DNA of 64,000 nt from positions 62,001-126,000 of the forward strand of contig NZ_LAJH01000010.1 of NCBI RefSeq assembly GCF_001292625.1. Reading direction: 5' to 3'. Each line of letters starts with the position of its first letter. Positions within the stretch are counted from its first letter, which is position 1. Below the pieces are notes generated by a model. It had not been told where the DNA came from and ran no database searches. It saw only the letters and a program-made list of their open reading frames with translations. This DNA is from Shimia sp. SK013 (GTDB taxonomy: Bacteria; Pseudomonadota; Alphaproteobacteria; Rhodobacterales; Rhodobacteraceae). Made by a program: the position numbers and the translations under genes. Shown here in pieces: positions 1 through 64,000 of this stretch.

Positions 1-1185
1 ATCGGGATTTGGGTCAATGCAGGCGGGCGCCACGAGCGTCCCGAGCAAAACGGCATTGCCCATTTTCTGGAACACATGGCCTTTAAGGGCACGCGAAAGC
101 GCAACGCGCTTGAGATTGCCGAGGCGATCGAGGATGTGGGCGGCTATATCAACGCCTATACCAGCCGCGAAGTGACCGCGTACTACGCGCGTGTCCTCAA
201 GGATGATGTGGCGCTGGCGATGGATGTGGTGGGTGATATTGTCCTCAATCCGGTGTTTGATCCCGACGAGATCGAGGTTGAGCGCGGCGTGATCCTGCAA
301 GAGATCGGTCAGGCGTTGGATACGCCGGACGATGTGATCTTTGATTGGTTGCAAGAGCGTGCCTATCCGGATCAGCCTTTGGGTCGGACGATCTTGGGCG
401 AGGGCGATCATGTGCGTGGTTTCGGCAAAGGTGATTTGGCGGGATTTGTGAGGGAGCACTATGCGCCGGACCGGATGGTCCTTTCGGCGGCTGGCGGCAT
501 TGACCATGATGAGATCATCAAGCTGGCAGAAGCGCAGTTTGGCCATTTGAAACGCGGCCCAGCAATCACTTTGGCGCCCGCGCGATTTGCGGGTGGTGAG
601 TACCGGACAGAAAAAACACTGGAGCAGGCGCATTTTGCGCTTGGTCTGGAGAGCCCGGATTATTGCAGCCCTGACATCTATACGGCGCAAATTTATTCGA
701 CCGCGTTGGGCGGCGGCATGTCCAGTCGCCTGTTTCAGGAAGTGCGCGAAAAGCGTGGGCTGTGTTATTCAATCTATGCCCAGACCGGCGCATATTCGGA
801 CACCGGCATGACCACGATTTATGCTGGCACCAGCGGCGATCAAATCGAAGAGCTGGCGCAGATCACCATTGATGAGTTGAAACGCGCCGCGGAAGACATG
901 AACGAAGCTGAAATCGCACGCGCTCGTATCCAGATGAAAGCTGGCCTGTTGATGGGGTTGGAAAGTCCTTCCAGCCGCGCAGAGCGTCAGGCGCGGATGA
1001 TCGCAATTTGGGACCGTGTGCCGACACTGGCGGAAACGGTTGAGCGTATTGATGCGGTCACAGATGCAGATGTACGTCGGTTTGCCGAACATATGGCCGT
1101 CGCGGCGCGACCGGCGCTGGCGCTTTATGGCCCCGTGGCGGATGCTCCGGCGTTGGAGGCGCTGCAGCAAAGGCGAGCAGCCTGA
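1..1185 (+). CDS. M16 family zinc peptidase (pitrilysin/processing-peptidase type), 5' end cut off
   Basis: The reading frame is open from base 1, so the true start lies upstream of the window. The zinc motif HFLEH (HxxEH) is at visible residues 21-25, and the third ligand Glu is in the ERGVILQEI stretch 76 residues later, the spacing typical of M16 peptidases. The C-terminal half carries the R/Y substrate-binding pair in SRLFQEVREKRGLCYSIYA. No more than a short N-terminal piece should be missing from a protein of about 420 residues. M16B enzymes of this kind degrade or process peptides in the cell or periplasm; the substrate is unknown. The stop overlaps the start of the next gene (TGATG), so the two are probably co-translated. 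Confidence 0.93.
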   Translation: MGIWVNAGGRHERPEQNGIAHFLEHMAFKGTRKRNALEIAEAIEDVGGYINAYTSREVTAYYARVLKDDVALAMDVVGDIVLNPVFDPDEIEVERGVILQEIGQALDTPDDVIFDWLQERAYPDQPLGRTILGEGDHVRGFGKGDLAGFVREHYAPDRMVLSAAGGIDHDEIIKLAEAQFGHLKRGPAITLAPARFAGGEYRTEKTLEQAHFALGLESPDYCSPDIYTAQIYSTALGGGMSSRLFQEVREKRGLCYSIYAQTGAYSDTGMTTIYAGTSGDQIEELAQITIDELKRAAEDMNEAEIARARIQMKAGLLMGLESPSSRAERQARMIAIWDRVPTLAETVERIDAVTDADVRRFAEHMAVAARPALALYGPVADAPALEALQQRRAA

Positions 1186-1775
1186 TGTTGATCAACCGAC
1201 GCAAGGTGAAGCTGGACACCGAGCGCATGATCTTGCGCCCACCGGTGCATTCGGATTTTCGCGAGTGGGCTGAACTGCGCTCAGTCAGTGCGGATTTTTT
1301 GATCCCTTGGGAGCCTATTTGGGCGGCGAGCCACTTGAGCCGGAAGAGTTTCACCAACCGAGTCTACTGGGCGCAACGCTCGATCTCAAATGATACAGCG
1401 GTGCCGCTGTTTCTGGTGCGGCGAGAAGACAACCGGCTTTTAGGGGCCATAACGCTGGACAATATCCGGCGTGGACCAGCCCAAGCCGGAACGCTGGGCT
1501 ATTGGATTGGCGAGTCTTTTGCACGGTCAGGATACATGAGCGAAGCAATTGAAGCGGTGGTGCATCACGCCTTTCAGCGTATGGAGCTGAGCCGGATCGA
1601 AGCCGCCTGTTTGCCGGAGAACGTGGCGAGCCGAGGTGTTTTAGAGAAATCCGGTTTCAAATATGAAGGCGTCGCGCAAAGCTATCTGCAAATCAACGGG
1701 CGTTGGCGCACGCATGTGCTTTATGCTGCGCTGCGCAATGACCGTCGCGGCCGCACGACGGCAGGGCAAGTCTAG
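1185..1775 (+). CDS. GNAT family N-acetyltransferase (RimJ/RimL type)
   Basis: The 196-residue protein has the GNAT fold pattern of RimJ-like enzymes: an N-terminal RLILRPPV-like strand (residues 12-20), the LGYWIGESFARSGYMSEAI acetyl-CoA loop near residues 104-122, and the C-terminal RIEAACLPENVASRGVLEKSGF block. These enzymes transfer acetyl from acetyl-CoA to a protein N-terminus or small amine; the target cannot be read from sequence. The ATG overlaps the upstream peptidase stop by one base, and an AAAGGCGAG ribosome site lies inside the peptidase gene. The M16 peptidase/GNAT pairing suggests one operon. Confidence 0.9.
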   Translation: MLINRRKVKLDTERMILRPPVHSDFREWAELRSVSADFLIPWEPIWAASHLSRKSFTNRVYWAQRSISNDTAVPLFLVRREDNRLLGAITLDNIRRGPAQAGTLGYWIGESFARSGYMSEAIEAVVHHAFQRMELSRIEAACLPENVASRGVLEKSGFKYEGVAQSYLQINGRWRTHVLYAALRNDRRGRTTAGQV

Positions 1776-1911
1776 AGGCGTTTTCGCGCTTACTTCCAGA
1801 CCTTTAGACGTCAAAGTTCTTTCAAACCACCGAAGTTGACACAGCTTTTGAAAACGGTGAGCGCGGTTTGGCGTTCTTTCTGCTATCCTGACAAAAAGGA
1901 AGGAGCGCCGG

Positions 1912-2724
1912 ATGCGGTTTGTCTTGATACTTCTTTGTTTGTCGATGACCACGGCAGTGGCCGCGCAGGAGCGACGGCCGAGCCATTGTATCGCGCTGGC
2001 CCAAACGCCGGGTGTGACGTTTGTTCACAAAGCGTCTTATCGTGACCCGGTTGAGAAACACTCTGTTAGGATTAGCTATCTGAGCCACGCTTCTTTTCTG
2101 ATCCAGAGTGATGACGGGATAGATGTGGTCACTGATTATACCGGATTTATCGGCGTGACAGATTTGGTGCCTGACGTCGTCACCATGAACCACGCTCATG
2201 ACACGCATTGGACAACCAACCCTGATCCGGCGATCCCGCACGTGTTGCGCGGTTGGGGTCCCTACAGGCAAGGGATAGACCACCATTTGGATCTTGGCAG
2301 TATGTTGGTGCGTAACGTGTCCACAGATATTCGCAGCTTTGGCGGCGTAGAGGAAAAGGGCAATTCGATCTTTGTGTTTGAAGTTGCCGGGCTTTGTATC
2401 GGGCACCTTGGGCATCTGCATCACGAACCAAACGATGCGCAATATGCGGCGCTAGGGCGGCTTGATGTGGTGATGGCGGCGGTGGACGGCGGCATGAGCC
2501 TTGATACGGCGACTATGATGCGGGTTCTGAAACGCCTTCGGGCGCAAGTGGTGATCCCGATGCATTGGTTTGAGGATTGGACGTTGACCAGTTTTCTGAC
2601 CGGGATGTCTGAGGATTATGTGATTGATCGCACTGAGGGCAACAGCCTCGAGGTGTCGCTCAGGTCTCTGCCTTCGCAGCCGACAATCAAGCTTTTGTAC
2701 CCACGCTTTTTGCAAGACCCCTAG
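1912..2724 (+). CDS. Secreted MBL-fold metallo-hydrolase
   Basis: This 270-residue protein starts with a clear signal peptide (residues 1-18, ending AVAAQ), so it should act in the periplasm. The body has the UlaG/YycJ-like metallo-beta-lactamase layout: a SHASFLIQ strand near residue 60, an NHAHDTHW metal-binding segment near 94-101, and later LGHLHHEP and PMHWFEDW histidines. An AAGGAAGG ribosome site precedes the ATG. The second half of the metal motif is less canonical than HxHxDH, so catalytic activity is inferred, not certain. It stands alone, 136 bases after the GNAT gene. Confidence 0.85.
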   Translation: MRFVLILLCLSMTTAVAAQERRPSHCIALAQTPGVTFVHKASYRDPVEKHSVRISYLSHASFLIQSDDGIDVVTDYTGFIGVTDLVPDVVTMNHAHDTHWTTNPDPAIPHVLRGWGPYRQGIDHHLDLGSMLVRNVSTDIRSFGGVEEKGNSIFVFEVAGLCIGHLGHLHHEPNDAQYAALGRLDVVMAAVDGGMSLDTATMMRVLKRLRAQVVIPMHWFEDWTLTSFLTGMSEDYVIDRTEGNSLEVSLRSLPSQPTIKLLYPRFLQDP

Positions 2725-2757
2725 ACGTTGCATGGCAGGACAATTACCCCTGTTGCC

Positions 2758-4161
2758 ATGACATTGAATGCAGCCACTCCCGAGTTTGCCGAGCGCCTTG
2801 CTGCGCAGTTGCCCAAGGCGACCCTGAGCGCGCCAAGCGACGGATACCTGCAAGAACCGCGTGGGCGATATTTTGGCCAAGGGGGCCTTCTGGCGCGGCC
2901 AAGATCGACAAAAGACGTGGCAACGATTATTGCGGCCTGCAACGCCTCGCGCGTGGCCGTGGTGCCCTATGGCGGCGGTACGGGCCTTGTCGGGGCGCAG
3001 GTGATGCCAGACGGCCCGACACCGGTGGTCCTGTCGCTTGAGCGTATGAAGAATGTGCGCGCGGTCCATCCACTGGAGAATGTGATCGTAGCCGACGCAG
3101 GATGTGTGCTCGCGGACGTGCAAGCGGCGGCGGAGGCAGCGGAGCGGTTGTTTCCGTTGTCTTTGGGAGCAGAAGGGTCCGCGCGGATCGGTGGCAATCT
3201 GTCGACCAACGCAGGCGGCGTAAATGTGCTGCGCTATGGCAATGCGCGTGACCTGTGTCTGGGGCTGGAGGCAGTCCTGCCCAATGGCGAGATTTGGAAT
3301 GGCCTGACGCGCCTGCGCAAGGACAATACGGGCTATGATTTGCGTAATCTGATGATCGGGGCCGAAGGCACGCTTGGGGTGCTCACCGGCGCCGCGTTGA
3401 AGCTGTTCCCGCGACCACGGTCTGTGGCGACGGCGGTGATGGTGGTTGGAACGCCGCAAGCGGCGTTGGAATTGCTGGCACTGGCGCGGGAGGTGGCGGG
3501 CGAGAGCGTCAGCGCGTTTGAACTGCTACACGGGCAGGGTATGAAGTTTGTGCGCGACACGCTGCCGGATGTGCGACTGCCCTTTGAGGCGAACCCAGAG
3601 TGGTCAGTGTTGATCGAAGTGGGCATGAGCCGGGAGGCCGATGCAACGCTTGAGGCGCTGTTTGGTGCGGCCATGGAAGCCGACCTGGTCAGCGACGGTG
3701 TGATCGCTCAGAGCGAGGCACAGCGAAGCGCGCTGTGGAGCCTGCGAGAGCACATTCCAATAGCCAACAAGGCGATTGGGTCAGTGGCGAGCCACGACAT
3801 ATCTCTGCCATTGAGTGAGCTGCCTGAGTTCATCGCCAAAGCGGGGGAGCAGGTGGCGGCGATGGGGCCCTATCGTGTCAACTGTTTTGGGCATCTGGGA
3901 GATGGCAATCTGCACTACAACGTGTTTCCCCCAGAGGGCGAAAGCCGCGAGACTTATGATGACCGCCGTCACGCGGTGAGTGGCGCCATCTACGATCTGG
4001 TGCACCAATTGGGTGGGTCTTTCAGCGCGGAACACGGCGTGGGTCGTATGAAAGTTGCGGCGCTTCAGACTTATGGCGATCCAACCCGCTTGGCCGCCAT
4101 GCGCGCGATTAAAGACGCGCTGGACCCGAATGGGATTATGAATCCGGGTGTCATCCTGTGA
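2758..4161 (+). CDS. FAD-binding oxidase, GlcD / D-2-hydroxyacid dehydrogenase type
   Basis: The 467-residue protein has an FAD-binding PCMH domain (PYGGGTGLVGAQ near residues 75-86; LGAEGSARIGGNLSTNAGG near 140-158) and a C-terminal FAD-oxidase domain with GHLGDGNLHYNVF and EHGVGRMK. This architecture belongs to glycolate oxidase GlcD, D-lactate and D-2-hydroxyglutarate dehydrogenases, which oxidise D-2-hydroxyacids to 2-oxoacids. The substrate cannot be settled here because no glcE or glcF follows. The ATG at 2758 is chosen over an in-frame TTG at 2728 because the extra ten residues are not family-like. Confidence 0.92.
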   Translation: MTLNAATPEFAERLAAQLPKATLSAPSDGYLQEPRGRYFGQGGLLARPRSTKDVATIIAACNASRVAVVPYGGGTGLVGAQVMPDGPTPVVLSLERMKNVRAVHPLENVIVADAGCVLADVQAAAEAAERLFPLSLGAEGSARIGGNLSTNAGGVNVLRYGNARDLCLGLEAVLPNGEIWNGLTRLRKDNTGYDLRNLMIGAEGTLGVLTGAALKLFPRPRSVATAVMVVGTPQAALELLALAREVAGESVSAFELLHGQGMKFVRDTLPDVRLPFEANPEWSVLIEVGMSREADATLEALFGAAMEADLVSDGVIAQSEAQRSALWSLREHIPIANKAIGSVASHDISLPLSELPEFIAKAGEQVAAMGPYRVNCFGHLGDGNLHYNVFPPEGESRETYDDRRHAVSGAIYDLVHQLGGSFSAEHGVGRMKVAALQTYGDPTRLAAMRAIKDALDPNGIMNPGVIL

Positions 4162-4225
4162 TTGGTTCTGTTTGAGGCCCCTCGTAGGCGCGTTGACGAG
4201 TGGATAAAGAGGGTGGGCACCGTCT

Positions 4226-4765
4226 TTACAGGCCGTCGAACTCACACAGAACGTGCACATCCATGCCCATGTCTTCGAGTTTCTTGCGGCCGCCCAACTC
4301 AGGCAGGTCGATGATGAAAGAACATGAGATGATCTCGCCGCCAAGACGTTCGATCAGCTTGATCCCTGCCTCAGCTGTGCCGCCTGTCGCCAAAAGGTCA
4401 TCCACAACAAGCACTTGTTCACCAGGTTGAATTGCGTCGTCGTGCAACTCAACGATGGCTTCGCCATATTCGAGTTTGTACTCTTGACTGATCGTCGTGC
4501 CAGGCAGTTTGCCTTTCTTGCGGATCGGAACAAAGCCAACCGAAAGCTGGTGCGCAATCGCGCCACCTAGGATGAAACCGCGCGCCTCAAGGCCGACAAC
4601 TTTGTCGATCCGCGTGCCCGCATAGGGATGCAGCATTTGGTCGATCGCCATTCGGAACCCGCGCGGGTCCGCGAACAAGGTGGTCACGTCGCGAAACATG
4701 ATGCCCTCGTGAGGGAAGTCCACGATGGTGCGGATGTAGTCTTTGACGTTTGCGCTTTTGGGCAT
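4226..4765 (-). CDS. apt: Adenine phosphoribosyltransferase
   Basis: The 179-residue length and the PRPP-binding signature [14 protein letters not shown] near residues 117-130 identify Apt, which converts adenine plus PRPP to AMP and pyrophosphate in the cytoplasm. The [15 protein letters not shown] start and the [10 protein letters not shown] motif are typical. Adenine is released from methylthioadenosine by the mtnP product encoded 1.2 kb upstream on the same strand, so the two serve the same salvage route. They are separated by a LysE gene and a small gene on the other strand, so they are not a single transcript. Confidence 0.97.
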
Positions 4766-4845
4766 GCCGTTCCCCGAAGATTAGTTACGGAGGCAGCTTT
4801 GACAAATGCGAGGCGCAGGCGCAAGGGGCCTGTCGCGTAACGGCC

Positions 4846-4962
4846 TTATTGGCTGCGGAAGCGGCGCAAGCGGTACATGGTTTGTGCCAACCAGTTTGCG
4901 TGCGGTTTGTGCCAGTCCATGCGATCGCGGACGAGAAGATGTTTGGCTGTGTTCAAATTCAT
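4846..4962 (-). CDS. Predicted 38-residue basic protein
   Basis: Reading the minus strand from ATG at 4962 gives a 38-residue ORF ending in TAA at 4846. It begins MNLNTAKHLLVRDRMDWHKP and ends RLRRFRSQ. A GAGGG ribosome site lies seven bases upstream of the ATG. The product is rich in Arg, Lys, His and Trp, has no signal peptide or membrane segment, and would be amphipathic and nucleic-acid-like in charge. I do not recognise a family. The gene lies 80 bases upstream of apt on the same strand and could be part of its transcript. Support is the ribosome site, composition and position only. Confidence 0.5.
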   Translation of the reverse strand: MNLNTAKHLLVRDRMDWHKPHANWLAQTMYRLRRFRSQ

Positions 4963-5103
4963 AAAGATGCCCTCAAAAAAAACTGCTACGATGTATTATT
5001 GCTTTGCTTTGTATAACTAATGTATATACGCGGCGAAGGAAAATCAACCTTTTGTGACGGGACCATCGATTTGGGAAAACACGACGATACCTCGGATGAA
5101 ACG

Positions 5104-5298
5104 ATGAATGCCAAATCCAAACAAAAGGTTAAGGATAAGGCCAGACGTAAATCAAAGAAGGACAGCCAGCTGGTTTTGCGACTGGACAAAGAGGAGCGGG
5201 ATGCATTTGTCGATCTGTGCAAAGATCTCGACACCAGCGCTGCCCGTGAGATCCGCCGCTTTATTCGCGAGTTCATGAAAGAACACGCTGAGGACTAA
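5104..5298 (+). CDS. Small lysine-rich protein, ribbon-helix-helix-like
   Basis: The 64-residue protein has a very basic N-terminus (many Lys up to residue 20), then a QLVLRLDKEERDAFVDLCKD strand-helix, then TSAAREIRRFIREFMKE. This resembles a ribbon-helix-helix DNA-binding fold (one beta strand followed by two helices), as in CopG/Arc regulators or antitoxins, but no toxin gene is adjacent. An in-frame ATG at 5020 would add 28 residues of unlike composition; 5104 is the better-looking start. It is transcribed opposite to apt and converges on the LysE gene. Confidence 0.6.
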   Translation: MNAKSKQKVKDKARRKSKKDSQLVLRLDKEERDAFVDLCKDLDTSAAREIRRFIREFMKEHAED

Positions 5299-5305
5299 GT
5301 GGTCT

Positions 5306-5935
5306 TTAAGCCGCCCGCCTCAGGGTGGCTGTCAGAACCCCCATTCCAATCAAAGTGATGCCGCCCGCCCGGGTGAGCCCGCGCATAACAGCGGGGCGCG
5401 AGATGCGGGCCCGCAACCGATCCGCGAGCAGAGCGTAAGCCAGAGCGTTTACGGCGGCAAGGATCACGAACGTGCTGATAAGAATGATAAATTGCATTAA
5501 AAGCGGCTGCGCGGGTTGGATGAACTGCGGTACGAAGGCGATGAAGAAGCCGATGCTTTTGGGGTTTAGCGCAGTCACTGCGGCAGCATGGGTGAAAACG
5601 CCTTTGGCAGGCATTGACCCCGCAGTTGCAAGGTCGCCGAGCGTGGCTTGATTGGCACTGCGCAGCATCTTGACCCCGAGCCAAACCAGATAAAGTGCAC
5701 CGACCCATTTCAGCATCATGAAGGCGGTGGCGGAAGCCATGACGATGGCGCCAAGTCCCAGCAGGGATGCTGTCATCGCGACGAGATCCCCAAGAGCAAC
5801 ACCTGCTGCGGTGGCAACGGCCACGGAGCGCCCTTGGGTCAAAGCATAGCTTAGCACCAACAGAATGGTGGGGCCGGGGATCAATAGAAGCGCGGTGGAG
5901 GCGGCGACGAAGGTCAGCCAGAGGTCTAGGGGCAT
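5306..5935 (-). CDS. LysE/RhtB family amino-acid exporter
   Basis: The 209-residue protein has about six hydrophobic segments and the LysE/RhtB signatures: IPGPTILLVLSYALTQGR near residues 19-36, the GVALGD block, and a TALNPKSIGFFIAFVPQF segment near 121-138. These inner-membrane proteins export homoserine, threonine, lysine or related metabolites. The substrate here is unknown. It ends seven bases from the stop of the convergent 5104 gene. Confidence 0.9.
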   Translation of the reverse strand: MPLDLWLTFVAASTALLLIPGPTILLVLSYALTQGRSVAVATAAGVALGDLVAMTASLLGLGAIVMASATAFMMLKWVGALYLVWLGVKMLRSANQATLGDLATAGSMPAKGVFTHAAAVTALNPKSIGFFIAFVPQFIQPAQPLLMQFIILISTFVILAAVNALAYALLADRLRARISRPAVMRGLTRAGGITLIGMGVLTATLRRAA

Positions 5936-5942
5936 GTCACGA

Positions 5943-5967
5943 GGGCCTGCGGTTTATGTGCAGGCCC
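5943..5967. terminator. Hairpin between mtnP and the LysE gene
   Basis: GGGCCTGC and GCAGGCCC form an 8-bp stem with a 9-base loop. There is no strong U-run on either strand, so it may end mtnP transcription only partly or stabilise RNA ends. Confidence 0.35.
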
Positions 5968-6001
5968 CATCAAGCATTGGTTTTTTTGTGCTGTCCAGCG
6001 C

Positions 6002-6877
6002 CTAGGCCAGAACACGACCTGCCACAGCATCGAGCTTGGCCACCATATCGGGGTCGCGTTTGTCGGGCGCGGTCAGGATGGCGAATTCAAGCGCGCGGTC
6101 GCAACCGTGCTCGCAAGGTGCGCGGTCTACACCCAGAAGGTCGGGCAAACGACGTACCATGTCACGGGCTTTGTCGGCATTTCCCATCAAAATCGCAATG
6201 ATTTCAGACACATCGACCTCGCCGTGGTCGGGGTGCCAGCTGTCATAATCCGTGACCATCGCCACGGAGGCGTAGCAAAGCTCGGCTTCGCGGGCGAGTT
6301 TGGCTTCGGGCATGTTGGTCATGCCGATCACATCCGCGCCCCAGCTTTCGCGGTACATTTTGGATTCCGCCAAAGTGGAGAATTGGGGACCTTCCATCGC
6401 AATATATGTCCCGCCTTTATGCACAGTGATTCCGGCGTCTTTGGCTGCCGAAAAGCAAGCCTGAGAAAGGCGCGGGCAGGTGGGATGTGCGACGCTGACA
6501 TGGGCGACAAGCCCGGGTCCAAAGAATGATTTTTCACGTGCGAAGGTACGGTCAATGAATTGATCTACAACGACAAAATCACCGGGCGCCATGTCGTCTC
6601 GGAAGGAACCTGTGGCCGACACAGAGATCACATCTGTCACGCCAAGACGTTTCAGCGCGTCGATGTTTGCGCGATAGGGAACGGACGAAGGCGTGTGCAC
6701 ATGACCACGGCCATGGCGCGGCAAAAAGGCCATTTTCACGCCGTTCAGGCGGCCTGTGAGGATCTCGTCTGAGGGGGTGCCAAAAGGGCTATGGACGGCC
6801 TGCCATGTGGCGTCTTCAAGCCCATCGATGTCGTAGATGCCGGAGCCGCCGATTACGGCGATCATTGTTTCTGTCAC
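6002..6877 (-). CDS. mtnP: S-methyl-5'-thioadenosine phosphorylase
   Basis: The 291-residue protein starts MTETMIAVIGGSGIYDIDG, has the phosphate-binding PRHGRGHVHTPSSVPYRANI block near residues 53-72, the base/ribose site GGTYIAMEGPQFSTLAES, and GMTNMPEAKLAREAE. These define the MTAP branch of the PNP family, which splits methylthioadenosine to adenine and methylthioribose-1-phosphate. Adenine then feeds apt at 4226. NMP and TDYDSWH features favour MTAP over inosine phosphorylase. Confidence 0.95.
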   Translation of the reverse strand: MTETMIAVIGGSGIYDIDGLEDATWQAVHSPFGTPSDEILTGRLNGVKMAFLPRHGRGHVHTPSSVPYRANIDALKRLGVTDVISVSATGSFRDDMAPGDFVVVDQFIDRTFAREKSFFGPGLVAHVSVAHPTCPRLSQACFSAAKDAGITVHKGGTYIAMEGPQFSTLAESKMYRESWGADVIGMTNMPEAKLAREAELCYASVAMVTDYDSWHPDHGEVDVSEIIAILMGNADKARDMVRRLPDLLGVDRAPCEHGCDRALEFAILTAPDKRDPDMVAKLDAVAGRVLA

Positions 6878-6994
6878 GGGGTGACTCCCTGTCTTTTTTG
6901 TTGGCAGAAGTCTTGGCCGCGGGGGCGCGGAAATGCAACAAAAAGGCTGGCTGTATCGCGTCGGTATGACGTCGGTATCGCGACAGTGTCATTT

Positions 6995-7669
6995 TCAGCG
7001 GCAGATGCCGCGAGTTTGGGCCTTGTCCCAAGGCAAAATCACCTGATCCGGTTTGGGAAGACTTTGGGCCGGAAAGACTTCTTCGACCAGTTCGGTGAGG
7101 CGTCTGGTGCGCGGGGCGTCGGGATCGAGCAACACGCAACAGAGGTATTCTTCGACAACGCTGGCCTGTTGTTCATAGGCGTAGGTCAGGAAATTGGCGT
7201 CCTCGGTGACCTCAAACAGATAGGGATCGTCGGTGATCTGGTGTTCCTCGGCGGCTTTCCACGGAGAGTATCCGGTCAGGTCGCGGTTCTGCCATTGCCA
7301 GACGTGCACCATTTCATGGGCGAAATACATCGCGGCATTGAGGTTAATCTTGTCCGGATAGGCGGGCATGTAGTTCGGCACGGACCAGTTCTCGGATGTA
7401 TAGAGATGGTTCCAAAGCACGACGCCTGCCGGCGATGTGGTGACCGGGCCGGGTGTGGGCGGCGGAAAGATACGTTCGCGGCAGGCCAGACGCGGGCGGG
7501 TCTGTCGGGTGAAAGTGGCCACGCCAAGCGGGGCGTTTTTGGTGATGCGCACGGGGTCGGCATCAAAGGAGCCACCGGCAAGATCGGCCATGAACGCGCG
7601 TTCTGACTCCGTTAGCGGGCGGCCACAGGAAATCAGCAAAAGGCAAAGAAGAAGCAAGGTCGCGCGCAT
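6995..7669 (-). CDS. Lipoprotein with an HExxH metallopeptidase-like motif
   Basis: The 224-residue protein has a lipoprotein signal (MRATLLLLCLLLISCG, lipobox Cys at residue 15). Around residue 115 it has AHEMVHVWQWQ, a classical HExxH zinc site, followed by an EEYLCC segment that could supply a further ligand. It therefore looks like a membrane-anchored zinc peptidase or a structurally related protein. I do not recognise a named family, and the substrate is unknown. It lies on the same strand 117 bases upstream of mtnP. Confidence 0.75.
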   Translation of the reverse strand: MRATLLLLCLLLISCGRPLTESERAFMADLAGGSFDADPVRITKNAPLGVATFTRQTRPRLACRERIFPPPTPGPVTTSPAGVVLWNHLYTSENWSVPNYMPAYPDKINLNAAMYFAHEMVHVWQWQNRDLTGYSPWKAAEEHQITDDPYLFEVTEDANFLTYAYEQQASVVEEYLCCVLLDPDAPRTRRLTELVEEVFPAQSLPKPDQVILPWDKAQTRGICR

Positions 7670-7716
7670 GGGGTGAGCCTAGCATTGCAGCGGCGTGGAG
7701 CAAGGCGGGAAATGCG

Positions 7717-8136
7717 CTATTTCGGGGTGGTGATCAGGCGGCCGCCGTTGAGGCATTCGCGAAGGTGAAAATTGTAAAAATTGCGGTCAACCTGCGCACC
7801 TGCGGCAGAGCCGATGGTGCCGCCGATCATGCCAAGTGCCTCGGCCTGTTTGCGGTCGCGGGTGGCGACGTAGCCGGTTTGTTCACCAAAGGTCACACCG
7901 GTTTGTGCGCCTTGGATGCGGCCACCGTCGGAGGCGGCGGCGCGGGCGTATTGGTCACAGAACAGCTGTGTGCGGGGTTGGTTTTGCGGCCATTGGCGCG
8001 GGGTGGGGGCTTGGCGCGGTTTGTTGAGCGGCACGGAGAGGTGGTTGTTTTGATGGCGCACAGAGTCCTTGCGGGCCTGCGCGAAGGCGTCTGTCGCGGG
8101 GAGAAGGAGGGCGAGGATGAGGGCGAGGAGGCGCAT
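7717..8136 (-). CDS. Small secreted protein with a glycine-zipper-like segment
   Basis: The 139-residue protein starts with a signal peptide (MRLLALILALLLPATDAFAQ), then a Pro/Gln-rich stretch, then GMIGGTIGSAAGAQ near residues 101-114, which resembles a short glycine zipper. Two Cys (FCDQY and RECLNGG) could form a disulfide in the periplasm. Function is not recognisable. The ribosome site is weak. It sits 47 bases upstream of the lipoprotein gene on the same strand. Confidence 0.6.
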   Translation of the reverse strand: MRLLALILALLLPATDAFAQARKDSVRHQNNHLSVPLNKPRQAPTPRQWPQNQPRTQLFCDQYARAAASDGGRIQGAQTGVTFGEQTGYVATRDRKQAEALGMIGGTIGSAAGAQVDRNFYNFHLRECLNGGRLITTPK

Positions 8137-8249
8137 GGGGGAAAGGTAGGGGGGTTTTGGAAAGGGGGCAATGCGCAGCGGGCAAGTTTGAATTCTACTT
8201 TGAGGGTAAATATGCTACAATTACTCCCTTTTAGAGAGGTGGATTTGAG

Positions 8250-9113
8250 ATGTTTAAATTATCGCGCGCGGGCAACAACATGCCCGCAGAGGTTCAACGT
8301 TGGCAATATTTCCTTTTGAAACGCGGCATTGTGCAGGTTGGCGTGGTGGATTCTTCCTTTGGGGGGAACACCGAACTGGGCACCAAAATCTTTCAGATGG
8401 AACAAGGGTTGAGCGCGCATGGTCGAGTCGATGAGGAGACTTTGGCAGCCGCTGAGGGGGCGGGATATAGTATCCTGAACGGCGACTATTATGCCCAGCG
8501 ATCTTCGTCGACCTGGCCGCCGAAACCGTCGGGGCTTGCCTCGCCGTCCAGCGCGTGGCGCAACCAGTTGTTCAAATGCTTTGAGTTCCTGCAGAAGCCT
8601 TTGCATCAACGCAGCAGCAAAGAGTCGATTGTCATCAAGGGCAGCTGCGACGGGGCGTTTAACGATTGGGAAGAGGAATTCATCACCAACGTGCCGGATG
8701 ACCGCATGCAGTTTGCGGCGAGCTACAACGGGTATTTCCGCTGTCACAAATACGCCAAGCCCGCGATTCTGGGCCTGATGGACGCCTGGGAAGAGGCGGA
8801 CCTGATGCATTTGGTGATCAGCTATGCCGGGTGTTACGTGTCGCGCTACATTCGTGGCGGTGCGCCCGACGGATCGGGGGGGCATTCAACTCGCCAGAGC
8901 AGTGCAACCACGAAGTTGAGCAACCATTCGTTTGGCTCGGCTTTTGACATCTGTACCACGTGGAACTGGCTGGGCGACCGACCCGCGATTTGCGGACAGA
9001 CCGGATCGGTGCGCGAGTTGGTGGAGATCGCCAACGCGCACGGGTTTTACTGGGGCGGGCATTATACCAACCGCAAGGACGGGATGCATTTTGAGCTTAC
9101 GGAGGTGAGTTAG
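8250..9113 (+). CDS. Endolysin-like protein: peptidoglycan-binding plus M15 D-Ala-D-Ala carboxypeptidase domain
   Basis: The 287-residue protein has an N-terminal PG_binding_1-like part (residues 10-75: VQRWQYFLLKRGIV, FGGNTELGTKIFQMEQGLS) and a C-terminal M15 peptidase part. Zinc-site motifs are NHSFGSAFDIC (His and Asp) and DGMHFEL (His) near the C-terminus. Such enzymes cut the peptide stems of peptidoglycan. It has no signal peptide, like phage endolysins or secreted effector lysins. No holin, phage or secretion genes lie beside it. Confidence 0.85.
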   Translation: MFKLSRAGNNMPAEVQRWQYFLLKRGIVQVGVVDSSFGGNTELGTKIFQMEQGLSAHGRVDEETLAAAEGAGYSILNGDYYAQRSSSTWPPKPSGLASPSSAWRNQLFKCFEFLQKPLHQRSSKESIVIKGSCDGAFNDWEEEFITNVPDDRMQFAASYNGYFRCHKYAKPAILGLMDAWEEADLMHLVISYAGCYVSRYIRGGAPDGSGGHSTRQSSATTKLSNHSFGSAFDICTTWNWLGDRPAICGQTGSVRELVEIANAHGFYWGGHYTNRKDGMHFELTEVS

Positions 9114-9273
9114 GGAGGCGGCGAAGGAAGGCGCGCGGCGGGGGCATGTGGACGAGGATGGCGAGGAGTTTGGCAGGGTGGGCGTGATGCTCAATGTTGA
9201 ATACGTATTTTACGCTTGCAGTAGGTGAGTTGTTCATCTTTAGATTGTTAATCATTCGTTAAGGAAGATTAAC

Positions 9274-9459
9274 ATGAAGGCTTTAATTATCGCAGTTGCT
9301 GCGATTTGTTCGACAACTGCCCCAAGCTTTGCCTTGGCGCAAAACGCACTACCTTCGATCACAATCGATGGCACGGTGCATCATGGCGGGGGATGTCGAA
9401 AAAGTTCGCCTCCGGGCCAGTGCTGCCACGCAGGATCCAAGCCACTGCATTGTCATTGA
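9274..9459 (+). CDS. Small secreted Cys/His-rich protein
   Basis: The 61-residue protein has an AAGGAAG ribosome site nine bases before the ATG and a signal peptide ending near SFALAQ (residue 23). The mature part, about 38 residues, holds four Cys and five His, ending in GQCCHAGSKPLHCH. That composition suggests metal binding or disulfides in the periplasm. I do not recognise a named family. It is followed by a hairpin region. Confidence 0.65.
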   Translation: MKALIIAVAAICSTTAPSFALAQNALPSITIDGTVHHGGGCRKSSPPGQCCHAGSKPLHCH

Positions 9460-9487
9460 TAAGGGTGACTTCCGGTTGAGAGCCTAT

Positions 9488-9538
9488 GCGGAATGCAAAG
9501 CATTCCGCCGCGCCCGACCCTCCCCCATGGGAGGGCGC
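9488..9538. repeat. Two consecutive perfect hairpins, repeat-like or terminator region
   Basis: GCGGAATGC-AAA-GCATTCCGC (9488-9508) is a perfect 9-bp hairpin. It is followed by CCCTCCC-CCAT-GGGAGGG (about 9518-9535). They lie between the converging genes at 9274 and 9611. Neither has a long U-run, so an intergenic repeat element is as likely as a terminator. Confidence 0.5.
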
Positions 9539-9610
9539 GTTCCGCACCCACCCTCGGGTCAGGCGCTACTAGCTGATTTGCTGGCAGGCCCAACGTTACC
9601 GTCCTAGACT

Positions 9611-10264
9611 TTAACTTGTGGGGGCGGTCAGGGTGATTTCGGCTACAGCGCCTTTCTCATGAGGAAACTTTCTTGGTTCAGCCTCCTCAAAGTCTATTTT
9701 TGCAGAAAACAGAGCCTTGATTAGAGCATTGTAGGCCGCTTCGTTTGGCAATTCGGAGTTCCTGGACACCAATACCCCGCAAGCCGGTAATTGTCTGGGG
9801 CCAAATAACATTGGGTGAGACGTACTCCATCCCGCTTCTTTAAAGGATGCGGAAAGGTCACTAGAAAGTGTCGCGCCATTTGCATAAGTTCCGTCTCGGC
9901 TTATAGACACGCCGCACCCTGCAAACGGCTTTAATGCAACGGTAAGTCGTTTCTTTCGATCTTCTGAGAGAGTTCGTGGCGAAAGCTCTAAGAGATTTTG
10001 CTTCAGATCCTCGACCGTAGTTACAAGTTCGTCAAAACGGCGTTTGGCATCGTCAGGCGAACTTACGTCAAGTTTACTTTTAAAGTCGTTCAGTTTGTTT
10101 TCTGCAAGTTCAAGTTGAGCGTCTTTGGTAGCTAAGCGCTCACTGGCTAAGTAGCGCGCAACAACAAATCCGCCGAAAAATGAAAGAACGGACAAACCCA
10201 AGAAAGAGAACGGTGCGTTCGAGAGAACCGACCATTCAACCTGCAGAAACTCAACAAATTTCAA
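9611..10264 (-). CDS. Membrane-anchored coiled-coil protein of unknown function
   Basis: The 217-residue protein has one transmembrane segment near residues 16-40 ([20 protein letters not shown]), then a long charged helix likely to form a coiled coil (residues 41-90), then a C-terminal globular part. The start is a TTG at 10264 that overlaps the parE stop, because no ATG is available near the N-terminus. Translation is therefore probably coupled to parE. I do not recognise a family. Codon and base use look less GC-rich than in parE, which could mean acquisition. Confidence 0.6.
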
Positions 10265-12216
10265 ACATCCAATTCCTCCACAAACCGCGCGTTTTCCTGG
10301 ATGTATTGATACCGCTTCTCGGGCTTTTTGCCCATCAGGTCGCTGACCAATTCATCGGTTTCGCCGGGCTCGTCTTCGTCAATTGTGATGCGGATCAGCT
10401 TGCGGCTTTCGGGGTTCATTGTGGTGTCTTTCAAATCCTTGGCGTCCATTTCCCCAAGACCCTTGAAGCGGGACACGTCGATGCGACCTTTGCCGCCGAT
10501 GCCTTTTTCCAGCCACGCGTCTTTTTCGGCCTCATCCACGCAATAGACCCGCTTGGCACCCTGCGTCAGACGAAACAGCGGGGGGCAGGCCATGTAGAGG
10601 TGGCCGGCGTCGATCATCGGGCGCATCTGGGTGTAGAAAAAGGTCATCAACAGGGCTGCGATGTGGGCGCCGTCGACGTCCGCATCGGTCATGATGATAA
10701 TCTTGTCATAGCGCAGATCGTCGACATTGAACCGTGAACCAAGGCCGACGCCAAGTGCTTGGGTCAGGTCGTTGATTTCCTGATTGGTGGTGATCTTGGA
10801 GCCTGCGGCGCCCAGCACATTGAGGATTTTGCCGCGCAGGGGCAGCAGCGCCTGGGTTTTGCGGTTGCGGGCCATTTTGGCGGAGCCGCCCGCGGAGTCG
10901 CCCTCGACGATAAAGAGTTCCGTGCCGTCGCGGTTGGTGGCGGAACAATCCACCAGCTTGCCCGGTAGGCGGAGTTTCTTGGTGGCGGTTTTACGTGCGG
11001 TCTCTTTTTCCTGACGGCGTTTGAGGCGTTCCTCGGCGCGCAGCACAAGGAAATCAAGAATGGCGCCAGCGGATTTGTTGTCAGCCGCAAGCCAGTTGTC
11101 AAAGTGATCGCGCACGGAGTTTTCCACCATGCGTTGCGCATCAACCGTGGCGAGGCGGTCTTTGGTCTGGCCGACAAATTCCGGCTCCCGGATGAAGCAG
11201 CTGACCAGCGCGCCGGCGCCTGTGGTCAGGTCTTCGCGGGTGATGGTCGCGGCCTTTTTGTTGTTCACCAACTCGCCGTAGGCCTTGATGCCTTTGAGGA
11301 TCGCGGCCCAGAAGCCGGCCTCGTGGGTGCCGCCTTCGGGGGTGGGGACGGTGTTACAATAAGATTGGATGAAGCCGTCGCGTGAGGGCGTCCAGTTGAT
11401 GGCCCATTCAACTTTGCCCGGCGCTTTGAATTTCTCGAAAGACACGGTGCCACAGAACGGGGTGTCGGCATAGGTGGTCGCGCCGGACAGGGTTTCGTTG
11501 AGGTAATCCGCAAGACCGCCGGGGAAGTGGAACTTGGCCTCCATCGGGGTGTCGCCATCGACAATCGCAGTTTTCCAGCGGATTTCGACGCCGGAGAAGA
11601 GATAGGCTTTGGAGCGTGCCATCTTGAAAAGGCGGGCGGGCTTGAGTTTGAGAGACCCAAAAATCTCGGGGTCGGGATGAAAGGTCACGGCTGTGCCGCG
11701 TCGGTTGGGGGCGGAGCCGATTTTTTCGAGCTTGCCCTGTGGCACACCTCGGGAAAATTCCATCGCGAAGAGTTCTTTGTTGCGGGCCACTTCGACGCGC
11801 AGGTGATCTGAGAGCGCATTCACAACCGAAGAGCCAACACCGTGCAGACCGCCTGAGGTTTCATAGCTGTCGCCGGAAAACTTGCCGCCCGCATTCAATG
11901 TGCAAAAGATGATTTCAAGCGCGGATTTCTTGGGATCCTTTGGGTGTGGATCGGTGGGGATGCCGCGCCCGTTGTCGCGCACGGACACATGGCCGTTCTC
12001 GTGCAGCTCGATTTCGATCCACGTGGCATGACCTGCCACAGCCTCGTCCATCGAGTTGTCGACGATTTCGGCCACCATGTGATGCAGCGCGCGATCGTCC
12101 TTGCCGCCGATATACATGCCCGGGCGCAGGCGCACGTGCTCCATGTCTTCGAGAACTTGAATGGAGGAGGCGTCGTATTCTTTGGTTTTGGTGTCGGCCA
12201 AAAGGTCGTTGGACAT
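10261..12216 (-). CDS. parE: DNA topoisomerase IV subunit B
   Basis: The 651-residue protein has the GHKL ATPase part ([44 protein letters not shown]), the transducer, and the TOPRIM part ([24 protein letters not shown]). The length and lack of the gyrB insertion favour ParE over GyrB. With ParC it decatenates daughter chromosomes. It ends in TGA at 10261, overlapping the start of the downstream 217-residue membrane protein. Confidence 0.95.
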
Positions 12217-12336
12217 GCTGTGGCTGCTCTTATTGGTGTTGTTTGACGCACATTATGGCAGGGGACGGCGAGGGGGGGAAGTGCGAAGCGCCGCCAATGC
12301 GCGGGAAAGAGCAGCCACAGCGATTGCGGGCAGGGC

Positions 12337-12624
12337 TTAGGCCCAGTTGATCGCCAGATCTTCGCGGAACGCGAAGCGGAGAAGGTGTTTGTCGACCACG
12401 TCTTGCATTTTGGCAAGGTTGGTTGGGTCGGGCACAGAAATCGTCATGGTGAGACTGCTTTCGCTGGCTTGCATTGACAGCGTTCCACGGTTTTCGGGGA
12501 AGACGACGGTGCCGGCCTCTGGAGAAAACTCGGTTTCGCATTTGTGCGACCAGTGTTTGCAGAGTTGCTGCAAATAGCGGCTGGCGTTTTCAGTGGCGGC
12601 TGTTGCGGTGTTTTGAGTTGTCAT
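12337..12624 (-). CDS. DUF2218 domain protein
   Basis: The 95-residue protein fits the DUF2218 family: ASRYLQQLCKHWSHKCETEF at residues 11-30, then a strand-rich middle and a DVVDKHLLRFAFRED C-terminal helix. Its function is unknown; related proteins occur near siderophore or metal genes in some bacteria. The ATG at 12624 has an AAGGAG ribosome site, so the extra 20 residues upstream in the frame are not used. It lies upstream of parE on the same strand. Confidence 0.85.
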   Translation of the reverse strand: MTTQNTATAATENASRYLQQLCKHWSHKCETEFSPEAGTVVFPENRGTLSMQASESSLTMTISVPDPTNLAKMQDVVDKHLLRFAFREDLAINWA

Positions 12625-12838
12625 GCGGGCTCCTTGAAAGTGTGAACAAAGCGCGCGTGGCTGAAATCGTGGCTGGCGTCGCACACATTATATGAGTGTC
12701 TGCGAGGCATTTGCCAGAGGCAGGGCTGCGCGCCCAAGCTGCACAGGGTGTGCAGGGGCGCGCAAAGGGTGGACGCGAACCGATGCGCGAGGCCAGACCC
12801 GTTGGGAGGCCGGATCGTGGCCGGTGCATCGTTTCACA

Positions 12839-13615
12839 CTACATGGAGAGGTAGTCGTCCGCCAAAGTGTCGCGATATTTGTCGACCCACTTTGTGTTAA
12901 TTTTGGCAATCGTGCCGTCTGCTTCGAGTTCGGAGAAGCATCGGTCAAACTTGGCGGCAATCTCCGGGTCGCGGAAGTTCATCGCATAGGTGGACGGTTC
13001 AAATATTGCACGGAACTGGACCGGTTGGTTGGCGTCCACACCGCTCGCTGCTCCGGCGATGCGCAGGTTGGTCATGTAAGCGGCGAAGAGCATACCGTCC
13101 CCAAGGATACCGTCGACACGCTTGCCCAAAAGCAACTTACTTTGGGTCTCTTGATCGGCCATTTCGCGGTAGGAGGCGAAGGAGTCTACGGTGTCGGACA
13201 GACCCGGTAGGATGCCGGATGCGCCTTCGAAGGCAGCAATTTTCATGCCACTCAGGTCAGAAAGCGAGCCGATGTCATGCCCCGAGTCCGCCAGAAAGGA
13301 CACGCCGTTTTGGTACGACACATATGTTTTGCTTTGTGTGCCGGCCATGGGCATCCCGGTAGGTACCGTCATCACTGCGTCGCCCTCGCCGTTGTCAAAT
13401 GAAGCCCAGTGACGTGTGAATGGCTGCAACTCAAAACTGACGTCGTAGCCGCAGTGTTGCATGACGCTGGAAACAACTTCTGCCTCGCGGCCCGTGCCGT
13501 CGGAATTGACCATTGGTGGCAGGTCGGCCGCCATGATTTTCAGGGTCTCAGCGTGTGCTGTGCCGATGGGAAGTGCCAAGGCCGCGGCGGTCAAAGTGAC
13601 AGTAAAAAACTTCAT
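12839..13615 (-). CDS. Periplasmic amino-acid-type solute-binding protein
   Basis: The 258-residue protein starts MKFFTVTLTAAALALPIGTAHA, a clean signal peptide, followed by the SBP_bac_3 pattern (LKIMAADLPPMVN at residues 24-36; KIAAFEGASGI; and the YAMNFRDPEIAAKFDRCFSEL end). It would bind a small polar solute in the periplasm. No permease or ATPase is adjacent, so it is an orphan binding protein or has lost its transporter. GAGGAC precedes the ATG, which is why 13615 is chosen over 13657. Confidence 0.82.
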   Translation of the reverse strand: MKFFTVTLTAAALALPIGTAHAETLKIMAADLPPMVNSDGTGREAEVVSSVMQHCGYDVSFELQPFTRHWASFDNGEGDAVMTVPTGMPMAGTQSKTYVSYQNGVSFLADSGHDIGSLSDLSGMKIAAFEGASGILPGLSDTVDSFASYREMADQETQSKLLLGKRVDGILGDGMLFAAYMTNLRIAGAASGVDANQPVQFRAIFEPSTYAMNFRDPEIAAKFDRCFSELEADGTIAKINTKWVDKYRDTLADDYLSM

Positions 13616-13745
13616 ATTTGGGTCCTCTTTTGAATTATGGAGAACCTTAGGGCGCAACTTGTTAATAGATGTTTAGCTGCGGAAATCAGGTGAAGGAATT
13701 TGATCGCACAGATGCGTTTTGCGTTTGAGTGGCTGTGCCCAAACA

Positions 13746-13775
13746 AAAAAACACCCCGACTGGCGGGGTGTTTTG
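13746..13775 (-). terminator. Rho-independent terminator of the 13812 hydrolase gene
   Basis: AAACACCCCG and CGGGGTGTTT pair around a CCAGT loop on the minus strand and are followed by a run of T residues broken once by G. It lies 37 bases after the hydrolase stop and matches a classical intrinsic terminator. Confidence 0.85.
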
Positions 13776-13811
13776 GCGTGCAGTATTGGTCAACCAAAGT
13801 TTTTGGTTGGC

Positions 13812-15098
13812 TTATTCGCCTTTTTTCAGAGTCTCAAATTTCAGACCCACGGCTGTGCGCGCGGGAAAGCCCGCCCAATAGGTGTGGTCGTCTTTGAGGG
13901 TGCCGTCTTCTTCTGCCGAGAAGACGCCGTCGTTGGAGGACGGGACAAGCTCAAGATAGCTGGCTTTGTCTGCGTCAGCCTTGAGGTGCAAATCCAAGAA
14001 GGCGGTAGAGAAGTGTTGCGTGATGTTGTTCATCCGCGTGTTGTCCCAAACCGCATCCGCATAGTGTTCAAACGCCGGGAAACCGAGGGCCTCAGAAATT
14101 GCCCAGCCTTCCTCAGGGGAGGCCATGGGGGCGGCAGCATTGTGGTTGGCGTTTTCAAACGTCAGCAGGTGACGGTCGGTGCCTTTGGTGTTGGTGAATA
14201 TCTGACGGATGGCATCATATACGGACACATCATCCACGGAACCCGCCATCAACATCGTCGGCTTGCGCAAGCCGGCAAGGCCCGCGTCGTCCCAGAGGCC
14301 ATAGTTGCGGCCCCAAGGACCGATGGCGATCATCGCTTTAACACGCTCGTCAACCAGCGCTTCGTGGGTGTCGGTACCCGCGACATTGTGGATCAAGGCG
14401 CCTTTTGGTGGCGCGAAAGGTGAGCCTTCGACGCCGGCCACAAGACCTGCTCCGCCGAAGATCAGTGCGCCGTAGCCACCCATAGAGTAGCCAATAACGC
14501 CAGTGGTGTTGGCGTCTGTGATGGACCCGATGGGGCCATCAAGCGCCGCCATGCTGTCGATCACGAACTTCTGGTCGATTGGACGGTTCAGAAGCGTGGA
14601 GCCAAAAGCCGCCTGATCGGAATAGGTGCTGTCGGTGTGATCAATTGAGGCCACAACGTAGCCTTTGGAGGCAAGGTTTTCACCCAGATGGCTCAGCAGG
14701 AAGCGGTTGCCGGGATAACCGTGGGAGATCACCACCAGCGGGAAGGTCTCGCCGGATGCGGGATCGGCGTCGCGCGCCGCCTGACCGTGCAGAGTGACTT
14801 GAACGGAGGGGTCGCGCAGTGGCGCCGTATACGTGCCGCCCGGCGTGGTGCCCTCAGCTGCCGGATACCAGATTTCGACTGTCAGATCGCGCGAGTAGGT
14901 CGCCAATGCGTCCGCGGTCGAGTTCAGCACGTCGATCTGGTCGGGGTTGGAAAAGGTGCGGGTGGTTACCCCCACAACGTGGTCGCCATGCGCTGCCAGT
15001 TCTGGCGCGTCGGGGCGAATTTGGTCGATCCGGTTTTCAGCCAGAACGGGTGTTGCCATTGTCAGAGACACAAGCGCAGCTCTCATCATTCTTGTCAT
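13812..15098 (-). CDS. Secreted alpha/beta hydrolase (PAF-acetylhydrolase-like)
   Basis: The 428-residue protein starts MTRMMRAALVSLTMATPVLA, a signal peptide. The nucleophile elbow GYSMGGYG sits near residue 207, an oxyanion-type GYPGNRFLLSHLG lies near 137, and a late FENANHNAAA supplies the His. This pattern and the length match secreted dienelactone/PAF acetylhydrolase-type hydrolases. The substrate is unknown. A GGAGGAC ribosome site upstream of 15098 decides the start. Confidence 0.85.
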   Translation of the reverse strand: MTRMMRAALVSLTMATPVLAENRIDQIRPDAPELAAHGDHVVGVTTRTFSNPDQIDVLNSTADALATYSRDLTVEIWYPAAEGTTPGGTYTAPLRDPSVQVTLHGQAARDADPASGETFPLVVISHGYPGNRFLLSHLGENLASKGYVVASIDHTDSTYSDQAAFGSTLLNRPIDQKFVIDSMAALDGPIGSITDANTTGVIGYSMGGYGALIFGGAGLVAGVEGSPFAPPKGALIHNVAGTDTHEALVDERVKAMIAIGPWGRNYGLWDDAGLAGLRKPTMLMAGSVDDVSVYDAIRQIFTNTKGTDRHLLTFENANHNAAAPMASPEEGWAISEALGFPAFEHYADAVWDNTRMNNITQHFSTAFLDLHLKADADKASYLELVPSSNDGVFSAEEDGTLKDDHTYWAGFPARTAVGLKFETLKKGE

Positions 15099-15299
15099 CA
15101 GAAGTCCTCCTGTTGCATGGCGGAAGTTTAAAGCGAAAAAAACCGAAAATGCACCTGCGGCAGACGAAAGTGACGTTGGGTTCAAAAACTGGCAGATTGG
15201 TGCAGGTAACAAATAGGTAACGAGGTTTGCGCTGTGTCAAAGCAGACAAGCGCGAAATCGGTTAGTCCAAGTGTAAATTTGGGACAAGAGGAGACATGA

Positions 15300-16244
15300 A
15301 TGGTCAAGCCAGAGGATACGCAGAAGGAAAACGGTGCGTTGCAATCGGGACCACACGCGCCGCCGCTTACCCCGCCTGCGCGCGCCAAGAAGCCGTCTGA
15401 GGAAGCCATTCGCGCGGCTTTTGAACGGGGCGAATATCCGTATCACGTGAAGTTGTCGCGTCGGGTTTACGAGCGGCAGAAAGCGCAGATTCAGGCTGAG
15501 CTGTTGAAAGTGCAGCTGTGGGCGCAGGACACCGGCCAAAAGTTTGTGATGCTGTTTGAGGGCCGCGACGCAGCGGGCAAGGGTGGCACGATCAAGCGGT
15601 TTACCGAACACCTGAACCCGCGTGCGGCGCGTGTGGTGGCATTGAACAAACCTTCTGAGTCAGAGCGTGGTCAGTGGTATTTCCAACGCTACGTGCAGCA
15701 TCTGCCCACCGAGGGCGAAATGGTGCTGTATGACCGCAGCTGGTATAACCGCGCCGGAGTGGAGCGGGTCATGGGGTTCTGCGAACCCGCCGAATATCTG
15801 GAATTCATGCGCCAGACCCCGGATTTTGAACGCATGTTGGTGCGCTCTGGTGTGCGGCTGTACAAATACTGGTTCTCGGTCACCCAAGAAGAACAGAAAC
15901 GCCGTTTTGAGAGCCGGGCCAATGATCCGCTGAAACAGTGGAAGCTGAGCCCGATCGACAAGGCGTCGCTGAGCAAGTGGGACGACTATACCGAGGCCAA
16001 AGAGGCGATGTTCTTTTATACGGACACTGCAGATGCACCTTGGACGGTGATCAAATCCGACGACAAAAAGCGTGCGCGTCTGAACTGTATGCTGCACTTT
16101 CTGGATTCGCTCGATTATCCGGGCAAGGATGTGAAAACCATCAAAGCACCGGATCCACTGATCGTGAATGAGGCGAGCCATGTGATCCACAAGTCAGAGC
16201 ACATTTTGGGCACCGCGCTGCATCCGGACGCCCGCAAAGGCTGA
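15300..16244 (+). CDS. ppk2: Polyphosphate kinase 2 (class I)
   Basis: The 314-residue protein carries the PPK2 core: Walker-A-like FEGRDAAGKGGTIKR near residues 84-98, YFQRYVQHLP, then the lid and Walker-B-like LYDRSWYNRAGVERVMGF. PPK2 transfers phosphate between polyphosphate and nucleoside diphosphates, usually to make ATP or GTP. The family is common in Rhodobacteraceae. The N-terminal 40 residues are Pro-rich and of low complexity. AGGAG precedes the ATG at 15300. Confidence 0.95.
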   Translation: MVKPEDTQKENGALQSGPHAPPLTPPARAKKPSEEAIRAAFERGEYPYHVKLSRRVYERQKAQIQAELLKVQLWAQDTGQKFVMLFEGRDAAGKGGTIKRFTEHLNPRAARVVALNKPSESERGQWYFQRYVQHLPTEGEMVLYDRSWYNRAGVERVMGFCEPAEYLEFMRQTPDFERMLVRSGVRLYKYWFSVTQEEQKRRFESRANDPLKQWKLSPIDKASLSKWDDYTEAKEAMFFYTDTADAPWTVIKSDDKKRARLNCMLHFLDSLDYPGKDVKTIKAPDPLIVNEASHVIHKSEHILGTALHPDARKG

Positions 16245-16269
16245 TTATGCCAATTGGACAGTGAAATGA

Positions 16270-16302
16270 CCCGTCGCCCCGTTTTGGGGCGGCGGGTTTT
16301 TT
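16270..16302 (+). terminator. Rho-independent terminator of ppk2
   Basis: CCCGTCGCCCC and GGGGCGGCGGG pair (one wobble) with a GTTTT-type loop, followed by TTTTTTG. It lies 26 bases after the ppk2 stop. Confidence 0.85.
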
Positions 16303-16341
16303 GTTTGAAACCTGCGCGAACGCTGGCAGGGGCACAAAGGG

Positions 16342-16986
16342 TCACAGAATTTTTTGCAAAATACGTTGCAGCGGAGTGAGCGTGTCAAACACCGACATTG
16401 TTGCCGAATGCAGCCCGTGTTTGGTCACATCCGCGTCGGACAGGTCAAACCACACTGTCATGGACTTGCGGCGCAGCAGGTCGCCTTGTGGGTGGTCCTT
16501 GTCATAAGGTGCGGGCACACGTTTGAGGTCCGGCTCATCCAGACGAGCCCCTTTGCTTTGGAGGTCCGAGATGATCGCGGCGAGGGTTTCGCCTTTGGGA
16601 CCATCAACGGCCTCGCGCCAGTCTATCAGGCCGTCTTTGTCAAATCCCATGACGCCACCGCCGACCGAAAGGTAATCGCGGCCAATGCCAAGAAACCAAC
16701 CCACCGGAGGGGTGGACCAGAGCATGTGCAGATGCAGGTGATAGGGGGTTTTGTCTTTAGAAAACCGCACGTCGCGGTGGGGGCGAAAGAGTTTTTGCGT
16801 GGGCGTCGCGCCGTGGGCGCGCTGCAAATCGGCGCTGATGGTGTCGAGCATGGCCAGTGCAGGCGCGCGCAGGTCAGCCTCGTAACGTGGTTTGTTGGCA
16901 AGGAAGAAGTCGCGGGAGTTGTCTTGGGCCAGCTCATTAAAAAATGCACGGGCGTCGGGCAGCAGGCGGGAAAATTCTGATGGCAT
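16342..16986 (-). CDS. DUF2461 (TIGR02453) family protein
   Basis: The 214-residue protein matches the DUF2461 family: FFNELAQDNSRDFFLANKPRYE near residues 15-36, then LFRPHRDVRFSKDKTPYH and a WFLGIGRDYLSVGGGV segment. The family is widespread and its function is unknown. The ATG at 16986 follows a GAGG ribosome site; an upstream in-frame extension is not family-like. It is divergently arranged with the MATE gene. Confidence 0.88.
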   Translation of the reverse strand: MPSEFSRLLPDARAFFNELAQDNSRDFFLANKPRYEADLRAPALAMLDTISADLQRAHGATPTQKLFRPHRDVRFSKDKTPYHLHLHMLWSTPPVGWFLGIGRDYLSVGGGVMGFDKDGLIDWREAVDGPKGETLAAIISDLQSKGARLDEPDLKRVPAPYDKDHPQGDLLRRKSMTVWFDLSDADVTKHGLHSATMSVFDTLTPLQRILQKIL

Positions 16987-17107
16987 GGAAATACCTCGAT
17001 TGAGGGTGTGAAAAAGACGTGCTTTGGATATGGTGGCAAAACCAAGAAGATCATTCAACTTTGATGGGCCTATTGTGGCCCTCCCTCAACAGACATAAGG
17101 CTGGTTT

Positions 17108-18475
17108 ATGGAAACAGTCATGAGCACATCGGGACACGCGCGTGCGTTGCTGCGCATTGGCCTGCCGTTGATCGGCGGGCATATCGCGCAATTTGGCATC
17201 GGGTTGACCGACACCATCATGCTGGGCTGGTATTCCGTCGAGGCGCTGGCCTCGGTGGTGATTGGCAGCACGTTTTTCTTTGTGATCTTTATTCTCGGCT
17301 CGGGCTTTGCCATCGCGGTGATGCCGCTGGTGGCGCAAGCAGATGCAGAGGGTGATCAAGTCCTTTTGCGGCGGGTGACGCGCATGGGGTTGTGGCTGTC
17401 GGTGATCTTTGGGGTTGTGGCGCTGCCGCTGTTTTTGATGTCGGGGCCGATTTTGTTGGCGCTTCAGCAAGAAGTCGAAGTGGCCGAACTTGCGCAGGCG
17501 TATTTGCGCATTGCGGGGCTCGGATTACTTCCCGCCTTGCTGGTGATGGTGTTGAAATCCTATCTGGCGGCGCTGGAGCACACACGCGTGGTGTTTTGGG
17601 TCACCGCCGCCGCTGTGCCGGTGAATGCGCTGGTGAATTATGCGCTGATCTTTGGCAATTGGGGCGCACCTGAGTTGGGCGTTAAAGGGGCGGCTATTGC
17701 GTCGATCATTGTGCAGTTTGTGTCGCTGATTGGTGTTGTCACCTATGCTGTACGGGCCTTGCCGGAACACGCGTTGTTTCAGCGCATTTGGCGGCCTGAC
17801 TGGGAAGTTTTCATGCGTGTCTTTCGCCTCGGGGTGCCGATTGGGCTGACCAATCTTGCCGAGGTTGGTCTGTTTGCGGCGTCATCTGTGATGATGGGGT
17901 GGCTGGGCACGGTCCAACTGGCGGCGCATGGCATTGCGCTGCAACTCGCAAGTCTGGCGTTCATGTTGCATCTGGGGCTGTCCAATGCGGCAACAGTACG
18001 GGCGGGCAATGCCATGGGACGCAAGGATGCGGACCACATGGCGCGTGGTGCCAAGGTTGCGATTGCAATGTCCTTTGGGTTTGCCTGCGCGGCTGTGTTG
18101 GCGTTTGTGCTGTTTCCCGAGCAATTGCTGGGCGGGTTTATCGACCCGCAAGAGCCGCAGCGGGAGGTCATTCTGGCAGCCGGCGTGAGCCTTTTGTATG
18201 TCGCGGCTTTGTTTCAGTTCGTGGACGGGGCGCAAATCATGGCGCTGGGCCTGTTGCGCGGCGTTCAGGACACGCGTGGGCCAATGGTGATCGCAGCAAT
18301 CAGTTATTGGGTGATCGGCGTGCCGTCGGGCTACGTTTTGGGGTTTGTCCTCGGGTTTGGCGGCGAAGGCGTTTGGTTAGGTCTGGTATTGGGCCTGACT
18401 GCGGCGGCGGTGATGTTGATGTATCGCTTTTGGGTGACCAATTTGGGTCGGCTGCGCAAAAAGTTCGCGTCCTAA
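17108..18475 (+). CDS. MATE family multidrug/metabolite efflux transporter
   Basis: The 455-residue protein has about 12 membrane segments and the MATE hallmarks: LPLIGGHIAQFGIGLTDT near residues 20-37 and a GVPIGLTNLAEVGLFAASS segment at the start of the second half. These inner-membrane pumps export cationic drugs or metabolites in exchange for Na+ or H+. The substrate is unknown. AAGG lies seven bases before the ATG at 17108; a second ATG four codons later is possible. Confidence 0.93.
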   Translation: METVMSTSGHARALLRIGLPLIGGHIAQFGIGLTDTIMLGWYSVEALASVVIGSTFFFVIFILGSGFAIAVMPLVAQADAEGDQVLLRRVTRMGLWLSVIFGVVALPLFLMSGPILLALQQEVEVAELAQAYLRIAGLGLLPALLVMVLKSYLAALEHTRVVFWVTAAAVPVNALVNYALIFGNWGAPELGVKGAAIASIIVQFVSLIGVVTYAVRALPEHALFQRIWRPDWEVFMRVFRLGVPIGLTNLAEVGLFAASSVMMGWLGTVQLAAHGIALQLASLAFMLHLGLSNAATVRAGNAMGRKDADHMARGAKVAIAMSFGFACAAVLAFVLFPEQLLGGFIDPQEPQREVILAAGVSLLYVAALFQFVDGAQIMALGLLRGVQDTRGPMVIAAISYWVIGVPSGYVLGFVLGFGGEGVWLGLVLGLTAAAVMLMYRFWVTNLGRLRKKFAS

Positions 18476-18765
18476 AGTAAATGGGCGGCACAGGATCTGG
18501 CCTGTGACCATATCAGAACATGCCCTGTGTTTTCAGCAAAACCGGATTGATTGACCTTCGCCAGTCACGCCCTTTGCGTAGCATGGGCAAGGAATATGTG
18601 CCAAAGTCATTTGAGAGCTGAAAATTGCCGCGAACTGAAACAACGCTCCACGGTTAAGCTAACGATCTCGTTCTGGTTTTTGAACGTCAAAGCCTTTTGA
18701 CAGAAGTTGATTATCTTTGGAAATTTCATATGGGGCAAATGCTCCTTCTTTGGCGGAGGAAAAAT
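18476..18765. other. Intergenic stretch, no gene seen
   Basis: The 290 bases between the MATE gene and the 18766 gene are less GC-rich than the flanks. A TTGACA (18697-18702) could be a -35 box, but no convincing -10 follows at 17 bases. I see no hairpin or ORF with a ribosome site. Confidence 0.4.
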
Positions 18766-19311
18766 GTGAAACTGAAAATTCGTGCAAGCATCGTTGGGCT
18801 TGCTTCGCTGGGCCTCGTGTTTTTCTGCGGCCCGACTTATGCCTCTGGAACAACGGAAATTAATTACAGATCGGATGGTAAGGCCGTGGCCAAAGCCTGC
18901 CTTGGATTTTTGGCAAGCGGACAAGCGACCACTGCGCTTACTAATTCGGGTTTTGAAATCAATCGTAGCACCAAAAAGAGGACCCTTTTTAAGAAGGTGG
19001 AGCAGAGCGGGCTTTTACCCACGGCTTTCCTTTTTACAGTTGCCAAAAAATCCGGTGATCAGGATTATCGGAGGTGCGGCTTCCATCTGACCCTTCCAAA
19101 TCGATTGGCGGTTGAGAGATCATCGCCTGAGTTTAATGAGGTTCTGAACGCGCTGCGCACTGAGTTGAAAACAAACGGCTACAAAAAGAGTATTCGGAAA
19201 AATGCTGTTGGGAGGGAAACAGAAATCTGGACCGGCCCACACGGATCTTACAAGTTCCAGATTGTTTCCAGTCTTGGAGCCGTCGGCATGGATGTTGTGC
19301 CAGCCAAGTGA
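18766..19311 (+). CDS. Secreted protein of unknown function
   Basis: The 181-residue protein is read from a GTG at 18766, preceded by GGAGG seven bases upstream. An upstream ATG at 18697 gives residues without signal character. From the GTG, residues 1-27 form a signal peptide (ending TYASG). The remainder is Lys-rich, with two Cys (KACLGF, RRCGFH) that may form a disulfide. I do not recognise a family. The lower GC and Lys-rich code contrast with neighbours and suggest an acquired gene. Confidence 0.65.
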   Translation: MKLKIRASIVGLASLGLVFFCGPTYASGTTEINYRSDGKAVAKACLGFLASGQATTALTNSGFEINRSTKKRTLFKKVEQSGLLPTAFLFTVAKKSGDQDYRRCGFHLTLPNRLAVERSSPEFNEVLNALRTELKTNGYKKSIRKNAVGRETEIWTGPHGSYKFQIVSSLGAVGMDVVPAK

Positions 19312-19425
19312 GATAGCGCAGATTTGAGTCGATCGGACTGCTATGCGTTGGTTAACCGAAGGCCGTCAGACATCAGCTGAGAGGCGGACCCAAAGTGCAT
19401 TGAGCGCTTTGAGCAGGCCCTGATT

Positions 19426-19830
19426 TTATTTGCCCTTCAGCAGGCGGTCGGCCTTTTTGCGCACCAGAACCGAGCGCAGATCGTGCATGGCCAGCAGCAA
19501 CGTGTCGGTGATTTCTTCGAGCTGTTCCGGTTCGGCCTTGGACTGCGCCCATTGTGCCGTCAGGTTCAGGTGATCCACCGTGCGCAGGATGTCGTCGATA
19601 TCACGGTCCGCCAGCACAGCGCGGCGTTCTTCCATCCAGGCGCTGATTTCTTCGATGTCGGTATCGGTGAGCTTGCGATCGCCGTTGGCTTTGATTTCGC
19701 CGTTTTTAACATTCGCAACTGCGATCTGATCCATCTCGATACGACGCTGTTGGTTTTGGGTGTCCACGCGAAACACCATCGCGCCGTTCTCACGTACACG
19801 GAAGAAATACTCTGGAAGATCGCCGCCCAT
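19426..19830 (-). CDS. Conserved hypothetical protein with helical C-terminal half
   Basis: The 134-residue protein begins with a short strand-rich part (PEYFFRVRENGAMVFRVDTQ at residues 6-25) and continues as charged helices. It has no signal peptide or membrane segment. It lies 19 bases downstream of the aminotransferase on the same strand, so the two are likely one transcript. I do not recognise a family or assign a function. Confidence 0.65.
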   Translation of the reverse strand: MGGDLPEYFFRVRENGAMVFRVDTQNQQRRIEMDQIAVANVKNGEIKANGDRKLTDTDIEEISAWMEERRAVLADRDIDDILRTVDHLNLTAQWAQSKAEPEQLEEITDTLLLAMHDLRSVLVRKKADRLLKGK

Positions 19831-19849
19831 AGCCTGTTGCCCTTTGTTT

Positions 19850-21088
<1,239 letters not shown>

Positions 21089-21139
21089 TTAGGGTGCGCG
21101 CAATGACCGATCAAGACCGTTTGCCGGGAGAGCAGAAAA

Positions 21140-21547
21140 ATGACACATGGTGATACCAATCTGACAGAGCAGGAAGGCGATTGGTTCGCTGAAGAGGTGG
21201 CGACCTTTGGCGACCGGCTTGCGGCGGCGCGCGAGTCTGCTGGGTTAAAGCAGGCGGAGTTTTCCAAACGGCTGGGCGTGAAAAAATCCACCATTGCCGC
21301 TTGGGAAGAAGACCTGAGTGAGCCGCGGGCCAACCGGTTGTCGATGATGGCAGGCGTGTTGAATGTTTCGGTCGGCTGGCTTTTGACAGGTGAAGGCGAC
21401 GGGGTCGAGTTTCTGGCGGACGGCGAAGAGTATGCGGATGCGGATCTGGTTGCCATTGTGCAGCAATTGCGCGATGTCCGTGTGCGCATCAAAAACGATC
21501 TTGACCGGCTGGCAAAGCTGGAAAAGGCCTTGCGCAAGAAAATCTGA
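21140..21547 (+). CDS. XRE-type helix-turn-helix regulator
   Basis: The 135-residue protein has an HTH_3 domain at residues 24-82: FGDRLAAARESAGLKQAEFSK, then LGVKKSTIAAWEED and LAGVLNVSVGWLLTGEG. The C-terminus is a helix with heptad character, likely for dimerisation. It is the first gene before sdhE and 14 bases from it, so they probably form one transcript. The target is unknown. Confidence 0.88.
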   Translation: MTHGDTNLTEQEGDWFAEEVATFGDRLAAARESAGLKQAEFSKRLGVKKSTIAAWEEDLSEPRANRLSMMAGVLNVSVGWLLTGEGDGVEFLADGEEYADADLVAIVQQLRDVRVRIKNDLDRLAKLEKALRKKI

Positions 21548-21561
21548 AACGGGGTCTCAGC

Positions 21562-21834
21562 ATGAGCGATACTACGGAAACCCGCGAACATCGGTTGAAG
21601 CGCATGAAAATGCGGTCGATGCGGCGCGGCATCAAGGAGATGGACATCATCCTTGAACGCTATGCCGGCGAGACGTTAGAATCGATGACAGAAACTGAGC
21701 TAAATCTTTACGACGCGCTGTTGGAGGAGAACGATCAGGATCTGTATCAGTGGGTGACTGGGCAAAAAGCCGCTCCAGATCGGTTCAACCGGCTGATTTC
21801 CGCCATTTCTGTTGTGATTAGCGGTGAGAATTGA
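21562..21834 (+). CDS. sdhE: Succinate dehydrogenase assembly factor SdhE (DUF339)
   Basis: The 90-residue protein matches SdhE: RMKMRSMRRGIKEMDIILERYA near residues 13-34 with the conserved RGxxExD motif, and a late ENDQDLYQWVTG. SdhE attaches FAD covalently to the SdhA subunit. The family length (80-95) fits. No sdh genes are in the window, so it acts on a remote locus. Confidence 0.92.
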   Translation: MSDTTETREHRLKRMKMRSMRRGIKEMDIILERYAGETLESMTETELNLYDALLEENDQDLYQWVTGQKAAPDRFNRLISAISVVISGEN

Positions 21835-21922
21835 CCTGTATTTGATCTGACTTCGCGCGACTTAACGACTTGTTCGCGAATTTCCCTCAAATTGCTTCCA
21901 AAGCTAGTTGACGGAGACAATA

Positions 21923-22420
21923 ATGAGCTTTCATTCAAACATGGAGAGCGGCTCTAACGAGGCGTTCATGACGGAATACCTGGACTCATTGGCGTTGGTG
22001 GAGCGACTTCACCGCCTGCTGCTGGATGTGATCAAGGATGAATTCGAGCGCGTCGGCGTCTTGGAAATCAACCCGGTGCAGGCATTGCTGCTGTTTAACA
22101 TCGGCGACAATGAAGTGACCGCAGGCGAGTTGAAATCGCGCGGCTACTATCAGGGTTCCAATGTCAGCTACAATCTCAAGAAGCTGGTGGAAACCGGATA
22201 TATGCACCACCAGCGCTGCGAAATTGACCGCCGTTCCGTGCGTGTGCGGCTGACGGAAAAGGGTCGCAATATTCGGGACACTGTTACCGGGCTGTTCCTG
22301 CGTCACGCCGAAGGGCTGCGGTCCAAGGGCGTTTTGGGCGAGGAAGGGTTCACCGAGATCACCCATTCGCTGCGACGGGTGGAACGCTATTGGACGGACC
22401 AGATCCGCTACATCTACTAA
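21923..22420 (+). CDS. MarR family transcription regulator, LdtR-like
   Basis: The 165-residue protein has the winged-helix pattern of MarR: NPVQALLLFNIGDNEVTAGELKSR in the first helices, YYQGSNVSYNLKKLVETGYMHHQ as the recognition helix region, and DRRSVRVRLTEKGR as the wing. The wording resembles LdtR regulators of alphaproteobacteria, which control L,D-transpeptidase and stress genes, but that assignment is by memory only. The ATG at 21923 follows GGAG; the in-frame TTG at 21908 is less likely. Confidence 0.85.
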   Translation: MSFHSNMESGSNEAFMTEYLDSLALVERLHRLLLDVIKDEFERVGVLEINPVQALLLFNIGDNEVTAGELKSRGYYQGSNVSYNLKKLVETGYMHHQRCEIDRRSVRVRLTEKGRNIRDTVTGLFLRHAEGLRSKGVLGEEGFTEITHSLRRVERYWTDQIRYIY

Positions 22421-22538
22421 GCGTGTCGAGATGCTGTGCGCGGTGCAGACTCACCCGCAGAGCCAGTTTGTCAATTTGTAGCCGGCCAATTCAGGGTTCG
22501 TCGCGTTGCGGCGGGCCCGGCGCTGTTTTGCAGGCCGA

Positions 22539-23264
22539 TCAATTGCCGCCGAAAGACAATTGTCCAAGAATATCCGGGCTGAGTTCCCGGATCAGTTTGC
22601 GCTCCATGGCGCGTTCAAAATCGCCAAAGCCTTTGGCCGTTTCTACAAAAGCGCTTGTGCCCTTGATCAGTTCAGCACGGTAATAGGCGGACATCTCGCC
22701 GGGACGCGCGCTGAGATCGGCGGCTTTTGAGCCAAAGGTTTCAATGGCAAGTCCGTTGACGATCACCCCATCGAGCGGAAAATTGGCATAGGCCTGTTTG
22801 GGCGTGAAGCCTTCGTTGTTCACGCCATCGCCGCTGACATCGAGAATGTAGACGTCACAGTCAGGTGCCTGTGCAAAAAGCGTGGCGGCATGGCCAACGG
22901 CGTGGCCGAGCGCGGTGGGAAATTCGGTGGTTTGACGTTGTGACAGCCCCAGGCGTGCCGCGCTTTGAAAGAGGGTGCGCGAGGTGTCGATTATCGTCCA
23001 GTCCAGCAATGTCTGCTGCTTCTCGCGCCCGCTCCATTCATAGACCGCGAGCGCGACTGGTTTGGGGGTGCTCATGAATGCGGCCCGCACACCGGGTGCG
23101 CTTAACGCGGCGGCGAGTCCCTGGCGTTGGAGGATGTCCTCTTCTGCATCCACGGAGGAGCTGACATCCAGCGCCAAAAGCAGCGCGAGCCGGCAGTTTG
23201 GGGCGCCCGCCGCAGGTGCGGCAAGCGCCAGTGTCAAAGCGGCGATGGTCGCCGGGCGGATCAC
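22539..23264 (-). CDS. DUF1194 von Willebrand A-like secreted protein
   Basis: The 241-residue protein starts at a GTG (23264) overlapping the gloA stop by four bases (GTGA). It has a signal peptide (ending APAAGAPN) and a vWA-like core: LALLLALDVSSSVDAEED with a DxSxS MIDAS motif near residues 31-41, and a late YILDVSGDGVNNEG. The family is DUF1194, function unknown. Such proteins bind divalent metal at the MIDAS site and often mediate protein contacts in the periplasm. Confidence 0.85.
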   Translation of the reverse strand: MIRPATIAALTLALAAPAAGAPNCRLALLLALDVSSSVDAEEDILQRQGLAAALSAPGVRAAFMSTPKPVALAVYEWSGREKQQTLLDWTIIDTSRTLFQSAARLGLSQRQTTEFPTALGHAVGHAATLFAQAPDCDVYILDVSGDGVNNEGFTPKQAYANFPLDGVIVNGLAIETFGSKAADLSARPGEMSAYYRAELIKGTSAFVETAKGFGDFERAMERKLIRELSPDILGQLSFGGN

Positions 23265-23689
23265 CAGTGACCGGTGCTCTCCATGCTGGCCCAAGGCTCA
23301 GCCGGAGGCAGGGCGTCGCCCTGCTGCAGCAGCTCAATTGAAATGTTGTCAGGTGAACGCACAAAGGCCATGCGCCCGTCGCGCGGCGGGCGGTTGATGG
23401 TCACGCCGTTGTCCTTAAGGTGCTGGCACATCTCATAGATGTCGCCGACTTCATAAGCGAGGTGGCCGAAGTGGCGGCTGTCAGACGGCAGGCCGTCGTC
23501 GCCGTCCCAGTTGTACGTCAGTTCCAGCGGTGCATCATGATCGCCGTCGGCGGCCAGATAGACCAGCGTAAAGCGGGCCTCCTCGACGGTGTAACGCTTG
23601 ATTTCCTTGAGGCCGAACAGCGCGTAAAATGCCATCGACGCCTCAAGATCAGTCACACGCACCATCGTGTGCAGATATTTGACATGCAT
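23261..23689 (-). CDS. gloA: Lactoylglutathione lyase (glyoxalase I)
   Basis: The 142-residue protein begins MHVKYLHTMVRVTDLEASMA and has the glyoxalase I signatures LVYLAADGD, LELTYNWD and HFGHLAYEVGDIYEM, plus a metal-ligand Glu in NISIELLQQ. It isomerises the methylglyoxal-glutathione hemithioacetal to S-lactoylglutathione. The ATG at 23689 is used; the longer frame is not family-like. It is transcribed divergently from thyA. Confidence 0.92.
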   Translation of the reverse strand: MHVKYLHTMVRVTDLEASMAFYALFGLKEIKRYTVEEARFTLVYLAADGDHDAPLELTYNWDGDDGLPSDSRHFGHLAYEVGDIYEMCQHLKDNGVTINRPPRDGRMAFVRSPDNISIELLQQGDALPPAEPWASMESTGHW

Positions 23690-23934
23690 TCGTATTGTAT
23701 CCTTCGTTGCCTTGGACACAGGAAACACCAGCCGCGCGGGCAAAGCTAGGGGCAAGACGGGTGGTGTGTTCAAAATTTGGGGATGTGAATTGGCAGAATT
23801 CTGTGGGTGCGGCACAATCCTGTGGTTTTCAGGGTGAGGGCCACAATATATAGATAGAGCATTCACAGGCACAGACCGCGCAAGAATCGCCGGTTGCAGG
23901 CCGTTCGCAGCGCAAAACACAGGCAGGACAAACC
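23690..23934. promoter_or_regulatory. Divergent promoter region of gloA and thyA
   Basis: This 245-base gap must hold promoters for gloA (leftward) and thyA (rightward). I find no clear palindrome, riboswitch-like fold or small ORF with a ribosome site in it. Confidence 0.4.
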
Positions 23935-24768
23935 GTGCAGCAGTATCACGACGCGTTGAAAACCATTCTTGAGCACGGCGAAATGTCGGATGATCGTACC
24001 GGCACCGGCACGCGATCATATTTCGGGATGCAAGTGCGTTACCCTTTGGCGGACGGGTTTCCCTTGGTGACCACCAAAAAACTGCATCTCAAGTCGATCA
24101 TCCACGAACTGTTGTGGTTTCTGGCCGGTGACACGAACATCCAATACCTGAAAGACAATGGCGTGCGGATCTGGGACGAATGGGCCGACGAAAACGGTGA
24201 TCTGGGTCCGGTGTACGGCCGACAGTGGCGCGCATTTCCGGCGTTGGTCCCGACCGGCGAAGATGCTGAGGGAACACCGGTTTTCACAAAACGCGAAGTG
24301 GATCAGGTGGCGGATTTGGTTGAAATGATCAAAACCACGCCTGACAGCCGCCGCTTGATTGTGAGCGCCTGGAATCCGGGGGATGTGCCGGACATGGCGC
24401 TGCCGCCGTGTCACACGATGTGGCAGGTTCGGGTGTTGAACGGCAAGCTGCATCTGCAGCTCTATCAACGTTCGGCTGATATGTTCCTCGGGGTGCCGTT
24501 TAACATCGCATCTTATGCGTTGTTGCAAGTGATGTTGGCGCATGTGACCGGGTATGAACCGGGTGATTTTGTGCATTCAATTGGCGACGCGCACATCTAT
24601 TCCAATCATATGGATCAGGTGCAGTTGCAATTGTCGCGTAGCCCGAAGCCGCTGCCGACTGTGCGGATCAAACGCGATGTCACATCGATTTTTGACTTCA
24701 AATTCGAGGATTTTGAAATCGAGGGCTACGATCCCGATCCGATCATCAAAGCGCAAGTGGCGGTGTAA
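23935..24768 (+). CDS. thyA: Thymidylate synthase
   Basis: The 277-residue protein has the ThyA hallmarks: [20 protein letters not shown] near residues 19-38, the catalytic Cys in [12 protein letters not shown] near 153-164, and [19 protein letters not shown]. It makes dTMP from dUMP using methylene-tetrahydrofolate. The start is GTG at 23935. folA follows three bases after the stop, a common coupling because thyA oxidises the folate that folA reduces. Confidence 0.96.
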
Positions 24769-24771
24769 GCG

Positions 24772-25257
24772 ATGATTTCTCTGGTTGTTGGACGGGCCAA
24801 AAACGGGGCGATCGGACGGGACGGGGACATTCCCTGGCATATTCCCGAAGACTTGCGCACGTTTCAGCGCGAAACGTTGGGTGGCGCCATCATCATGGGC
24901 CGTCACACGTGGGACAGCCTGCCGAAAAAGCCGCTGCCGCGACGGTTTAATATTGTTGTCAGCCGACAGGCGGACGCGGCAGATGTTGTTGTCGGATCCG
25001 TTGTGGAAGCCGTCGCGTTGGCGCGTTCAGAAGGCTACGACCGGATCTATGGCATTGGCGGCGCTGGGATCTATGCCGAGATGATGGGCGTTGCGGATCG
25101 TTTGTTGATCACAGACGTGGACACAGTGATTGAAGACGCAGACACGTTCTTTCCTGACTTTGACGCAGCCGAGTGGCGCTTGCATCATGAGCGCCCGCTG
25201 AAGGGGGCTGTGCCGGCCTCTATCGTACGGGAATATTTGAGAAAATCGAATGGCTGA
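24772..25257 (+). CDS. folA: Dihydrofolate reductase
   Basis: The 161-residue protein has the DHFR motifs: LVVGRAKNGAIGRDGDIPWH at residues 4-23, IIMGRHTWDSLP, and GGAGIYAEMM. It reduces dihydrofolate to tetrahydrofolate with NADPH. It starts three bases after thyA and is in the same operon. The length is normal for the family. Confidence 0.95.
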   Translation: MISLVVGRAKNGAIGRDGDIPWHIPEDLRTFQRETLGGAIIMGRHTWDSLPKKPLPRRFNIVVSRQADAADVVVGSVVEAVALARSEGYDRIYGIGGAGIYAEMMGVADRLLITDVDTVIEDADTFFPDFDAAEWRLHHERPLKGAVPASIVREYLRKSNG

Positions 25258-25367
25258 CCCATCGGTCGAAACATATTGTTTCCAAATGGGAATTTGACAG
25301 TTTCCAGCTCGACGCCTTAGTCTAATTTTTGACAAATTGTTTGTGCAGCAGCCGGAGTGAGTTACCG

Positions 25368-25670
25368 ATGAAACGTATTACCTTTTTGGCCTTGGCAGCC
25401 GTTTTGGCTGGCGGAGCGCCTGCAATGGCGCAAACATGGAGTAGCAATGCGCCTCAGCTGGAGCCAGTGAACCAGCCTGAAGGTATGCTGGTGCACCCGT
25501 TTCCGTCAGGTGCAAACCATTGCCCGACCGGATTGCAGCCAATCACCATGGGAGGTGTCATTTGCTGTGGCACGCCAACCACGTCCGAGACTTACATCAA
25601 TCGCTCAGGTGGAAGCCGTCGCGGTCATGCACCGATGAGCTGCCCTGCGGGCAATAAAGGCTGTAGCTAA
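25368..25670 (+). CDS. Secreted Cys-containing protein of unknown function
   Basis: The 100-residue protein starts at ATG 25368 (GGAGTGA upstream) with a signal peptide ending AMAQ (residue 22). The mature part holds five Cys, including a CC pair in GVICCG and a C-terminal GNKGCS, suggesting disulfides in the periplasm. No family is recognised. A hairpin follows that it shares with the convergent csp gene. Confidence 0.6.
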   Translation: MKRITFLALAAVLAGGAPAMAQTWSSNAPQLEPVNQPEGMLVHPFPSGANHCPTGLQPITMGGVICCGTPTTSETYINRSGGSRRGHAPMSCPAGNKGCS

Positions 25671-25681
25671 GACAGCAAGGT

Positions 25682-25700
25682 GGGGCGCGTTTTGCGCCCC
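25682..25700. terminator. Bidirectional hairpin between the 25368 gene and csp
   Basis: GGGGCGC-GTTTT-GCGCCCC is a perfect 7-bp stem lying between convergent genes. Neither strand has a long U-run, so termination efficiency is uncertain. Confidence 0.55.
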
Positions 25701-25712
25701 AATCCTTTGATT

Positions 25713-25919
25713 TTACAATAATTTAAGATCGCCAACCATGTCGCGACCATCCCGGCCTTGCGACATTTCAAACTCGACTTTCTGATTGTCAGTGAGCCCC
25801 TGAAGGCCCGATTGTTCGACGACAGAAATATGGACAAAAACGTCTTTGCCGCCGTCTTCGGGTTCGATAAATCCAAAACCCTTGGTGGTGTTAAACCATT
25901 TTACGGTACCGCGTGGCAT
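25713..25919 (-). CDS. Cold-shock domain protein
   Basis: The 68-residue protein is a single cold-shock domain, with RNP1 KGFGFIEP (residues 13-20) and RNP2-like DVFVHIS (residues 26-32). These proteins bind single-stranded RNA/DNA and melt structure at low temperature. AGGAG precedes the ATG. The upstream gap to 26134 gives room for a long 5' leader, as usual for cold-shock genes. Confidence 0.95.
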   Translation of the reverse strand: MPRGTVKWFNTTKGFGFIEPEDGGKDVFVHISVVEQSGLQGLTDNQKVEFEMSQGRDGRDMVGDLKLL

Positions 25920-26134
25920 ACCGTTCTCCTCTATTTACCAGTACATCTCGGGCTTTTGTTCCCGAGGGCGCACCTCTTCCAATCACCGTAAACAATGTCG
26001 TGCGGATGCTGAAAATGAGTTGCACCAGTCACAAGAATTGCACGGGCAATGTAAAAAGCAAGCAAAACCACCTTAAATCTACGCTTAGGCTGGGGTATGG
26101 AGTGCCGGAATTTATGCAAACGGGGGGCGCATTC

Positions 26135-26446
26135 ATGCGGCTATATGGACTGAAGAACTGCGACACGTGTCGCAAGGCTTTGAAAGCATTGAACAACGCG
26201 GAAAGTGTTGATGTGCGCGCGGATGGTGTTTCCGATGAGGTGCTTGCGCGGGCATTTGATCAATTTGGCGACGCTTTGCTGAACACACGGTCAACCACGT
26301 GGCGTGGGCTTGACGCCGAGGAGCGTGAAAAACCGGCGCTGGAATTGTTGGCGGCACATCCGACGCTGATGAAACGGCCGCTTATCGAGGTGGATGGCAC
26401 CTTGTATCTGGGTTGGGGCAAAGATGTGCAGGCGGCGCTTGGATAA
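26135..26446 (+). CDS. ArsC/Spx family thioredoxin-fold protein
   Basis: The 103-residue protein begins MRLYGLKNCDTCRKALKAL, a thioredoxin-fold start with a CDTC (CxxC) motif, and has the KRPLIEVDGTLYLGWG ending typical of ArsC/YffB-like proteins. It may act in thiol redox or arsenate-type reactions, but YffB-like members often lack known function. The ATG at 26135 has GGGGG upstream; the longer in-frame extension to 25913 is not family-like. Confidence 0.85.
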   Translation: MRLYGLKNCDTCRKALKALNNAESVDVRADGVSDEVLARAFDQFGDALLNTRSTTWRGLDAEEREKPALELLAAHPTLMKRPLIEVDGTLYLGWGKDVQAALG

Positions 26447-26491
26447 GTGTGGGATCACACTTATCTGAGGGGCAGGTAACAGGAGACACAC

Positions 26492-26860
26492 ATGCGCAAT
26501 GCGGCACTGACGCTGGGAATAATCGCCGGCGTGATCGGGATGATCGTTGGTTTTTTCGGCTGGGGCTATACCGAAGCGATCAATCGGTTTGGCGAAATTC
26601 CTGATATTGCGGAGCAGGTCAATAACGTCGAGTTGGTGCGGGCAGGGGCCTTGTTGGCGCCTTTGCTGGCAATCGCCGGTGGCGCGATGGCAAAAGCACG
26701 CGCGCTTTGGGGCGGCGTGCTTTTGATATTGTCGGCGGGGGGCATGTATGCGGCCTTTGGGTTCAACGTCTTTACGATGTTCCCGATCAGTTTTGCCGGA
26801 TTGGGCGGTATTCTGGCGCTGGCGGCGGGTAAGCCGGACGAGCCAAAATCACACTTCTGA
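26492..26860 (+). CDS. Small inner-membrane protein (4 predicted TM segments)
   Basis: The 122-residue protein has four hydrophobic helices, with Gly-rich GMIVGFFGWGY and GGILALAAGKP ends. I do not recognise a family. It lies 45 bases after the ArsC-like gene and may be co-transcribed; it converges on the DoxX gene with a two-base gap between stops. Confidence 0.65.
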   Translation: MRNAALTLGIIAGVIGMIVGFFGWGYTEAINRFGEIPDIAEQVNNVELVRAGALLAPLLAIAGGAMAKARALWGGVLLILSAGGMYAAFGFNVFTMFPISFAGLGGILALAAGKPDEPKSHF

Positions 26861-26862
26861 GA

Positions 26863-27375
26863 TCACTTGAGGCGCAGCAATTTGTCCAAAGAGATCGGAC
26901 CTGCGCCTTTGGCCACCGAGACGAGCAGCAAGAATATCCACATTGCCCGTTCATCGATCAGGGTTTGGGAGTGATCAAACAACGCCCCGAGTTTGACGTT
27001 GTGGCCCAAAACGTCAGCGGCCGTTTGCACCACAACGAAACCAATCATGCCCAATGCCGCGAGGCGGGTGAGCAAGCCCGCGAGCAGCAAAACAGGCAGC
27101 ACGAATTCGGCCACGGTGCCAAAAAAGATCACCATTCGTTGAAAAAAGCTCATTTGGCTGACGTCCCACAGCACGGCTTCGGCGGCTTTCGGGAAAATCT
27201 GACCAAAGGCGCCTGCGGACGCGGAAAAAATCGAACCGTCGATCTTGAGTGTGGCTGAATTCCAGTAATAGACAAACAGAACAGCAACAAATGTGACGCG
27301 GGCAAGGGTTGGAACGATCCACGCCTGGCCGTCAAGGCGTTCTGCCAGATCATTGTGAAGTGTTATCGGGTTCAT
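26863..27375 (-). CDS. DoxX family membrane protein, last gene of the buf operon
   Basis: The 170-residue protein has four membrane segments in the DoxX pattern (GQIFPKAAEAVLWD, AEFVLPVLLLAGLLTRLAA, then VLGHNVKLGALF). DoxX proteins often accompany DUF692/DUF2063/DUF2282 genes. It ends the buf operon, 32 bases after the bufC stop, and would sit in the inner membrane; its role in metal handling or maturation is inferred from context. AGG lies before the ATG at 27375. Confidence 0.85.
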   Translation of the reverse strand: MNPITLHNDLAERLDGQAWIVPTLARVTFVAVLFVYYWNSATLKIDGSIFSASAGAFGQIFPKAAEAVLWDVSQMSFFQRMVIFFGTVAEFVLPVLLLAGLLTRLAALGMIGFVVVQTAADVLGHNVKLGALFDHSQTLIDERAMWIFLLLVSVAKGAGPISLDKLLRLK

Positions 27376-27407
27376 CGTGAAACCTCCCATGCGGTCCGTT
27401 TGGTTTG

Positions 27408-28160
27408 TTATTCCGTGAGTGTGAGGGATGTGACGGCGTTGCCAGCGAGCAGAAGGGCCAGCAAGGCGCCAAAGTCAAAGTCTTGTGCCGCCTCTGCGCC
27501 TTTGGCGGCGGCATCGCCCAGCGGGGCACCGGCCATGAGTGCAGTTAGGCAAGCAAAGCTGCCTGCGGATAGAGCGTGCGGTTTGGGGTCAAATTCGGTG
27601 CGGGTTATCAGGACATCTTGGGCGATGGCGTCGGGTTTGGGGCCGTCCGCCATGTTAAACGCCCAAATTGCGTGAATGGGCCATGGAGATTGTAAGGTCT
27701 CAACGGCTGGCGCAAAGGTCATGATGACGCTGCCAAGCTGTTCCGGGGCAAAGGCTGCGAGCGCGTCGGGCGCAATGGGCGGGACGTCGGCGGCGTGATA
27801 GCTGCGGCGGAGGGCAAGTTCCAGTCGGGCGACGTCGGCCAAATAGCCGAGGTGTTGCAATGGCGCGAAATCTGCGAGGAATTCCGGAAACCCCGCGCCG
27901 TAGTGCATCATCAAAGGCGACGCTGGCGGGGATTGGCGCAGAAAAACGCCGGCGATGGCCTTGAAATTTTCCTCACCCAACAGCTTGGCGATTGTTGGAA
28001 ACCCGGTTGCCAGCGCGTCGGTCAGCGAAACCGCCACGTTGTTGCGATAGACGTCAAAGCGGCGTCCTGCAGCGCGCCCTTTGTCATCGACAAGACCCAG
28101 CGGGCGATCCCGTGCGCCATCCAGCAAGGCACCGCGAAATTCGGTTTGTGAGACGATCAT
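27408..28160 (-). CDS. bufC: Bufferin maturation partner, DUF2063 family
   Basis: The 250-residue protein has an N-terminal DUF2063 domain (residues 3-95, with RRFDVYRNNVAVSLTDAL and FLADFAPLQHLGYLADVARLE), then a less conserved C-terminal part. In known bufferin and methanobactin-like pathways this family partners the MNIO enzyme and probably presents the precursor. It overlaps bufB by four bases (ATGA), so the pair is made together. Confidence 0.87.
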   Translation of the reverse strand: MIVSQTEFRGALLDGARDRPLGLVDDKGRAAGRRFDVYRNNVAVSLTDALATGFPTIAKLLGEENFKAIAGVFLRQSPPASPLMMHYGAGFPEFLADFAPLQHLGYLADVARLELALRRSYHAADVPPIAPDALAAFAPEQLGSVIMTFAPAVETLQSPWPIHAIWAFNMADGPKPDAIAQDVLITRTEFDPKPHALSAGSFACLTALMAGAPLGDAAAKGAEAAQDFDFGALLALLLAGNAVTSLTLTE

Positions 28161-29014
28161 GCCGGAACCTCGGCGAGCGCTTGCGAGGCACGGGCGGCTT
28201 CAGCGTGCAGAACAGGCCAGTCGGGAACATCGTTGTCCCACTCAATCAGGATCGGGCGTGGGCCAGACAGGGCGAGCGTGTGATCCAGAAGGGCCCAGAC
28301 CGGATCCACAACGGCCTTGCCGTGACTGTCGATCAACAGGGGTCTGCCGTGATCATCTTGGTCTTCGTCGTGGCCGCCGAGGTGGATTTCCCCCACTTTA
28401 TCAAGTGGGTAGGCGTCAATGTAGTCCTTGGGATCGGTATGCAGATTGGTGGCAGACACAAAGACGTTGTTCACGTCGAGCAGCAGGCCACAGCCAGTGC
28501 GGTTGGCCAGTTCGCGCAGAAAATCGGGTTCCGACCACGTGGATTCGGAAAAGGCGAGGTAGCTGGACGGATTTTCCAGCATCATTTGACGGCCGATGGT
28601 GTTTTGCAGCTGATCGATGTGATCAGACACGCGGGTCAGGGTCGCTTGGGTGTAGGGCAGAGGCAGCAGGTCGTTGAGAAATGCGCCATCATGCGTGGAC
28701 CATGCGAGGTGTTCGGAAAAAACTGTAGGATTGAGCCAACCAACGAGGTGTTTTAGCCGCGAAAGATGTTCGGGATCAAGCGGACCTTCGCCGCCGATAG
28801 ACAGGCCAACGCCATGTACCGAGATCGGAAAGCGTTCGCACAGATGGCGCAGTTGGGCCAACGGTCGACCCCCGGAGCTCATGTAGTTTTCAGCGTGTAT
28901 TTCAAGCCAGCCAACGTCACCGGGATCGGTGGTGAGAGCCGAATAATGCTGTGGTTTGTAGCCGACGCCGGGACGGTTGGGCAGGTTTGCAAAGTGCGGG
29001 GTTTCATCCAGCAT
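28157..29014 (-). CDS. bufB: Multinuclear non-haem iron oxidative enzyme (MNIO, DUF692) for bufferin maturation
   Basis: The 285-residue TIM-barrel-like protein has conserved metal-ligand blocks: GWLEIHAENYM near residues 33-43, HGVGLSIGG, FSEHLAW, MLENPSSY, LLLDVNNVFVSA, EIHLGGHDED and LIEWDND. These are the His/Asp/Glu-rich MNIO signatures. MNIO enzymes use iron and oxygen to convert precursor Cys into heterocycles such as thiooxazole. The ATG at 29014 follows CGGAGA; a longer in-frame extension to 29056 would lie in the predicted hairpin region. Confidence 0.93.
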   Translation of the reverse strand: MLDETPHFANLPNRPGVGYKPQHYSALTTDPGDVGWLEIHAENYMSSGGRPLAQLRHLCERFPISVHGVGLSIGGEGPLDPEHLSRLKHLVGWLNPTVFSEHLAWSTHDGAFLNDLLPLPYTQATLTRVSDHIDQLQNTIGRQMMLENPSSYLAFSESTWSEPDFLRELANRTGCGLLLDVNNVFVSATNLHTDPKDYIDAYPLDKVGEIHLGGHDEDQDDHGRPLLIDSHGKAVVDPVWALLDHTLALSGPRPILIEWDNDVPDWPVLHAEAARASQALAEVPA

Positions 29015-29048
29015 GGCAGATCTCCGGTATTGGCGTCGTTGAGGAGAA

Positions 29049-29097
29049 GGGTTCATCCCTTAGAGAAGAGGACGCTCCGGGGGGATGAACCCGGAGC
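29049..29097 (-). promoter_or_regulatory. Mutually exclusive hairpins between bufA and bufB
   Basis: In the leftward transcript GCTCCGGG and CCCGGAGC (29074-29097) can form an 8-bp hairpin. The 11-base element in 29082-29092 is an exact reverse complement of 29049-29059, so a second stem can form that disrupts the first. This is an attenuator-like layout located just before the bufB ribosome site. No U-run follows, so it may set bufA/bufB ratios by RNA processing or translation rather than termination. Confidence 0.5.
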
Positions 29098-29114
29098 CTC
29101 CCATTTTGGTTGGA

Positions 29115-29417
29115 TCAACCCGGGATATCACGCTCCAGCGCTTCCAGGGCCCCCATGCGAGCACCGCCATCGGCCATCGCAGGAATTTCCATGTCAGCGC
29201 AGGTACCAGCGTCAACCAGTTTCCAGGCGTTGCCCTGGTAATCTACGGTCGAGGTGCCAGCGCATGTGGTGCCGGGGCCTGCGGCGCAGTCATTCTGGCC
29301 AGCAAGAGAGACGCCATAGCATTTCTCTTTTTCAGCGGCGACGGCGGTCGTTGCGTGAGCTGCCAGTGCGGTTGCGACGGCGCCAGCAACGGCGAGAGTT
29401 TTTACGGTATTGGACAT
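29115..29417 (-). CDS. bufA: Bufferin-type metallophore precursor (BufA1, DUF2282)
   Basis: The 100-residue protein has an N-terminal signal peptide ([20 protein letters not shown], cleavage near ATTAVAAE) and four Cys in the mature part (EKCYG, NDCAAG, TTCAG, GTCADM). The [19 protein letters not shown] stretch is the DUF2282/BufA1 hallmark. Bufferins are exported copper-binding RiPPs whose Cys are modified by the adjacent MNIO. The ATG at 29417 is chosen because AAGGG lies eight bases upstream; an ATG six bases earlier would be too close to that site. Confidence 0.9.
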
Positions 29418-29423
29418 CTTCAT

Positions 29424-29637
29424 TTCCCTTTCGGTGTTGAACTCGGCCAGGCGTTTCTGCCTCGGCATGTCTCAACACTAAGGTTCCCGCGCTGTAACGC
29501 GCCAATCACACGCGTGTGTGCCACAGGTATGTTATCGGCTGTAACAATGAGCGGTTGGCACAAATTTTCAGCGCGCAATGGCGGCTTCGCGTGGGCGCAG
29601 CATCACGCGATCGGATCTGTAGCGGGGCGAGATATAC
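29424..29637. promoter_or_regulatory. Upstream region of the buf operon
   Basis: This region should hold the promoter for bufA (leftward). A GTTACAGC-type and GTTACAGCG-type sequence on the minus strand (about 29489-29541) repeats and could be part of an extracytoplasmic-sigma-like promoter, as buf genes are known to be controlled by such factors elsewhere. I cannot confirm a -10 element. Confidence 0.35.
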
Positions 29638-30140
29638 TCAAAAACCTGGGACGCACTGCGTTGATCTCCGCCTTCTGCTCGGTCGTCGGGATGGCGGTGC
29701 CCCTTTGCCCCGGATCAGGCTTTCAGCCCATGTTCCTTGGGCTTTTGGCGGGCCGCAGGGGTGGAATAGAATGTGAAAGTGGAAACGGTTTGCGCGGCGC
29801 GACAAACTTTTTGTGGCCCAGTCATCGATCGGAAATTTGGTCGGCACCAACACTTCTTCTTCGCGGAACAGCAGTTCCTCGCGCCAGTCCGAAAAAAGCA
29901 CGCGGTGTTGAGGTGATAGCCGTAAATCGGCACTCGCAAGGCCCGCGCCAAATGCGTTTTGGTTACAAGAACGGGGCGCAATTGGCGATTGTTACAAAGA
30001 TCAAAGGCAGAGACATGGCGCAAGTCGATCCACAAAATGCGGTCTGTGCGCCCTTCTGTAACAATTTCATTGCCTACGAGCGGCGACTCGATGGTGAGAT
30101 CACCAGACCAAGTCGCGATTTTGGTGTCTTGAGCACAGCA
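29638..30140 (-). pseudogene. Decayed Hint-domain gene with a frameshift
   Basis: Reading leftward from about 30140, one frame gives CCAQDTKIATWSGD, GNEIVTEGRTDRILWIDLRH and NRQLRPVLVTKTHL, which matches the first half of a Hint_2 domain. The match then continues in another frame as DLRLSPQHRVLFSDWREELL and EEVLVPTKFPIDDW (from about 29922 leftward), which matches the second half. A single-base indel near 29922-29930 therefore splits the domain. No good start is found upstream, and the reading ends near 29638. The closest relative in the window is the intact Hint gene at 61188. Confidence 0.7.
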
Positions 30141-30313
30141 ATTGGCGTCATTGGGGGCGATAGGGCCTCGCCGGTGGTCCCGTCCCTGCTGAATCAGATG
30201 CCCTTGCGCCGGAGATGTCTTCCAGCACCCGCCCTGAAACCAAATAGTCGGGCATGCCTGCGCCGTTTGTTTACGTCGCTTAACCAGCTTGAAGGGCGGC
30301 ACAAAAATGCAAA

Positions 30314-30335
30314 TGGGGCGCGAATTCGCGCCCCA
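30314..30335 (-). terminator. Perfect 22-base palindrome after thrS
   Basis: TGGGGCGCGAATTCGCGCCCCA is self-complementary and lies about 45 bases past the thrS stop. On the minus strand it is followed by a T-rich run (ATTTGCATTTTTG). It is probably a terminator, perhaps with partial efficiency. Confidence 0.6.
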
Positions 30336-30379
30336 GATGGGTGTTCAGGTTAGTATGTAGCCGGATTTTGCCGCCGGTT

Positions 30380-32329
30380 TCAGACCAGGTCAGGCGGGGT
30401 TGCCTCTGACGCAAGCTGAGCCACAATGTCATCCAAAGTCTGAACGCGGGTCTGTTTTTCACCCAGACGACGGGTGGATACGGTGCGTTCTTCGATTTCC
30501 TTTTTGCCGATCGCGAGGATCACCGGCACTTTGCCGACTGAGTGTTCGCGGACCTTATAGTTGATCTTTTCGTTGCGCAGGTCGGCTTCGGCACGCACGC
30601 CAACCGCTTTGAGCGCCTCGACGACCTCAAGACAGTAGTCATTGGCGTCCGACACAATTGCGGCCACAACAACCTGACGCGGAGCGAGCCAGAAAGGCAG
30701 CTTGCCGGCGTGTTCTTCGATCAAGATGCCGATAAAGCGTTCAAAGCTGCCCAATGTCGCGCGGTGCAACATGATCGGGCGGTGTCGGTCGCCATCGGCG
30801 CCGATATAGCTGGCGTCCAGACGCTCGGGCAGGTTGGGATCCACCTGAAGGGTGCCGCACTGCCAGTTCCGACCGATTGCGTCGGTCAGAGTGAATTCCA
30901 GCTTGGGGCCATAAAAGGCGCCTTCGCCTTCTAGGATTTCAAACTGGTGACCGGCGGCGTTACAGGCGTCACCAAGCGCTTTCTCGGCGTAGTCCCAGCT
31001 TTCATCAGAGCCGATGCGCTTTTCAGGGCGAGTCGACAATTTGATGGTCCAGTCGTTAAAGCCCAGATCGGAATAGACCGCGGACAGGAAGTCGATGAAC
31101 TTCTTGGTTTCTGCGGTGATCTGATCCTCGGCACAGAAGATGTGACCGTCATCTTGGGTAAAGCCGCGCACGCGCATGATGCCGTGCAGCGCGCCCGAGG
31201 GTTCATAACGGGCACAAGAGCCGAACTCGGCCATGCGCAGGGGCAGGTCGCGGTAGGATTTCAGACCTTGGTTGAACACCTGAACGTGGCAGGGGCAGTT
31301 CATTGGCTTGAGCGCGTTCACGGCCTTTTCGCGGGCGTGGTCTTCGTCCACTTCCACGATGAACATGTTTTCCTGGTACTTGTCCCAGTGACCCGATGCT
31401 TCCCACAGTTTGCGATCAACCACCTGAGGTGTGTTGACCTCTACATAGCCGCCGACCTCTTGTTTGCGACGTATGTAGTCCTGCAGGGTGGTGTAGATGC
31501 GCCAGCCGTTGGGGTGCCAGAAGATCTGACCGGGGGCTTCTTCCTGCATGTGGAACAGGTTCATTTCGCGGCCCAGCTTGCGGTGGTCGCGCTTTTCAGC
31601 TTCTTCCAGCATGTGCAGGTGGGCTTTGAGGTCTTCTTTGTTCTTGAACGCCAAACCATAGATACGTTGCAGCATTGCGCGGTCGCTGTCGCCGCGCCAA
31701 TAGGCACCAGCCACCGACATCAGCTTAAAGCCGTCCGCAGGTACTTGGCCGGTGTGGGCGAGGTGGGGACCACGGCAGAGATCCTGCCAATGGCCGTGCC
31801 AATACATGCGAAGCGGCTCGTCACCAGGAATGGAGTCGATCAATTCGACTTTGTAAGGCTCGTTGTTGGCCTCGTAGAATTTGATCGCGCGGTCGCGGTC
31901 CCAGACCTCGGTGGTCACGGGTTCGCGCTTGTTGATGATCTCTTTCATCTTCTTTTCGATGAGAGCGAGATCTTCGGGGGTGAATGGATCTTGGCGATCA
32001 AAGTCGTAGTACCAGCCGTTTTCGATCACCGGGCCGATGGTGACTTTGACGTCGGGCCAGATTTCCTGCACGGCGCGCGCCATGATGTGTGCACAGTCGT
32101 GACGGATCAGTTCGAGCGCCTCGGCGTCGCTGTCTTTGATGGTGTTGATCGCGATGGCGGCATCCGCATCAATGGGCCACTGAAGGTCCCAGTGTTTGCC
32201 ATCAACGGTTGCGGAAATCGCTTTCTTTCCAAGCGATGTAGAGATCGACGATGCGACCTCGGCGGGGGTTACGCCGACACTATAAGAACGTGCGTTACCA
32301 TCAGGAAAAGTAAGAGAAATATCGGCCAT
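30380..32329 (-). CDS. thrS: Threonyl-tRNA synthetase
   Basis: The 649-residue protein starts [19 protein letters not shown] (TGS domain), has the editing domain with [16 protein letters not shown], and the class II catalytic core with motif 2-like [21 protein letters not shown] and motif 3-like [19 protein letters not shown], then an anticodon-binding end. It charges tRNA-Thr. A TGAGG ribosome site lies before the ATG at 32329, so a longer frame to 32497 is rejected. Confidence 0.97.
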
Positions 32330-32486
32330 TAGCCTCAAGCTCCTCGTCAGTTTGGCGCCCACGGAACGCCCGGTTGCGGGTATATGGTTCGGGCCCGTTT
32401 TTAACGTCGAGGCGGCGCAAGTCAAGCAGGGTTTCCCGATTGCCCCGACAGGGGTAAGGTTTGCCGAACGCATGCAGGGGCACAAG

Positions 32487-33245
32487 ATGAGCATCACTCA
32501 GTTTCTGGACACACCGCAGGGCCGGCGGATAGCCTATCACAAGAGCGGTCAGAGCGGACCGATCATTGTTTTTCTGGGCGGTTTGAAATCGGATATGGAA
32601 GGCACCAAAGCGGTGCATCTGGAGGACTGGGCGAAGGCACGCGGGCAGTCATTCTTGCGGTTTGATTATTCCGGACATGGCGAAAGCAGCGGCAGTTTTG
32701 AAGACGGCTGTATCGGGGATTGGCACGAGGACACGGTGGCGGCGGTCACGGCCTTGACTCAAGGACCGTTGGTTGTGGTCGGATCGTCTATGGGCGGTTG
32801 GCAAGCGTTGTTGTTGGCCAAGGCCATGCCGGAGCGGATCGCGGGTATGGTAACCATCGCTGCGGCGCCGGATTTTACCGAGGACAGTTATTGGTCTGGA
32901 TTTAGTGACGCTGAGAAGGTCGCGTTGGAGACGGATGGGTATGTCGAGCTGCCGTCGGACTATATGGAGCCCTACCGCATCACGAAACGCATGATTGAAG
33001 ACGGGCGCAAACGCTTGGTATTACGTGATGAATTGCTGCTCGAATTTCCGGTTTGGTTTTTGCAGGGCACAGAGGATACAGCGGTCACCAGCAAAACCGC
33101 GATTGAGTTGATAGAGCACGCTCAGGGAGGCGACATGCAGTTGCTTATGGTTAAGGGGAAGGACCATAGGTTCTCGGATCCAATTTGTCTAAAATTGATT
33201 ACATCCAAGGTGGAGGCGGTGCTTCTAGCGTCAAAAATTACATAA
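32487..33245 (+). CDS. Alpha/beta hydrolase
   Basis: The 252-residue protein has the nucleophile elbow [10 protein letters not shown] near residue 95, an early [15 protein letters not shown] loop, and a late GKDHRFSD His. It has no signal peptide. The substrate is unknown. Its stop overlaps the start of the next hydrolase (TAATG). The ATG at 32487 follows AGGGG; an upstream in-frame extension to 32352 overlaps the thrS promoter. Confidence 0.88.
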
Positions 33246-34225
33246 TGCGAACATTTGGTCGATTTCTAGGTCGGGCCGTTGGTGGTATGGTTTTGATTGC
33301 TGCCGCGCTGTGGATTTTTGGACCATATGAAGAGATTTCGGTCTCTCCGACTATTTTCGAGGTCGACGTAGGCGCGGATGTGGACGCGTATTTTGAAGCG
33401 CAAGAATCCCGATTTGATGACATCACTGAAGGCGTTGAGAAACGCGTGATTTGGGCGGGTGAGCCGGGAGCAAAAACCAAGCAAGCAATTGTCTATATGC
33501 ACGGATTTTCTGCCACGAGTGAAGAAATTCGCCCTGTACCGGACCTTGTTGCAGAAGCGCTTGGCGCCAACTTGATATACACACGTCTGCAAGGACACGG
33601 CAGGTCAGGTGCCGCCATGGCCGACGCAACGGTGCAGGGGTGGGCAGATGATTTTGCCGAAGCGATGATTGTTGCACGCCGGGTGGCAGAGGAGGTCTTC
33701 GTCATCGGCACGTCAACTGGCGGTACCGTTGTCGCGGCGATGCTTGATCAGCCAGAAGTCATGGAGGCAATAAATGGCGTCATATTCGTCTCTCCCAACT
33801 TCGAAATTTCCGCATCAACTGCGACGCTTCTAAGCCTGCCGGCGGCCCGCTTTTGGGTGCCTTTGGTGGCAGGTGAAAACCGCAGCTTTGAGACGCGCAG
33901 TGAAGGACATGAAAAATACTGGACGTCGCAGTACCCAACTGTGGCTTTGATGCAGATGGCTGCGCTTGTTTCCGCCGTGAAAGATCAGGATTTCTCAACC
34001 GCAACAACGCCTGCGCTGTTCATGTTTTCGGATGAAGACGTCGTGGTAAAGGCCACGGCGACACGTGCGGTTGCCGCTCAATGGGGAGGGCCGGTAACAC
34101 TGGCGCCGCAGGTGTTACAGGCGGGGTCAGATCCCTATTCCCATGTCATCTCCGGAGCCATAATGTCGCCTGCTGAGACAGAAAGTGACGTTGAAGAAAT
34201 ATTGTTATTTATCAATAAAATATAA
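33245..34225 (+). CDS. Membrane-anchored alpha/beta hydrolase
   Basis: The 326-residue protein has an N-terminal membrane anchor (GRAVGGMVLIAAALWIFGPY near residues 8-27), then an alpha/beta hydrolase body: YMHGFSATSEEIRPVPDLV, a nucleophile elbow VIGTSTGGTVVAA, and a DPYSHVISG end. It resembles esterases or carboxylesterases at the periplasmic face. The start at 33245 overlaps the stop of the preceding hydrolase by one base, so expression is coupled. The substrate is unknown. Confidence 0.85.
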   Translation: MRTFGRFLGRAVGGMVLIAAALWIFGPYEEISVSPTIFEVDVGADVDAYFEAQESRFDDITEGVEKRVIWAGEPGAKTKQAIVYMHGFSATSEEIRPVPDLVAEALGANLIYTRLQGHGRSGAAMADATVQGWADDFAEAMIVARRVAEEVFVIGTSTGGTVVAAMLDQPEVMEAINGVIFVSPNFEISASTATLLSLPAARFWVPLVAGENRSFETRSEGHEKYWTSQYPTVALMQMAALVSAVKDQDFSTATTPALFMFSDEDVVVKATATRAVAAQWGGPVTLAPQVLQAGSDPYSHVISGAIMSPAETESDVEEILLFINKI

Positions 34226-34235
34226 GGTGTAGTTT

Positions 34236-34679
34236 ATGTCAGAAATTGGGATGGCGCAGCGGGTTAGCTTAATCACTTTGGCGGTGGGAGACCTTGAACG
34301 GTCCGCTGCATTTTACGAGGCCATGGGATGGCACCGTGTTCCGAGCCCCGACGGTGTGATTGCGTTTGACCTTATCGGGCAAACACTTGGCCTATACAGC
34401 CGTGCGTCTCTGGCCGAGGATCTTGGCATTCCGGCTGACAGCATTGGCGGATTTTCGGGAATTACGCTTGCCCATAATGTGCACGCCGCCGAAGATGTTG
34501 CGCCAATATTGGCGCGCGCGGAGGAGGCCGGAGGCAGAATTTTGCGGCCAGCGGGGGATGTGTTTTGGGGAGGCTTCATTGGCTACTTTGCCGATCTGGA
34601 CGGGCATGTCTGGGAGGTCGCGCATAATCCTTTTTCACCGCTGTCTGCGGATGGTGAATTCCGCTGGGAAGGGTACTGA
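34236..34679 (+). CDS. VOC (glyoxalase/dioxygenase fold) family protein
   Basis: The 147-residue protein has the VOC pattern: RVSLITLAVGDLERSAAFYEAMGW near residues 8-31 and FADLDGHVWEVAHNPF near the end, which gives the family metal Glu. VOC members include glyoxalases, extradiol dioxygenases and resistance proteins; which kind cannot be read here. It lies ten bases after the membrane hydrolase, so it shares that operon. AAGGT precedes the ATG. Confidence 0.88.
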   Translation: MSEIGMAQRVSLITLAVGDLERSAAFYEAMGWHRVPSPDGVIAFDLIGQTLGLYSRASLAEDLGIPADSIGGFSGITLAHNVHAAEDVAPILARAEEAGGRILRPAGDVFWGGFIGYFADLDGHVWEVAHNPFSPLSADGEFRWEGY

Positions 34680-34741
34680 TCTGGTTGACCTCCGGTCGTT
34701 TTCCGGCAGATTGGCAAGAAAGTTAGGATTGGGGAACAGGC

Positions 34742-35452
34742 ATGAGCGAACCATTGGTGTTGCTGCCGGGTATGATGTGTGACGCGCGGTTGTTTTCATA
34801 TCAACTTGCGGTGCTGTCGCGGGATCGGGCTGTGACAATCGCGCCAGTCACTCAAGGCGACCGAATTGGGGACATGGCGGCTTTTTTGCTGTCTCAGCTG
34901 CCTGACAAGTTCGCCCTCGCAGGATTGAGTATGGGCGGGATCGTCGCGATGGAAATCTTGCGTCGCGCGCCGGACCGGGTGACGCGCATCGCATTGATGA
35001 ACACCAACCCTCTGGCAGAATCGCCTGCGTCCGCGGCGGCCTATGAACCGTGGATCGTGGGCGCGATGGCGGGGCGGCTGGATGAAGTTATGACGGATTT
35101 CATGCGACCGGAGTACCTTGCACCAGGTCCAGGTCGGGCGCAGATCATGGCAGAAGTTCAAGCAATGGCGCGATCCATGGGGCCAGAAATTTTTGTTCGT
35201 CAGGCACGCGCACTGCAACGTCGGCTGGACCAGCAAAAGACTCTGCGTCGGTTGAAATGCCCGGCACTGGTTTTATGTGGTGAGCATGATGGGTTGACGC
35301 CCGTCAAACGGCATCAGTTCATGGCAGAGCTGATCCCCTATGCCGAGCTTAAAGTTGTTGAAAACGCAGGTCATTTGCCCGTTTTGGAGCAGCCTGAAGC
35401 CACCACAGAAGCGCTGCGGACGTGGATGGCCCAACCGTTTGTGTTGCAATGA
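34742..35452 (+). CDS. Alpha/beta hydrolase, lysophospholipase-like
   Basis: The 236-residue protein starts MSEPLVLLPGMMCDARLF and has the nucleophile elbow LAGLSMGGIVAMEIL near residues 58-72, an LVLCGEHDGLTPVK Asp segment, and a late NAGHLPVLEQPE His. It is a soluble hydrolase without signal peptide. The substrate is unknown. It ends in a four-base overlap (ATGA) with the next gene. Confidence 0.9.
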   Translation: MSEPLVLLPGMMCDARLFSYQLAVLSRDRAVTIAPVTQGDRIGDMAAFLLSQLPDKFALAGLSMGGIVAMEILRRAPDRVTRIALMNTNPLAESPASAAAYEPWIVGAMAGRLDEVMTDFMRPEYLAPGPGRAQIMAEVQAMARSMGPEIFVRQARALQRRLDQQKTLRRLKCPALVLCGEHDGLTPVKRHQFMAELIPYAELKVVENAGHLPVLEQPEATTEALRTWMAQPFVLQ

Positions 35453-35697
35453 CTGAGGGTGAGACACGCACCCTTAAGCAGCGGATTCACCGGTTTAAGG
35501 CGTGGGTGCGCCTTAAGGTGCCAAACGGGTTTCGTTTCGGACTTGGCGTTGTGTTGATGCTGTGCGGACTTGTCGGTTTCCTACCTGTGCTCGGGTTTTG
35601 GATGCTGCCATTGGGGGCGGCCATCGCGGCGATGGACATAAAGTGGCTGAAGCGGAAGTTCAAAGCCGCACCCAAAAACAATCACAAGAAAGACTAG
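35449..35697 (+). CDS. Small membrane protein
   Basis: The 82-residue protein has one long hydrophobic stretch that may be two segments (FGLGVVLMLCGLVGFLPVLG, WMLPLGAAIAAMDI) flanked by Lys/Arg ends, and a basic C-terminus. It starts inside the hydrolase stop (ATGA), so it is co-translated. No family is recognised. Confidence 0.65.
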   Translation: MTEGETRTLKQRIHRFKAWVRLKVPNGFRFGLGVVLMLCGLVGFLPVLGFWMLPLGAAIAAMDIKWLKRKFKAAPKNNHKKD

Positions 35698-35700
35698 CGG

Positions 35701-36690
35701 TCAGGCCGCCATGTCGCGCAAGATTTCGGCTGCGATTTCAAAGGATTTCAGCCTCGCATTGTGGTCGTGGATCATGCCGGTGAGGATCAGCTCGTCTGGC
35801 TGATAAGTGTCGATCAATTGACGCAGGTCGCGGCGCACGCTGTCGCGGCTGCCGTGGGCAGTTACGCGCAAGGCGTGGTTGACCGCCGCTGTTTCGGCGT
35901 CGGTGGCGACGTCTAGGAGATCGTCGACCGGTTTTGGAAGCGGGCCGGGAGTGCCTTTGCGCAGATTCAGGAACCCTTGTTGCATCGAGGTCCGAAGGCG
36001 GGCGCCCTCGGCGTCGGTGTCGGCAGCAAAGACATTGGCGGCCAGCATAAAGTGGGGTTTCTGTGTGACGCCCGGCTGGAACCGGTGCCGGTACAGCGCC
36101 GCAGCTTCTTCGAGCGCGTCCGGCGCAAAATGCGAGGCAAACGCATAAGGCAAACCAAGTTGCGCGGCAAGCTGCGCGCCAAACAGGCTTGAGCCGAGAA
36201 TCCAAATCGGAACGTTGGTGCCTTCGCCCGGCACGGCACGGACCTGTTGATCAGGCGACGGGTCTTGCAAAAACCCCATGAGTTCAATGACTTCTTCGGG
36301 AAACCTGTCGGCGCCGGACATGCCGCGACGCAACGCACGCATGGTGTTCATGTCGGTGCCCGGAGCGCGGCCAAGGCCGAGATCAATGCGGTCGGGATAC
36401 ATGGAGGCCAGGGTGCCAAATTGCTCGGCCACAACCAGTGGCGCGTGATTGGGTAGCATGATCCCACCGGAGCCAACACGGATGGAGCGCGTGCCGGCAA
36501 GCACCTGTCCGATGAGCACGGCCGTAGCAGAAGAGGCAATTCCGCGGGAATTGTGGTGTTCTGCCAGCCAATAGCGGTTGTAGCCCCAACGTTCGGCATG
36601 TTGTGAAAGGTCGACCATTTGCTGCAACGCGTCGGTTGCAGTTTGGCCACTGGGAATTGGAACGAGATCGAGCAAAGAGAAGGGGATCAT
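35701..36690 (-). CDS. Luciferase-like flavin-dependent oxidoreductase (LLM class)
   Basis: The 329-residue protein fits the LLM TIM-barrel family: [57 protein letters not shown] and [11 protein letters not shown]. These flavin enzymes oxidise diverse substrates or may lack known activity; the specific role is unknown. It converges on the hydrolase-containing operon. An AGGAT segment precedes the ATG. Confidence 0.9.
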
Positions 36691-36765
36691 TGGGGGTATC
36701 CTGAGTTGTTGTGCTCAAGATAGTCAGCGTTCTGCGCGCGCCAAGGGGGCAGGCGGCTGCGGCAC

Positions 36766-36792
36766 GTAAAAACGGGGCCCGAAGGCCCCGCT
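36766..36792 (-). terminator. Rho-independent terminator of phaZ
   Basis: CGGGGCC-TTCG-GGCCCCG on the minus strand is a 7-bp stem with a TTCG tetraloop, followed by TTTTT. It lies about 30 bases after the phaZ stop. Confidence 0.92.
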
Positions 36793-36820
36793 GCAACAGT
36801 CACAAATTGAATACCAAGGA

Positions 36821-38101
36821 TCAGGCGGCGTTTTTGTTGGCCGGTTTGCGCTTGGTTTTGGCGGCTGGTTTGGCGCTGTTGGCGTCGATGAAGTCAAGCA
36901 CCAGTGGGCGGATGTTGTTGCGCCAGCTCTTGCCGGCAAAAATGCCGTAGTGACCGGCGCCGGGCTCAACATGGCTGGCTTTCTTGGCGTCTGGCAGGCC
37001 GGTACACAGATCCAGCGCCGCGATACATTGGCCGGGTGCTGTGATGTCATCCTTAGCGCCTTCGACGGTTTTGACCGCAACCGTGGTGATTTTGCCGATG
37101 TCGACCTTGCGACCCGCAACGACAAATTCATTGGCGGCAATTTCGCCCTTTTTGAAGATGCGATCCACAGTGGAAAGGTAGAATTCCGCCGTCATGTCCA
37201 TAACGGCAAGATATTCATCATAAAACCGGTTGTGGGCGTCGTGGTCGGACGCTTCGCCCTGCGTGACGCGCATGATTTGATCTGTGAAGGCTTTGGAGTG
37301 GCGCTCTGCGTTCATCGACATAAATGACGAAAGCTGAAGCAAGCCGGGATAAACCATGCGGCCGACGCCGGGATATTTGAAACCGACGCGTTGGATCATG
37401 GTTTCTTCGAGTTGGCCCATGGTGACGCTGTGGCCGAAATCGGTCACCTCGGTGGCGGCGGCGGCAGGATCGATTGGCCCGCCAATGAGCGTCAAAGAAC
37501 GCGGCTGGGCGGATGGGTCTTCTTCGGCGAGGTATGCGGTGGCGGCCAAAGTCAGCGGCGCCGGTTGGCACACGGCAATGACATGGGTGTCTGGTCCAAG
37601 CTCTTTCATGAAATCAACAAGATAGAGCGTGTAGTCTTCGATATCGAACTTGCCTTCGCTCACCGGAATGTCGCGGGCATTGTGCCAGTCGGTGATATAC
37701 ACTTCGCAATCAGCAATCAGGCTTTTGACGGTAGAGCGCAGAAGCGTGGCGTAGTGGCCTGACATTGGCGCAACCAACATGACCTTGCGGTCCATGGGTT
37801 TGCGACCGGAGACCTCAAAGTGGATCAGATCACCGAAAGGGCGTTCCACGATGGTGTTGACGTTCACGAGGTGGTCTTTGCCGTCTTCGCAGGTGAAGCT
37901 GTCGATATGCCAGTCAGGCTTGACGATCATACGCTGGAAGCTGCGCTCTGTGACTTCGCCCCAAGCGGCCATCCACTGAAACGCGGGGTTCGGGAACAAC
38001 GCCATCGCCGGTGAAGAGGCCATTGCCGTTGCTGTGGCGCCCAGCCATTGGTTGGTGTTGCGCATGGTTTCCATGAAGTCATACGTGGCCATGTACCGCA
38101 T
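36821..38101 (-). CDS. phaZ: Intracellular polyhydroxyalkanoate depolymerase
   Basis: The 426-residue protein resembles class I intracellular PHA depolymerases of alphaproteobacteria: MATYDFMETMRNTNQWLGA start, VMLVAPMSGHYATLLR, VYITDWHNARDIPV, THVIAVCQPAPLTLAATAYL with the active-site Cys, and a late GAGHYGIFAGKSW His region. It breaks stored PHA into monomers. It is divergent from phaC. AAGGAG six bases before the ATG at 38101 favours that start over the internal ATG three codons later. Confidence 0.93.
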   Translation of the reverse strand: MRYMATYDFMETMRNTNQWLGATATAMASSPAMALFPNPAFQWMAAWGEVTERSFQRMIVKPDWHIDSFTCEDGKDHLVNVNTIVERPFGDLIHFEVSGRKPMDRKVMLVAPMSGHYATLLRSTVKSLIADCEVYITDWHNARDIPVSEGKFDIEDYTLYLVDFMKELGPDTHVIAVCQPAPLTLAATAYLAEEDPSAQPRSLTLIGGPIDPAAAATEVTDFGHSVTMGQLEETMIQRVGFKYPGVGRMVYPGLLQLSSFMSMNAERHSKAFTDQIMRVTQGEASDHDAHNRFYDEYLAVMDMTAEFYLSTVDRIFKKGEIAANEFVVAGRKVDIGKITTVAVKTVEGAKDDITAPGQCIAALDLCTGLPDAKKASHVEPGAGHYGIFAGKSWRNNIRPLVLDFIDANSAKPAAKTKRKPANKNAA

Positions 38102-38175
38102 GTGCGTCTCCTTTACGTCGGGGTATCCCCGATCTCGAAAGCTCCGTATGATATTTTAAGGAGCAATATTGAATG

Positions 38176-38186
38176 CTGCGTAGCAG
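38176..38186. promoter_or_regulatory. Candidate PhaR operator between phaZ and phaC
   Basis: CTGCGTAGCAG fits the CTGC-N3-GCAG inverted repeat reported for PhaR binding in related alphaproteobacteria, and extends to GCTGC/GCAGC. It lies 25 bases before the phaC start, in the phaZ-phaC divergent promoter region. Confidence 0.7.
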
Positions 38187-38210
38187 CGAGACTAGGGCGA
38201 TTGAGTTAAT

Positions 38211-40004
38211 ATGACAACAAAAGAGACCGCGCCGGATCAGAATTTGGACCTTTTGAACGCGAATTTGGCCAAAGTTGAAGAACTTTCCCGCCGCCTCGTC
38301 GACGTCATGGGGCACCATAAGCCATTGAGAACAGAGCTAAATGCGCCGGAAACGGGAATGTTCGTGAATGCAGCTGCGGCGTATTGGCAGGCCATGACTG
38401 ACAACCCCGGAAAAGTCATGGAAAGCCAGATGGAGCTCTGGTCCAAGTCGGTCAAACACTATGTTGAGGCGCAGCATATGTTGATGCAGGGCAAGTTCGC
38501 TGCACCGCAGGATGACACGCCCAGCGACCGGCGATTCTCTCATCCGATGTGGCAGACGAACCCTTATTTCAACTTCATCAAACAGCAGTACATGCTGAAT
38601 AAGGAAGCGGTTGAAGGCGCGGTGTCGGACCTTGAAGGGCTATCGGTCAAGGAACGTCAGAGGGTTGAATATTTTAGCCAGCAAATTCTCGACATGATGG
38701 CGCCGACCAATTTTCTGGGCACCAATCCGGAGGCGCTGGAGAAGGCGATAGAGACAGATGGTCAGTCGCTGGTTGACGGGCTTGAGAACCTGATTGCGGA
38801 TTTGGAAGACAACAATGGTGAGTTGTTGGTGAAGCTGGCCGATGAAAATGCTTTTGAAATCGGGCGCAATATCGCGACGGCGCCGGGCAAAGTGGTGTTC
38901 CGCAATCGGATGTATGAGCTTTTGCAGTTCACGCCGACTACGGAAACGGTGCACGAGATCCCGCTGCTGATTTTCCCGCCGTGGATCAACAAATACTATA
39001 TTCTGGATCTGAAGGAACAGAACAGCATGATCCGCTGGCTGACCGATCAGGGCTATACCGTGTTTGTCGTGAGCTGGATAAACCCCGATCAAAGCTATGC
39101 CGACGTTGGCATGAGCGACTATATCGAAGACGGTTTTTTGTCTGCAATTGCCGAGACCAAAGAAATCACTGGCCAGAAACAAGTCAACGCAGTGGGCTAC
39201 TGTATCGCGGGTACCACGCTGCATTTGACACTGGCATTGATGAAATTGCGGGGCGACAAGTCCGTGAAATCGGCGACGTTCTTTACCACGCTGACAGATT
39301 TCAATGATCAGGGTGAATTCACACCTTTCCTGCAGAATGATTTTATCGACGGCATCGACCGTGAGATCGATGAGGCGGGAATCCTGCGCTCGTTCATTAT
39401 GCAACGTACGTTCAGCTTCCTGCGCTCCAACGACCTTGTCTACACGCCAGCCATCAAATCCTACATGATGGGCGAGGCGCCGCCCGCGTTTGACCTTTTG
39501 TATTGGAACGGTGACGGTTCGGGTTTGCCGGGCAAGATGGCGCATGAATATTTGCGCAATCTGTGTCAGGGCAATCAGTTCGTGAACGATGGCATCGAGC
39601 TGTGCGGGGAACGGCTGCATATTTCCGACGTGGATGTACCGATCTGCTCTGTGACCTGCGAGACGGATCATATCGCGCGCTGGAAAGACTGTTACGTGGG
39701 TTTCCAAATGACCAAGAGCCGATCCAAAACATTTATCGTCTCACAGTCAGGCCATATCGCGGGCATAGTGAACCCGCCCAGCAAAAAGAAATACGGGCAT
39801 TACGTGAACAAGGACCTCACGGGCACGGCTGAGGAGTTTATGGAAGGCGCAACGTTTCAGGAGGGATCATGGTGGCCAAGGTGGGACACATGGCTGTCAT
39901 CCAAGTCTGGCAAACAGGTTTCTGCGCGCCAGCCCGGTGATTCGACGCACAACGCCTTGGAAGACGCCCCAGGCAGTTACGTTCAGGCGCGCGCAACAAT
40001 CTGA
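38211..40004 (+). CDS. phaC: Class I polyhydroxyalkanoate synthase
   Basis: The 597-residue protein has the PHA synthase pattern: the active-site lipase-like box VGYCIAGTT (Cys near residue 327), an earlier IFPPWINKYYILDL, and WNGDGSGLPGKMAHEYLR. The C-terminal HIAGIVNPPSKKKYGHY supplies the catalytic His. Class I enzymes act alone on 3-hydroxyacyl-CoA to make PHA granules. phaZ is divergent, and phaP and phaR follow on the same strand. Confidence 0.97.
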   Translation: MTTKETAPDQNLDLLNANLAKVEELSRRLVDVMGHHKPLRTELNAPETGMFVNAAAAYWQAMTDNPGKVMESQMELWSKSVKHYVEAQHMLMQGKFAAPQDDTPSDRRFSHPMWQTNPYFNFIKQQYMLNKEAVEGAVSDLEGLSVKERQRVEYFSQQILDMMAPTNFLGTNPEALEKAIETDGQSLVDGLENLIADLEDNNGELLVKLADENAFEIGRNIATAPGKVVFRNRMYELLQFTPTTETVHEIPLLIFPPWINKYYILDLKEQNSMIRWLTDQGYTVFVVSWINPDQSYADVGMSDYIEDGFLSAIAETKEITGQKQVNAVGYCIAGTTLHLTLALMKLRGDKSVKSATFFTTLTDFNDQGEFTPFLQNDFIDGIDREIDEAGILRSFIMQRTFSFLRSNDLVYTPAIKSYMMGEAPPAFDLLYWNGDGSGLPGKMAHEYLRNLCQGNQFVNDGIELCGERLHISDVDVPICSVTCETDHIARWKDCYVGFQMTKSRSKTFIVSQSGHIAGIVNPPSKKKYGHYVNKDLTGTAEEFMEGATFQEGSWWPRWDTWLSSKSGKQVSARQPGDSTHNALEDAPGSYVQARATI

Positions 40005-40029
40005 ATTAGAACGGTTTTCAAAAAAAATG

Positions 40030-40070
40030 CTGCGGTGCGGCGAGAAAAAACTTGAAATGCTGCGCTGCAG
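40030..40070. promoter_or_regulatory. Two candidate PhaR sites upstream of phaP
   Basis: CTGCGCTGCAG at 40060-40070 is an exact CTGC-N3-GCAG match; CTGCGGTGCGG at 40030-40040 is a one-mismatch copy. Each is preceded by A/T-rich sequence, and together they lie in the 142-base gap before phaP. PhaR is known to repress phasin genes through such sites. Confidence 0.7.
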
Positions 40071-40146
40071 AATAGATATTGGTCTCGAGAATAGAAACGC
40101 GGGCCCTCCCTGATTATCGCCCGCAAATGATTTGAGGACTTTGACT

Positions 40147-40590
40147 ATGGCTAAAGCAGCAACCGACGCCACCGCATTCCTGAAAGACATGATGGGCGCA
40201 TTCCCCGTTGACACATCCGCTTTTGAAGGCGCTTTCCAGAACACGGCGTCGCTGAACGAAAAGCTGACCGGTGTTGCCCTGACCGCTGCCGAGAAATCTT
40301 CGGAAATCTCCTCCAAGTGGACCAAAGACACCATCGCCAAGCTGACCGACATGACCAAAGCCAAGGCAGAGCCAGCTGACTACGCCAAAGCGATGACCGA
40401 CTTTGCATCTGCTCAGGCAGAAGTGGCGGCGGAAAACATGGCGGCTTTCGCTGAAGTTGCGAAAAAAGTTCAGATGGAAACTGTTGAGCTGCTGATGGCG
40501 GCTGGCAAAGACGTGACCGAAGAAGCGACTGCCGCTGTGAAAAAGGCCACTGACGAAGTGACCACCGCAGCTAAAAAAAGCGACCGCTAA
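40147..40590 (+). CDS. phaP: Phasin (PHA granule coat protein)
   Basis: The 147-residue protein is Ala/Lys/Glu-rich and helical, with the phasin pattern: FQNTASLNEKLTGVALTAAE, SEISSKWTKDTIAKL and AEVAAENMAAFAEVAKKVQ. Phasins coat PHA granules and control their number and size. GAGGA eight bases before the ATG at 40147 fixes the start. It lies between two candidate PhaR sites and a terminator. Confidence 0.93.
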   Translation: MAKAATDATAFLKDMMGAFPVDTSAFEGAFQNTASLNEKLTGVALTAAEKSSEISSKWTKDTIAKLTDMTKAKAEPADYAKAMTDFASAQAEVAAENMAAFAEVAKKVQMETVELLMAAGKDVTEEATAAVKKATDEVTTAAKKSDR

Positions 40591-40642
40591 GTAATTTGGC
40601 GCTGATCTAGCACACAATCCTCCCCAGTTGTGCGGATCGCGC

Positions 40643-40669
40643 GGGCAGGCCATTGGCCTGCCCTTTCTG
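40643..40669 (+). terminator. Rho-independent terminator of phaP
   Basis: GGGCAGGCC-ATT-GGCCTGCCC is a perfect 9-bp stem followed by TTTCTGCTTT. It lies about 50 bases after the phaP stop. Confidence 0.88.
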
Positions 40670-40742
40670 CTTTCAGAGCTATCTTTTTTTTCTGCACTCG
40701 CATAAGCTTTTTCGGCAGTGCAAAATTTCTGGGGAGAGTGCA

Positions 40743-41291
40743 GTGGCGGAAGACAGCAAACCACTTTTGATCAAACGCTACGCCAGCCGGCGCCTTTATA
40801 ACACCGAGACAAGCGATTACGTGACGCTCGATGACATCGCCGGGTTCATCCGGACAGGGCGTGAAGTTCAGATCATTGACCTCAAGAGCGGCGATGACCT
40901 GACCCGCCAATATCTGTTGCAAATCATTGCTGAACACGAGAGCCGGGGCGAAAATGTCCTGCCGGTGAATGTGCTGAATGATTTGGTGCGAGCCTACACA
41001 ACACAGGCGACCTCGATGGTGCCGCAGTTTCTGCAAACCTCGTTTGAGATGCTGCGCGAAAGTCAGGAAAAGGTCATGGAAACTATGGGCAGCGGCAGCA
41101 TGAAGGTGCCCGGCCTTGATGTAATGCAAGCGCAGCAAGAAGCCTTTATGAAAGCCATGACTGGCGGCATGAACTGGAATACAACCCAGCCAAGTGAGCC
41201 TGCCGCAGAAAAAGCAGATGACGGCGAAGATCTTGATGACATCAAGAAACAGCTCGCTGAACTGCAAGACAAACTGTCCAAGCTGAAATAA
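40743..41291 (+). CDS. phaR: PHA synthesis repressor
   Basis: The 182-residue protein starts at a GTG (GGGGAG six bases upstream) and matches PhaR: LLIKRYASRRLYNTETSDYVTLD near residues 9-31 (PHB_acc_N domain), SGDDLTRQYLLQIIAEHESRG, and a charged helical C-terminus. PhaR represses phaP and itself, releasing DNA when it binds PHA. The TGC-rich segments before its GTG may be its own operator. Confidence 0.94.
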   Translation: MAEDSKPLLIKRYASRRLYNTETSDYVTLDDIAGFIRTGREVQIIDLKSGDDLTRQYLLQIIAEHESRGENVLPVNVLNDLVRAYTTQATSMVPQFLQTSFEMLRESQEKVMETMGSGSMKVPGLDVMQAQQEAFMKAMTGGMNWNTTQPSEPAAEKADDGEDLDDIKKQLAELQDKLSKLK

Positions 41292-41293
41292 CT

Positions 41294-41320
41294 AAGGCAG
41301 GGCGATTGCCCTGCCTTTTC
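41294..41320 (+). terminator. Rho-independent terminator of phaR
   Basis: AAGGCAGGGC-GATT-GCCCTGCCTT is a 10-bp stem followed by TTCGATTT, just past the phaR stop. Confidence 0.85.
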
Positions 41321-41344
41321 GATTTAGCGGGGTGATCAGGCGAC

Positions 41345-42553
41345 TTAAGCGGCCTGACGTCCCATGACATCGTCGGCCGCACCGGTCAGAGCACCTGCGA
41401 TGTAGTCGAGATCGTCTTTCTTCAGTCGCGCGGGCAGGCGGACGTCACACGCCTTCATCAGCATGGCACGGGTCTGCGGAAGCTCGGGCAGGTTAGGAAC
41501 AAATTGCCAGTTCCAGAAGGCACGGGCGTTGTTGGTCGATTGACCAAATACCTGAACCTTGATCCCGCGGGCGTTGGCGGCTTCCTGAAATGCGAGGATC
41601 TGGTCGTTGTCCAGACCTACGAGATTGAACTGAATTGAATCCGGAGCACGCTCTTCGGGGGGCAATTTTTCCGGAACCTGCAGCCAATTGGAGCCGTTCA
41701 GGATTGCCGCGACATAGTCGTGGTTGGCGCGGCCATCGCGCACGCGGCGTGGTACTTCGGCGAGTTGCGGGCGGATGATCGCGGCCGCCATGTTGGACAG
41801 GCGCAAGTTGTAAAGTGGCAACTGGTTCTGCCAGCGGCCAAAAGCCTCCTGTAGCGCACCGGTGTTGTCACCTTCGGGGGATTTGTGTTTCTGCCAGTTG
41901 TGCTCATAGGCGCCGGACATGATCACGGCGCGGGCCACCAGATCGGCGTCATCGGTCACCAGAATGCCGCCTTCACCAGAGTTCACCAACTTGTAAGATT
42001 GGAAGGAAAAGCAGCCAACATTGCCAATCGTACCGATGTTGCGGCCGTTCCATGTGGTGCCAAGGCTATGGGCTGCGTCTTCGATCACCGGGATATTGCG
42101 TGCCGTGCACAATTTCATGATCGCATCCATGTCGGATGTATGGCCTCGCATGTGGCTGATGATCACGGCGTCGATGTTGTCATCCAGCCGCCTGGTGAAG
42201 TCGGCGATGTCGATGCGGTAGTTTTCGCCAACCTCACAGAGAACCGGCACACAGTCAGCGTGCACCACAGACGATGGCACGGCAGCAAAGGTAAAACCCG
42301 GCAGCAAAACGCGGGCGTCGCGAGGCAGATCTAACGCTTTGAGAGTCAGGAAAAGTGCGGCGGAGCAGGACGATACGGCCAAAGCATATTTGGTTCCAAG
42401 CATCGCGGCGAATTCGGATTCCAAGAGCGATACAGGCGCATTTTCAGGCGCGGTATAGCGAAACAAGTCACCTGTTTGCAGCAATCGCTCGACTTCGGCG
42501 CGGGCGGATTCCGGGATCGGTTCAGCGTCATACACATTCGGCGGAAGAGTCAT
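41345..42553 (-). CDS. DegT/DnrJ/EryC1/StrS family PLP aminotransferase
   Basis: The 402-residue protein has the family motifs: YALAVSSCSAALFLTLKAL near residues 51-69, VLLPGFTFAAVPSSV, VIEDAAHSLGTTWNGR, and the PLP-Lys segment CFSFQSYKLVNSGEGG. These enzymes aminate sugar or amine keto-substrates; here no sugar genes are near. It precedes the polyamine-like genes on the same strand, so an amine-related role is possible. The ATG at 42553 is used. Confidence 0.88.
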   Translation of the reverse strand: MTLPPNVYDAEPIPESARAEVERLLQTGDLFRYTAPENAPVSLLESEFAAMLGTKYALAVSSCSAALFLTLKALDLPRDARVLLPGFTFAAVPSSVVHADCVPVLCEVGENYRIDIADFTRRLDDNIDAVIISHMRGHTSDMDAIMKLCTARNIPVIEDAAHSLGTTWNGRNIGTIGNVGCFSFQSYKLVNSGEGGILVTDDADLVARAVIMSGAYEHNWQKHKSPEGDNTGALQEAFGRWQNQLPLYNLRLSNMAAAIIRPQLAEVPRRVRDGRANHDYVAAILNGSNWLQVPEKLPPEERAPDSIQFNLVGLDNDQILAFQEAANARGIKVQVFGQSTNNARAFWNWQFVPNLPELPQTRAMLMKACDVRLPARLKKDDLDYIAGALTGAADDVMGRQAA

Positions 42554-42668
42554 AGATTTCAACTTTCTTAAGCTCGACTTTCAAAAATGTAAATCAAATC
42601 GCAGCCGAGCGCTAGAGCTCAGCCGCCGTTCGGGATGAAGATTCTATGAAATTATCTCTGGCGTTGCG

Positions 42669-43973
42669 TTAAACACCCAACCTGTCGCGCAGGCTGTACC
42701 ATGTCATCGCGAGGGCCAGCAGAGGGCTGCGCAACGCCGTTCCGCCGGGAAAAGGCTGGGCGGGGACCCGCGCCATGGTGTCAAACCCCTCGTTTTGCCC
42801 TGCGATGGCCGTAGCAATAAGTTGTCCGGCATGCGTGGCTGTGCCTACGCCGTGACCGCTGTACCCCGACGCCGTAAGAATGTTTGGCGCCAATCGGCGA
42901 AGATAGGGCATGCGTTTCATTGTGATGGCCAAAGTGCCGCCCCAAGCGTAGTCGATTTTTACATCGCAAAGATGCGGGAAGACCTCGACCATCGGTTTGC
43001 GCACGGTGGCAGAAATGTCTTTAGGGAAGCGATAGCCATAGCTCTCGCCGCCACCAAACAGCAGCCGCTTGTCGTGACTGAGGCGGAAATAGTTCACCAC
43101 AAATTTTGTGTCGGCCACCGCAACATCTTGGGTCAGCACCTTGGCGGCATCGTCGCCTAAAGGTTCTGTCGCGGCGATGAAGTTGTTGATCGGCATGACG
43201 CGGGTCGCGACTTTGGGTTCGAGATCCCCAAGATAGCCATTGCAGGCCAGAACCAGATGATCCGCGGTGACTTTCCCCGCCCGCGTGCTCACTGTGACCT
43301 TGCTGCCTTGGTTGATTTGAGTGACTTCACTGCTCTCAAAGATTTTCACGCCGGCCGCGCTTGCGGCGACCGCCAGCCCAAGAGCATAGCTGAGAGGGTG
43401 CAAATGGCCGGCGCCCATATCGAGGCTGCCGCCAACGTATTTCGGGGATGGGCACAGCGCTTGCAGGGCGTCTCGGTCCAGAGGTTCGATTTGGTCATAG
43501 CCGTAGCGTTGCTGCAGATGCGCCGTGTAGGCGTGTTCCTCGTTGCTTTCGCGCTTGGAAAAACAGGCATGCGCAATACCGGGCTTGAAGTGACACGAAA
43601 TTTTGTGCTCACTGATCAAGTTGCGCACCAGGCTTTTTGCGTCCTCGGCCAAATGCCAGAGTTTTGCGGCGTCCTCCGGGCCGACGAGATTTTCCAGTGC
43701 GTCCTGCTCCATACGCTGGCCGGACCCCAATTGGCCGCCGTTGCGCCCCGACGCGCCAAAGCCCACGCGTTGTGCCTCAAGCAGCACCACATCGTAACCC
43801 TTTTGCGCCAGATGGAGCGCTGTGGACAGACCGGTAAACCCGCCGCCAATGACGCAGACGTCTGCCTGCCGGTTGCCTTGAAACGACGGGAACGGCGCCA
43901 GAGGTTCTGCGGTTGCCGCATACCAGCTTTCGGGATATTCGCCTTTGCGATCATTGCTGTAGAGCAGGTTCAT
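42669..43973 (-). CDS. FAD-dependent amine oxidase (DAO family), glutamylputrescine-oxidase-like
   Basis: The 434-residue protein has the DAO fold: a dinucleotide site VCVIGGGFTGLSTALHLA near residues 40-57, the GFGASGRNGGQLGSGQR segment, and a GYSGHGVGTATHAGQL C-terminal FAD loop. This is the PuuB/gamma-glutamylputrescine oxidase pattern, which oxidises the amine after glutamylation. Its neighbours (glutamine-synthetase-like ligases) support that reading. The specific amine is unknown. Confidence 0.88.
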   Translation of the reverse strand: MNLLYSNDRKGEYPESWYAATAEPLAPFPSFQGNRQADVCVIGGGFTGLSTALHLAQKGYDVVLLEAQRVGFGASGRNGGQLGSGQRMEQDALENLVGPEDAAKLWHLAEDAKSLVRNLISEHKISCHFKPGIAHACFSKRESNEEHAYTAHLQQRYGYDQIEPLDRDALQALCPSPKYVGGSLDMGAGHLHPLSYALGLAVAASAAGVKIFESSEVTQINQGSKVTVSTRAGKVTADHLVLACNGYLGDLEPKVATRVMPINNFIAATEPLGDDAAKVLTQDVAVADTKFVVNYFRLSHDKRLLFGGGESYGYRFPKDISATVRKPMVEVFPHLCDVKIDYAWGGTLAITMKRMPYLRRLAPNILTASGYSGHGVGTATHAGQLIATAIAGQNEGFDTMARVPAQPFPGGTALRSPLLALAMTWYSLRDRLGV

Positions 43974-43984
43974 GCAGGCCTCTT

Positions 43985-44045
43985 AGGCTTTTTGTTCCGC
44001 AAAATACCTCCGCCGGAGGCTTCGGGTCGGGGATCCCGACCCGAA
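43985..44045. repeat. Intergenic repeat element with stacked hairpins
   Basis: AGGCTTTTTGTTCCGC and AAAATACCTCCG are followed by CCTCCG-C-CGGAGG and then an 11-bp stem with a GAT loop (44021-44045). A sequence starting almost identically occurs at 58925. The element lies between two same-strand genes and is probably a Roseobacter-type intergenic repeat acting as a terminator or RNA stabiliser. Confidence 0.55.
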
Positions 44046-44047
44046 CA

Positions 44048-45406
44048 TTACACGTTGAGCAACAAGTGCTCTCGCTCCCAGGGGGAGATCACCCCGAGAA
44101 ACTCTTCGTACTCCGCACGTTTCACGATCGAATAAACCCGCGCGAATTCCGGCCCCAGCACATCATGTAATGCTGTGGCCTCGTCAAAGAGGTCCAGCGC
44201 CCCCCCTAGAATGCGCGGGATCGCCTCGTCGCCGTCATACGCGTCGCCCTTGTATTGTTTGTCGGGGCGGTCCTGTTCGATCAGTCCGAGATAGCCACAA
44301 GCCAGTGATGCGGCGATGCCAAGGTAGGGGTTACAGTCCATGCCGGCGATACGGTTTTCAACACGACGCGCGGCGGGTGAGGACAGCGGAATGCGAATGC
44401 CGGTGGTGCGGTTGTCGCGTGCCCATTCCAGATTGATCGGAGCCGCGTGGTCCCGAACGTAACGGCGATAGCTGTTCACGTAGGGCGCCAGCACTGCGAT
44501 GGCCGAGGGCAGGTGGGATTGTAAGCCGGCAATGAAGTGAAAAAACGCATCGGTGTCGCCACCCTGCGGACCGGAGAAGATGTTTTGACCGGTTTCGATG
44601 TCGATCACCGAATGGTGGATATGCATGGCGGAACCGGGTTCATTTGCGATCGGTTTTGCCATGAATGTCGCATAACAATTGTGGCGCAGCGCGGCCTCAC
44701 GGATCAGCCGTTTGAAGTAAAAGACCTGATCGGCCAATTCCACCGGATCGCCGTGGACCAGATTGATTTCCAACTGTCCGGCGCCACCTTCTTGGGTTAT
44801 GCCATCGATTTCAAAGCCTTGGGCCTCGGCAAAATCATAGATGTCGTCGATCACCGGGCCAAATTCATCAACGGCCGTCATCGAATAGGCCTGCCGCGCC
44901 GCGGCAGGACGACCAGAGCGGCCCATCATCGGTTTGATTTCTTGTGCCGGGTCGGTGTTGCGGGCAACCAGAAAGAATTCCATTTCCGGGGCGACGACGG
45001 GTTCCCAGCCTTTTTTGCGGTAAAGCTCGACCACGCGTTTGAGCACGTTGCGCGGGCTGAAAGGCACCGGATTATCTTCGGTGTCATAGGCGTCATGGAT
45101 CACTTGGAGCGTCCAATCTCCGGTCCAAGGCGCGGCTGTAGTCGTGGACCAATCCGGGCGTAGGACCATATCCTTTTCGATAAAGCCACCTTCGCCAGCG
45201 GCCTCTCCCCAACCACCGGTAAGTGTCTGGTAAAAGATGGAATCCGGCAGGTGGAAGTAACTTTGGCGCGCGAATTTGCTCGCAGGAACGGCCTTGCCGC
45301 GGGCGATGCCGGGCAAGTCCGAGATGATGCATTCGACCTCATCCAGTCGGCGGTCTTTGAGGTATTCGCGGGCGGCCTCGGGGGCTTTGGAAGTCCAGTC
45401 GCTCAT
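44048..45406 (-). CDS. Glutamine-synthetase family ligase, gamma-glutamylpolyamine synthetase-like
   Basis: The 452-residue protein has the GS fold with EMEFFLVARNTDP, EGGAGQLEINLVHGDP, FMAKPIANEPGSAMHIHHSV and NRTTGIRIPLSSPAARRVENRIAG. The PuuA subgroup ligates glutamate to putrescine or other amines with ATP. It overlaps the amidotransferase stop by four bases (ATGA). A second, similar ligase follows at 46137, suggesting two amine substrates or paralogues. Assignment to a particular amine is inference. Confidence 0.88.
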   Translation of the reverse strand: MSDWTSKAPEAAREYLKDRRLDEVECIISDLPGIARGKAVPASKFARQSYFHLPDSIFYQTLTGGWGEAAGEGGFIEKDMVLRPDWSTTTAAPWTGDWTLQVIHDAYDTEDNPVPFSPRNVLKRVVELYRKKGWEPVVAPEMEFFLVARNTDPAQEIKPMMGRSGRPAAARQAYSMTAVDEFGPVIDDIYDFAEAQGFEIDGITQEGGAGQLEINLVHGDPVELADQVFYFKRLIREAALRHNCYATFMAKPIANEPGSAMHIHHSVIDIETGQNIFSGPQGGDTDAFFHFIAGLQSHLPSAIAVLAPYVNSYRRYVRDHAAPINLEWARDNRTTGIRIPLSSPAARRVENRIAGMDCNPYLGIAASLACGYLGLIEQDRPDKQYKGDAYDGDEAIPRILGGALDLFDEATALHDVLGPEFARVYSIVKRAEYEEFLGVISPWEREHLLLNV

Positions 45407-46086
45407 TGGTGGCGCTCCTGTCGGAAAAAGTCGGCAAATTGATCGGCGATTGTTTGATTGGCGATTGGTTCGGCAAGGGTGTCTTCGGCGGCGTCCAGCA
45501 GAGTGTCGGGCACCAAGCCGCGACCGCGGGTGTTGATCAGCCCGTCCAGAAACAACCCGTCAAACTCGGGGTGGGCCTGCACCGTCAAGGCGCGGTCGCC
45601 GTAGAGGACCGCGGCATGGGCGCAAAAATCGTTGCTGGCAAGCGTTACAGCGCCTGGCGGCAGTTCGGTCACCTGATCCTGATGCCAGGCGTTGAGCGCA
45701 ATTTCGGTGCCAGCGAAATCGTAAGTCTGGCGTCCGACTGCCCAGCCGCCTTCGTATTTTTCCACTTTGCCACCAAGGGCTTGTGCAATGATTTGATGGC
45801 CAAAGCAAACCCCAACTAGAGGCACATTTTCGCTGACACAAGCGCGGATGAAGTCCTCAAGAAGCGGTATCCATGCGTGGTCCTCGTAGGCGCCGTGTTT
45901 GGACCCCGTGATCAGCCACCCTTGTGCATCTTGGATGCCTTCAGGAAAGACCCCGTCCACCACATTGAAGGTCACAAACTCGAAATCATGGCCAGCAAAA
46001 AGCGCCTGAAAGAGATTGGAGTATTCACCGAATTCCTCCACTAACTCCTCTGGAGTATGGCCAGTTTGCAGGATTCCGATTTTCAT
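45403..46086 (-). CDS. Class I glutamine amidotransferase
   Basis: The 227-residue protein has the GATase1 triad: the nucleophile in VPLVGVCFGHQIIAQALGGK, and the His/Glu in TVQAHPEFDG. It would release ammonia from glutamine or hydrolyse a gamma-glutamyl amide, as PuuD does with glutamyl-GABA. It is linked by a four-base overlap to the ligase gene, so the two are translated together. Confidence 0.9.
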   Translation of the reverse strand: MKIGILQTGHTPEELVEEFGEYSNLFQALFAGHDFEFVTFNVVDGVFPEGIQDAQGWLITGSKHGAYEDHAWIPLLEDFIRACVSENVPLVGVCFGHQIIAQALGGKVEKYEGGWAVGRQTYDFAGTEIALNAWHQDQVTELPPGAVTLASNDFCAHAAVLYGDRALTVQAHPEFDGLFLDGLINTRGRGLVPDTLLDAAEDTLAEPIANQTIADQFADFFRQERHQ

Positions 46087-46136
46087 GGTGCACCGTTTTT
46101 TTGATCAAATTTTTCGCGTTTGGCAGAGTGCCCGAT

Positions 46137-47453
46137 TCAGACCCGTTGCAAGTAGGTTTTCCAGTGGTCAGCCTTTGGGATCGACGCCAGTTCGCGCAGC
46201 TCCTGCCGCTTGGTCATGACCATATTGTCTATCAGCTGTTTGGGCAAACAGCGTGTGATGAACGGATCACTGGCAAAGAGGTCGATCGCGGCTTCCCAGC
46301 CTTCCGCAAGATGCGGCAGATCGAGGTCATAAGCGTTGCCTGTGATCGGGTCTGGCGGGGTCAGCTCTTCGTCGATGCCTTCGATTGCGGCGCCCAAGAC
46401 GGCGGCCAGCATCAGATAAGGGTTGATGTCGCCACCCGCGAGGCGGTGCTCGATACGACGCGCGCCATACGCGCCGCCGGGAATACGCAGCGCGGACGTG
46501 CGGTTTTCGTAGGCCCAGCAGACAGAGGTGGGTGCGTGGTTGCCAGATTCCAGCCGGTCATAGCTTGGGCCATGGGGGGCAAAAATCAGGGTGGAGGCGC
46601 GCATGGCCTGCAGACATCCCGCCACAGCTTGGCGCAAAATTTCGGTGCCATCAGAGCCACCATTGTCAAAAACATTACGCCCGTCAGCGTCCACTACCGA
46701 GAAATGAACGTGCATGCCATTGCCCGCGTCACCGGCGTAAGGTTTGGCCATGAACGTCGCGGCAACCCCGTGTTTGCGGGCGATTCCGCGCAGAAGCTGC
46801 TTGAAGAACAAAGCGTCGTCAGCGGCTTTCATGGCCAATTGGTGGTTCAACGTCACCTCAAATTGACCAATGCCGCATTCTGAGATCATCGATTGGATTG
46901 GGATGCCCATGGCTTCGGCGCCCTCATAGACGTCGGTGAAAAACGCGTCAAATGCATCGATTTCATCGAGACCCATGATCTCGCCTGACATCAGCCGTCG
47001 ACCGCTGCGAGGATCAGTCGGCGGCAACAAGGTTTCGCCGCTTTCGTCCACCAAGGTGAACTCCATTTCGGTTGCGGCCATGACAGTCCATCCGCGCGCA
47101 GAAAAGCGGTCTAGCACTGCGCCAAGCGCCTGACGTGGATCGCCCAGAAATGGCGTGCCGTCCTCGTTGAACATGGTCATCGGCACGGTTTCAGAGGGTG
47201 TCATCAACCACGGCAATGGCATCGGGCCGCGCTCTGTCGGACGCAGGATGCCGTCTGGATCGCCGGTCTCAAACACCAGGGGGCTGCCTTTGATGTCATG
47301 CCCCCAAATGTCCACGTTCAGCACAGACAAAGGCATGCGTACCCCGTCGGAACCGAGCTTGCTCGCTTGTGCTGCCGGAAGGCGTTTTCCACGGATCTGC
47401 CCGTTCAAGTCAGCGATGCCAATTCGGAAGGTTTGATAGTGAAGCGGATCCAT
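46137..47453 (-). CDS. Second glutamine-synthetase family ligase
   Basis: The 438-residue protein is a GS paralogue: TEMEFTLVDESGETLLP, ECGIGQFEVTLNHQ, FMAKPYAGDAGNGMHVHFSV and NRTSALRIPGGAYGARRIEHRLAG. It has the same catalytic layout as the 44048 protein but is clearly diverged, so the two likely use different amine or amino acid acceptors. The ATG at 47453 follows AGG. It belongs to the same rightmost-to-left operon. Confidence 0.88.
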   Translation of the reverse strand: MDPLHYQTFRIGIADLNGQIRGKRLPAAQASKLGSDGVRMPLSVLNVDIWGHDIKGSPLVFETGDPDGILRPTERGPMPLPWLMTPSETVPMTMFNEDGTPFLGDPRQALGAVLDRFSARGWTVMAATEMEFTLVDESGETLLPPTDPRSGRRLMSGEIMGLDEIDAFDAFFTDVYEGAEAMGIPIQSMISECGIGQFEVTLNHQLAMKAADDALFFKQLLRGIARKHGVAATFMAKPYAGDAGNGMHVHFSVVDADGRNVFDNGGSDGTEILRQAVAGCLQAMRASTLIFAPHGPSYDRLESGNHAPTSVCWAYENRTSALRIPGGAYGARRIEHRLAGGDINPYLMLAAVLGAAIEGIDEELTPPDPITGNAYDLDLPHLAEGWEAAIDLFASDPFITRCLPKQLIDNMVMTKRQELRELASIPKADHWKTYLQRV

Positions 47454-47587
47454 AGGGCACCTGTGGTCAATAATTTGATCAAAATATCTCCGGACCCGAT
47501 CCACTTGTCCAGAGGTTTCTGCAAAGTGTCGGTATTGCGTCTGTATCGCGGAGGTGTGAATTCGCCCCCGACAGGCGCTCCAAAACA

Positions 47588-47614
47588 GCGCGCGCGCCCT
47601 GATAGGGCGCGTGC
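47588..47614 (-). terminator. Hairpin after the permease gene
   Basis: A 10-bp GC-rich stem (one wobble) with a TGATA loop lies about 35 bases past the permease stop at 47646, followed on the minus strand by CTGTTTTGG. It may end the ABC transporter transcript. Confidence 0.5.
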
Positions 47615-47645
47615 GGCGTGTTCGTTACACGGATGTGTGGAGCGA

Positions 47646-48455
47646 TCAGCGGATCAGGTTTGGACGCACGCGCAGTTTCGGTCGTGCGGCCTGCGGCAAG
47701 TGCCGGTTCAGGCGACGGTTCACCACCCCGAAGATGCCAATGACCACCAGCGTCAGCAGGATGAAGTAGAAGGCCAGAATTGGATAGGGGACAAACGGGT
47801 TGAACGTTTTGTCGGCAAAATAGCTGGCGTAGTAGAGCGCGTCACCTTTTTGTCCACGTGCGGGGAAGGCGGAGAAGAACACCAGTGCCGTGGCATGAAA
47901 CAAGAAGATCGCCTCGTTGGTGTAGGCGGGCCATGCCAGCCGCATCATGGTCGGAAAAATGATACGGCGAAAACGGGACCAACCTGTAAGGCCGTAGGCG
48001 TCCGCTGCCTCGGTGTCGCCTTTAGGGATCGAGCGCAGAGCGCCGTAGAAGATCTCGGCGGAATAAGCGGCGGTGTTGAGAAACAACACGATGACCGCGC
48101 CAAGCCATGCGGCAGTCAACGGGTCGAAGAAGGCGTAGTTTTTCTTGAGCGACAGGAAGAAAAAATAGGCAAAGAAGAACTGAATGAACAGCGGGCTTCC
48201 CCGGAACAGAAAGATGAACAACTCGCTGGGACGGCGATAGATCCAACGGTCCGAGCTTTTGCCCACAGCCAGCGCCACAGCAAAGAAAAAGCCTGTGCAG
48301 AGCGCGATCACGCCAAAGTAGATGTTCCAGATCATGCCGGAGCCGATCAGGGTGAATTGCTCGCAAACGGTGAAGTCCGAGCGCGGCAGCAGGCGTTCGC
48401 CGTAGCCGATGGCGCGGAACGCATAGTCGGAGATGGTCTGGGCGCAGGACTTCAT
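47646..48455 (-). CDS. ABC transporter permease, HisM/GlnP type
   Basis: The 269-residue protein has five to six membrane segments and the polar-amino-acid permease EAA loop (YGALRSIPKGDTEAADAYGL near residues 137-156). It would pair with the next permease and the ATPase at 50291. It overlaps the upstream permease by four bases. The substrate is a polar amino acid or polyamine, inferred from context. Confidence 0.9.
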   Translation of the reverse strand: MKSCAQTISDYAFRAIGYGERLLPRSDFTVCEQFTLIGSGMIWNIYFGVIALCTGFFFAVALAVGKSSDRWIYRRPSELFIFLFRGSPLFIQFFFAYFFFLSLKKNYAFFDPLTAAWLGAVIVLFLNTAAYSAEIFYGALRSIPKGDTEAADAYGLTGWSRFRRIIFPTMMRLAWPAYTNEAIFLFHATALVFFSAFPARGQKGDALYYASYFADKTFNPFVPYPILAFYFILLTLVVIGIFGVVNRRLNRHLPQAARPKLRVRPNLIR

Positions 48456-49339
48456 GCCGAGGTCTCCTTGCGCATGGCTTCACCGCCGGAGGTGGCCTGT
48501 CCTTTGTTCAGACGGCGCATCACGCGTTCCAGCACGACCTCGCTGACTTTGGTGAAGCTGAGGTAGAAGATCAGCAGGAAGAGGAAGTACCACATGCGCC
48601 AGTCCGGGTGCGGATAGGCGGAGAATTTCGAGGTTTTGGTGCCGCCCAATTCGCGGGCCCAATAGACGATGTCTTCGATGCCAAGAAGGAACAGGAGCGG
48701 CGTGGCTTTGATCAGCACCATCCACAGGTTGGACAAGCCGGGCAGGGCAAAGACCCACATTTGCGGCACAAGCACGCGCCAGAAGGTTTGGCGGCGGGTC
48801 ATGCCGTAAGCTTCGGCGGTTTCCAACTGTGCACGCGGCACAGCCTGCATCCCGCCATAAAGAACGTTGGCGGCAAAGGCGCCAAAGACGATGGCAAAGG
48901 TGATGACGGCGAGCAGGAAGCCGTAAAGCTGATGCACATATTCGGGCGAGGTGCCAAGCGGGACCTTGGCTTGTGGGCAGACGAGAAAATCGTTGCCTTG
49001 GCGGATCGGGTCAGTCCAGTCAGAGCAGACAATATTGTGTTTGATGAGCTCAAACGACTGATCCAGAGCGATCACGAAAAACAGGAAGAAGGCGATGTCG
49101 GGCACGCCGCGCACGATGGCAATATAGCCTTTGCCCAGCCAGCTGACAGGCGCGACGGGGCTGCGGGCAGACATAGCTCCTAGGAAGCCAAAAGACAGCG
49201 CGACGGGGGCGGTCACAGCCAGAAGGGCCAGCACCAGCAGGAAAGACTTGTAAAACGACATGTGCACGCCGGTCGTCAGATAGCAGGTGAGCCATCGGAA
49301 CGTGTCCAGCGTAGAAGGGTCAGTGCAGTAGGAAAACAT
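48452..49339 (-). CDS. ABC transporter permease, HisQ type
   Basis: The 295-residue protein has about six membrane segments and an EAA loop (YGGMQAVPRAQLETAEAYGM). It includes a periplasmic loop with a Cys pair (NIVCSDW and FLVCPQ) that could be a disulfide. It overlaps the HisM-type gene (ATGA) and would form a heterodimeric pore. The ATG at 49339 is used; upstream in-frame residues to 49396 are not family-like. Confidence 0.88.
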   Translation of the reverse strand: MFSYCTDPSTLDTFRWLTCYLTTGVHMSFYKSFLLVLALLAVTAPVALSFGFLGAMSARSPVAPVSWLGKGYIAIVRGVPDIAFFLFFVIALDQSFELIKHNIVCSDWTDPIRQGNDFLVCPQAKVPLGTSPEYVHQLYGFLLAVITFAIVFGAFAANVLYGGMQAVPRAQLETAEAYGMTRRQTFWRVLVPQMWVFALPGLSNLWMVLIKATPLLFLLGIEDIVYWARELGGTKTSKFSAYPHPDWRMWYFLFLLIFYLSFTKVSEVVLERVMRRLNKGQATSGGEAMRKETSA

Positions 49340-49394
49340 CGCGGGTGTCTTTGGTTTGGGTGGCGCTGCCCGAATGTGGGCAGGGGCCGGATAC

Positions 49395-49427
49395 AAAAAC
49401 AGGCCCGCACCGGATGGCGCGGGCCTG
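49395..49427 (-). terminator. Terminator or attenuator between the binding protein and permease genes
   Basis: CAGGCCCGC and GCGGGCCTG pair with a 10-base loop, followed by TTTTTGT on the minus strand. It lies just after the binding-protein stop, a usual place for a partial terminator that keeps the binding protein more abundant than the permeases. Confidence 0.8.
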
Positions 49428-49441
49428 AAAGATCAGTCAGA

Positions 49442-50164
49442 TCAGTAAGTGGCAGCGTTTTCGCCGAACCATTCGATGATCAGAGCGTTCAGGGTGCCGT
49501 CAGCTTTCATTGAGTCGATGGCTGCGTTGAACTTGGCTTTCAGCTCGCCATCGGATTCACGCAGGCCCATGCCTACGCCACCGCCGAGTGGCACGTCAGC
49601 GCCGGCCCAGACCAGTTCACCGCCGGACTCGTCAACCAGTGGTGCCAGATAGTCTTTGTCGGCAAACACGGCGTCCGCTTCGCCGTTGCGCACTGCGGCA
49701 ACGGTTTCTTCGGGAGTGGCGAATTCGATCAAAGCTGCACCGGATTCAGCGATGTAACCTGCCTGAATGGTGGCTGTCTGCGCCGCAACAACGCCGCCTG
49801 CAACGTCAGCGTCCGCGGAGGTGCCAACATATGCGGAATCGGCTGGCGGGATATAGTTCTGAGTGAAGTCGATGACCTCGTCACGTTCGTCGGTGATCGA
49901 CATGCCAGCGATGATGGTGTCGTAGTTGCCAGAAACGAGGTTCGGGATGATGCTGTCCCAGTCGTTTTTAACCCACTCGCAGGTCAATTCAGCGCGCTTG
50001 CACAGCTCGTTGCCCAGAACGATTTCAAAGCCGTCGAGGTTACCCGCGTCGTTGATGAAGTTGTAGGGAGGGTAGGCGCCTTCGGTGCCCATACGCACGG
50101 TGTCGGCCATCGCGAAGCCGGCAGTCAGCGCCAGCGCGGCGGTGGAAAGGATCAAATTTTTCAT
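49442..50164 (-). CDS. Periplasmic polar-amino-acid binding protein (SBP_bac_3)
   Basis: The 240-residue protein has a signal peptide (MKNLILSTAALALTAGFAMA) and the family pattern: VRMGTEGAYPPYNFINDAGNL near residues 23-43, GFEIVLGNELCKRAEL, and VIAGMSITDERDEVIDFT. It binds a polar amino acid or related amine for the permeases encoded downstream. TAGGAG precedes the ATG. Confidence 0.92.
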   Translation of the reverse strand: MKNLILSTAALALTAGFAMADTVRMGTEGAYPPYNFINDAGNLDGFEIVLGNELCKRAELTCEWVKNDWDSIIPNLVSGNYDTIIAGMSITDERDEVIDFTQNYIPPADSAYVGTSADADVAGGVVAAQTATIQAGYIAESGAALIEFATPEETVAAVRNGEADAVFADKDYLAPLVDESGGELVWAGADVPLGGGVGMGLRESDGELKAKFNAAIDSMKADGTLNALIIEWFGENAATY

Positions 50165-50290
50165 GTTTCACTCCTAGTTGGTTTTTTGTGGTCTCTGCGT
50201 GGCACACGTTGGCGCCAAACTGTTGTCAGGTTGCCGTTTTGGCGCGGCAGGTCAAGGCTGCGCCAGTCGGGCGGAGAGGCTTACTCGGCG

Positions 50291-51067
50291 TCAGCCGTGT
50301 ACCGTGGCGGACAAAAATCCCTTGAGGCGCTCGCTTTTGGGATTGCCGAAAAGTTCACTTGGCGGACCCTGTTCCTCGACAAGGCCCTGGTGCAGGAACA
50401 CAACTTTGTCGGAGACATCCGCCGCCAGTTTCATGTCGTGGGTCACGATAAGCATAGTGCGGCCTTCTTCGGCGAGAGCCTTGATCACGCGCACCACTTC
50501 TTGTTCCAGCTCGGGATCGAGCGCCGATGTTGGTTCGTCAAACAACAGAGCTTCAGGCTCCATCGCCAGCGCACGGGCAATCGCAGCGCGCTGTTGCTGG
50601 CCGCCCGAGAGTTGGGCTGGATAAACGTCGTGTTTGTCCTGAATGCCAACCTTATTGAGATAAGCGTGGGCGGACTCTTCGACTTCGGCGCGGTCTCGGC
50701 CCAGCACCGTCAGCGGTGCCTCCATCACGTTTTGCAGGATGGTCATATGAGACCACAGGTTGAACTGTTGAAACACCATCGACAGGTTCGTGCGAATGCG
50801 CAGCACCTGTTTGGCGTTTGCAGGGACCCGGTCATGGCCAGCGCCACGCCAGCTGACGGGTTCTCCCTTGAACAGGATGTCGCCTTGCTGGCTGTGTTCC
50901 AACAGGTTGGCGCATCGCAGTATCGTGGATTTGCCGGACCCAGAGGAGCCGATCAAAGACACGACGTCACCGCGATTGGCAGTGATGTCGACACCTTTGA
51001 TGACTTCTAGCTTGCCGTAGGCTTTGTGCAGGTCGCGGATTTCCAGAACGGGCGCGGTTTCGGGCAC
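50291..51067 (-). CDS. ABC transporter ATPase, polar amino-acid type
   Basis: The 258-residue protein has Walker A GSSGSGKST near residues 39-47, the Q-loop VFQQFNLWSHMT, signature LSGGQQQR, and Walker B ALLFDEPTSALDPE. It powers the adjacent permeases. The start is a GTG at 51067 with GGGGA upstream; the in-frame extension to 51394 has no ATPase character. The gene is upstream of the binding protein and permeases in the same direction. Confidence 0.9.
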   Translation of the reverse strand: MPETAPVLEIRDLHKAYGKLEVIKGVDITANRGDVVSLIGSSGSGKSTILRCANLLEHSQQGDILFKGEPVSWRGAGHDRVPANAKQVLRIRTNLSMVFQQFNLWSHMTILQNVMEAPLTVLGRDRAEVEESAHAYLNKVGIQDKHDVYPAQLSGGQQQRAAIARALAMEPEALLFDEPTSALDPELEQEVVRVIKALAEEGRTMLIVTHDMKLAADVSDKVVFLHQGLVEEQGPPSELFGNPKSERLKGFLSATVHG

Positions 51068-51117
51068 GTGATCCCCATCAATTCTTGTTGTGACTTGGAG
51101 ACACAATAGGAATGAAA

Positions 51118-51140
51118 AATTGCGCAATTGCAACTTGCAA
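51118..51140. promoter_or_regulatory. Palindrome and TTGCAA repeats upstream of the transporter operon
   Basis: AATTGCGCAATT (51118-51129) is a perfect 12-base palindrome, directly followed by two TTGCAA copies one base apart (51128-51140). It lies about 50 bases before the ATPase start and looks like an operator for a dimeric repressor. No regulator is identified. Confidence 0.45.
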
Positions 51141-51194
51141 AACGGCACCTTTGCGGCGGGTTCCGTCAATTTGCACGCATTTACGTCCAAATGT

Positions 51195-51929
51195 TCAAGG
51201 TGCGGGCGGAATGGAGACCGCAAGATAGGCCGTCTGACGAATGTCGACGATGTCATGCAAGTGCAGTACGTCGCGGTCTGCGGGGGAGAGATCAAAAATC
51301 GCGCGCGATATGGCATTGGCCAACGGCATGGGGTCGCGTTTGAGCGCGGTGATAAAAGGCAGCGCCGGAGTGGGCGTGGTGCGGTCAACCTCAATCAGAT
51401 CAGCGGCATACTCTTCGTATCGGCGGATCATTTCCCAGCTGAGCGCGTCCAGCGCTGCAAAATCGGTGAAGCCATCCGCCACAGACCGACCCGAATCGAC
51501 GTGAGAACCGGTTTCACGCAGTTCGCCGATTCGCAGGCCGTTGTCTTGAAAGTGCTGATAGGGCGCGGCCCAACCGGATTGGGAAAGCGGGTCGTTGAAA
51601 GCCATCTTGGCGCCATCAAACGCGATGATTGGTTCACCGGCGCGCGAACGATGGGCAACAATGACGGAGTTATAATATCCGGGCTGACAGCCATAAAGGC
51701 GATAATCCGGCGTGCCGACCAGTTTCACCCTTCCGTGCAGTTTGGAACGGTAGGGCAGCCCGCAGGTTTGGGAGATCACAAGATCGGGATCCTGCCACAT
51801 GTCCCAAACATCCCGACCACGGGCCAAGCGTTCGGGACCAAATCCGAGATGGTCGCGCACGGCCTCCCAGAAGCGGTTGTTGGCCTCTGCGGTTTCAGGC
51901 CGGTCATACATCGGCAAGGACGCAATCAT
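51195..51929 (-). CDS. PhnD/SsuA-like substrate-binding domain protein, no signal peptide
   Basis: The 244-residue protein resembles PhnD-like binding domains: LPMYDRPETAEANNRFWEAV, LVISQTCGLPYRSKLHGRV, and DYRLYGCQPGYYNSVIVAH. No signal peptide is seen, so it may be cytoplasmic or an unusual member. It is translated from an ATG that overlaps the TerB-like gene stop (ATGA). The role is unknown. Confidence 0.75.
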   Translation of the reverse strand: MIASLPMYDRPETAEANNRFWEAVRDHLGFGPERLARGRDVWDMWQDPDLVISQTCGLPYRSKLHGRVKLVGTPDYRLYGCQPGYYNSVIVAHRSRAGEPIIAFDGAKMAFNDPLSQSGWAAPYQHFQDNGLRIGELRETGSHVDSGRSVADGFTDFAALDALSWEMIRRYEEYAADLIEVDRTTPTPALPFITALKRDPMPLANAISRAIFDLSPADRDVLHLHDIVDIRQTAYLAVSIPPAP

Positions 51930-52366
51930 TTGGTGGCAGCCACCCGTTGACGCGCCAGAGCACTGTCTTTGTCGTTGATGCCCAGCAGATTTGCCGACAG
52001 CCGCAATAGCGCGTCTTCTTCGGCGTCGCGTTGTCCGTCAGCCAACGCCACGGACCACATGGCCTCGATCACGGCGATGCGGTCGTCGTGGGCCACGGCG
52101 TCCTTGATTGCGCGCGTGAAGCGCACGGTGTCTGGCGCTTCGGCCTCAAGAGCTTCTGAGTCGCGCATGAGAGATTGCGCATCGCTTGGCGCAAGGGCGT
52201 AGCGTTCGGTGATAATGCGTTCGATCCGCGCGGCTTCGATACTGCTGTAGTGATTGTCTGCCCGTGCGATGCGCACCAAGAGCGTCGTGAGCGCCAAGCG
52301 GGCGTCGGTTTGATCCAGCGGGGCGGGGGCGGGGGCTGTGAGCCGTTTCAAAAAATCTGCGAACAT
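51926..52366 (-). CDS. TerB-like protein
   Basis: The 146-residue helical protein has the TerB pattern: LTTLLVRIARADNHYSSIEAARIERI near residues 27-52, then VIEAMWSVALADGQRDAEEDALLRLSANLLGI. TerB-like domains bind metal or partner membrane proteins, and the family is linked with stress resistance. A second copy lies at 53716. The ATG at 52366 is chosen over a TTG at 52402. Confidence 0.82.
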   Translation of the reverse strand: MFADFLKRLTAPAPAPLDQTDARLALTTLLVRIARADNHYSSIEAARIERIITERYALAPSDAQSLMRDSEALEAEAPDTVRFTRAIKDAVAHDDRIAVIEAMWSVALADGQRDAEEDALLRLSANLLGINDKDSALARQRVAATK

Positions 52367-52411
52367 GGTCTGAGATGTAGGCGTGCCTGCGGGTTGGGGC
52401 AACTTTTTCTT

Positions 52412-53104
52412 TCATATCCGGCGTTGTTTCGCAGTGGCGCTCTCCCATCCGGCGATCAGGCTGGCACGGCGGCCGGGATAGGTGTCGGGCAGAACGTACA
52501 TGTCTGCCACACGATCGGTGCGGAAATGTCGGTAGTCCTGACGGGTTTCACACCAGGCCACGATATAGCGGGCGCCGCTGAGGTAGGCGATTAGCAGCGG
52601 CCAAATCGTGCGCTTGGAGGCGGAGCCGGTCTGATCGCGGTACGACAGTTGCAGACGATAGCGGTTGCGGATCGCGTGGCGCAGGCTGGCGCCGTCAAAT
52701 GCGCTAGGTGGTGGTGTGCCAGTTGCAATCGGGCGGCTGCTGGCGTCCAGAATAACAGGCCGAAGGTCGCCGGGTATGGCCTCTGACAGTTTCGCCACCA
52801 GATCACGGGCGGCGGTGGCAAGCGACGGGTCTGCCTGTGCTGCCACAAGGGCGGCGCCAAGCGCTGCGGCTTCCAACTCATCCGCTGTTAGCATCAGGGG
52901 CGGCATATCGTATCCGTCTTGTAGGACATAGCCGGTGCCGGCCTCCCCCAGGATAGGCACCCGTTGTGCGGTGAGTTCCGCCATATCGCGATAAAGCGTG
53001 CGGAGGGAGACTTCGAGTTCTTCTGCAAGGCGCGCTCCTGTCACAGGCGCCCTCGAGGAACGCAATATCTGGATAATCTGGAACAGCCGTTCGGTGCGAC
53101 GCAT
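52412..53104 (-). CDS. YafY/DeoR-like regulator with WYL domain
   Basis: The 230-residue protein has an N-terminal HTH_11 (MRRTERLFQIIQILRSSRA, ARLAEELEVSLRTLYRDMA) and a C-terminal WYL domain (LQLSYRDQTGSASKRTIWPLLIAYLSGARYIVAWCE). Such regulators bind a palindrome near their own gene. A perfect palindrome at 53127-53146 lies just upstream, between it and the divergent SRPBCC gene. AGGAG precedes the ATG. Confidence 0.92.
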   Translation of the reverse strand: MRRTERLFQIIQILRSSRAPVTGARLAEELEVSLRTLYRDMAELTAQRVPILGEAGTGYVLQDGYDMPPLMLTADELEAAALGAALVAAQADPSLATAARDLVAKLSEAIPGDLRPVILDASSRPIATGTPPPSAFDGASLRHAIRNRYRLQLSYRDQTGSASKRTIWPLLIAYLSGARYIVAWCETRQDYRHFRTDRVADMYVLPDTYPGRRASLIAGWESATAKQRRI

Positions 53105-53115
53105 TTTTATCTCCT

Positions 53116-53146
53116 GCTGACACGCTGCTGACATAACGCTGTCAGC
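53116..53146. promoter_or_regulatory. Palindromic operator between the WYL regulator and the SRPBCC gene
   Basis: GCTGACA-TAACGC-TGTCAGC (53127-53146) is a perfect 7-bp inverted repeat, with a third GCTGACA at 53116. It lies in the divergent promoter region and is the best candidate for the WYL regulator's own operator. Confidence 0.72.
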
Positions 53147-53213
53147 AAGGCAAGGATATCTAAGGCTCAGATACAGTTTGGGAAGGCCGAGTGAGGCCGG
53201 GAAGGGAAAGACA

Positions 53214-53684
53214 ATGTTGAAGATCGAGCGGTCATTGGAGATTGAAGCAACGCCAGAGCAAGTCTGGGCAGTGATGGGGCGGTTCATGCACATTGACGCT
53301 TTCGCGCCTGAGGTGGCGCGGGTTGAAGCGCTGACAGTTGGCGAGGATCAGGTGGGGTCGCAGCGGCGGTGCCATTTTACAAACGGGCAGGCGTTGGTGG
53401 AGACGGTCACAGCGTGGGACGCAGGCCGGGGCTATAGCGTGGCGCTGTCTGAGATGGGATCGATGCCGATGTCGGCGGCCAGTGCGGAGTTGCGGATTGA
53501 AGCGGTGGGCAACAAGGCCCGCGTGGTATGGGGATTTGCAGGGAAGATGAAATTTGGCCCGCTTGGTTGGCTGATGGGGCAACTGATGCTGAAGCCGATG
53601 ATGGGCAAGGTGATTGCTGCCAACCTTGAAGGATTGGCGGGGCGGGTGAGCAAGGCCCCCAAAGCAGTGAGCGCGGTCGCCTGA
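53214..53684 (+). CDS. SRPBCC (START-like) domain protein
   Basis: The 156-residue protein has the SRPBCC pattern (LEIEATPEQVWAVMGRFMH near residues 7-25; a central AELRIEAVGNKARVVW; a C-terminal LEGLAGRVSKA helix). These proteins bind hydrophobic ligands or act in ligand cyclisation; a role here is unknown. It is divergent from the WYL regulator and likely its target. The ATG at 53214 follows AAGGG. Confidence 0.85.
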   Translation: MLKIERSLEIEATPEQVWAVMGRFMHIDAFAPEVARVEALTVGEDQVGSQRRCHFTNGQALVETVTAWDAGRGYSVALSEMGSMPMSAASAELRIEAVGNKARVVWGFAGKMKFGPLGWLMGQLMLKPMMGKVIAANLEGLAGRVSKAPKAVSAVA

Positions 53685-53715
53685 TTTCTGAGCACGTGAC
53701 CCGTCAGCCTCGCGG

Positions 53716-54141
53716 TCAATCGTCCGCGGGGCTATCTTCGGGTTTGATCCCCAGCATGGCTTCAATTTCGTGCAAGCTGGTGAGTTCGGCCGTAACGCGG
53801 GCGCCGTCAGCGATGATCACCTGCCAGAGCTGCTGTGCGACCTCGAGGCGGTGCGGGTAGTCAATGTGCTCGCGGATCATCAGGGCAAAATCAGGTGTGC
53901 CCGGCGCGGCGGCTTCGAGTTTCTCGCATGTTGCCCGCATCTTGGCGGATTGCACGGCGTTCAGGCCAAAGGCGGCCCCGAGGATGCGGTCGATCTCGCC
54001 AATTTCCATCGCGTGATAATTGTTGTCGGACTTGGCCACGCGCACCATGAGCGCGCCAAGGGCGAGTTTTTCGTCCAGTTCAGGCAACTCTTGCTGTGCG
54101 GGTTTGTTTTTCAGACGCTCAAGCAGGCTGTCCCAGATCAT
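53716..54141 (-). CDS. Second TerB-like protein
   Basis: The 141-residue protein repeats the TerB-like pattern: LALGALMVRVAKSDNNYHAM near residues 26-45, then LEVAQQLWQVIIADGARVT. It is diverged from the copy at 51926. It overlaps the DUF1330 stop by four bases (ATGA), so the two are co-translated. Confidence 0.8.
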   Translation of the reverse strand: MIWDSLLERLKNKPAQQELPELDEKLALGALMVRVAKSDNNYHAMEIGEIDRILGAAFGLNAVQSAKMRATCEKLEAAAPGTPDFALMIREHIDYPHRLEVAQQLWQVIIADGARVTAELTSLHEIEAMLGIKPEDSPADD

Positions 54142-54431
54142 GGTTCGTACCCTTCGACGATGACCAGATCGCTGGTGGCGACAGCGGAGCGCAGTTTGAT
54201 TGCGGCTTGATAATCCGCGCTTTGGTAGCAATCGAGCGCGGCCTGATACGTTGGGAATTCGATCAGGACATTGCGCGAGCGCGACCCGCCTTCGGGGTTT
54301 TCAAACTGTCCGGCGCGGACCAGAAATTTGGCACCATAATCGGCAAATGGTTTTGCATTGGCTGCCACGTATTTTTTGTATTGCTCCATGTCATCGACGT
54401 CGACGCGTGCGATCCAATAGCCCTTGGCCAT
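54138..54431 (-). CDS. DUF1330 family protein
   Basis: The 97-residue protein fits DUF1330 (ferredoxin-like dimeric alpha-beta fold): MAKGYWIARVDVDDMEQYKKY at its start, then ENPEGGSRSRNVLIEFPTY. The family's function is unknown. It is the first gene of a pair with the second TerB-like gene, and its ATG at 54431 follows AGGAAGG. Confidence 0.88.
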   Translation of the reverse strand: MAKGYWIARVDVDDMEQYKKYVAANAKPFADYGAKFLVRAGQFENPEGGSRSRNVLIEFPTYQAALDCYQSADYQAAIKLRSAVATSDLVIVEGYEP

Positions 54432-54480
54432 GAGTGTAATCCTTCCTGAGCGTTTTTCTTTTTGGTCAAGGTGCCGAAGG

Positions 54481-54747
54481 TCACGCGCCTTGGCAACCTT
54501 TGTCAGAGAGTTTGATGCCTTCAAATTCGTGCATCTCGACCAAGCCGTCCGGTATCCAGCTGAGGAAAACGATACGGGTCTCATCCATTGGGGAGCCGCG
54601 TTGGGGCAGGATTTCGTCAGCCTCTACCGAGGTCATCTGGCAGCCGTTGGCGCGGATAAGTTTCATGAGGAGGTCCGCACGCTCGGGTTGGTTGGCGATA
54701 AGCGGCGTTGCAATGAGGGTGGCGGCTGCGAAAACGCGCAAAAGCAT
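54481..54747 (-). CDS. Small secreted protein, unknown function
   Basis: The 88-residue protein has a signal peptide (MLLRVFAAATLIATPLIA) and two Cys (NGCQMT, KGCQGA). The mature part is acidic with no recognised domain. The ATG at 54747 follows AAGGAT. It is likely periplasmic. Confidence 0.6.
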   Translation of the reverse strand: MLLRVFAAATLIATPLIANQPERADLLMKLIRANGCQMTSVEADEILPQRGSPMDETRIVFLSWIPDGLVEMHEFEGIKLSDKGCQGA

Positions 54748-54862
54748 AAACAAAATCCTTGGTTCAAATGATCTTGTTTCAGCGTTGGCGAAGTGGTGAT
54801 TCTAGTCAATCCGGGATTGGGGGGAAGATTGCAGACTTCGGATCAGAGCTGACATTTCATCC

Positions 54863-54898
54863 CAAAAATAAAAACGCCCGACCAACCGGCCAGGCGTT
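54863..54898 (-). terminator. Rho-independent terminator of pyrG
   Basis: AACGCC and GGCGTT arms with several wobble pairs inside (54873-54898) are followed on the minus strand by TTTTTATTTTTG. It lies just past the pyrG stop. Confidence 0.8.
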
Positions 54899-54925
54899 CA
54901 AAACAACAAATTGTCTTGGTGCGGA

Positions 54926-56569
54926 TTAGACGAGACGCGAATTGTCTTTCGCGGCGCGCACAAAATCGCGGAACAGTGGGTGGGGGTCAAAAGGCTTGGA
55001 TTTGAGCTCCGGATGGAACTGCACGCCAATAAACCACGGGTGATCTGCCCATTCCACGATCTCCGGCAGACGACCATCCGGACTCATGCCGGTGAATTTC
55101 AGGCCACAATCTTCGAGCTTTTGACGGTATTTGATGTCCACCTCATAACGGTGGCGGTGCCGTTCTTCGATCGCGAGACCACCATAGACATCAGCCACTT
55201 TGGAGCCTTCTATCAAGGTCGCGTCATACGCACCCAGACGCATGGTGCCACCCTTGTCGTCGGACGCCTTGCGTTTGACTTTGGCGTTGCCCTGCACCCA
55301 TTCCTTGAGGTGATAGACCACCGGCTCAAAGCGGGTTTTTCCAGCCTCGTGGTCAAATTCCTCGGACCCTGCGTCGGCGATGCCTGCGACATTGCGGGCG
55401 GCCTCGATCACGGCCATTTGCATGCCAAGGCAGATGCCGAGATAAGGAATCTTGTGCTCGCGCGCATATTGCGCGGCTTTGATTTTGCCTTCGGTGCCGC
55501 GCTCGCCAAAGCCGCCGGGCACCAGAATGGCGTCATAGCCTTCCAGATACGGCGCGGCGTCGCCTTTGTCGAACACTTCAGCATCCACCCAGTTGACGTT
55601 GACTTTGACACGGTTGGCCATGCCACCGTGCGTCAACGCTTCTTTGATGGACTTATACGCGTCCTCAAGCTGTGTGTATTTGCCGACGATGGCCACGTTC
55701 ACGTTGCCATCGGTGTTGTGAATGCGGTCGTTCACATCCTGCCAGACCTTGAGATCGGGGCGCGGGGCGGGGGCGATATCAAAAGCATCCAGCACGGCCT
55801 GATCTAGCCCTTCGCGGTGGTAAGCCAGCGGTGCTTCGTAGATCGACTTGAGGTCATAAGCTGCTACGACATGCTCTTTGCGCACGTTGCAGAACAGGGC
55901 GATTTTGTTGCGCTCTTTATCGGGAATTGGCTGCTCGGAGCGGCAAACCAGAACGTCAGGTGCAATACCGATGGATTGCAGTTCCTTGACGGAGTGCTGG
56001 GTCGGTTTGGTTTTCAGCTCACCGGAGGCCGCAAGATAGGGCAGCAAAGTCAGGTGCATAAAAATGCACTGGCCGCGCGGTTTGTCATGCGAAAACTGAC
56101 GGATCGCTTCAAAGAAAGGCAGGCCTTCGATGTCACCCACGGTGCCGCCGATTTCGCAGAGCATAAAGTCGACTTCGTCGTCGCCCACATGCAGGAATTC
56201 TTTGATTTCATTGGTGACGTGCGGAACCACCTGAATGGTTTTCCCCAGATAGTCGCCCCGGCGTTCGTTTTCCAAAACGTTGGAATAAATCCGGCCCGAA
56301 GAAACGGAATCGGTCATCCGCGCAGGCACGCCGGTGAACCGTTCATAGTGGCCAAGGTCGAGATCAGTTTCTGCACCGTCATCGGTCACAAAAACTTCGC
56401 CATGCTCAAAGGGCGACATCGTGCCAGGGTCAACGTTCAGGTAAGGGTCGAGCTTGCGCAGTCGCACAGTATACCCCCGTGCCTGAAGCAATGCGCCCAA
56501 TGCTGCTGACGCCAGACCTTTGCCCAGAGACGAAACAACTCCACCAGTAATGAATATATAGCGTGCCAT
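54926..56569 (-). CDS. pyrG: CTP synthase
   Basis: The 547-residue protein has the synthase domain ([40 protein letters not shown]) and the class I amidotransferase domain (the Cys in [18 protein letters not shown]; the C-terminal [11 protein letters not shown]). It makes CTP from UTP with glutamine and ATP. Full length is normal. It is followed downstream on the same strand by small unrelated genes. Confidence 0.97.
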
Positions 56570-56811
56570 GCCTGTGGCATCTCCCGTGATTTTTAGACGT
56601 GCCTGTCAATGTATGAAGCGCCCGGAACAGAAGATTCTGACCATGCATCACGGGCTTTGAGTCATAAAGGATTCGCAGCAATTTGGCAACCAGATCGCAA
56701 GATGCTGTTGCGAACGGCTTTGGTGCCTCAAGCTGTAGTGAATGCCCGCAGGGGGCAAAAATTCAGGCAGTCCAAAAGGACCGCCTAAATTTCTTTGGGA
56801 TTGTTACCCGG
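56570..56811. other. Gap between secG and pyrG
   Basis: This 242-base gap separates two same-strand genes. It holds the secG terminator (56758-56786) and the pyrG promoter, but no gene. Confidence 0.5.
56758..56786 (-). terminator. Terminator of secG
   Basis: AGGCGGTCC-TTTT-GGACTGCCT (one G-U pair) on the minus strand is followed by GAATTTTTG. It lies 25 bases after the secG stop. Confidence 0.65.
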
Positions 56812-57174
56812 TCAGTCGGCGCGTGGCACCAGCGGCGCGTCACCTTCGGCCGGGGGCAGCAGTGAGTCGCCGCTTGGCAGCGTCGCGTCGGTTTCTTCCG
56901 CTGCAGGGGCGGAGGTGCCAAGCCGATCAAAGACCGAGCTGGAAGACGAATTCTGAGCCGCAATCACAGTCAGCGCAATCGAGGTGCAGATGAATGCGCC
57001 GGCAAGCACCCAAGTGACTTTGCCCAGAGCTGTTGCCGCTGCGCGGCCTGTCATGGCTCCGCCGCCGCCGCCGCTGCCCATGCCAAGGCCACCGCCTTCG
57101 GAACGTTGCATCAGAACGACCCCGATCAGGGCCAGAGCGAGAAGAAGGTGGATGATAAGGACAACGTTTTCCAT
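56812..57174 (-). CDS. secG: SecG subunit of the Sec translocase, with long acidic tail
   Basis: The 120-residue protein has two membrane segments with the SecG signature (VVLIIHLLLALALIGVVLMQRSEGGGLGMG near residues 3-32), then a second helix near 50-70, then an acidic Pro-rich C-terminal tail of about 45 residues. SecG partners SecY and SecE for protein export. The tail is longer than in most SecG, a feature often seen in this group. AGG lies before the ATG. Confidence 0.93.
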   Translation of the reverse strand: MENVVLIIHLLLALALIGVVLMQRSEGGGLGMGSGGGGGAMTGRAAATALGKVTWVLAGAFICTSIALTVIAAQNSSSSSVFDRLGTSAPAAEETDATLPSGDSLLPPAEGDAPLVPRAD

Positions 57175-57326
57175 TGGGACCTGTCATGCAAGCGTTCAGA
57201 TTGTTAGCGCGCTATGTAGGCAAGTTTTGCGCGGGGGGCAAGGATGTTTCCTGCGCATTTGTGACGGGGCATGAAATGCCGCTCGCGGGGTGGACATGGG
57301 CCGCGTGCCTCTGGCAGGGTCACGTC

Positions 57327-57941
57327 ATGCCACATGACCATGATCACCCACATGCCCATCTGCCATCAGACCCTGCGTTGCGGGTCAAGGCGCTCGAAAC
57401 CATTTTGACAGAAAAAGGCCTGGTGGATCCGGCTGCGTTGGATGAGATCGTCGACACCTATCAAAACCGCATCGGGCCCAAAAATGGCGCATCGGTTGTG
57501 GCCAAGATGTGGGCAGATCCGGCGTTTCGCGAAGAAATGCTGACCGATCCGATGCCGCGACTCAAAGAGATGGCGCTTTATGGACGGCAGGGCGAGCACA
57601 TGGTGTTTGTCGAGAATACTGCGGAGGTGCACAACCTCGTGGTTTGCACTCTTTGCAGCTGTTATCCGTGGCCGCTTTTGGGCATTCCGCCAGGGTGGTA
57701 CAAATCGGACGCGTATCGGGCACGGTCCGTGCGTGAGCCGCGCAAAGTGCTTTCAGAGTTTGGCGTGACTTTGAGCGCGGGGCAAAAGGTACGGGTTTGG
57801 GATTCGACTGCTGAGGTTCGCTATTTGGTGGTGCCGAGGCGCCCCGCGGGTGCGGAGGGTCTTTCGCAGGAGGCGCTGGCGGACCTGGTGACACGCGACA
57901 GCATGATCGGGACCGGTTTGGCACGGGAGCCCGGCGCATGA
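57327..57941 (+). CDS. nthA: Nitrile hydratase alpha subunit, cobalt type
   Basis: The 204-residue protein starts MPHDHDHPHAHLPSDPALR and contains the metal site VVCTLCSCYPWPLLGIPPGW near residues 108-127. CTLCSC, with Thr, is the cobalt-type motif, whereas iron enzymes have Ser there. It hydrates nitriles to amides in the cytoplasm. The His-rich N-terminus is natural. The ATG at 57327 is used; the frame upstream to 57174 is not family-like. beta and an accessory gene follow with ATGA overlaps. Confidence 0.95.
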   Translation: MPHDHDHPHAHLPSDPALRVKALETILTEKGLVDPAALDEIVDTYQNRIGPKNGASVVAKMWADPAFREEMLTDPMPRLKEMALYGRQGEHMVFVENTAEVHNLVVCTLCSCYPWPLLGIPPGWYKSDAYRARSVREPRKVLSEFGVTLSAGQKVRVWDSTAEVRYLVVPRRPAGAEGLSQEALADLVTRDSMIGTGLAREPGA

Positions 57942-58606
57942 GCCGTATTCACGACATGGGCGGGCGGTTTGGCACCGGCGCCGTTGATCCCGACGACAAC
58001 GCAACCTTTGCCAAGACGTGGCACGAACGGGCCTTGGCGCTGAACTTGGCGTGCGGGGCTTTGGGGCAATGGAATATTGATGCCTCGCGTCATGCACGTG
58101 AATGCCTTTCGGCTGCGGATTATGCTGGGTTTTCCTATTACGAAAAGTGGCTGGGCGGTCTCACAGACAGCCTTGTGGCCAAAGGCGTGCTGACGCTTGA
58201 AGAATTGGACGCCGGACGCGGAGACGGGGTGTCGCCGCTGACAGGGCGGGCGTTGAAAGCGGAAAATGTGGCGCCAGCTCTGGCCGCCGGCAGTCCTTAT
58301 ACAAGAGATACGGATGCAGCGATGTTTGCCGTCGGCGACCGCGTGCAGGTGCGGCGTCCGGCACGCAATGTGGCGGTGTCCGGTGGGCACACGCGCCTGC
58401 CTGCTTATGCCGCCGGCGCGGTTGGGGTCATTGAATTGTTGCACGGCGCGCATGTGTTTCCAGACAGCAACGCGCACGGGCTTGGAGAAGCGCCCGAGCC
58501 GTTATACGCGGTGCGCTTCGCCGCGCGTGCGCTTTGGGGCAATGAGGCCGAAGCCGACGACGAGATGGTGTTGGACCTGTGGCAGAGCTATCTGGAGCCG
58601 GCATGA
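57938..58606 (+). CDS. nthB: Nitrile hydratase beta subunit
   Basis: The 222-residue protein starts MSRIHDMGGRFGTGAVDPDD, has YYEKWLGGLTDSLVAKGVL in the helical N-terminal half, and HTRLPAYAAGAVGVIELLHG with a GDRVQVRR beta-barrel-like C-terminal part. It pairs with the alpha subunit. It overlaps alpha by four bases and the accessory gene by four bases. Confidence 0.95.
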   Translation: MSRIHDMGGRFGTGAVDPDDNATFAKTWHERALALNLACGALGQWNIDASRHARECLSAADYAGFSYYEKWLGGLTDSLVAKGVLTLEELDAGRGDGVSPLTGRALKAENVAPALAAGSPYTRDTDAAMFAVGDRVQVRRPARNVAVSGGHTRLPAYAAGAVGVIELLHGAHVFPDSNAHGLGEAPEPLYAVRFAARALWGNEAEADDEMVLDLWQSYLEPA

Positions 58607-58923
58607 GCGTCTGCCCCGAACCCGCATTCGAAGCGCCGTGGCACGCACAGGTGTTTGCCTTGACCGTGGCGATGAACGAAGCCGGGCATTTCAGCTGGAC
58701 GGAGTGGGCGGAGATTTTTGGTGCGACGCTAAAGGCCCACGGATTGGCGCGGGAACTCGATGGCGGCGAAGATTACTTTAATGCCTGGCTTGCGGCGCTT
58801 GAAACGCTGTTGCGCGGTCGAGATCTGGCAAAACCAGAGGCGATTGAGACTATGCGCGACGCTTGGAAACAAGCCTATCTGTCGACGCCACATGGCGATC
58901 CGGTAAAACTCGTACGGCTTTAA
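58603..58923 (+). CDS. Nitrile hydratase accessory protein (NHase activator, beta-like fold)
   Basis: The 106-residue protein resembles the small activators that follow cobalt NHases: FEAPWHAQVFALTVAMNEAGHFSW near residues 9-32 and FNAWLAALETLLRG. Such proteins resemble the N-terminal half of the beta subunit and aid cobalt insertion. It ends the operon. Confidence 0.9.
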   Translation: MSVCPEPAFEAPWHAQVFALTVAMNEAGHFSWTEWAEIFGATLKAHGLARELDGGEDYFNAWLAALETLLRGRDLAKPEAIETMRDAWKQAYLSTPHGDPVKLVRL

Positions 58924-58924
58924 G

Positions 58925-58991
58925 AGGCTTTTTTTGTTCCCTAAATACCTCGGGGTGGCCACGGCATGCCGTGGCAGGGGCAGCGCCCCTG
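58925..58991. repeat. Intergenic repeat element, second copy
   Basis: AGGCTTTTTTTGTTCCC and TAAATACCTCGG match the element at 43985 in its left part. They are followed by the perfect 18-base palindrome GCCACGGCATGCCGTGGC (58958-58975) and by AGGGGC-AGC-GCCCCT. It lies between nthE-like and DUF6524 convergent genes and likely acts as a bidirectional terminator. Confidence 0.55.
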
Positions 58992-58997
58992 ATGCGC

Positions 58998-59412
58998 TTA
59001 GCTGTCGACTTCGTCTACGTCCAGCTGGCCAGACAGCATCCGCCGCACGTGACTCCACCCCATGCCGATTCCCAGCACAATCGACAGCGCCAGTATCGCG
59101 ATCCATGTATTCACGTCGGTGTTGTCGAGGCTGAGCATTTTCCAGTCGTAAAGCACCCAAGCAAGTGCTGCGACCACAGAAAGTACCAACATCATGAGAA
59201 AGTACCAACATCATGCCAAAGCCACCAATCGAGCGCAGCGTCGCGCGCAGATAGATAATGTAGCCAATCACGAGCAACAGCCCCAACAGTACAGTCAGAG
59301 GCAATTCCTCGACATAATTTACGCTGCCCCACTGGACATAGTTGTACTGAGTTGGATTGAAGGTCAGCGCCAGCAACAGGAAGGCGAAGACCCACCGTAT
59401 CAATAGCCCCAT
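58998..59412 (-). pseudogene. DUF6524 membrane protein, frameshifted by a 19-base tandem duplication
   Basis: One frame gives the N-terminal half (MGLLIRWVFAFLLLALTFNP and LRSIGGFGMMLVLS) from ATG 59412 (GAGGGG ribosome site), and another gives the C-terminal half (VVAALAWVLYDWKMLS onward) to TAA at 58998. The join holds two exact 19-base copies (59178-59196 and 59197-59215). Removing one copy restores a continuous 131-residue protein. This is either a natural slippage mutation or an assembly error. The family is a small membrane protein of unknown function. Confidence 0.85.
59178..59215. repeat. 19-base exact tandem duplication
   Basis: AGAAAGTACCAACATCATG occurs twice in direct succession, with no spacer. 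The unit is not a multiple of three, so it shifts the reading frame of the gene on the minus strand. Confidence 0.97.
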
Positions 59413-59555
59413 GAAAGCCCCTCGATGTGCCCTTTTTCGGGCATGCTTGCGCAATTTCCTGCACTCTGTCCAGCCTTCGGGTCACTTTGCGGTTTTAAGC
59501 GCCGCTTAACGTGGCTAAAAGGGCGCGGGTTTGATCTCTGTGTAAAGGACCGGAT

Positions 59556-60869
59556 ATGGCCAATGTTGTCGTCGTAGGCGCCCAGTGGGGCGACGAAGGA
59601 AAAGGCAAAATCGTGGATTGGCTTAGCGAGCGCGCTGATGTCATCGCGCGCTTTCAAGGCGGCCACAACGCGGGCCACACGCTGGTGATTGATGGCAAAG
59701 TCTACAAGCTACACGCGCTGCCAAGCGGTGTTGTGCGTGGCGGTAAGCTTTCGGTGATCGGTAACGGGGTTGTTTTGGACCCATGGCACCTGCTGAACGA
59801 AATCGAAACCGTGCGGGCCCAAGGCGTCGAAATCACGCCTGAGACATTGATGATTGCTGAAAACACACCGCTCATTCTGCCGCTGCACGGCGAATTGGAT
59901 CGCGCCCGTGAAGAAGCCGCCTCCAAAGGCACCAAGATTGGTACGACAGGTCGCGGCATTGGCCCAGCCTATGAGGACAAGGTTGGCCGTCGCGCGGTGC
60001 GTGTCGCTGATCTGGCGGATCACGCCACGCTTGAGGCCCGCGTCGACCGCGCGTTGCAGCACCATGATCCACTGCGCAAAGGTTTGGGTGTTGAGGCGAT
60101 TGACCGCGATGCATTGGTGGCAAAACTCAAAGAGGTCGCCAAAGAAATTCTGCCTTTTGCCGCGCCGGTTTGGAAAGTGCTTAACGAAAAGCGCAAAGCT
60201 GGCAAACGAATCTTGTTTGAAGGTGCGCAAGGCGCGTTGCTCGACATTGATTTTGGCACCTATCCGTTTGTGACCAGCTCCAACGTGATTGCAGGGCAGG
60301 CCGCGACCGGTGTGGGCATTGGCCCGGGATCGATTGATTACGTTTTGGGCATTGTCAAAGCCTATACAACCCGTGTGGGTGAAGGCCCGTTCCCGACCGA
60401 ATTGTTGAACGCAGATGGCACGCCGGATGTGGATGGCGAGCGTCTTGGCACGCGTGGCCATGAATTTGGCACCACCACAGGCCGGCAGCGTCGGTGCGGC
60501 TGGTTTGATGCGGCTTTGGTGCGTCAGACTTGTGCCACGTCCGGCATCAAGGGCATCTGCCTGACCAAGCTTGATGTGCTGGACGGGTTTGAGACACTCA
60601 AAATCTGTGTGGCTTATGATCTAGACGGCGAACGTTTGGATTATCTGCCGACCGCAGCCGATCAGCAGGCCCGCTGTAAGCCGATCTATGAGGAAGTGCC
60701 GGGGTGGTCTGAGACCACTGAAGGCGCGCGCAGCTGGAACGATCTTCCTGCCAATGCGGTGAAATACGTGCGGCGCGTCGAAGAGTTGATTGAGTGTCCG
60801 GTGGCCCTGTTGTCGACCAGCCCTGAGCGTGAAGACACGATCTTGGTCACGGATCCCTTTGCTGACTGA
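59556..60869 (+). CDS. purA: Adenylosuccinate synthetase
   Basis: The 437-residue protein has PurA signatures: [20 protein letters not shown] near residues 4-23, [20 protein letters not shown], and the GTP-binding [12 protein letters not shown] region. It makes adenylosuccinate from IMP and aspartate using GTP. AAAGGACC precedes the ATG. The following small gene is close enough to be co-transcribed. Confidence 0.97.
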
Positions 60870-60908
60870 TCCCGAAGACAGAGCAATCCGAGGAAAAGGA
60901 GACCACCA

Positions 60909-61145
60909 ATGGCGTTAAGTTACAAAGCCCGCAGACGCTGGGCATTGGTCATCCTTGTGGTTGGTCTGCCCGTCTACATCCTTGTGGCCAGCGTGTTGGC
61001 GACATGGCTGAATCCAAGTTCGTTTCTGGTGACGCTCGGCTTGTATGTCGGGTTGGGCATCGTTTGGGTTTTGCCGTTTAAGTCGATCTTTATGGGCATT
61101 GGTCAGGCCGATCCGGATGCGCCACCTGAAGACGACGTCTATTGA
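60909..61145 (+). CDS. DUF2842 small membrane protein
   Basis: The 78-residue protein fits DUF2842: a basic start (MALSYKARRRWALVILVVG), two membrane segments (residues 14-35 and 38-60) and an acidic tail PDAPPEDDVY. The family is restricted mainly to alphaproteobacteria and its role is unknown. AAGGAG precedes the ATG, and it follows purA by 39 bases. Confidence 0.92.
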   Translation: MALSYKARRRWALVILVVGLPVYILVASVLATWLNPSSFLVTLGLYVGLGIVWVLPFKSIFMGIGQADPDAPPEDDVY

Positions 61146-61187
61146 TCCCAATCGGATCTTTCGGGTGAAATTTTGGGGACTCCGGCG

Positions 61188-62099
61188 TTAGCCGCCGGGA
61201 AAAAGATTCCGTATCACGCTGCCTTCGTATCTGCGCAGGATCTGGCGGGCTGGCTGTCCATAGCTCTCCGGCAAGGACCGCAGATCAGGGAAGATCGCAA
61301 ACAGCTCCTCGCGCGCCTGTTCTTCGAAGCGGTCCAACCCGACATTGCCCGGAAAGAAGCTTTCGCTGGCCATGCCGTTTCCGGTGACAATCTGGTGGCG
61401 GTCAAAAAACAGATGCACATAGCGCACAATGCCTGCGTCGACCTGTGTGATTTGATCGCCATTTTCGAGATGGCGCGCGGCGCACAGCACTTCGGATTTT
61501 CCAAACAGCAGCGCTGTGTTGGGGCCGCTGACCAGGAGCCGGTGCATCGGGGACACCAGCAAGTCGCGATCCGGAACGCCCGGACCAAACGCGTCCGCAC
61601 GAATGCGCACCGGACGCAGGTTTGCGAGGTCGTCACCTGCCGACGTGTCAACGGTGCTAGTCCCGATCCATTTGATGCGTTGCGGACCGGCGTCGCGGGT
61701 CAGGACGAGGTCGCCAATGGTCAGGGTTTCCACGGCGCGTGGACCCAAGGCGGTTTCAATCAAAGTTCCCGCAACAAAACAGGGCGGATCGGTGGTGCCA
61801 TTGATAGTTATGGTTATGGTTGTGGTGCCGCCCGTCGACGTCACTGTGAACACTTCGGTGAGCGTGTCACCGTTGTTGAGCGCCGCAATCGACGGGTGGT
61901 CGTTGAGCGCCGTGTAGGTCCAATTGCCATTGTCGTCGATCACCAAGGCGCTGCCATACGCGCCGGTGATGGTTTCGGCCGTCCATGCGCCAGCGTCATT
62001 TCCGAACCAGAAATCCACGTCGCCGGATGTACTGAGATAACCGCCGGACACACCTGTATCTTCGGTGACCTCGCCGGTGTCAGGCAGTGGAAAACCCAT
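61188..62099 (-). CDS. Hint-domain protein with N-terminal VCBS/bacterial-Ig-like repeat
   Basis: The 303-residue protein has a VCBS-like or cadherin-like stretch at residues 20-105 (ITGAYGSALVIDDNGNWTYT, TVTSTGGTTTITITINGT), then a Hint_2 domain starting CFVAGTLIETALGPRAVETL and including LRPVRIRADAFGPGVPDRDL, SPMHRLLVSG and YVHLFFDRHQIV. Hint domains can auto-process proteins, but the terminal HN-type motif for full splicing is absent. It starts directly after the acyltransferase stop, with GGAG between, so the two are one operon. Confidence 0.9.
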   Translation of the reverse strand: MGFPLPDTGEVTEDTGVSGGYLSTSGDVDFWFGNDAGAWTAETITGAYGSALVIDDNGNWTYTALNDHPSIAALNNGDTLTEVFTVTSTGGTTTITITINGTTDPPCFVAGTLIETALGPRAVETLTIGDLVLTRDAGPQRIKWIGTSTVDTSAGDDLANLRPVRIRADAFGPGVPDRDLLVSPMHRLLVSGPNTALLFGKSEVLCAARHLENGDQITQVDAGIVRYVHLFFDRHQIVTGNGMASESFFPGNVGLDRFEEQAREELFAIFPDLRSLPESYGQPARQILRRYEGSVIRNLFPGG

Positions 62100-62600
62100 T
62101 TAGTCTCCTCCCATCCAGTCAGAGCCGTGCCACGTGGCGACCTGCGTGCCATGGCGGGCCAAAACATCGCCGCGCACAACTTTACGCAGGGTGCCATGTT
62201 GATCGATGCGCGCGAACCAAAACGGTTCGTCGGGCGGCGAACGCGCAATGGTGCGCGCCACAACGCGGGCGTGCCCAAAAGGAGCAATCAGATCAAGAAA
62301 CCAAAGCGTATTGCCGCTGCTCCACTCTGCCTCCGAAGGGAGAATGCCATCCCGCAGCAGACGATCACTGACCTCGTCGCTTAGCCGCGCCCAAATCAAG
62401 GCGGCAGCGGTTTTGCCATGCTCGTTCTCAAAAAATCGCACGCAGCCATTGTTCAGCGCCGGATAAAAAATCCGGGCCAATGCCAAGGCAGGCATCTTCT
62501 GGTGCAGCGGGCAAAAACTGGCAAGAAACTGCAGCTTGCCTATGGCAAGAAGTTCAGAGTCTGTCGGCCCGGCTGCACGTGAATTTCCGTGCTGGGACAT
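62100..62600 (-). CDS. HlyC/CyaC-type toxin-activating lysine acyltransferase
   Basis: The 166-residue protein aligns by eye with HlyC: LGKLQFLASFCPLHQ (HlyC catalytic His equivalent), a WARLSDEVSDRLL stretch, then WSSGNTLWFLDLIAPFG carrying the catalytic Asp. HlyC enzymes acylate lysines of RTX toxins to activate them. No RTX toxin is nearby; its partner here is the Hint protein that follows with no gap. In HlyC a Ser lies three before the His; here that position is Cys. The ATG at 62600 is used. Confidence 0.85.
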   Translation of the reverse strand: MSQHGNSRAAGPTDSELLAIGKLQFLASFCPLHQKMPALALARIFYPALNNGCVRFFENEHGKTAAALIWARLSDEVSDRLLRDGILPSEAEWSSGNTLWFLDLIAPFGHARVVARTIARSPPDEPFWFARIDQHGTLRKVVRGDVLARHGTQVATWHGSDWMGGD

Positions 62601-62712
62601 GCTGCGCGTCCACCTCAATGGTCCCCGTGTATCCGAGGTTGTCCTGACGGTAGCCAGAAGCGGGTCGAAAGTCAAAGCAGGAGCGGTGTGATGCAACCTT
62701 TCCAGAAATGCA

Positions 62713-62740
62713 AAAAGCCCGGCGCAATGGCCGGGCTTTT
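62713..62740 (-). terminator. Terminator of the 62766 gene
   Basis: AAAAGCCCGGC and GCCGGGCTTTT pair with a CATTGC loop, followed on the minus strand by TTTTTG. It lies 26 bases after the stop at 62766. Confidence 0.88.
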
Positions 62741-62765
62741 GTCTTGGAATGAAGTCCGCGGTGCA

Positions 62766-64000
62766 TCAGCTTGCGGCACGATCCTGTGGTTTGAAGTTGA
62801 TGCTTTCGTCAGCAGTAAAACGACCACCGGCAATCTTGCGGATTTTTTGGTCGCGCAGAAGTTGGCCAAAGCTGCGCAGGCCTTCTTCGCGGGAGAACTC
62901 TGCCTCGTTGATGTCACGCGCCATGCGCATGAGCATCGGACGGGAGAAGCGCTCCTGACCTTTGACAAAGGTCACATAAGCCGCCGCTGCTTCTAGAATT
63001 TGCGGCATGGTGGCGGCGCCAACTGTCTGGGCATAGTCGGCAAAGCCGCCTTGCACAGCAGAAACTGACCCGACCGGGGCAACAGTCCGCGCGATTTCTT
63101 CGCGGTCTTTCCGGTCGGTGGACACCCGGCGCGGGCGAACAGGAACGCGCCGTGGTGCCTTTTTCTCTTCAGCAGCAGGTGCATCCTGAGTTGCGGGAGG
63201 TGTTTCTGCCTCGGCCTCAGGAGCTTTCTCGGAAGTATCGATGCGCTGTTCTGCCACAAGTTTGAGCGGAGCAGCGGCGCCGCGCGGCTTGGACGTTGCG
63301 GATTGGGAGGCGTCTTTGCCACCGGGAACCGCGCGCACAACGCTCGCCAGATCGTCGCGATAAACCGCTGTGGTGTCTTTGTTACCGGTGAGGCCACCGG
63401 CGGCTTTTTCAGCGCGGGTTGCAGCAACGGCAGCGCGCAGATGTGCGATGGCGCGGCGACGGCGTGAGCCTTCGGGCTCTTTCATTTCGCTGTTGGCTTT
63501 GGCCATCAGACGGGACAAATCCGGCTCACCATGTGCGGCGCCTGCCGTGTTGGCATCTTCCGGGTCAGCCTCAAGAGCGGGTGTTTCGGAGGCGTCTTCA
63601 ACGTCGTCTTCAACGTCATCAGCGAAGTCATCGTCCAAATCGTCCAGATCTTCAGCCATGGTTTCGACTGGGTCTTCGGCAACGGGTGCGCTTTGGGGGG
63701 AGGTTTCACCTTTCAGCTCGGCTTCAACCTGTGCCAACTCAGCCATCAGGTCAGCTTCGTCTTCTGGCGTCAGCGTTGTATCAGCGGCGGCGTTGATGTC
63801 GGCCGGTGCAACGTCTTCGGCAAAGATGTCATCGCCATCCTCGTCTTCCAAAGTCTCGTTGTCGTCGACCGGTTCCGCTTCAAGTAGGCCAGAGGCCACG
63901 GCCTCTTCGAAGTCCGCTTTTTTCATGCGGACGACGCGTGCGCGCAGCGTTGGTTTGCTGTCTGCCTCGGTTGGTTGCTCAGGTGTTTCGTCAATAATGT
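62766..64000 (-). CDS. Acidic low-complexity protein, 5' end beyond the window
   Basis: The frame stays open to the window end, so the start lies beyond base 64000. Residues upstream of the internal ATG at 63926 read PTLRARVVRMKKADFEEA and belong to the same protein. The N-terminal and middle parts are Asp/Glu-rich (for example DLDDLDDDFADDVEDDVED), a basic patch GSRRRRAIAHLRAAVAATR follows, and the C-terminal 90 residues look globular (YAQTVGAATMPQILEAAAAY, RDQKIRKIAGGRFTADE). I do not recognise a family; related proteins occur in Rhodobacteraceae. Confidence 0.7.
   Translation of the reverse strand, partial: IIDETPEQPTEADSKPTLRARVVRMKKADFEEAVASGLLEAEPVDDNETLEDEDGDDIFAEDVAPADINAAADTTLTPEDEADLMAELAQVEAELKGETSPQSAPVAEDPVETMAEDLDDLDDDFADDVEDDVEDASETPALEADPEDANTAGAAHGEPDLSRLMAKANSEMKEPEGSRRRRAIAHLRAAVAATRAEKAAGGLTGNKDTTAVYRDDLASVVRAVPGGKDASQSATSKPRGAAAPLKLVAEQRIDTSEKAPEAEAETPPATQDAPAAEEKKAPRRVPVRPRRVSTDRKDREEIARTVAPVGSVSAVQGGFADYAQTVGAATMPQILEAAAAYVTFVKGQERFSRPMLMRMARDINEAEFSREEGLRSFGQLLRDQKIRKIAGGRFTADESINFKPQDRAAS

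Follow-up and report, generated by a model that had tools for sequence, protein, structure and literature searches.

The region analysed here, referred to as the window, is a 64,000-nucleotide stretch of the Shimia sp. SK013 genome. The original prediction, made from the sequence of this window, described a complete bufferin operon with four genes on one strand; the open reading frames and Pfam profile matches bear out the order bufA-bufB-bufC-doxX on the minus strand, with the following features:

29115..29417, minus strand: bufA, bufferin-1 precursor, 100 aa from the ATG at 29417; PF10048 (DUF2282), 84.9 bits, cut-off 22.4
28157..29056, minus strand: bufB, MNIO enzyme, 299 aa; PF05114 (MbnB_TglH_ChrH), 343.5 bits, cut-off 25
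27408..28160, minus strand: bufC, DUF2063 partner protein, 250 aa; PF09836, 86.5 bits, cut-off 27.2
26863..27390, minus strand: doxX, membrane protein, 175 aa; PF07681, 25.6 bits, cut-off 23.6

The match of DoxX to its profile is marginal (2 bits above the cut-off), and alternative starts are available for bufA, at an in-frame ATG two codons earlier that would yield 102 aa, and for bufB, at an internal Met at residue 15. The predicted four-base overlap between bufB and bufC is found at 28157-28160, and BufA, for which a search against the DUF2282 profile had been proposed, gives the clear match listed above. BufA also contains, as claimed for a bufferin 1, four Cys (residues 33, 44, 52, and 73), which are aligned in 129 of 129 BufA sequences, and its N-terminus resembles, by eye, a signal sequence. 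The MNIO ligand positions sought in an alignment of BufB are present as well; H81, H116, E161, D194, H225, D243, H245, and E272 are each invariant in 81/81 family sequences. We take these eight His, Asp, and Glu positions to be iron ligands. BufB matches the PDB entries 3BWW, 8HCI, and 7DZ9, and the same eight positions align, by eye, with 3BWW and 8HCI. With regard to BufC, a phmmer search against the PDB for an RRE-type domain gave no relevant match and no solved relative; its length of 250 aa falls within the published range (PMC12452194).

Relatives of the operon were taken as the best 80 of 565 loci by BufB similarity, and all 80 carry bufA-bufB-bufC-doxX on one strand; the four-gene order is thus not a matter of chance, and the gene content of the Shimia sp. 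SK013 operon is ordinary. The nearest named relative among these 80 is Shimia sp. Alg240-R146 (BufB 94%). The gene thrS lies just upstream in 77 of the 80 loci, and a 122-aa membrane protein is present at 69. Between thrS and bufA of the window, two frames contain remnants of a Hint-domain gene, which is open in one related locus (L043). A profile search of the 4.05-Mb genome found one match each for DUF2282 and MNIO, whereas DUF2282 occurs in all 25 genomes of the genus and gives two or three matches in 14 of them; at the loci that were read, a tandem second precursor lies between bufA and bufB. An adjacent regulator gene that recurs was not seen in eight gaps between neighbours and five downstream flanks inspected by eye, and a regulator encoded beside the operon was rejected on these grounds.

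The gig/GIG operons presumably match the bufferin operon gene by gene. These related operons of Cupriavidus and Legionella are copper or gold responsive in those hosts (PMC10304878, PMC5413113). The bufferin-1 (Buf1) clusters share with the Shimia sp. SK013 operon their core, given by the authors as a four-Cys DUF2282 precursor, an MNIO, a DUF2063 partner, and DoxX, and the family assignments and gene order reported here agree with that core, which upholds the prediction of a complete operon (PMC12452194); unlike those clusters, the Shimia sp. SK013 operon is found in a genome in which no NrsF was detected and is preceded by paired boxes of CenR type. The words promoter, regulator, and operator are absent from the main text of PMC12452194. 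In Caulobacter, metal-induced SigF/NrsF operons are associated with the promoter GTAACC-N16-CGAA and with NrsF, neither of which was found in Shimia sp. SK013; the paper on these operons (PMC3511200) names DUF2282 and DUF692.

The operon is therefore ordinary by gene content, and its promoter is unusual and conserved. An alignment of 81 upstream regions delineated an element that consists of two T(C/G)ACG-N4-YGTGA-like boxes 15 bp apart, followed about 24 bp downstream by a second, less conserved block at the expected position of a -10 element. In the window, these features are:

29506..29534, minus strand: double-box element, 29 bp, located 88 bp before bufA; 13/16 consensus positions
29520..29534, minus strand: box 1, weak CenR-type site, matrix score 5.24
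29505..29519, minus strand: box 2, CenR-type site, matrix score 9.98
29475..29480, minus strand: candidate -10 element TAGTGT, proposed from column conservation, about 24 bp downstream of the double box

The original prediction had overlooked this distinctive part of the locus.

The double-box element is a conserved feature of bufA promoters and is nearly exclusive with NrsF. With a threshold of at least 13 of 16 positions, it was found in 83 of 84 related loci as compared to 7 of 1680 shuffles, a count that is not independent of the pattern, which was drawn mostly from these same loci; one locus (L112) was left out for want of sequence, and the element is absent from L099. L111, a relative of Ruegeria pomeroyi, matches at all 16 of 16 positions. 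The window's own element, at exactly the threshold, is weaker than those of the family. A strict form of the pattern, which the window's own site does not match, was found 60 times across 248 family genomes, 58 of which have at least one match; a reversed-pattern control gave 3 matches in 2 genomes. Fifty-three of the 60 strict matches lie at bufA (29 of 30 as judged by fetched flanks and 24 of the other 30 by coordinates), three lie elsewhere (in G176, on contig 8 of G182, and on contig 22 of G255), and four had no bufA position for comparison (G131, G187, G217, and G309). A looser pattern, to which the window element has zero mismatches, identified a site at bufA in all 25 genomes of the genus, without mismatch in 24 and with one mismatch in G024; all of these element counts rest on related genomes, which are not independent samples. 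The looser pattern also gave further sites with one mismatch elsewhere in many genus genomes, and one such site, examined in L234, recurs in ten of them. In the Shimia sp. SK013 genome itself, a putative intergenic site with zero mismatches to the looser pattern was observed on contig 13, flanked, by eye, by a capsule-kinase-like and an ornithine-carbamoyltransferase-like open reading frame. A near-match double site on contig 21 of the same genome was discarded, as it lies, by eye, inside a molybdopterin-oxidoreductase-like open reading frame.

NrsF was found, with one Pfam profile, neither in the Shimia sp. SK013 genome nor in the 24 other genomes of the genus, and the SigF promoter GTAACC-N16-CGAA was not found upstream of bufA. 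Two sets of loci were scored for the double box and for the SigF pattern GTAACC-N16/17-CGAA with at most one mismatch. A sample of 100 genomes, 65 of which have DUF2282, provided a first set of 67 bufA loci; in this set, the double box was found at 0 of 12 NrsF-positive and 39 of 55 NrsF-negative loci, and the SigF promoter at 8 of 12 and 0 of 55 loci, respectively. A second set was drawn from the 248 family genomes, with 20 NrsF-positive loci of 19 genomes (4 further NrsF-positive genomes, for which no bufA position was available, were excluded); here the double box was found at 2 of 20 NrsF-positive and 26 of 40 NrsF-negative loci, the latter value being low by design because these loci were drawn from the 95 NrsF-negative DUF2282 genomes without the strict pattern, and the SigF promoter at 8 of 20 and 0 of 40 loci, respectively. 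Shuffles of the second set yielded the double box in 10 of 1200 and the SigF pattern in 23 of 1200 cases. About a third of NrsF-negative loci lack a double box at the threshold (16 of 55 and 14 of 40). At the genome level, a strict site was present in 2 of 28 NrsF-positive as compared to 55 of 150 NrsF-negative DUF2282 genomes (Fisher p 0.0016, ignoring relatedness), with five NrsF matches below the curated cut-off taken as absent. The two NrsF-positive loci with a double box are that of G219 (15/16 positions), where the assembly is fragmented and NrsF is on a different contig, and that of G182 (13/16), where NrsF is a partial match of 34.9 bits. An ordinary bufferin-1 operon in a host that still uses a SigF-type σ factor, without a recognizable NrsF, would be compatible with a search for NrsF that used a single profile; the complete lack of the SigF pattern among 55 and 40 NrsF-negative loci, as compared to its presence at 8 of 12 and 8 of 20 NrsF-positive ones, together with four mismatches in the best SigF match of the window, makes this explanation very unlikely.

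The box pattern was obtained before any comparison with published CenR sites, and the bufA box matches, by sequence comparison, those of both Rhodobacter sphaeroides and Sinorhizobium meliloti. From the 31 CenR sites of R. sphaeroides that are listed in Table 1 of PMC9275681 and were identified by ChIP-seq, we built a matrix with the consensus TCACGCGATCGTGAC; the site at cenR itself reads ACACGAGCGCGTGAG, and 28 of the 31 sites lie directly upstream of the -35 element. In S. meliloti, CenR binds AGTCAC-N6-GTGACT in gel shifts and has been proposed to act at the -35 element (PMC9561847). The box upstream of bufA thus has the same site sequence as the R. sphaeroides CenKR regulon (PMC9275681) and the S. 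meliloti srlA promoter (PMC9561847), a site of the TGA-N8-TGA or GTCAC-N6-GTGAC type, and is oriented with transcription; CenR sites in activated promoters are reported directly upstream of or at the -35 element (PMC9275681, PMC9561847). Table 1 of PMC9275681 names no bufferin gene, and the Shimia sp. SK013 bufA differs from the published targets in having two sites 15 bp apart. One Rhodobacterales clade has been reported to have both CenR and CenK.

When scored with the CenR matrix, box 2 (9.98) approaches the median of the published sites (10.85), which is reached by 63 of the 80 related loci as compared to 2.4% of shuffles; 72 of the 80 reach the 95th percentile of shuffles. Taken as a single site, box 2 is outscored at no fewer than 15 positions in the window, and for 6 of the 62 window genes compared the best single site equals that of bufA. 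The double-site score of the window bufA is 15.22, as compared to at most 9.17 for the 62 other window genes; 79 of the 80 loci score above all of these 62 genes, and a scan of the offset between the two sites peaks at 15 bp.

It could be argued that the boxes belong to the same bufferin operon but serve another regulator with a similar palindrome, for example a metal-sensing repressor or a different OmpR-type response regulator, that answers copper directly; indeed, other OmpR-type regulators might bind such sites. Consistent with this argument, the window has a weak box 1, the complete double site occurs at bufA and hardly anywhere else, a pattern that a dedicated regulator would produce too, and cenR was not found, by regex scan and phmmer, within the 1.26 Mb read of the 4.05-Mb genome (31%). 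By contrast, the box equals the CenR sites that ChIP-seq revealed in R. sphaeroides and gel shifts in S. meliloti, it appears to lie next to the -35 element as in activated CenR targets, and the gaps read next to the operon share no recurring regulator gene. We consider control by another regulator unlikely on balance, though still worth keeping in mind. Within the same 1.26 Mb, the one PhoB-like regulator found by regex scan and the 10 phmmer matches, including one full-length OmpR-type protein, were rejected as CenR candidates. CRP/FNR, CueR, CsoR, Fur, NrdR, and ArsR/SmtB were considered as regulator families and dropped.

A conserved upstream element could also be kept for a non-regulatory reason (e.g., because the thrS transcript ends there or because it forms a structural RNA element), in line with the position of thrS just upstream in nearly all relatives. 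This explanation appears very unlikely, as the double box still accompanies bufA at loci with thrS at a distance of 0.9-2 kb (L062, L100, L107, and L115), the arms are separated by spacers that lack complementarity, and single boxes hold two spacings to a -35-like sequence.

These single boxes were found at bufA promoters of Rhodobacteraceae that have NrsF. At 21 of 25 such loci, one box, counted at 8 or more of 10 positions, lies either 4-6 or 15-16 bp before the -35-like sequence GTAA(C/A), as compared to 0 of 2500 shuffles; the misses are G182, G199, G219, and G269, and the difference between the two spacings is close to one turn of the helix. Twenty of the 25 promoters also score above the 95th percentile of controls with the CenR matrix. 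In other families, the single box is absent from all six NrsF-positive loci (best 6-7/10), and the matrix exceeds the 95th percentile at 0 of 7 NrsF-positive and 4 of 11 NrsF-negative loci. That most NrsF-positive Rhodobacteraceae loci carry one box beside a SigF-like promoter suggests that the box may predate the loss of SigF.

Since this lineage has two sites and neither NrsF nor the SigF promoter, control seems to have been handed over from SigF to CenR. We thus consider it likely that this is a standard bufferin-1 operon whose control has passed from SigF to the CenKR cell-envelope regulon; we infer CenR as the binder, activation as its effect, the direction of the change, and a function in copper handling. 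BufA would be made with a signal sequence, BufB and BufC would oxidise its central Cys, and the exported peptide would bind excess copper, the latter two steps by analogy with published relatives; in the relative fontiphorin, each Lys-Cys motif loses 4 H (PMC13097082). CenR, an OmpR-family protein of the CenKR cell-envelope system, would activate the bufA promoter through two tandem sites next to the -35 element. Rhodobacteraceae that keep SigF and NrsF usually have one CenR-type site beside a SigF-like promoter, and SigF control would have given way to CenR control in the lineage without NrsF. A more specific scenario, which we judge could equally well be right or wrong, is that, across Rhodobacteraceae, a CenR site in helical phase was added to a SigF promoter and that, where SigF and NrsF were lost, a second CenR site assumed control; copper buffering would thereby have joined a cell-envelope stress regulon, perhaps alongside L,D-transpeptidases, instead of answering to a dedicated copper sensor.

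In the open-licence literature, we found no description of this bufA promoter architecture, no paper on how bufferin operons are switched on without SigF and NrsF, and, among the matches listed, none that joins CenR or CenKR to bufferin, DUF2282, or MNIO; CenKR is mentioned together with copper, and no link to bufferins was seen. Bufferin operons are widespread, and a named candidate regulator with a site defined at the base level would allow their activation to be studied by experiment in tractable marine strains. If the proposed handover is true, the bufferin peptide would serve a general envelope-damage response in which copper is one trigger, and a SigF-like promoter alone (in other families), a SigF-like promoter with one box, and two boxes would represent a series of promoter states for studying such a handover.

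CenR-type boxes at L,D-transpeptidase genes are, at this point, a lead rather than a result. The reported R. sphaeroides CenKR targets include an L,D-transpeptidase, the CenR site of which reads TGACGCGGGCGTGAA (PMC9275681). The strict double site of G176 (locus L135) precedes an L,D-transpeptidase-like gene by 71 bp, with no DUF2282 there; the other 30 L,D-transpeptidase loci compared have not retained the double site in full. A single box of at least 8/10 positions was found upstream of 26 of the 31 genes, many of which are from close relatives that share one sequence, as compared to 6.3% of shuffles.

Elements resembling the 29-bp double box upstream of bufA, in which two CenR-type boxes lie 15 bp apart, were also found away from the buf operon, one of them in genome G176, which lacks DUF2282 and carries one strict double box; this element (locus L135, near 1501-1529) is located 71 bp 5' of an L,D-transpeptidase-like gene. 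Among 31 regions upstream of L,D-transpeptidase-like genes (L169-L198 and L135), 26 contained CenR-box-like single sites matching at least 8 of 10 positions. RSP_1199 is given as a target of CenR in published data (PMC9275681), and the single sites in L169-L198 agree with this target.

A further double-box match, with one mismatch, recurred in ten genomes of the genus:
L234, near 1501: match starting AGAGTGACGTGACGCAC, with like sequence in further genus genomes
By eye, its neighbours in L234 are ferredoxin-reductase-like and peroxiredoxin-like ORFs.

With regard to bufA copy number, two or three DUF2282 matches were present in 14 of the 25 genus genomes and one in the genome of the window; in many genus members (L019, L021, L022, L027, L029, L031, L032 and others) bufA is followed, ahead of bufB, by a second, tandem bufA whose product also has four Cys. 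Two genus genomes, G005 and G012, have an extra bufA-like gene distant from the buf operon:
L165, 6113-6409, minus strand
L166, 6079-6384, minus strand
Both lack the double box (best score 9/16), and no bufB match was found within the 13 kb examined.

Three other features lie in the window:
29115-29190 (approximate), minus strand: BufA C-terminus, a tail conserved in relatives
26492-26860, plus strand: 122-aa protein gene, convergent with doxX
29571-30258, minus strand: Hint-domain gene remnant (originally about 340 aa) between thrS and bufA
The tail, approximately LP..ADG..R.GSLE.L.RDLP after the last Cys, is kept in many Rhodobacteraceae BufA proteins. The 122-aa protein gave no match in a Pfam search, and its gene was seen in 69 of 80 loci (the best of 565 BufB relatives). 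Since the Hint-domain matches are split over two frames, the gene is broken in the window; it is open at the equivalent position in L043, and L030 gave a weaker match. An ORF in L168 resembles this gene by eye.
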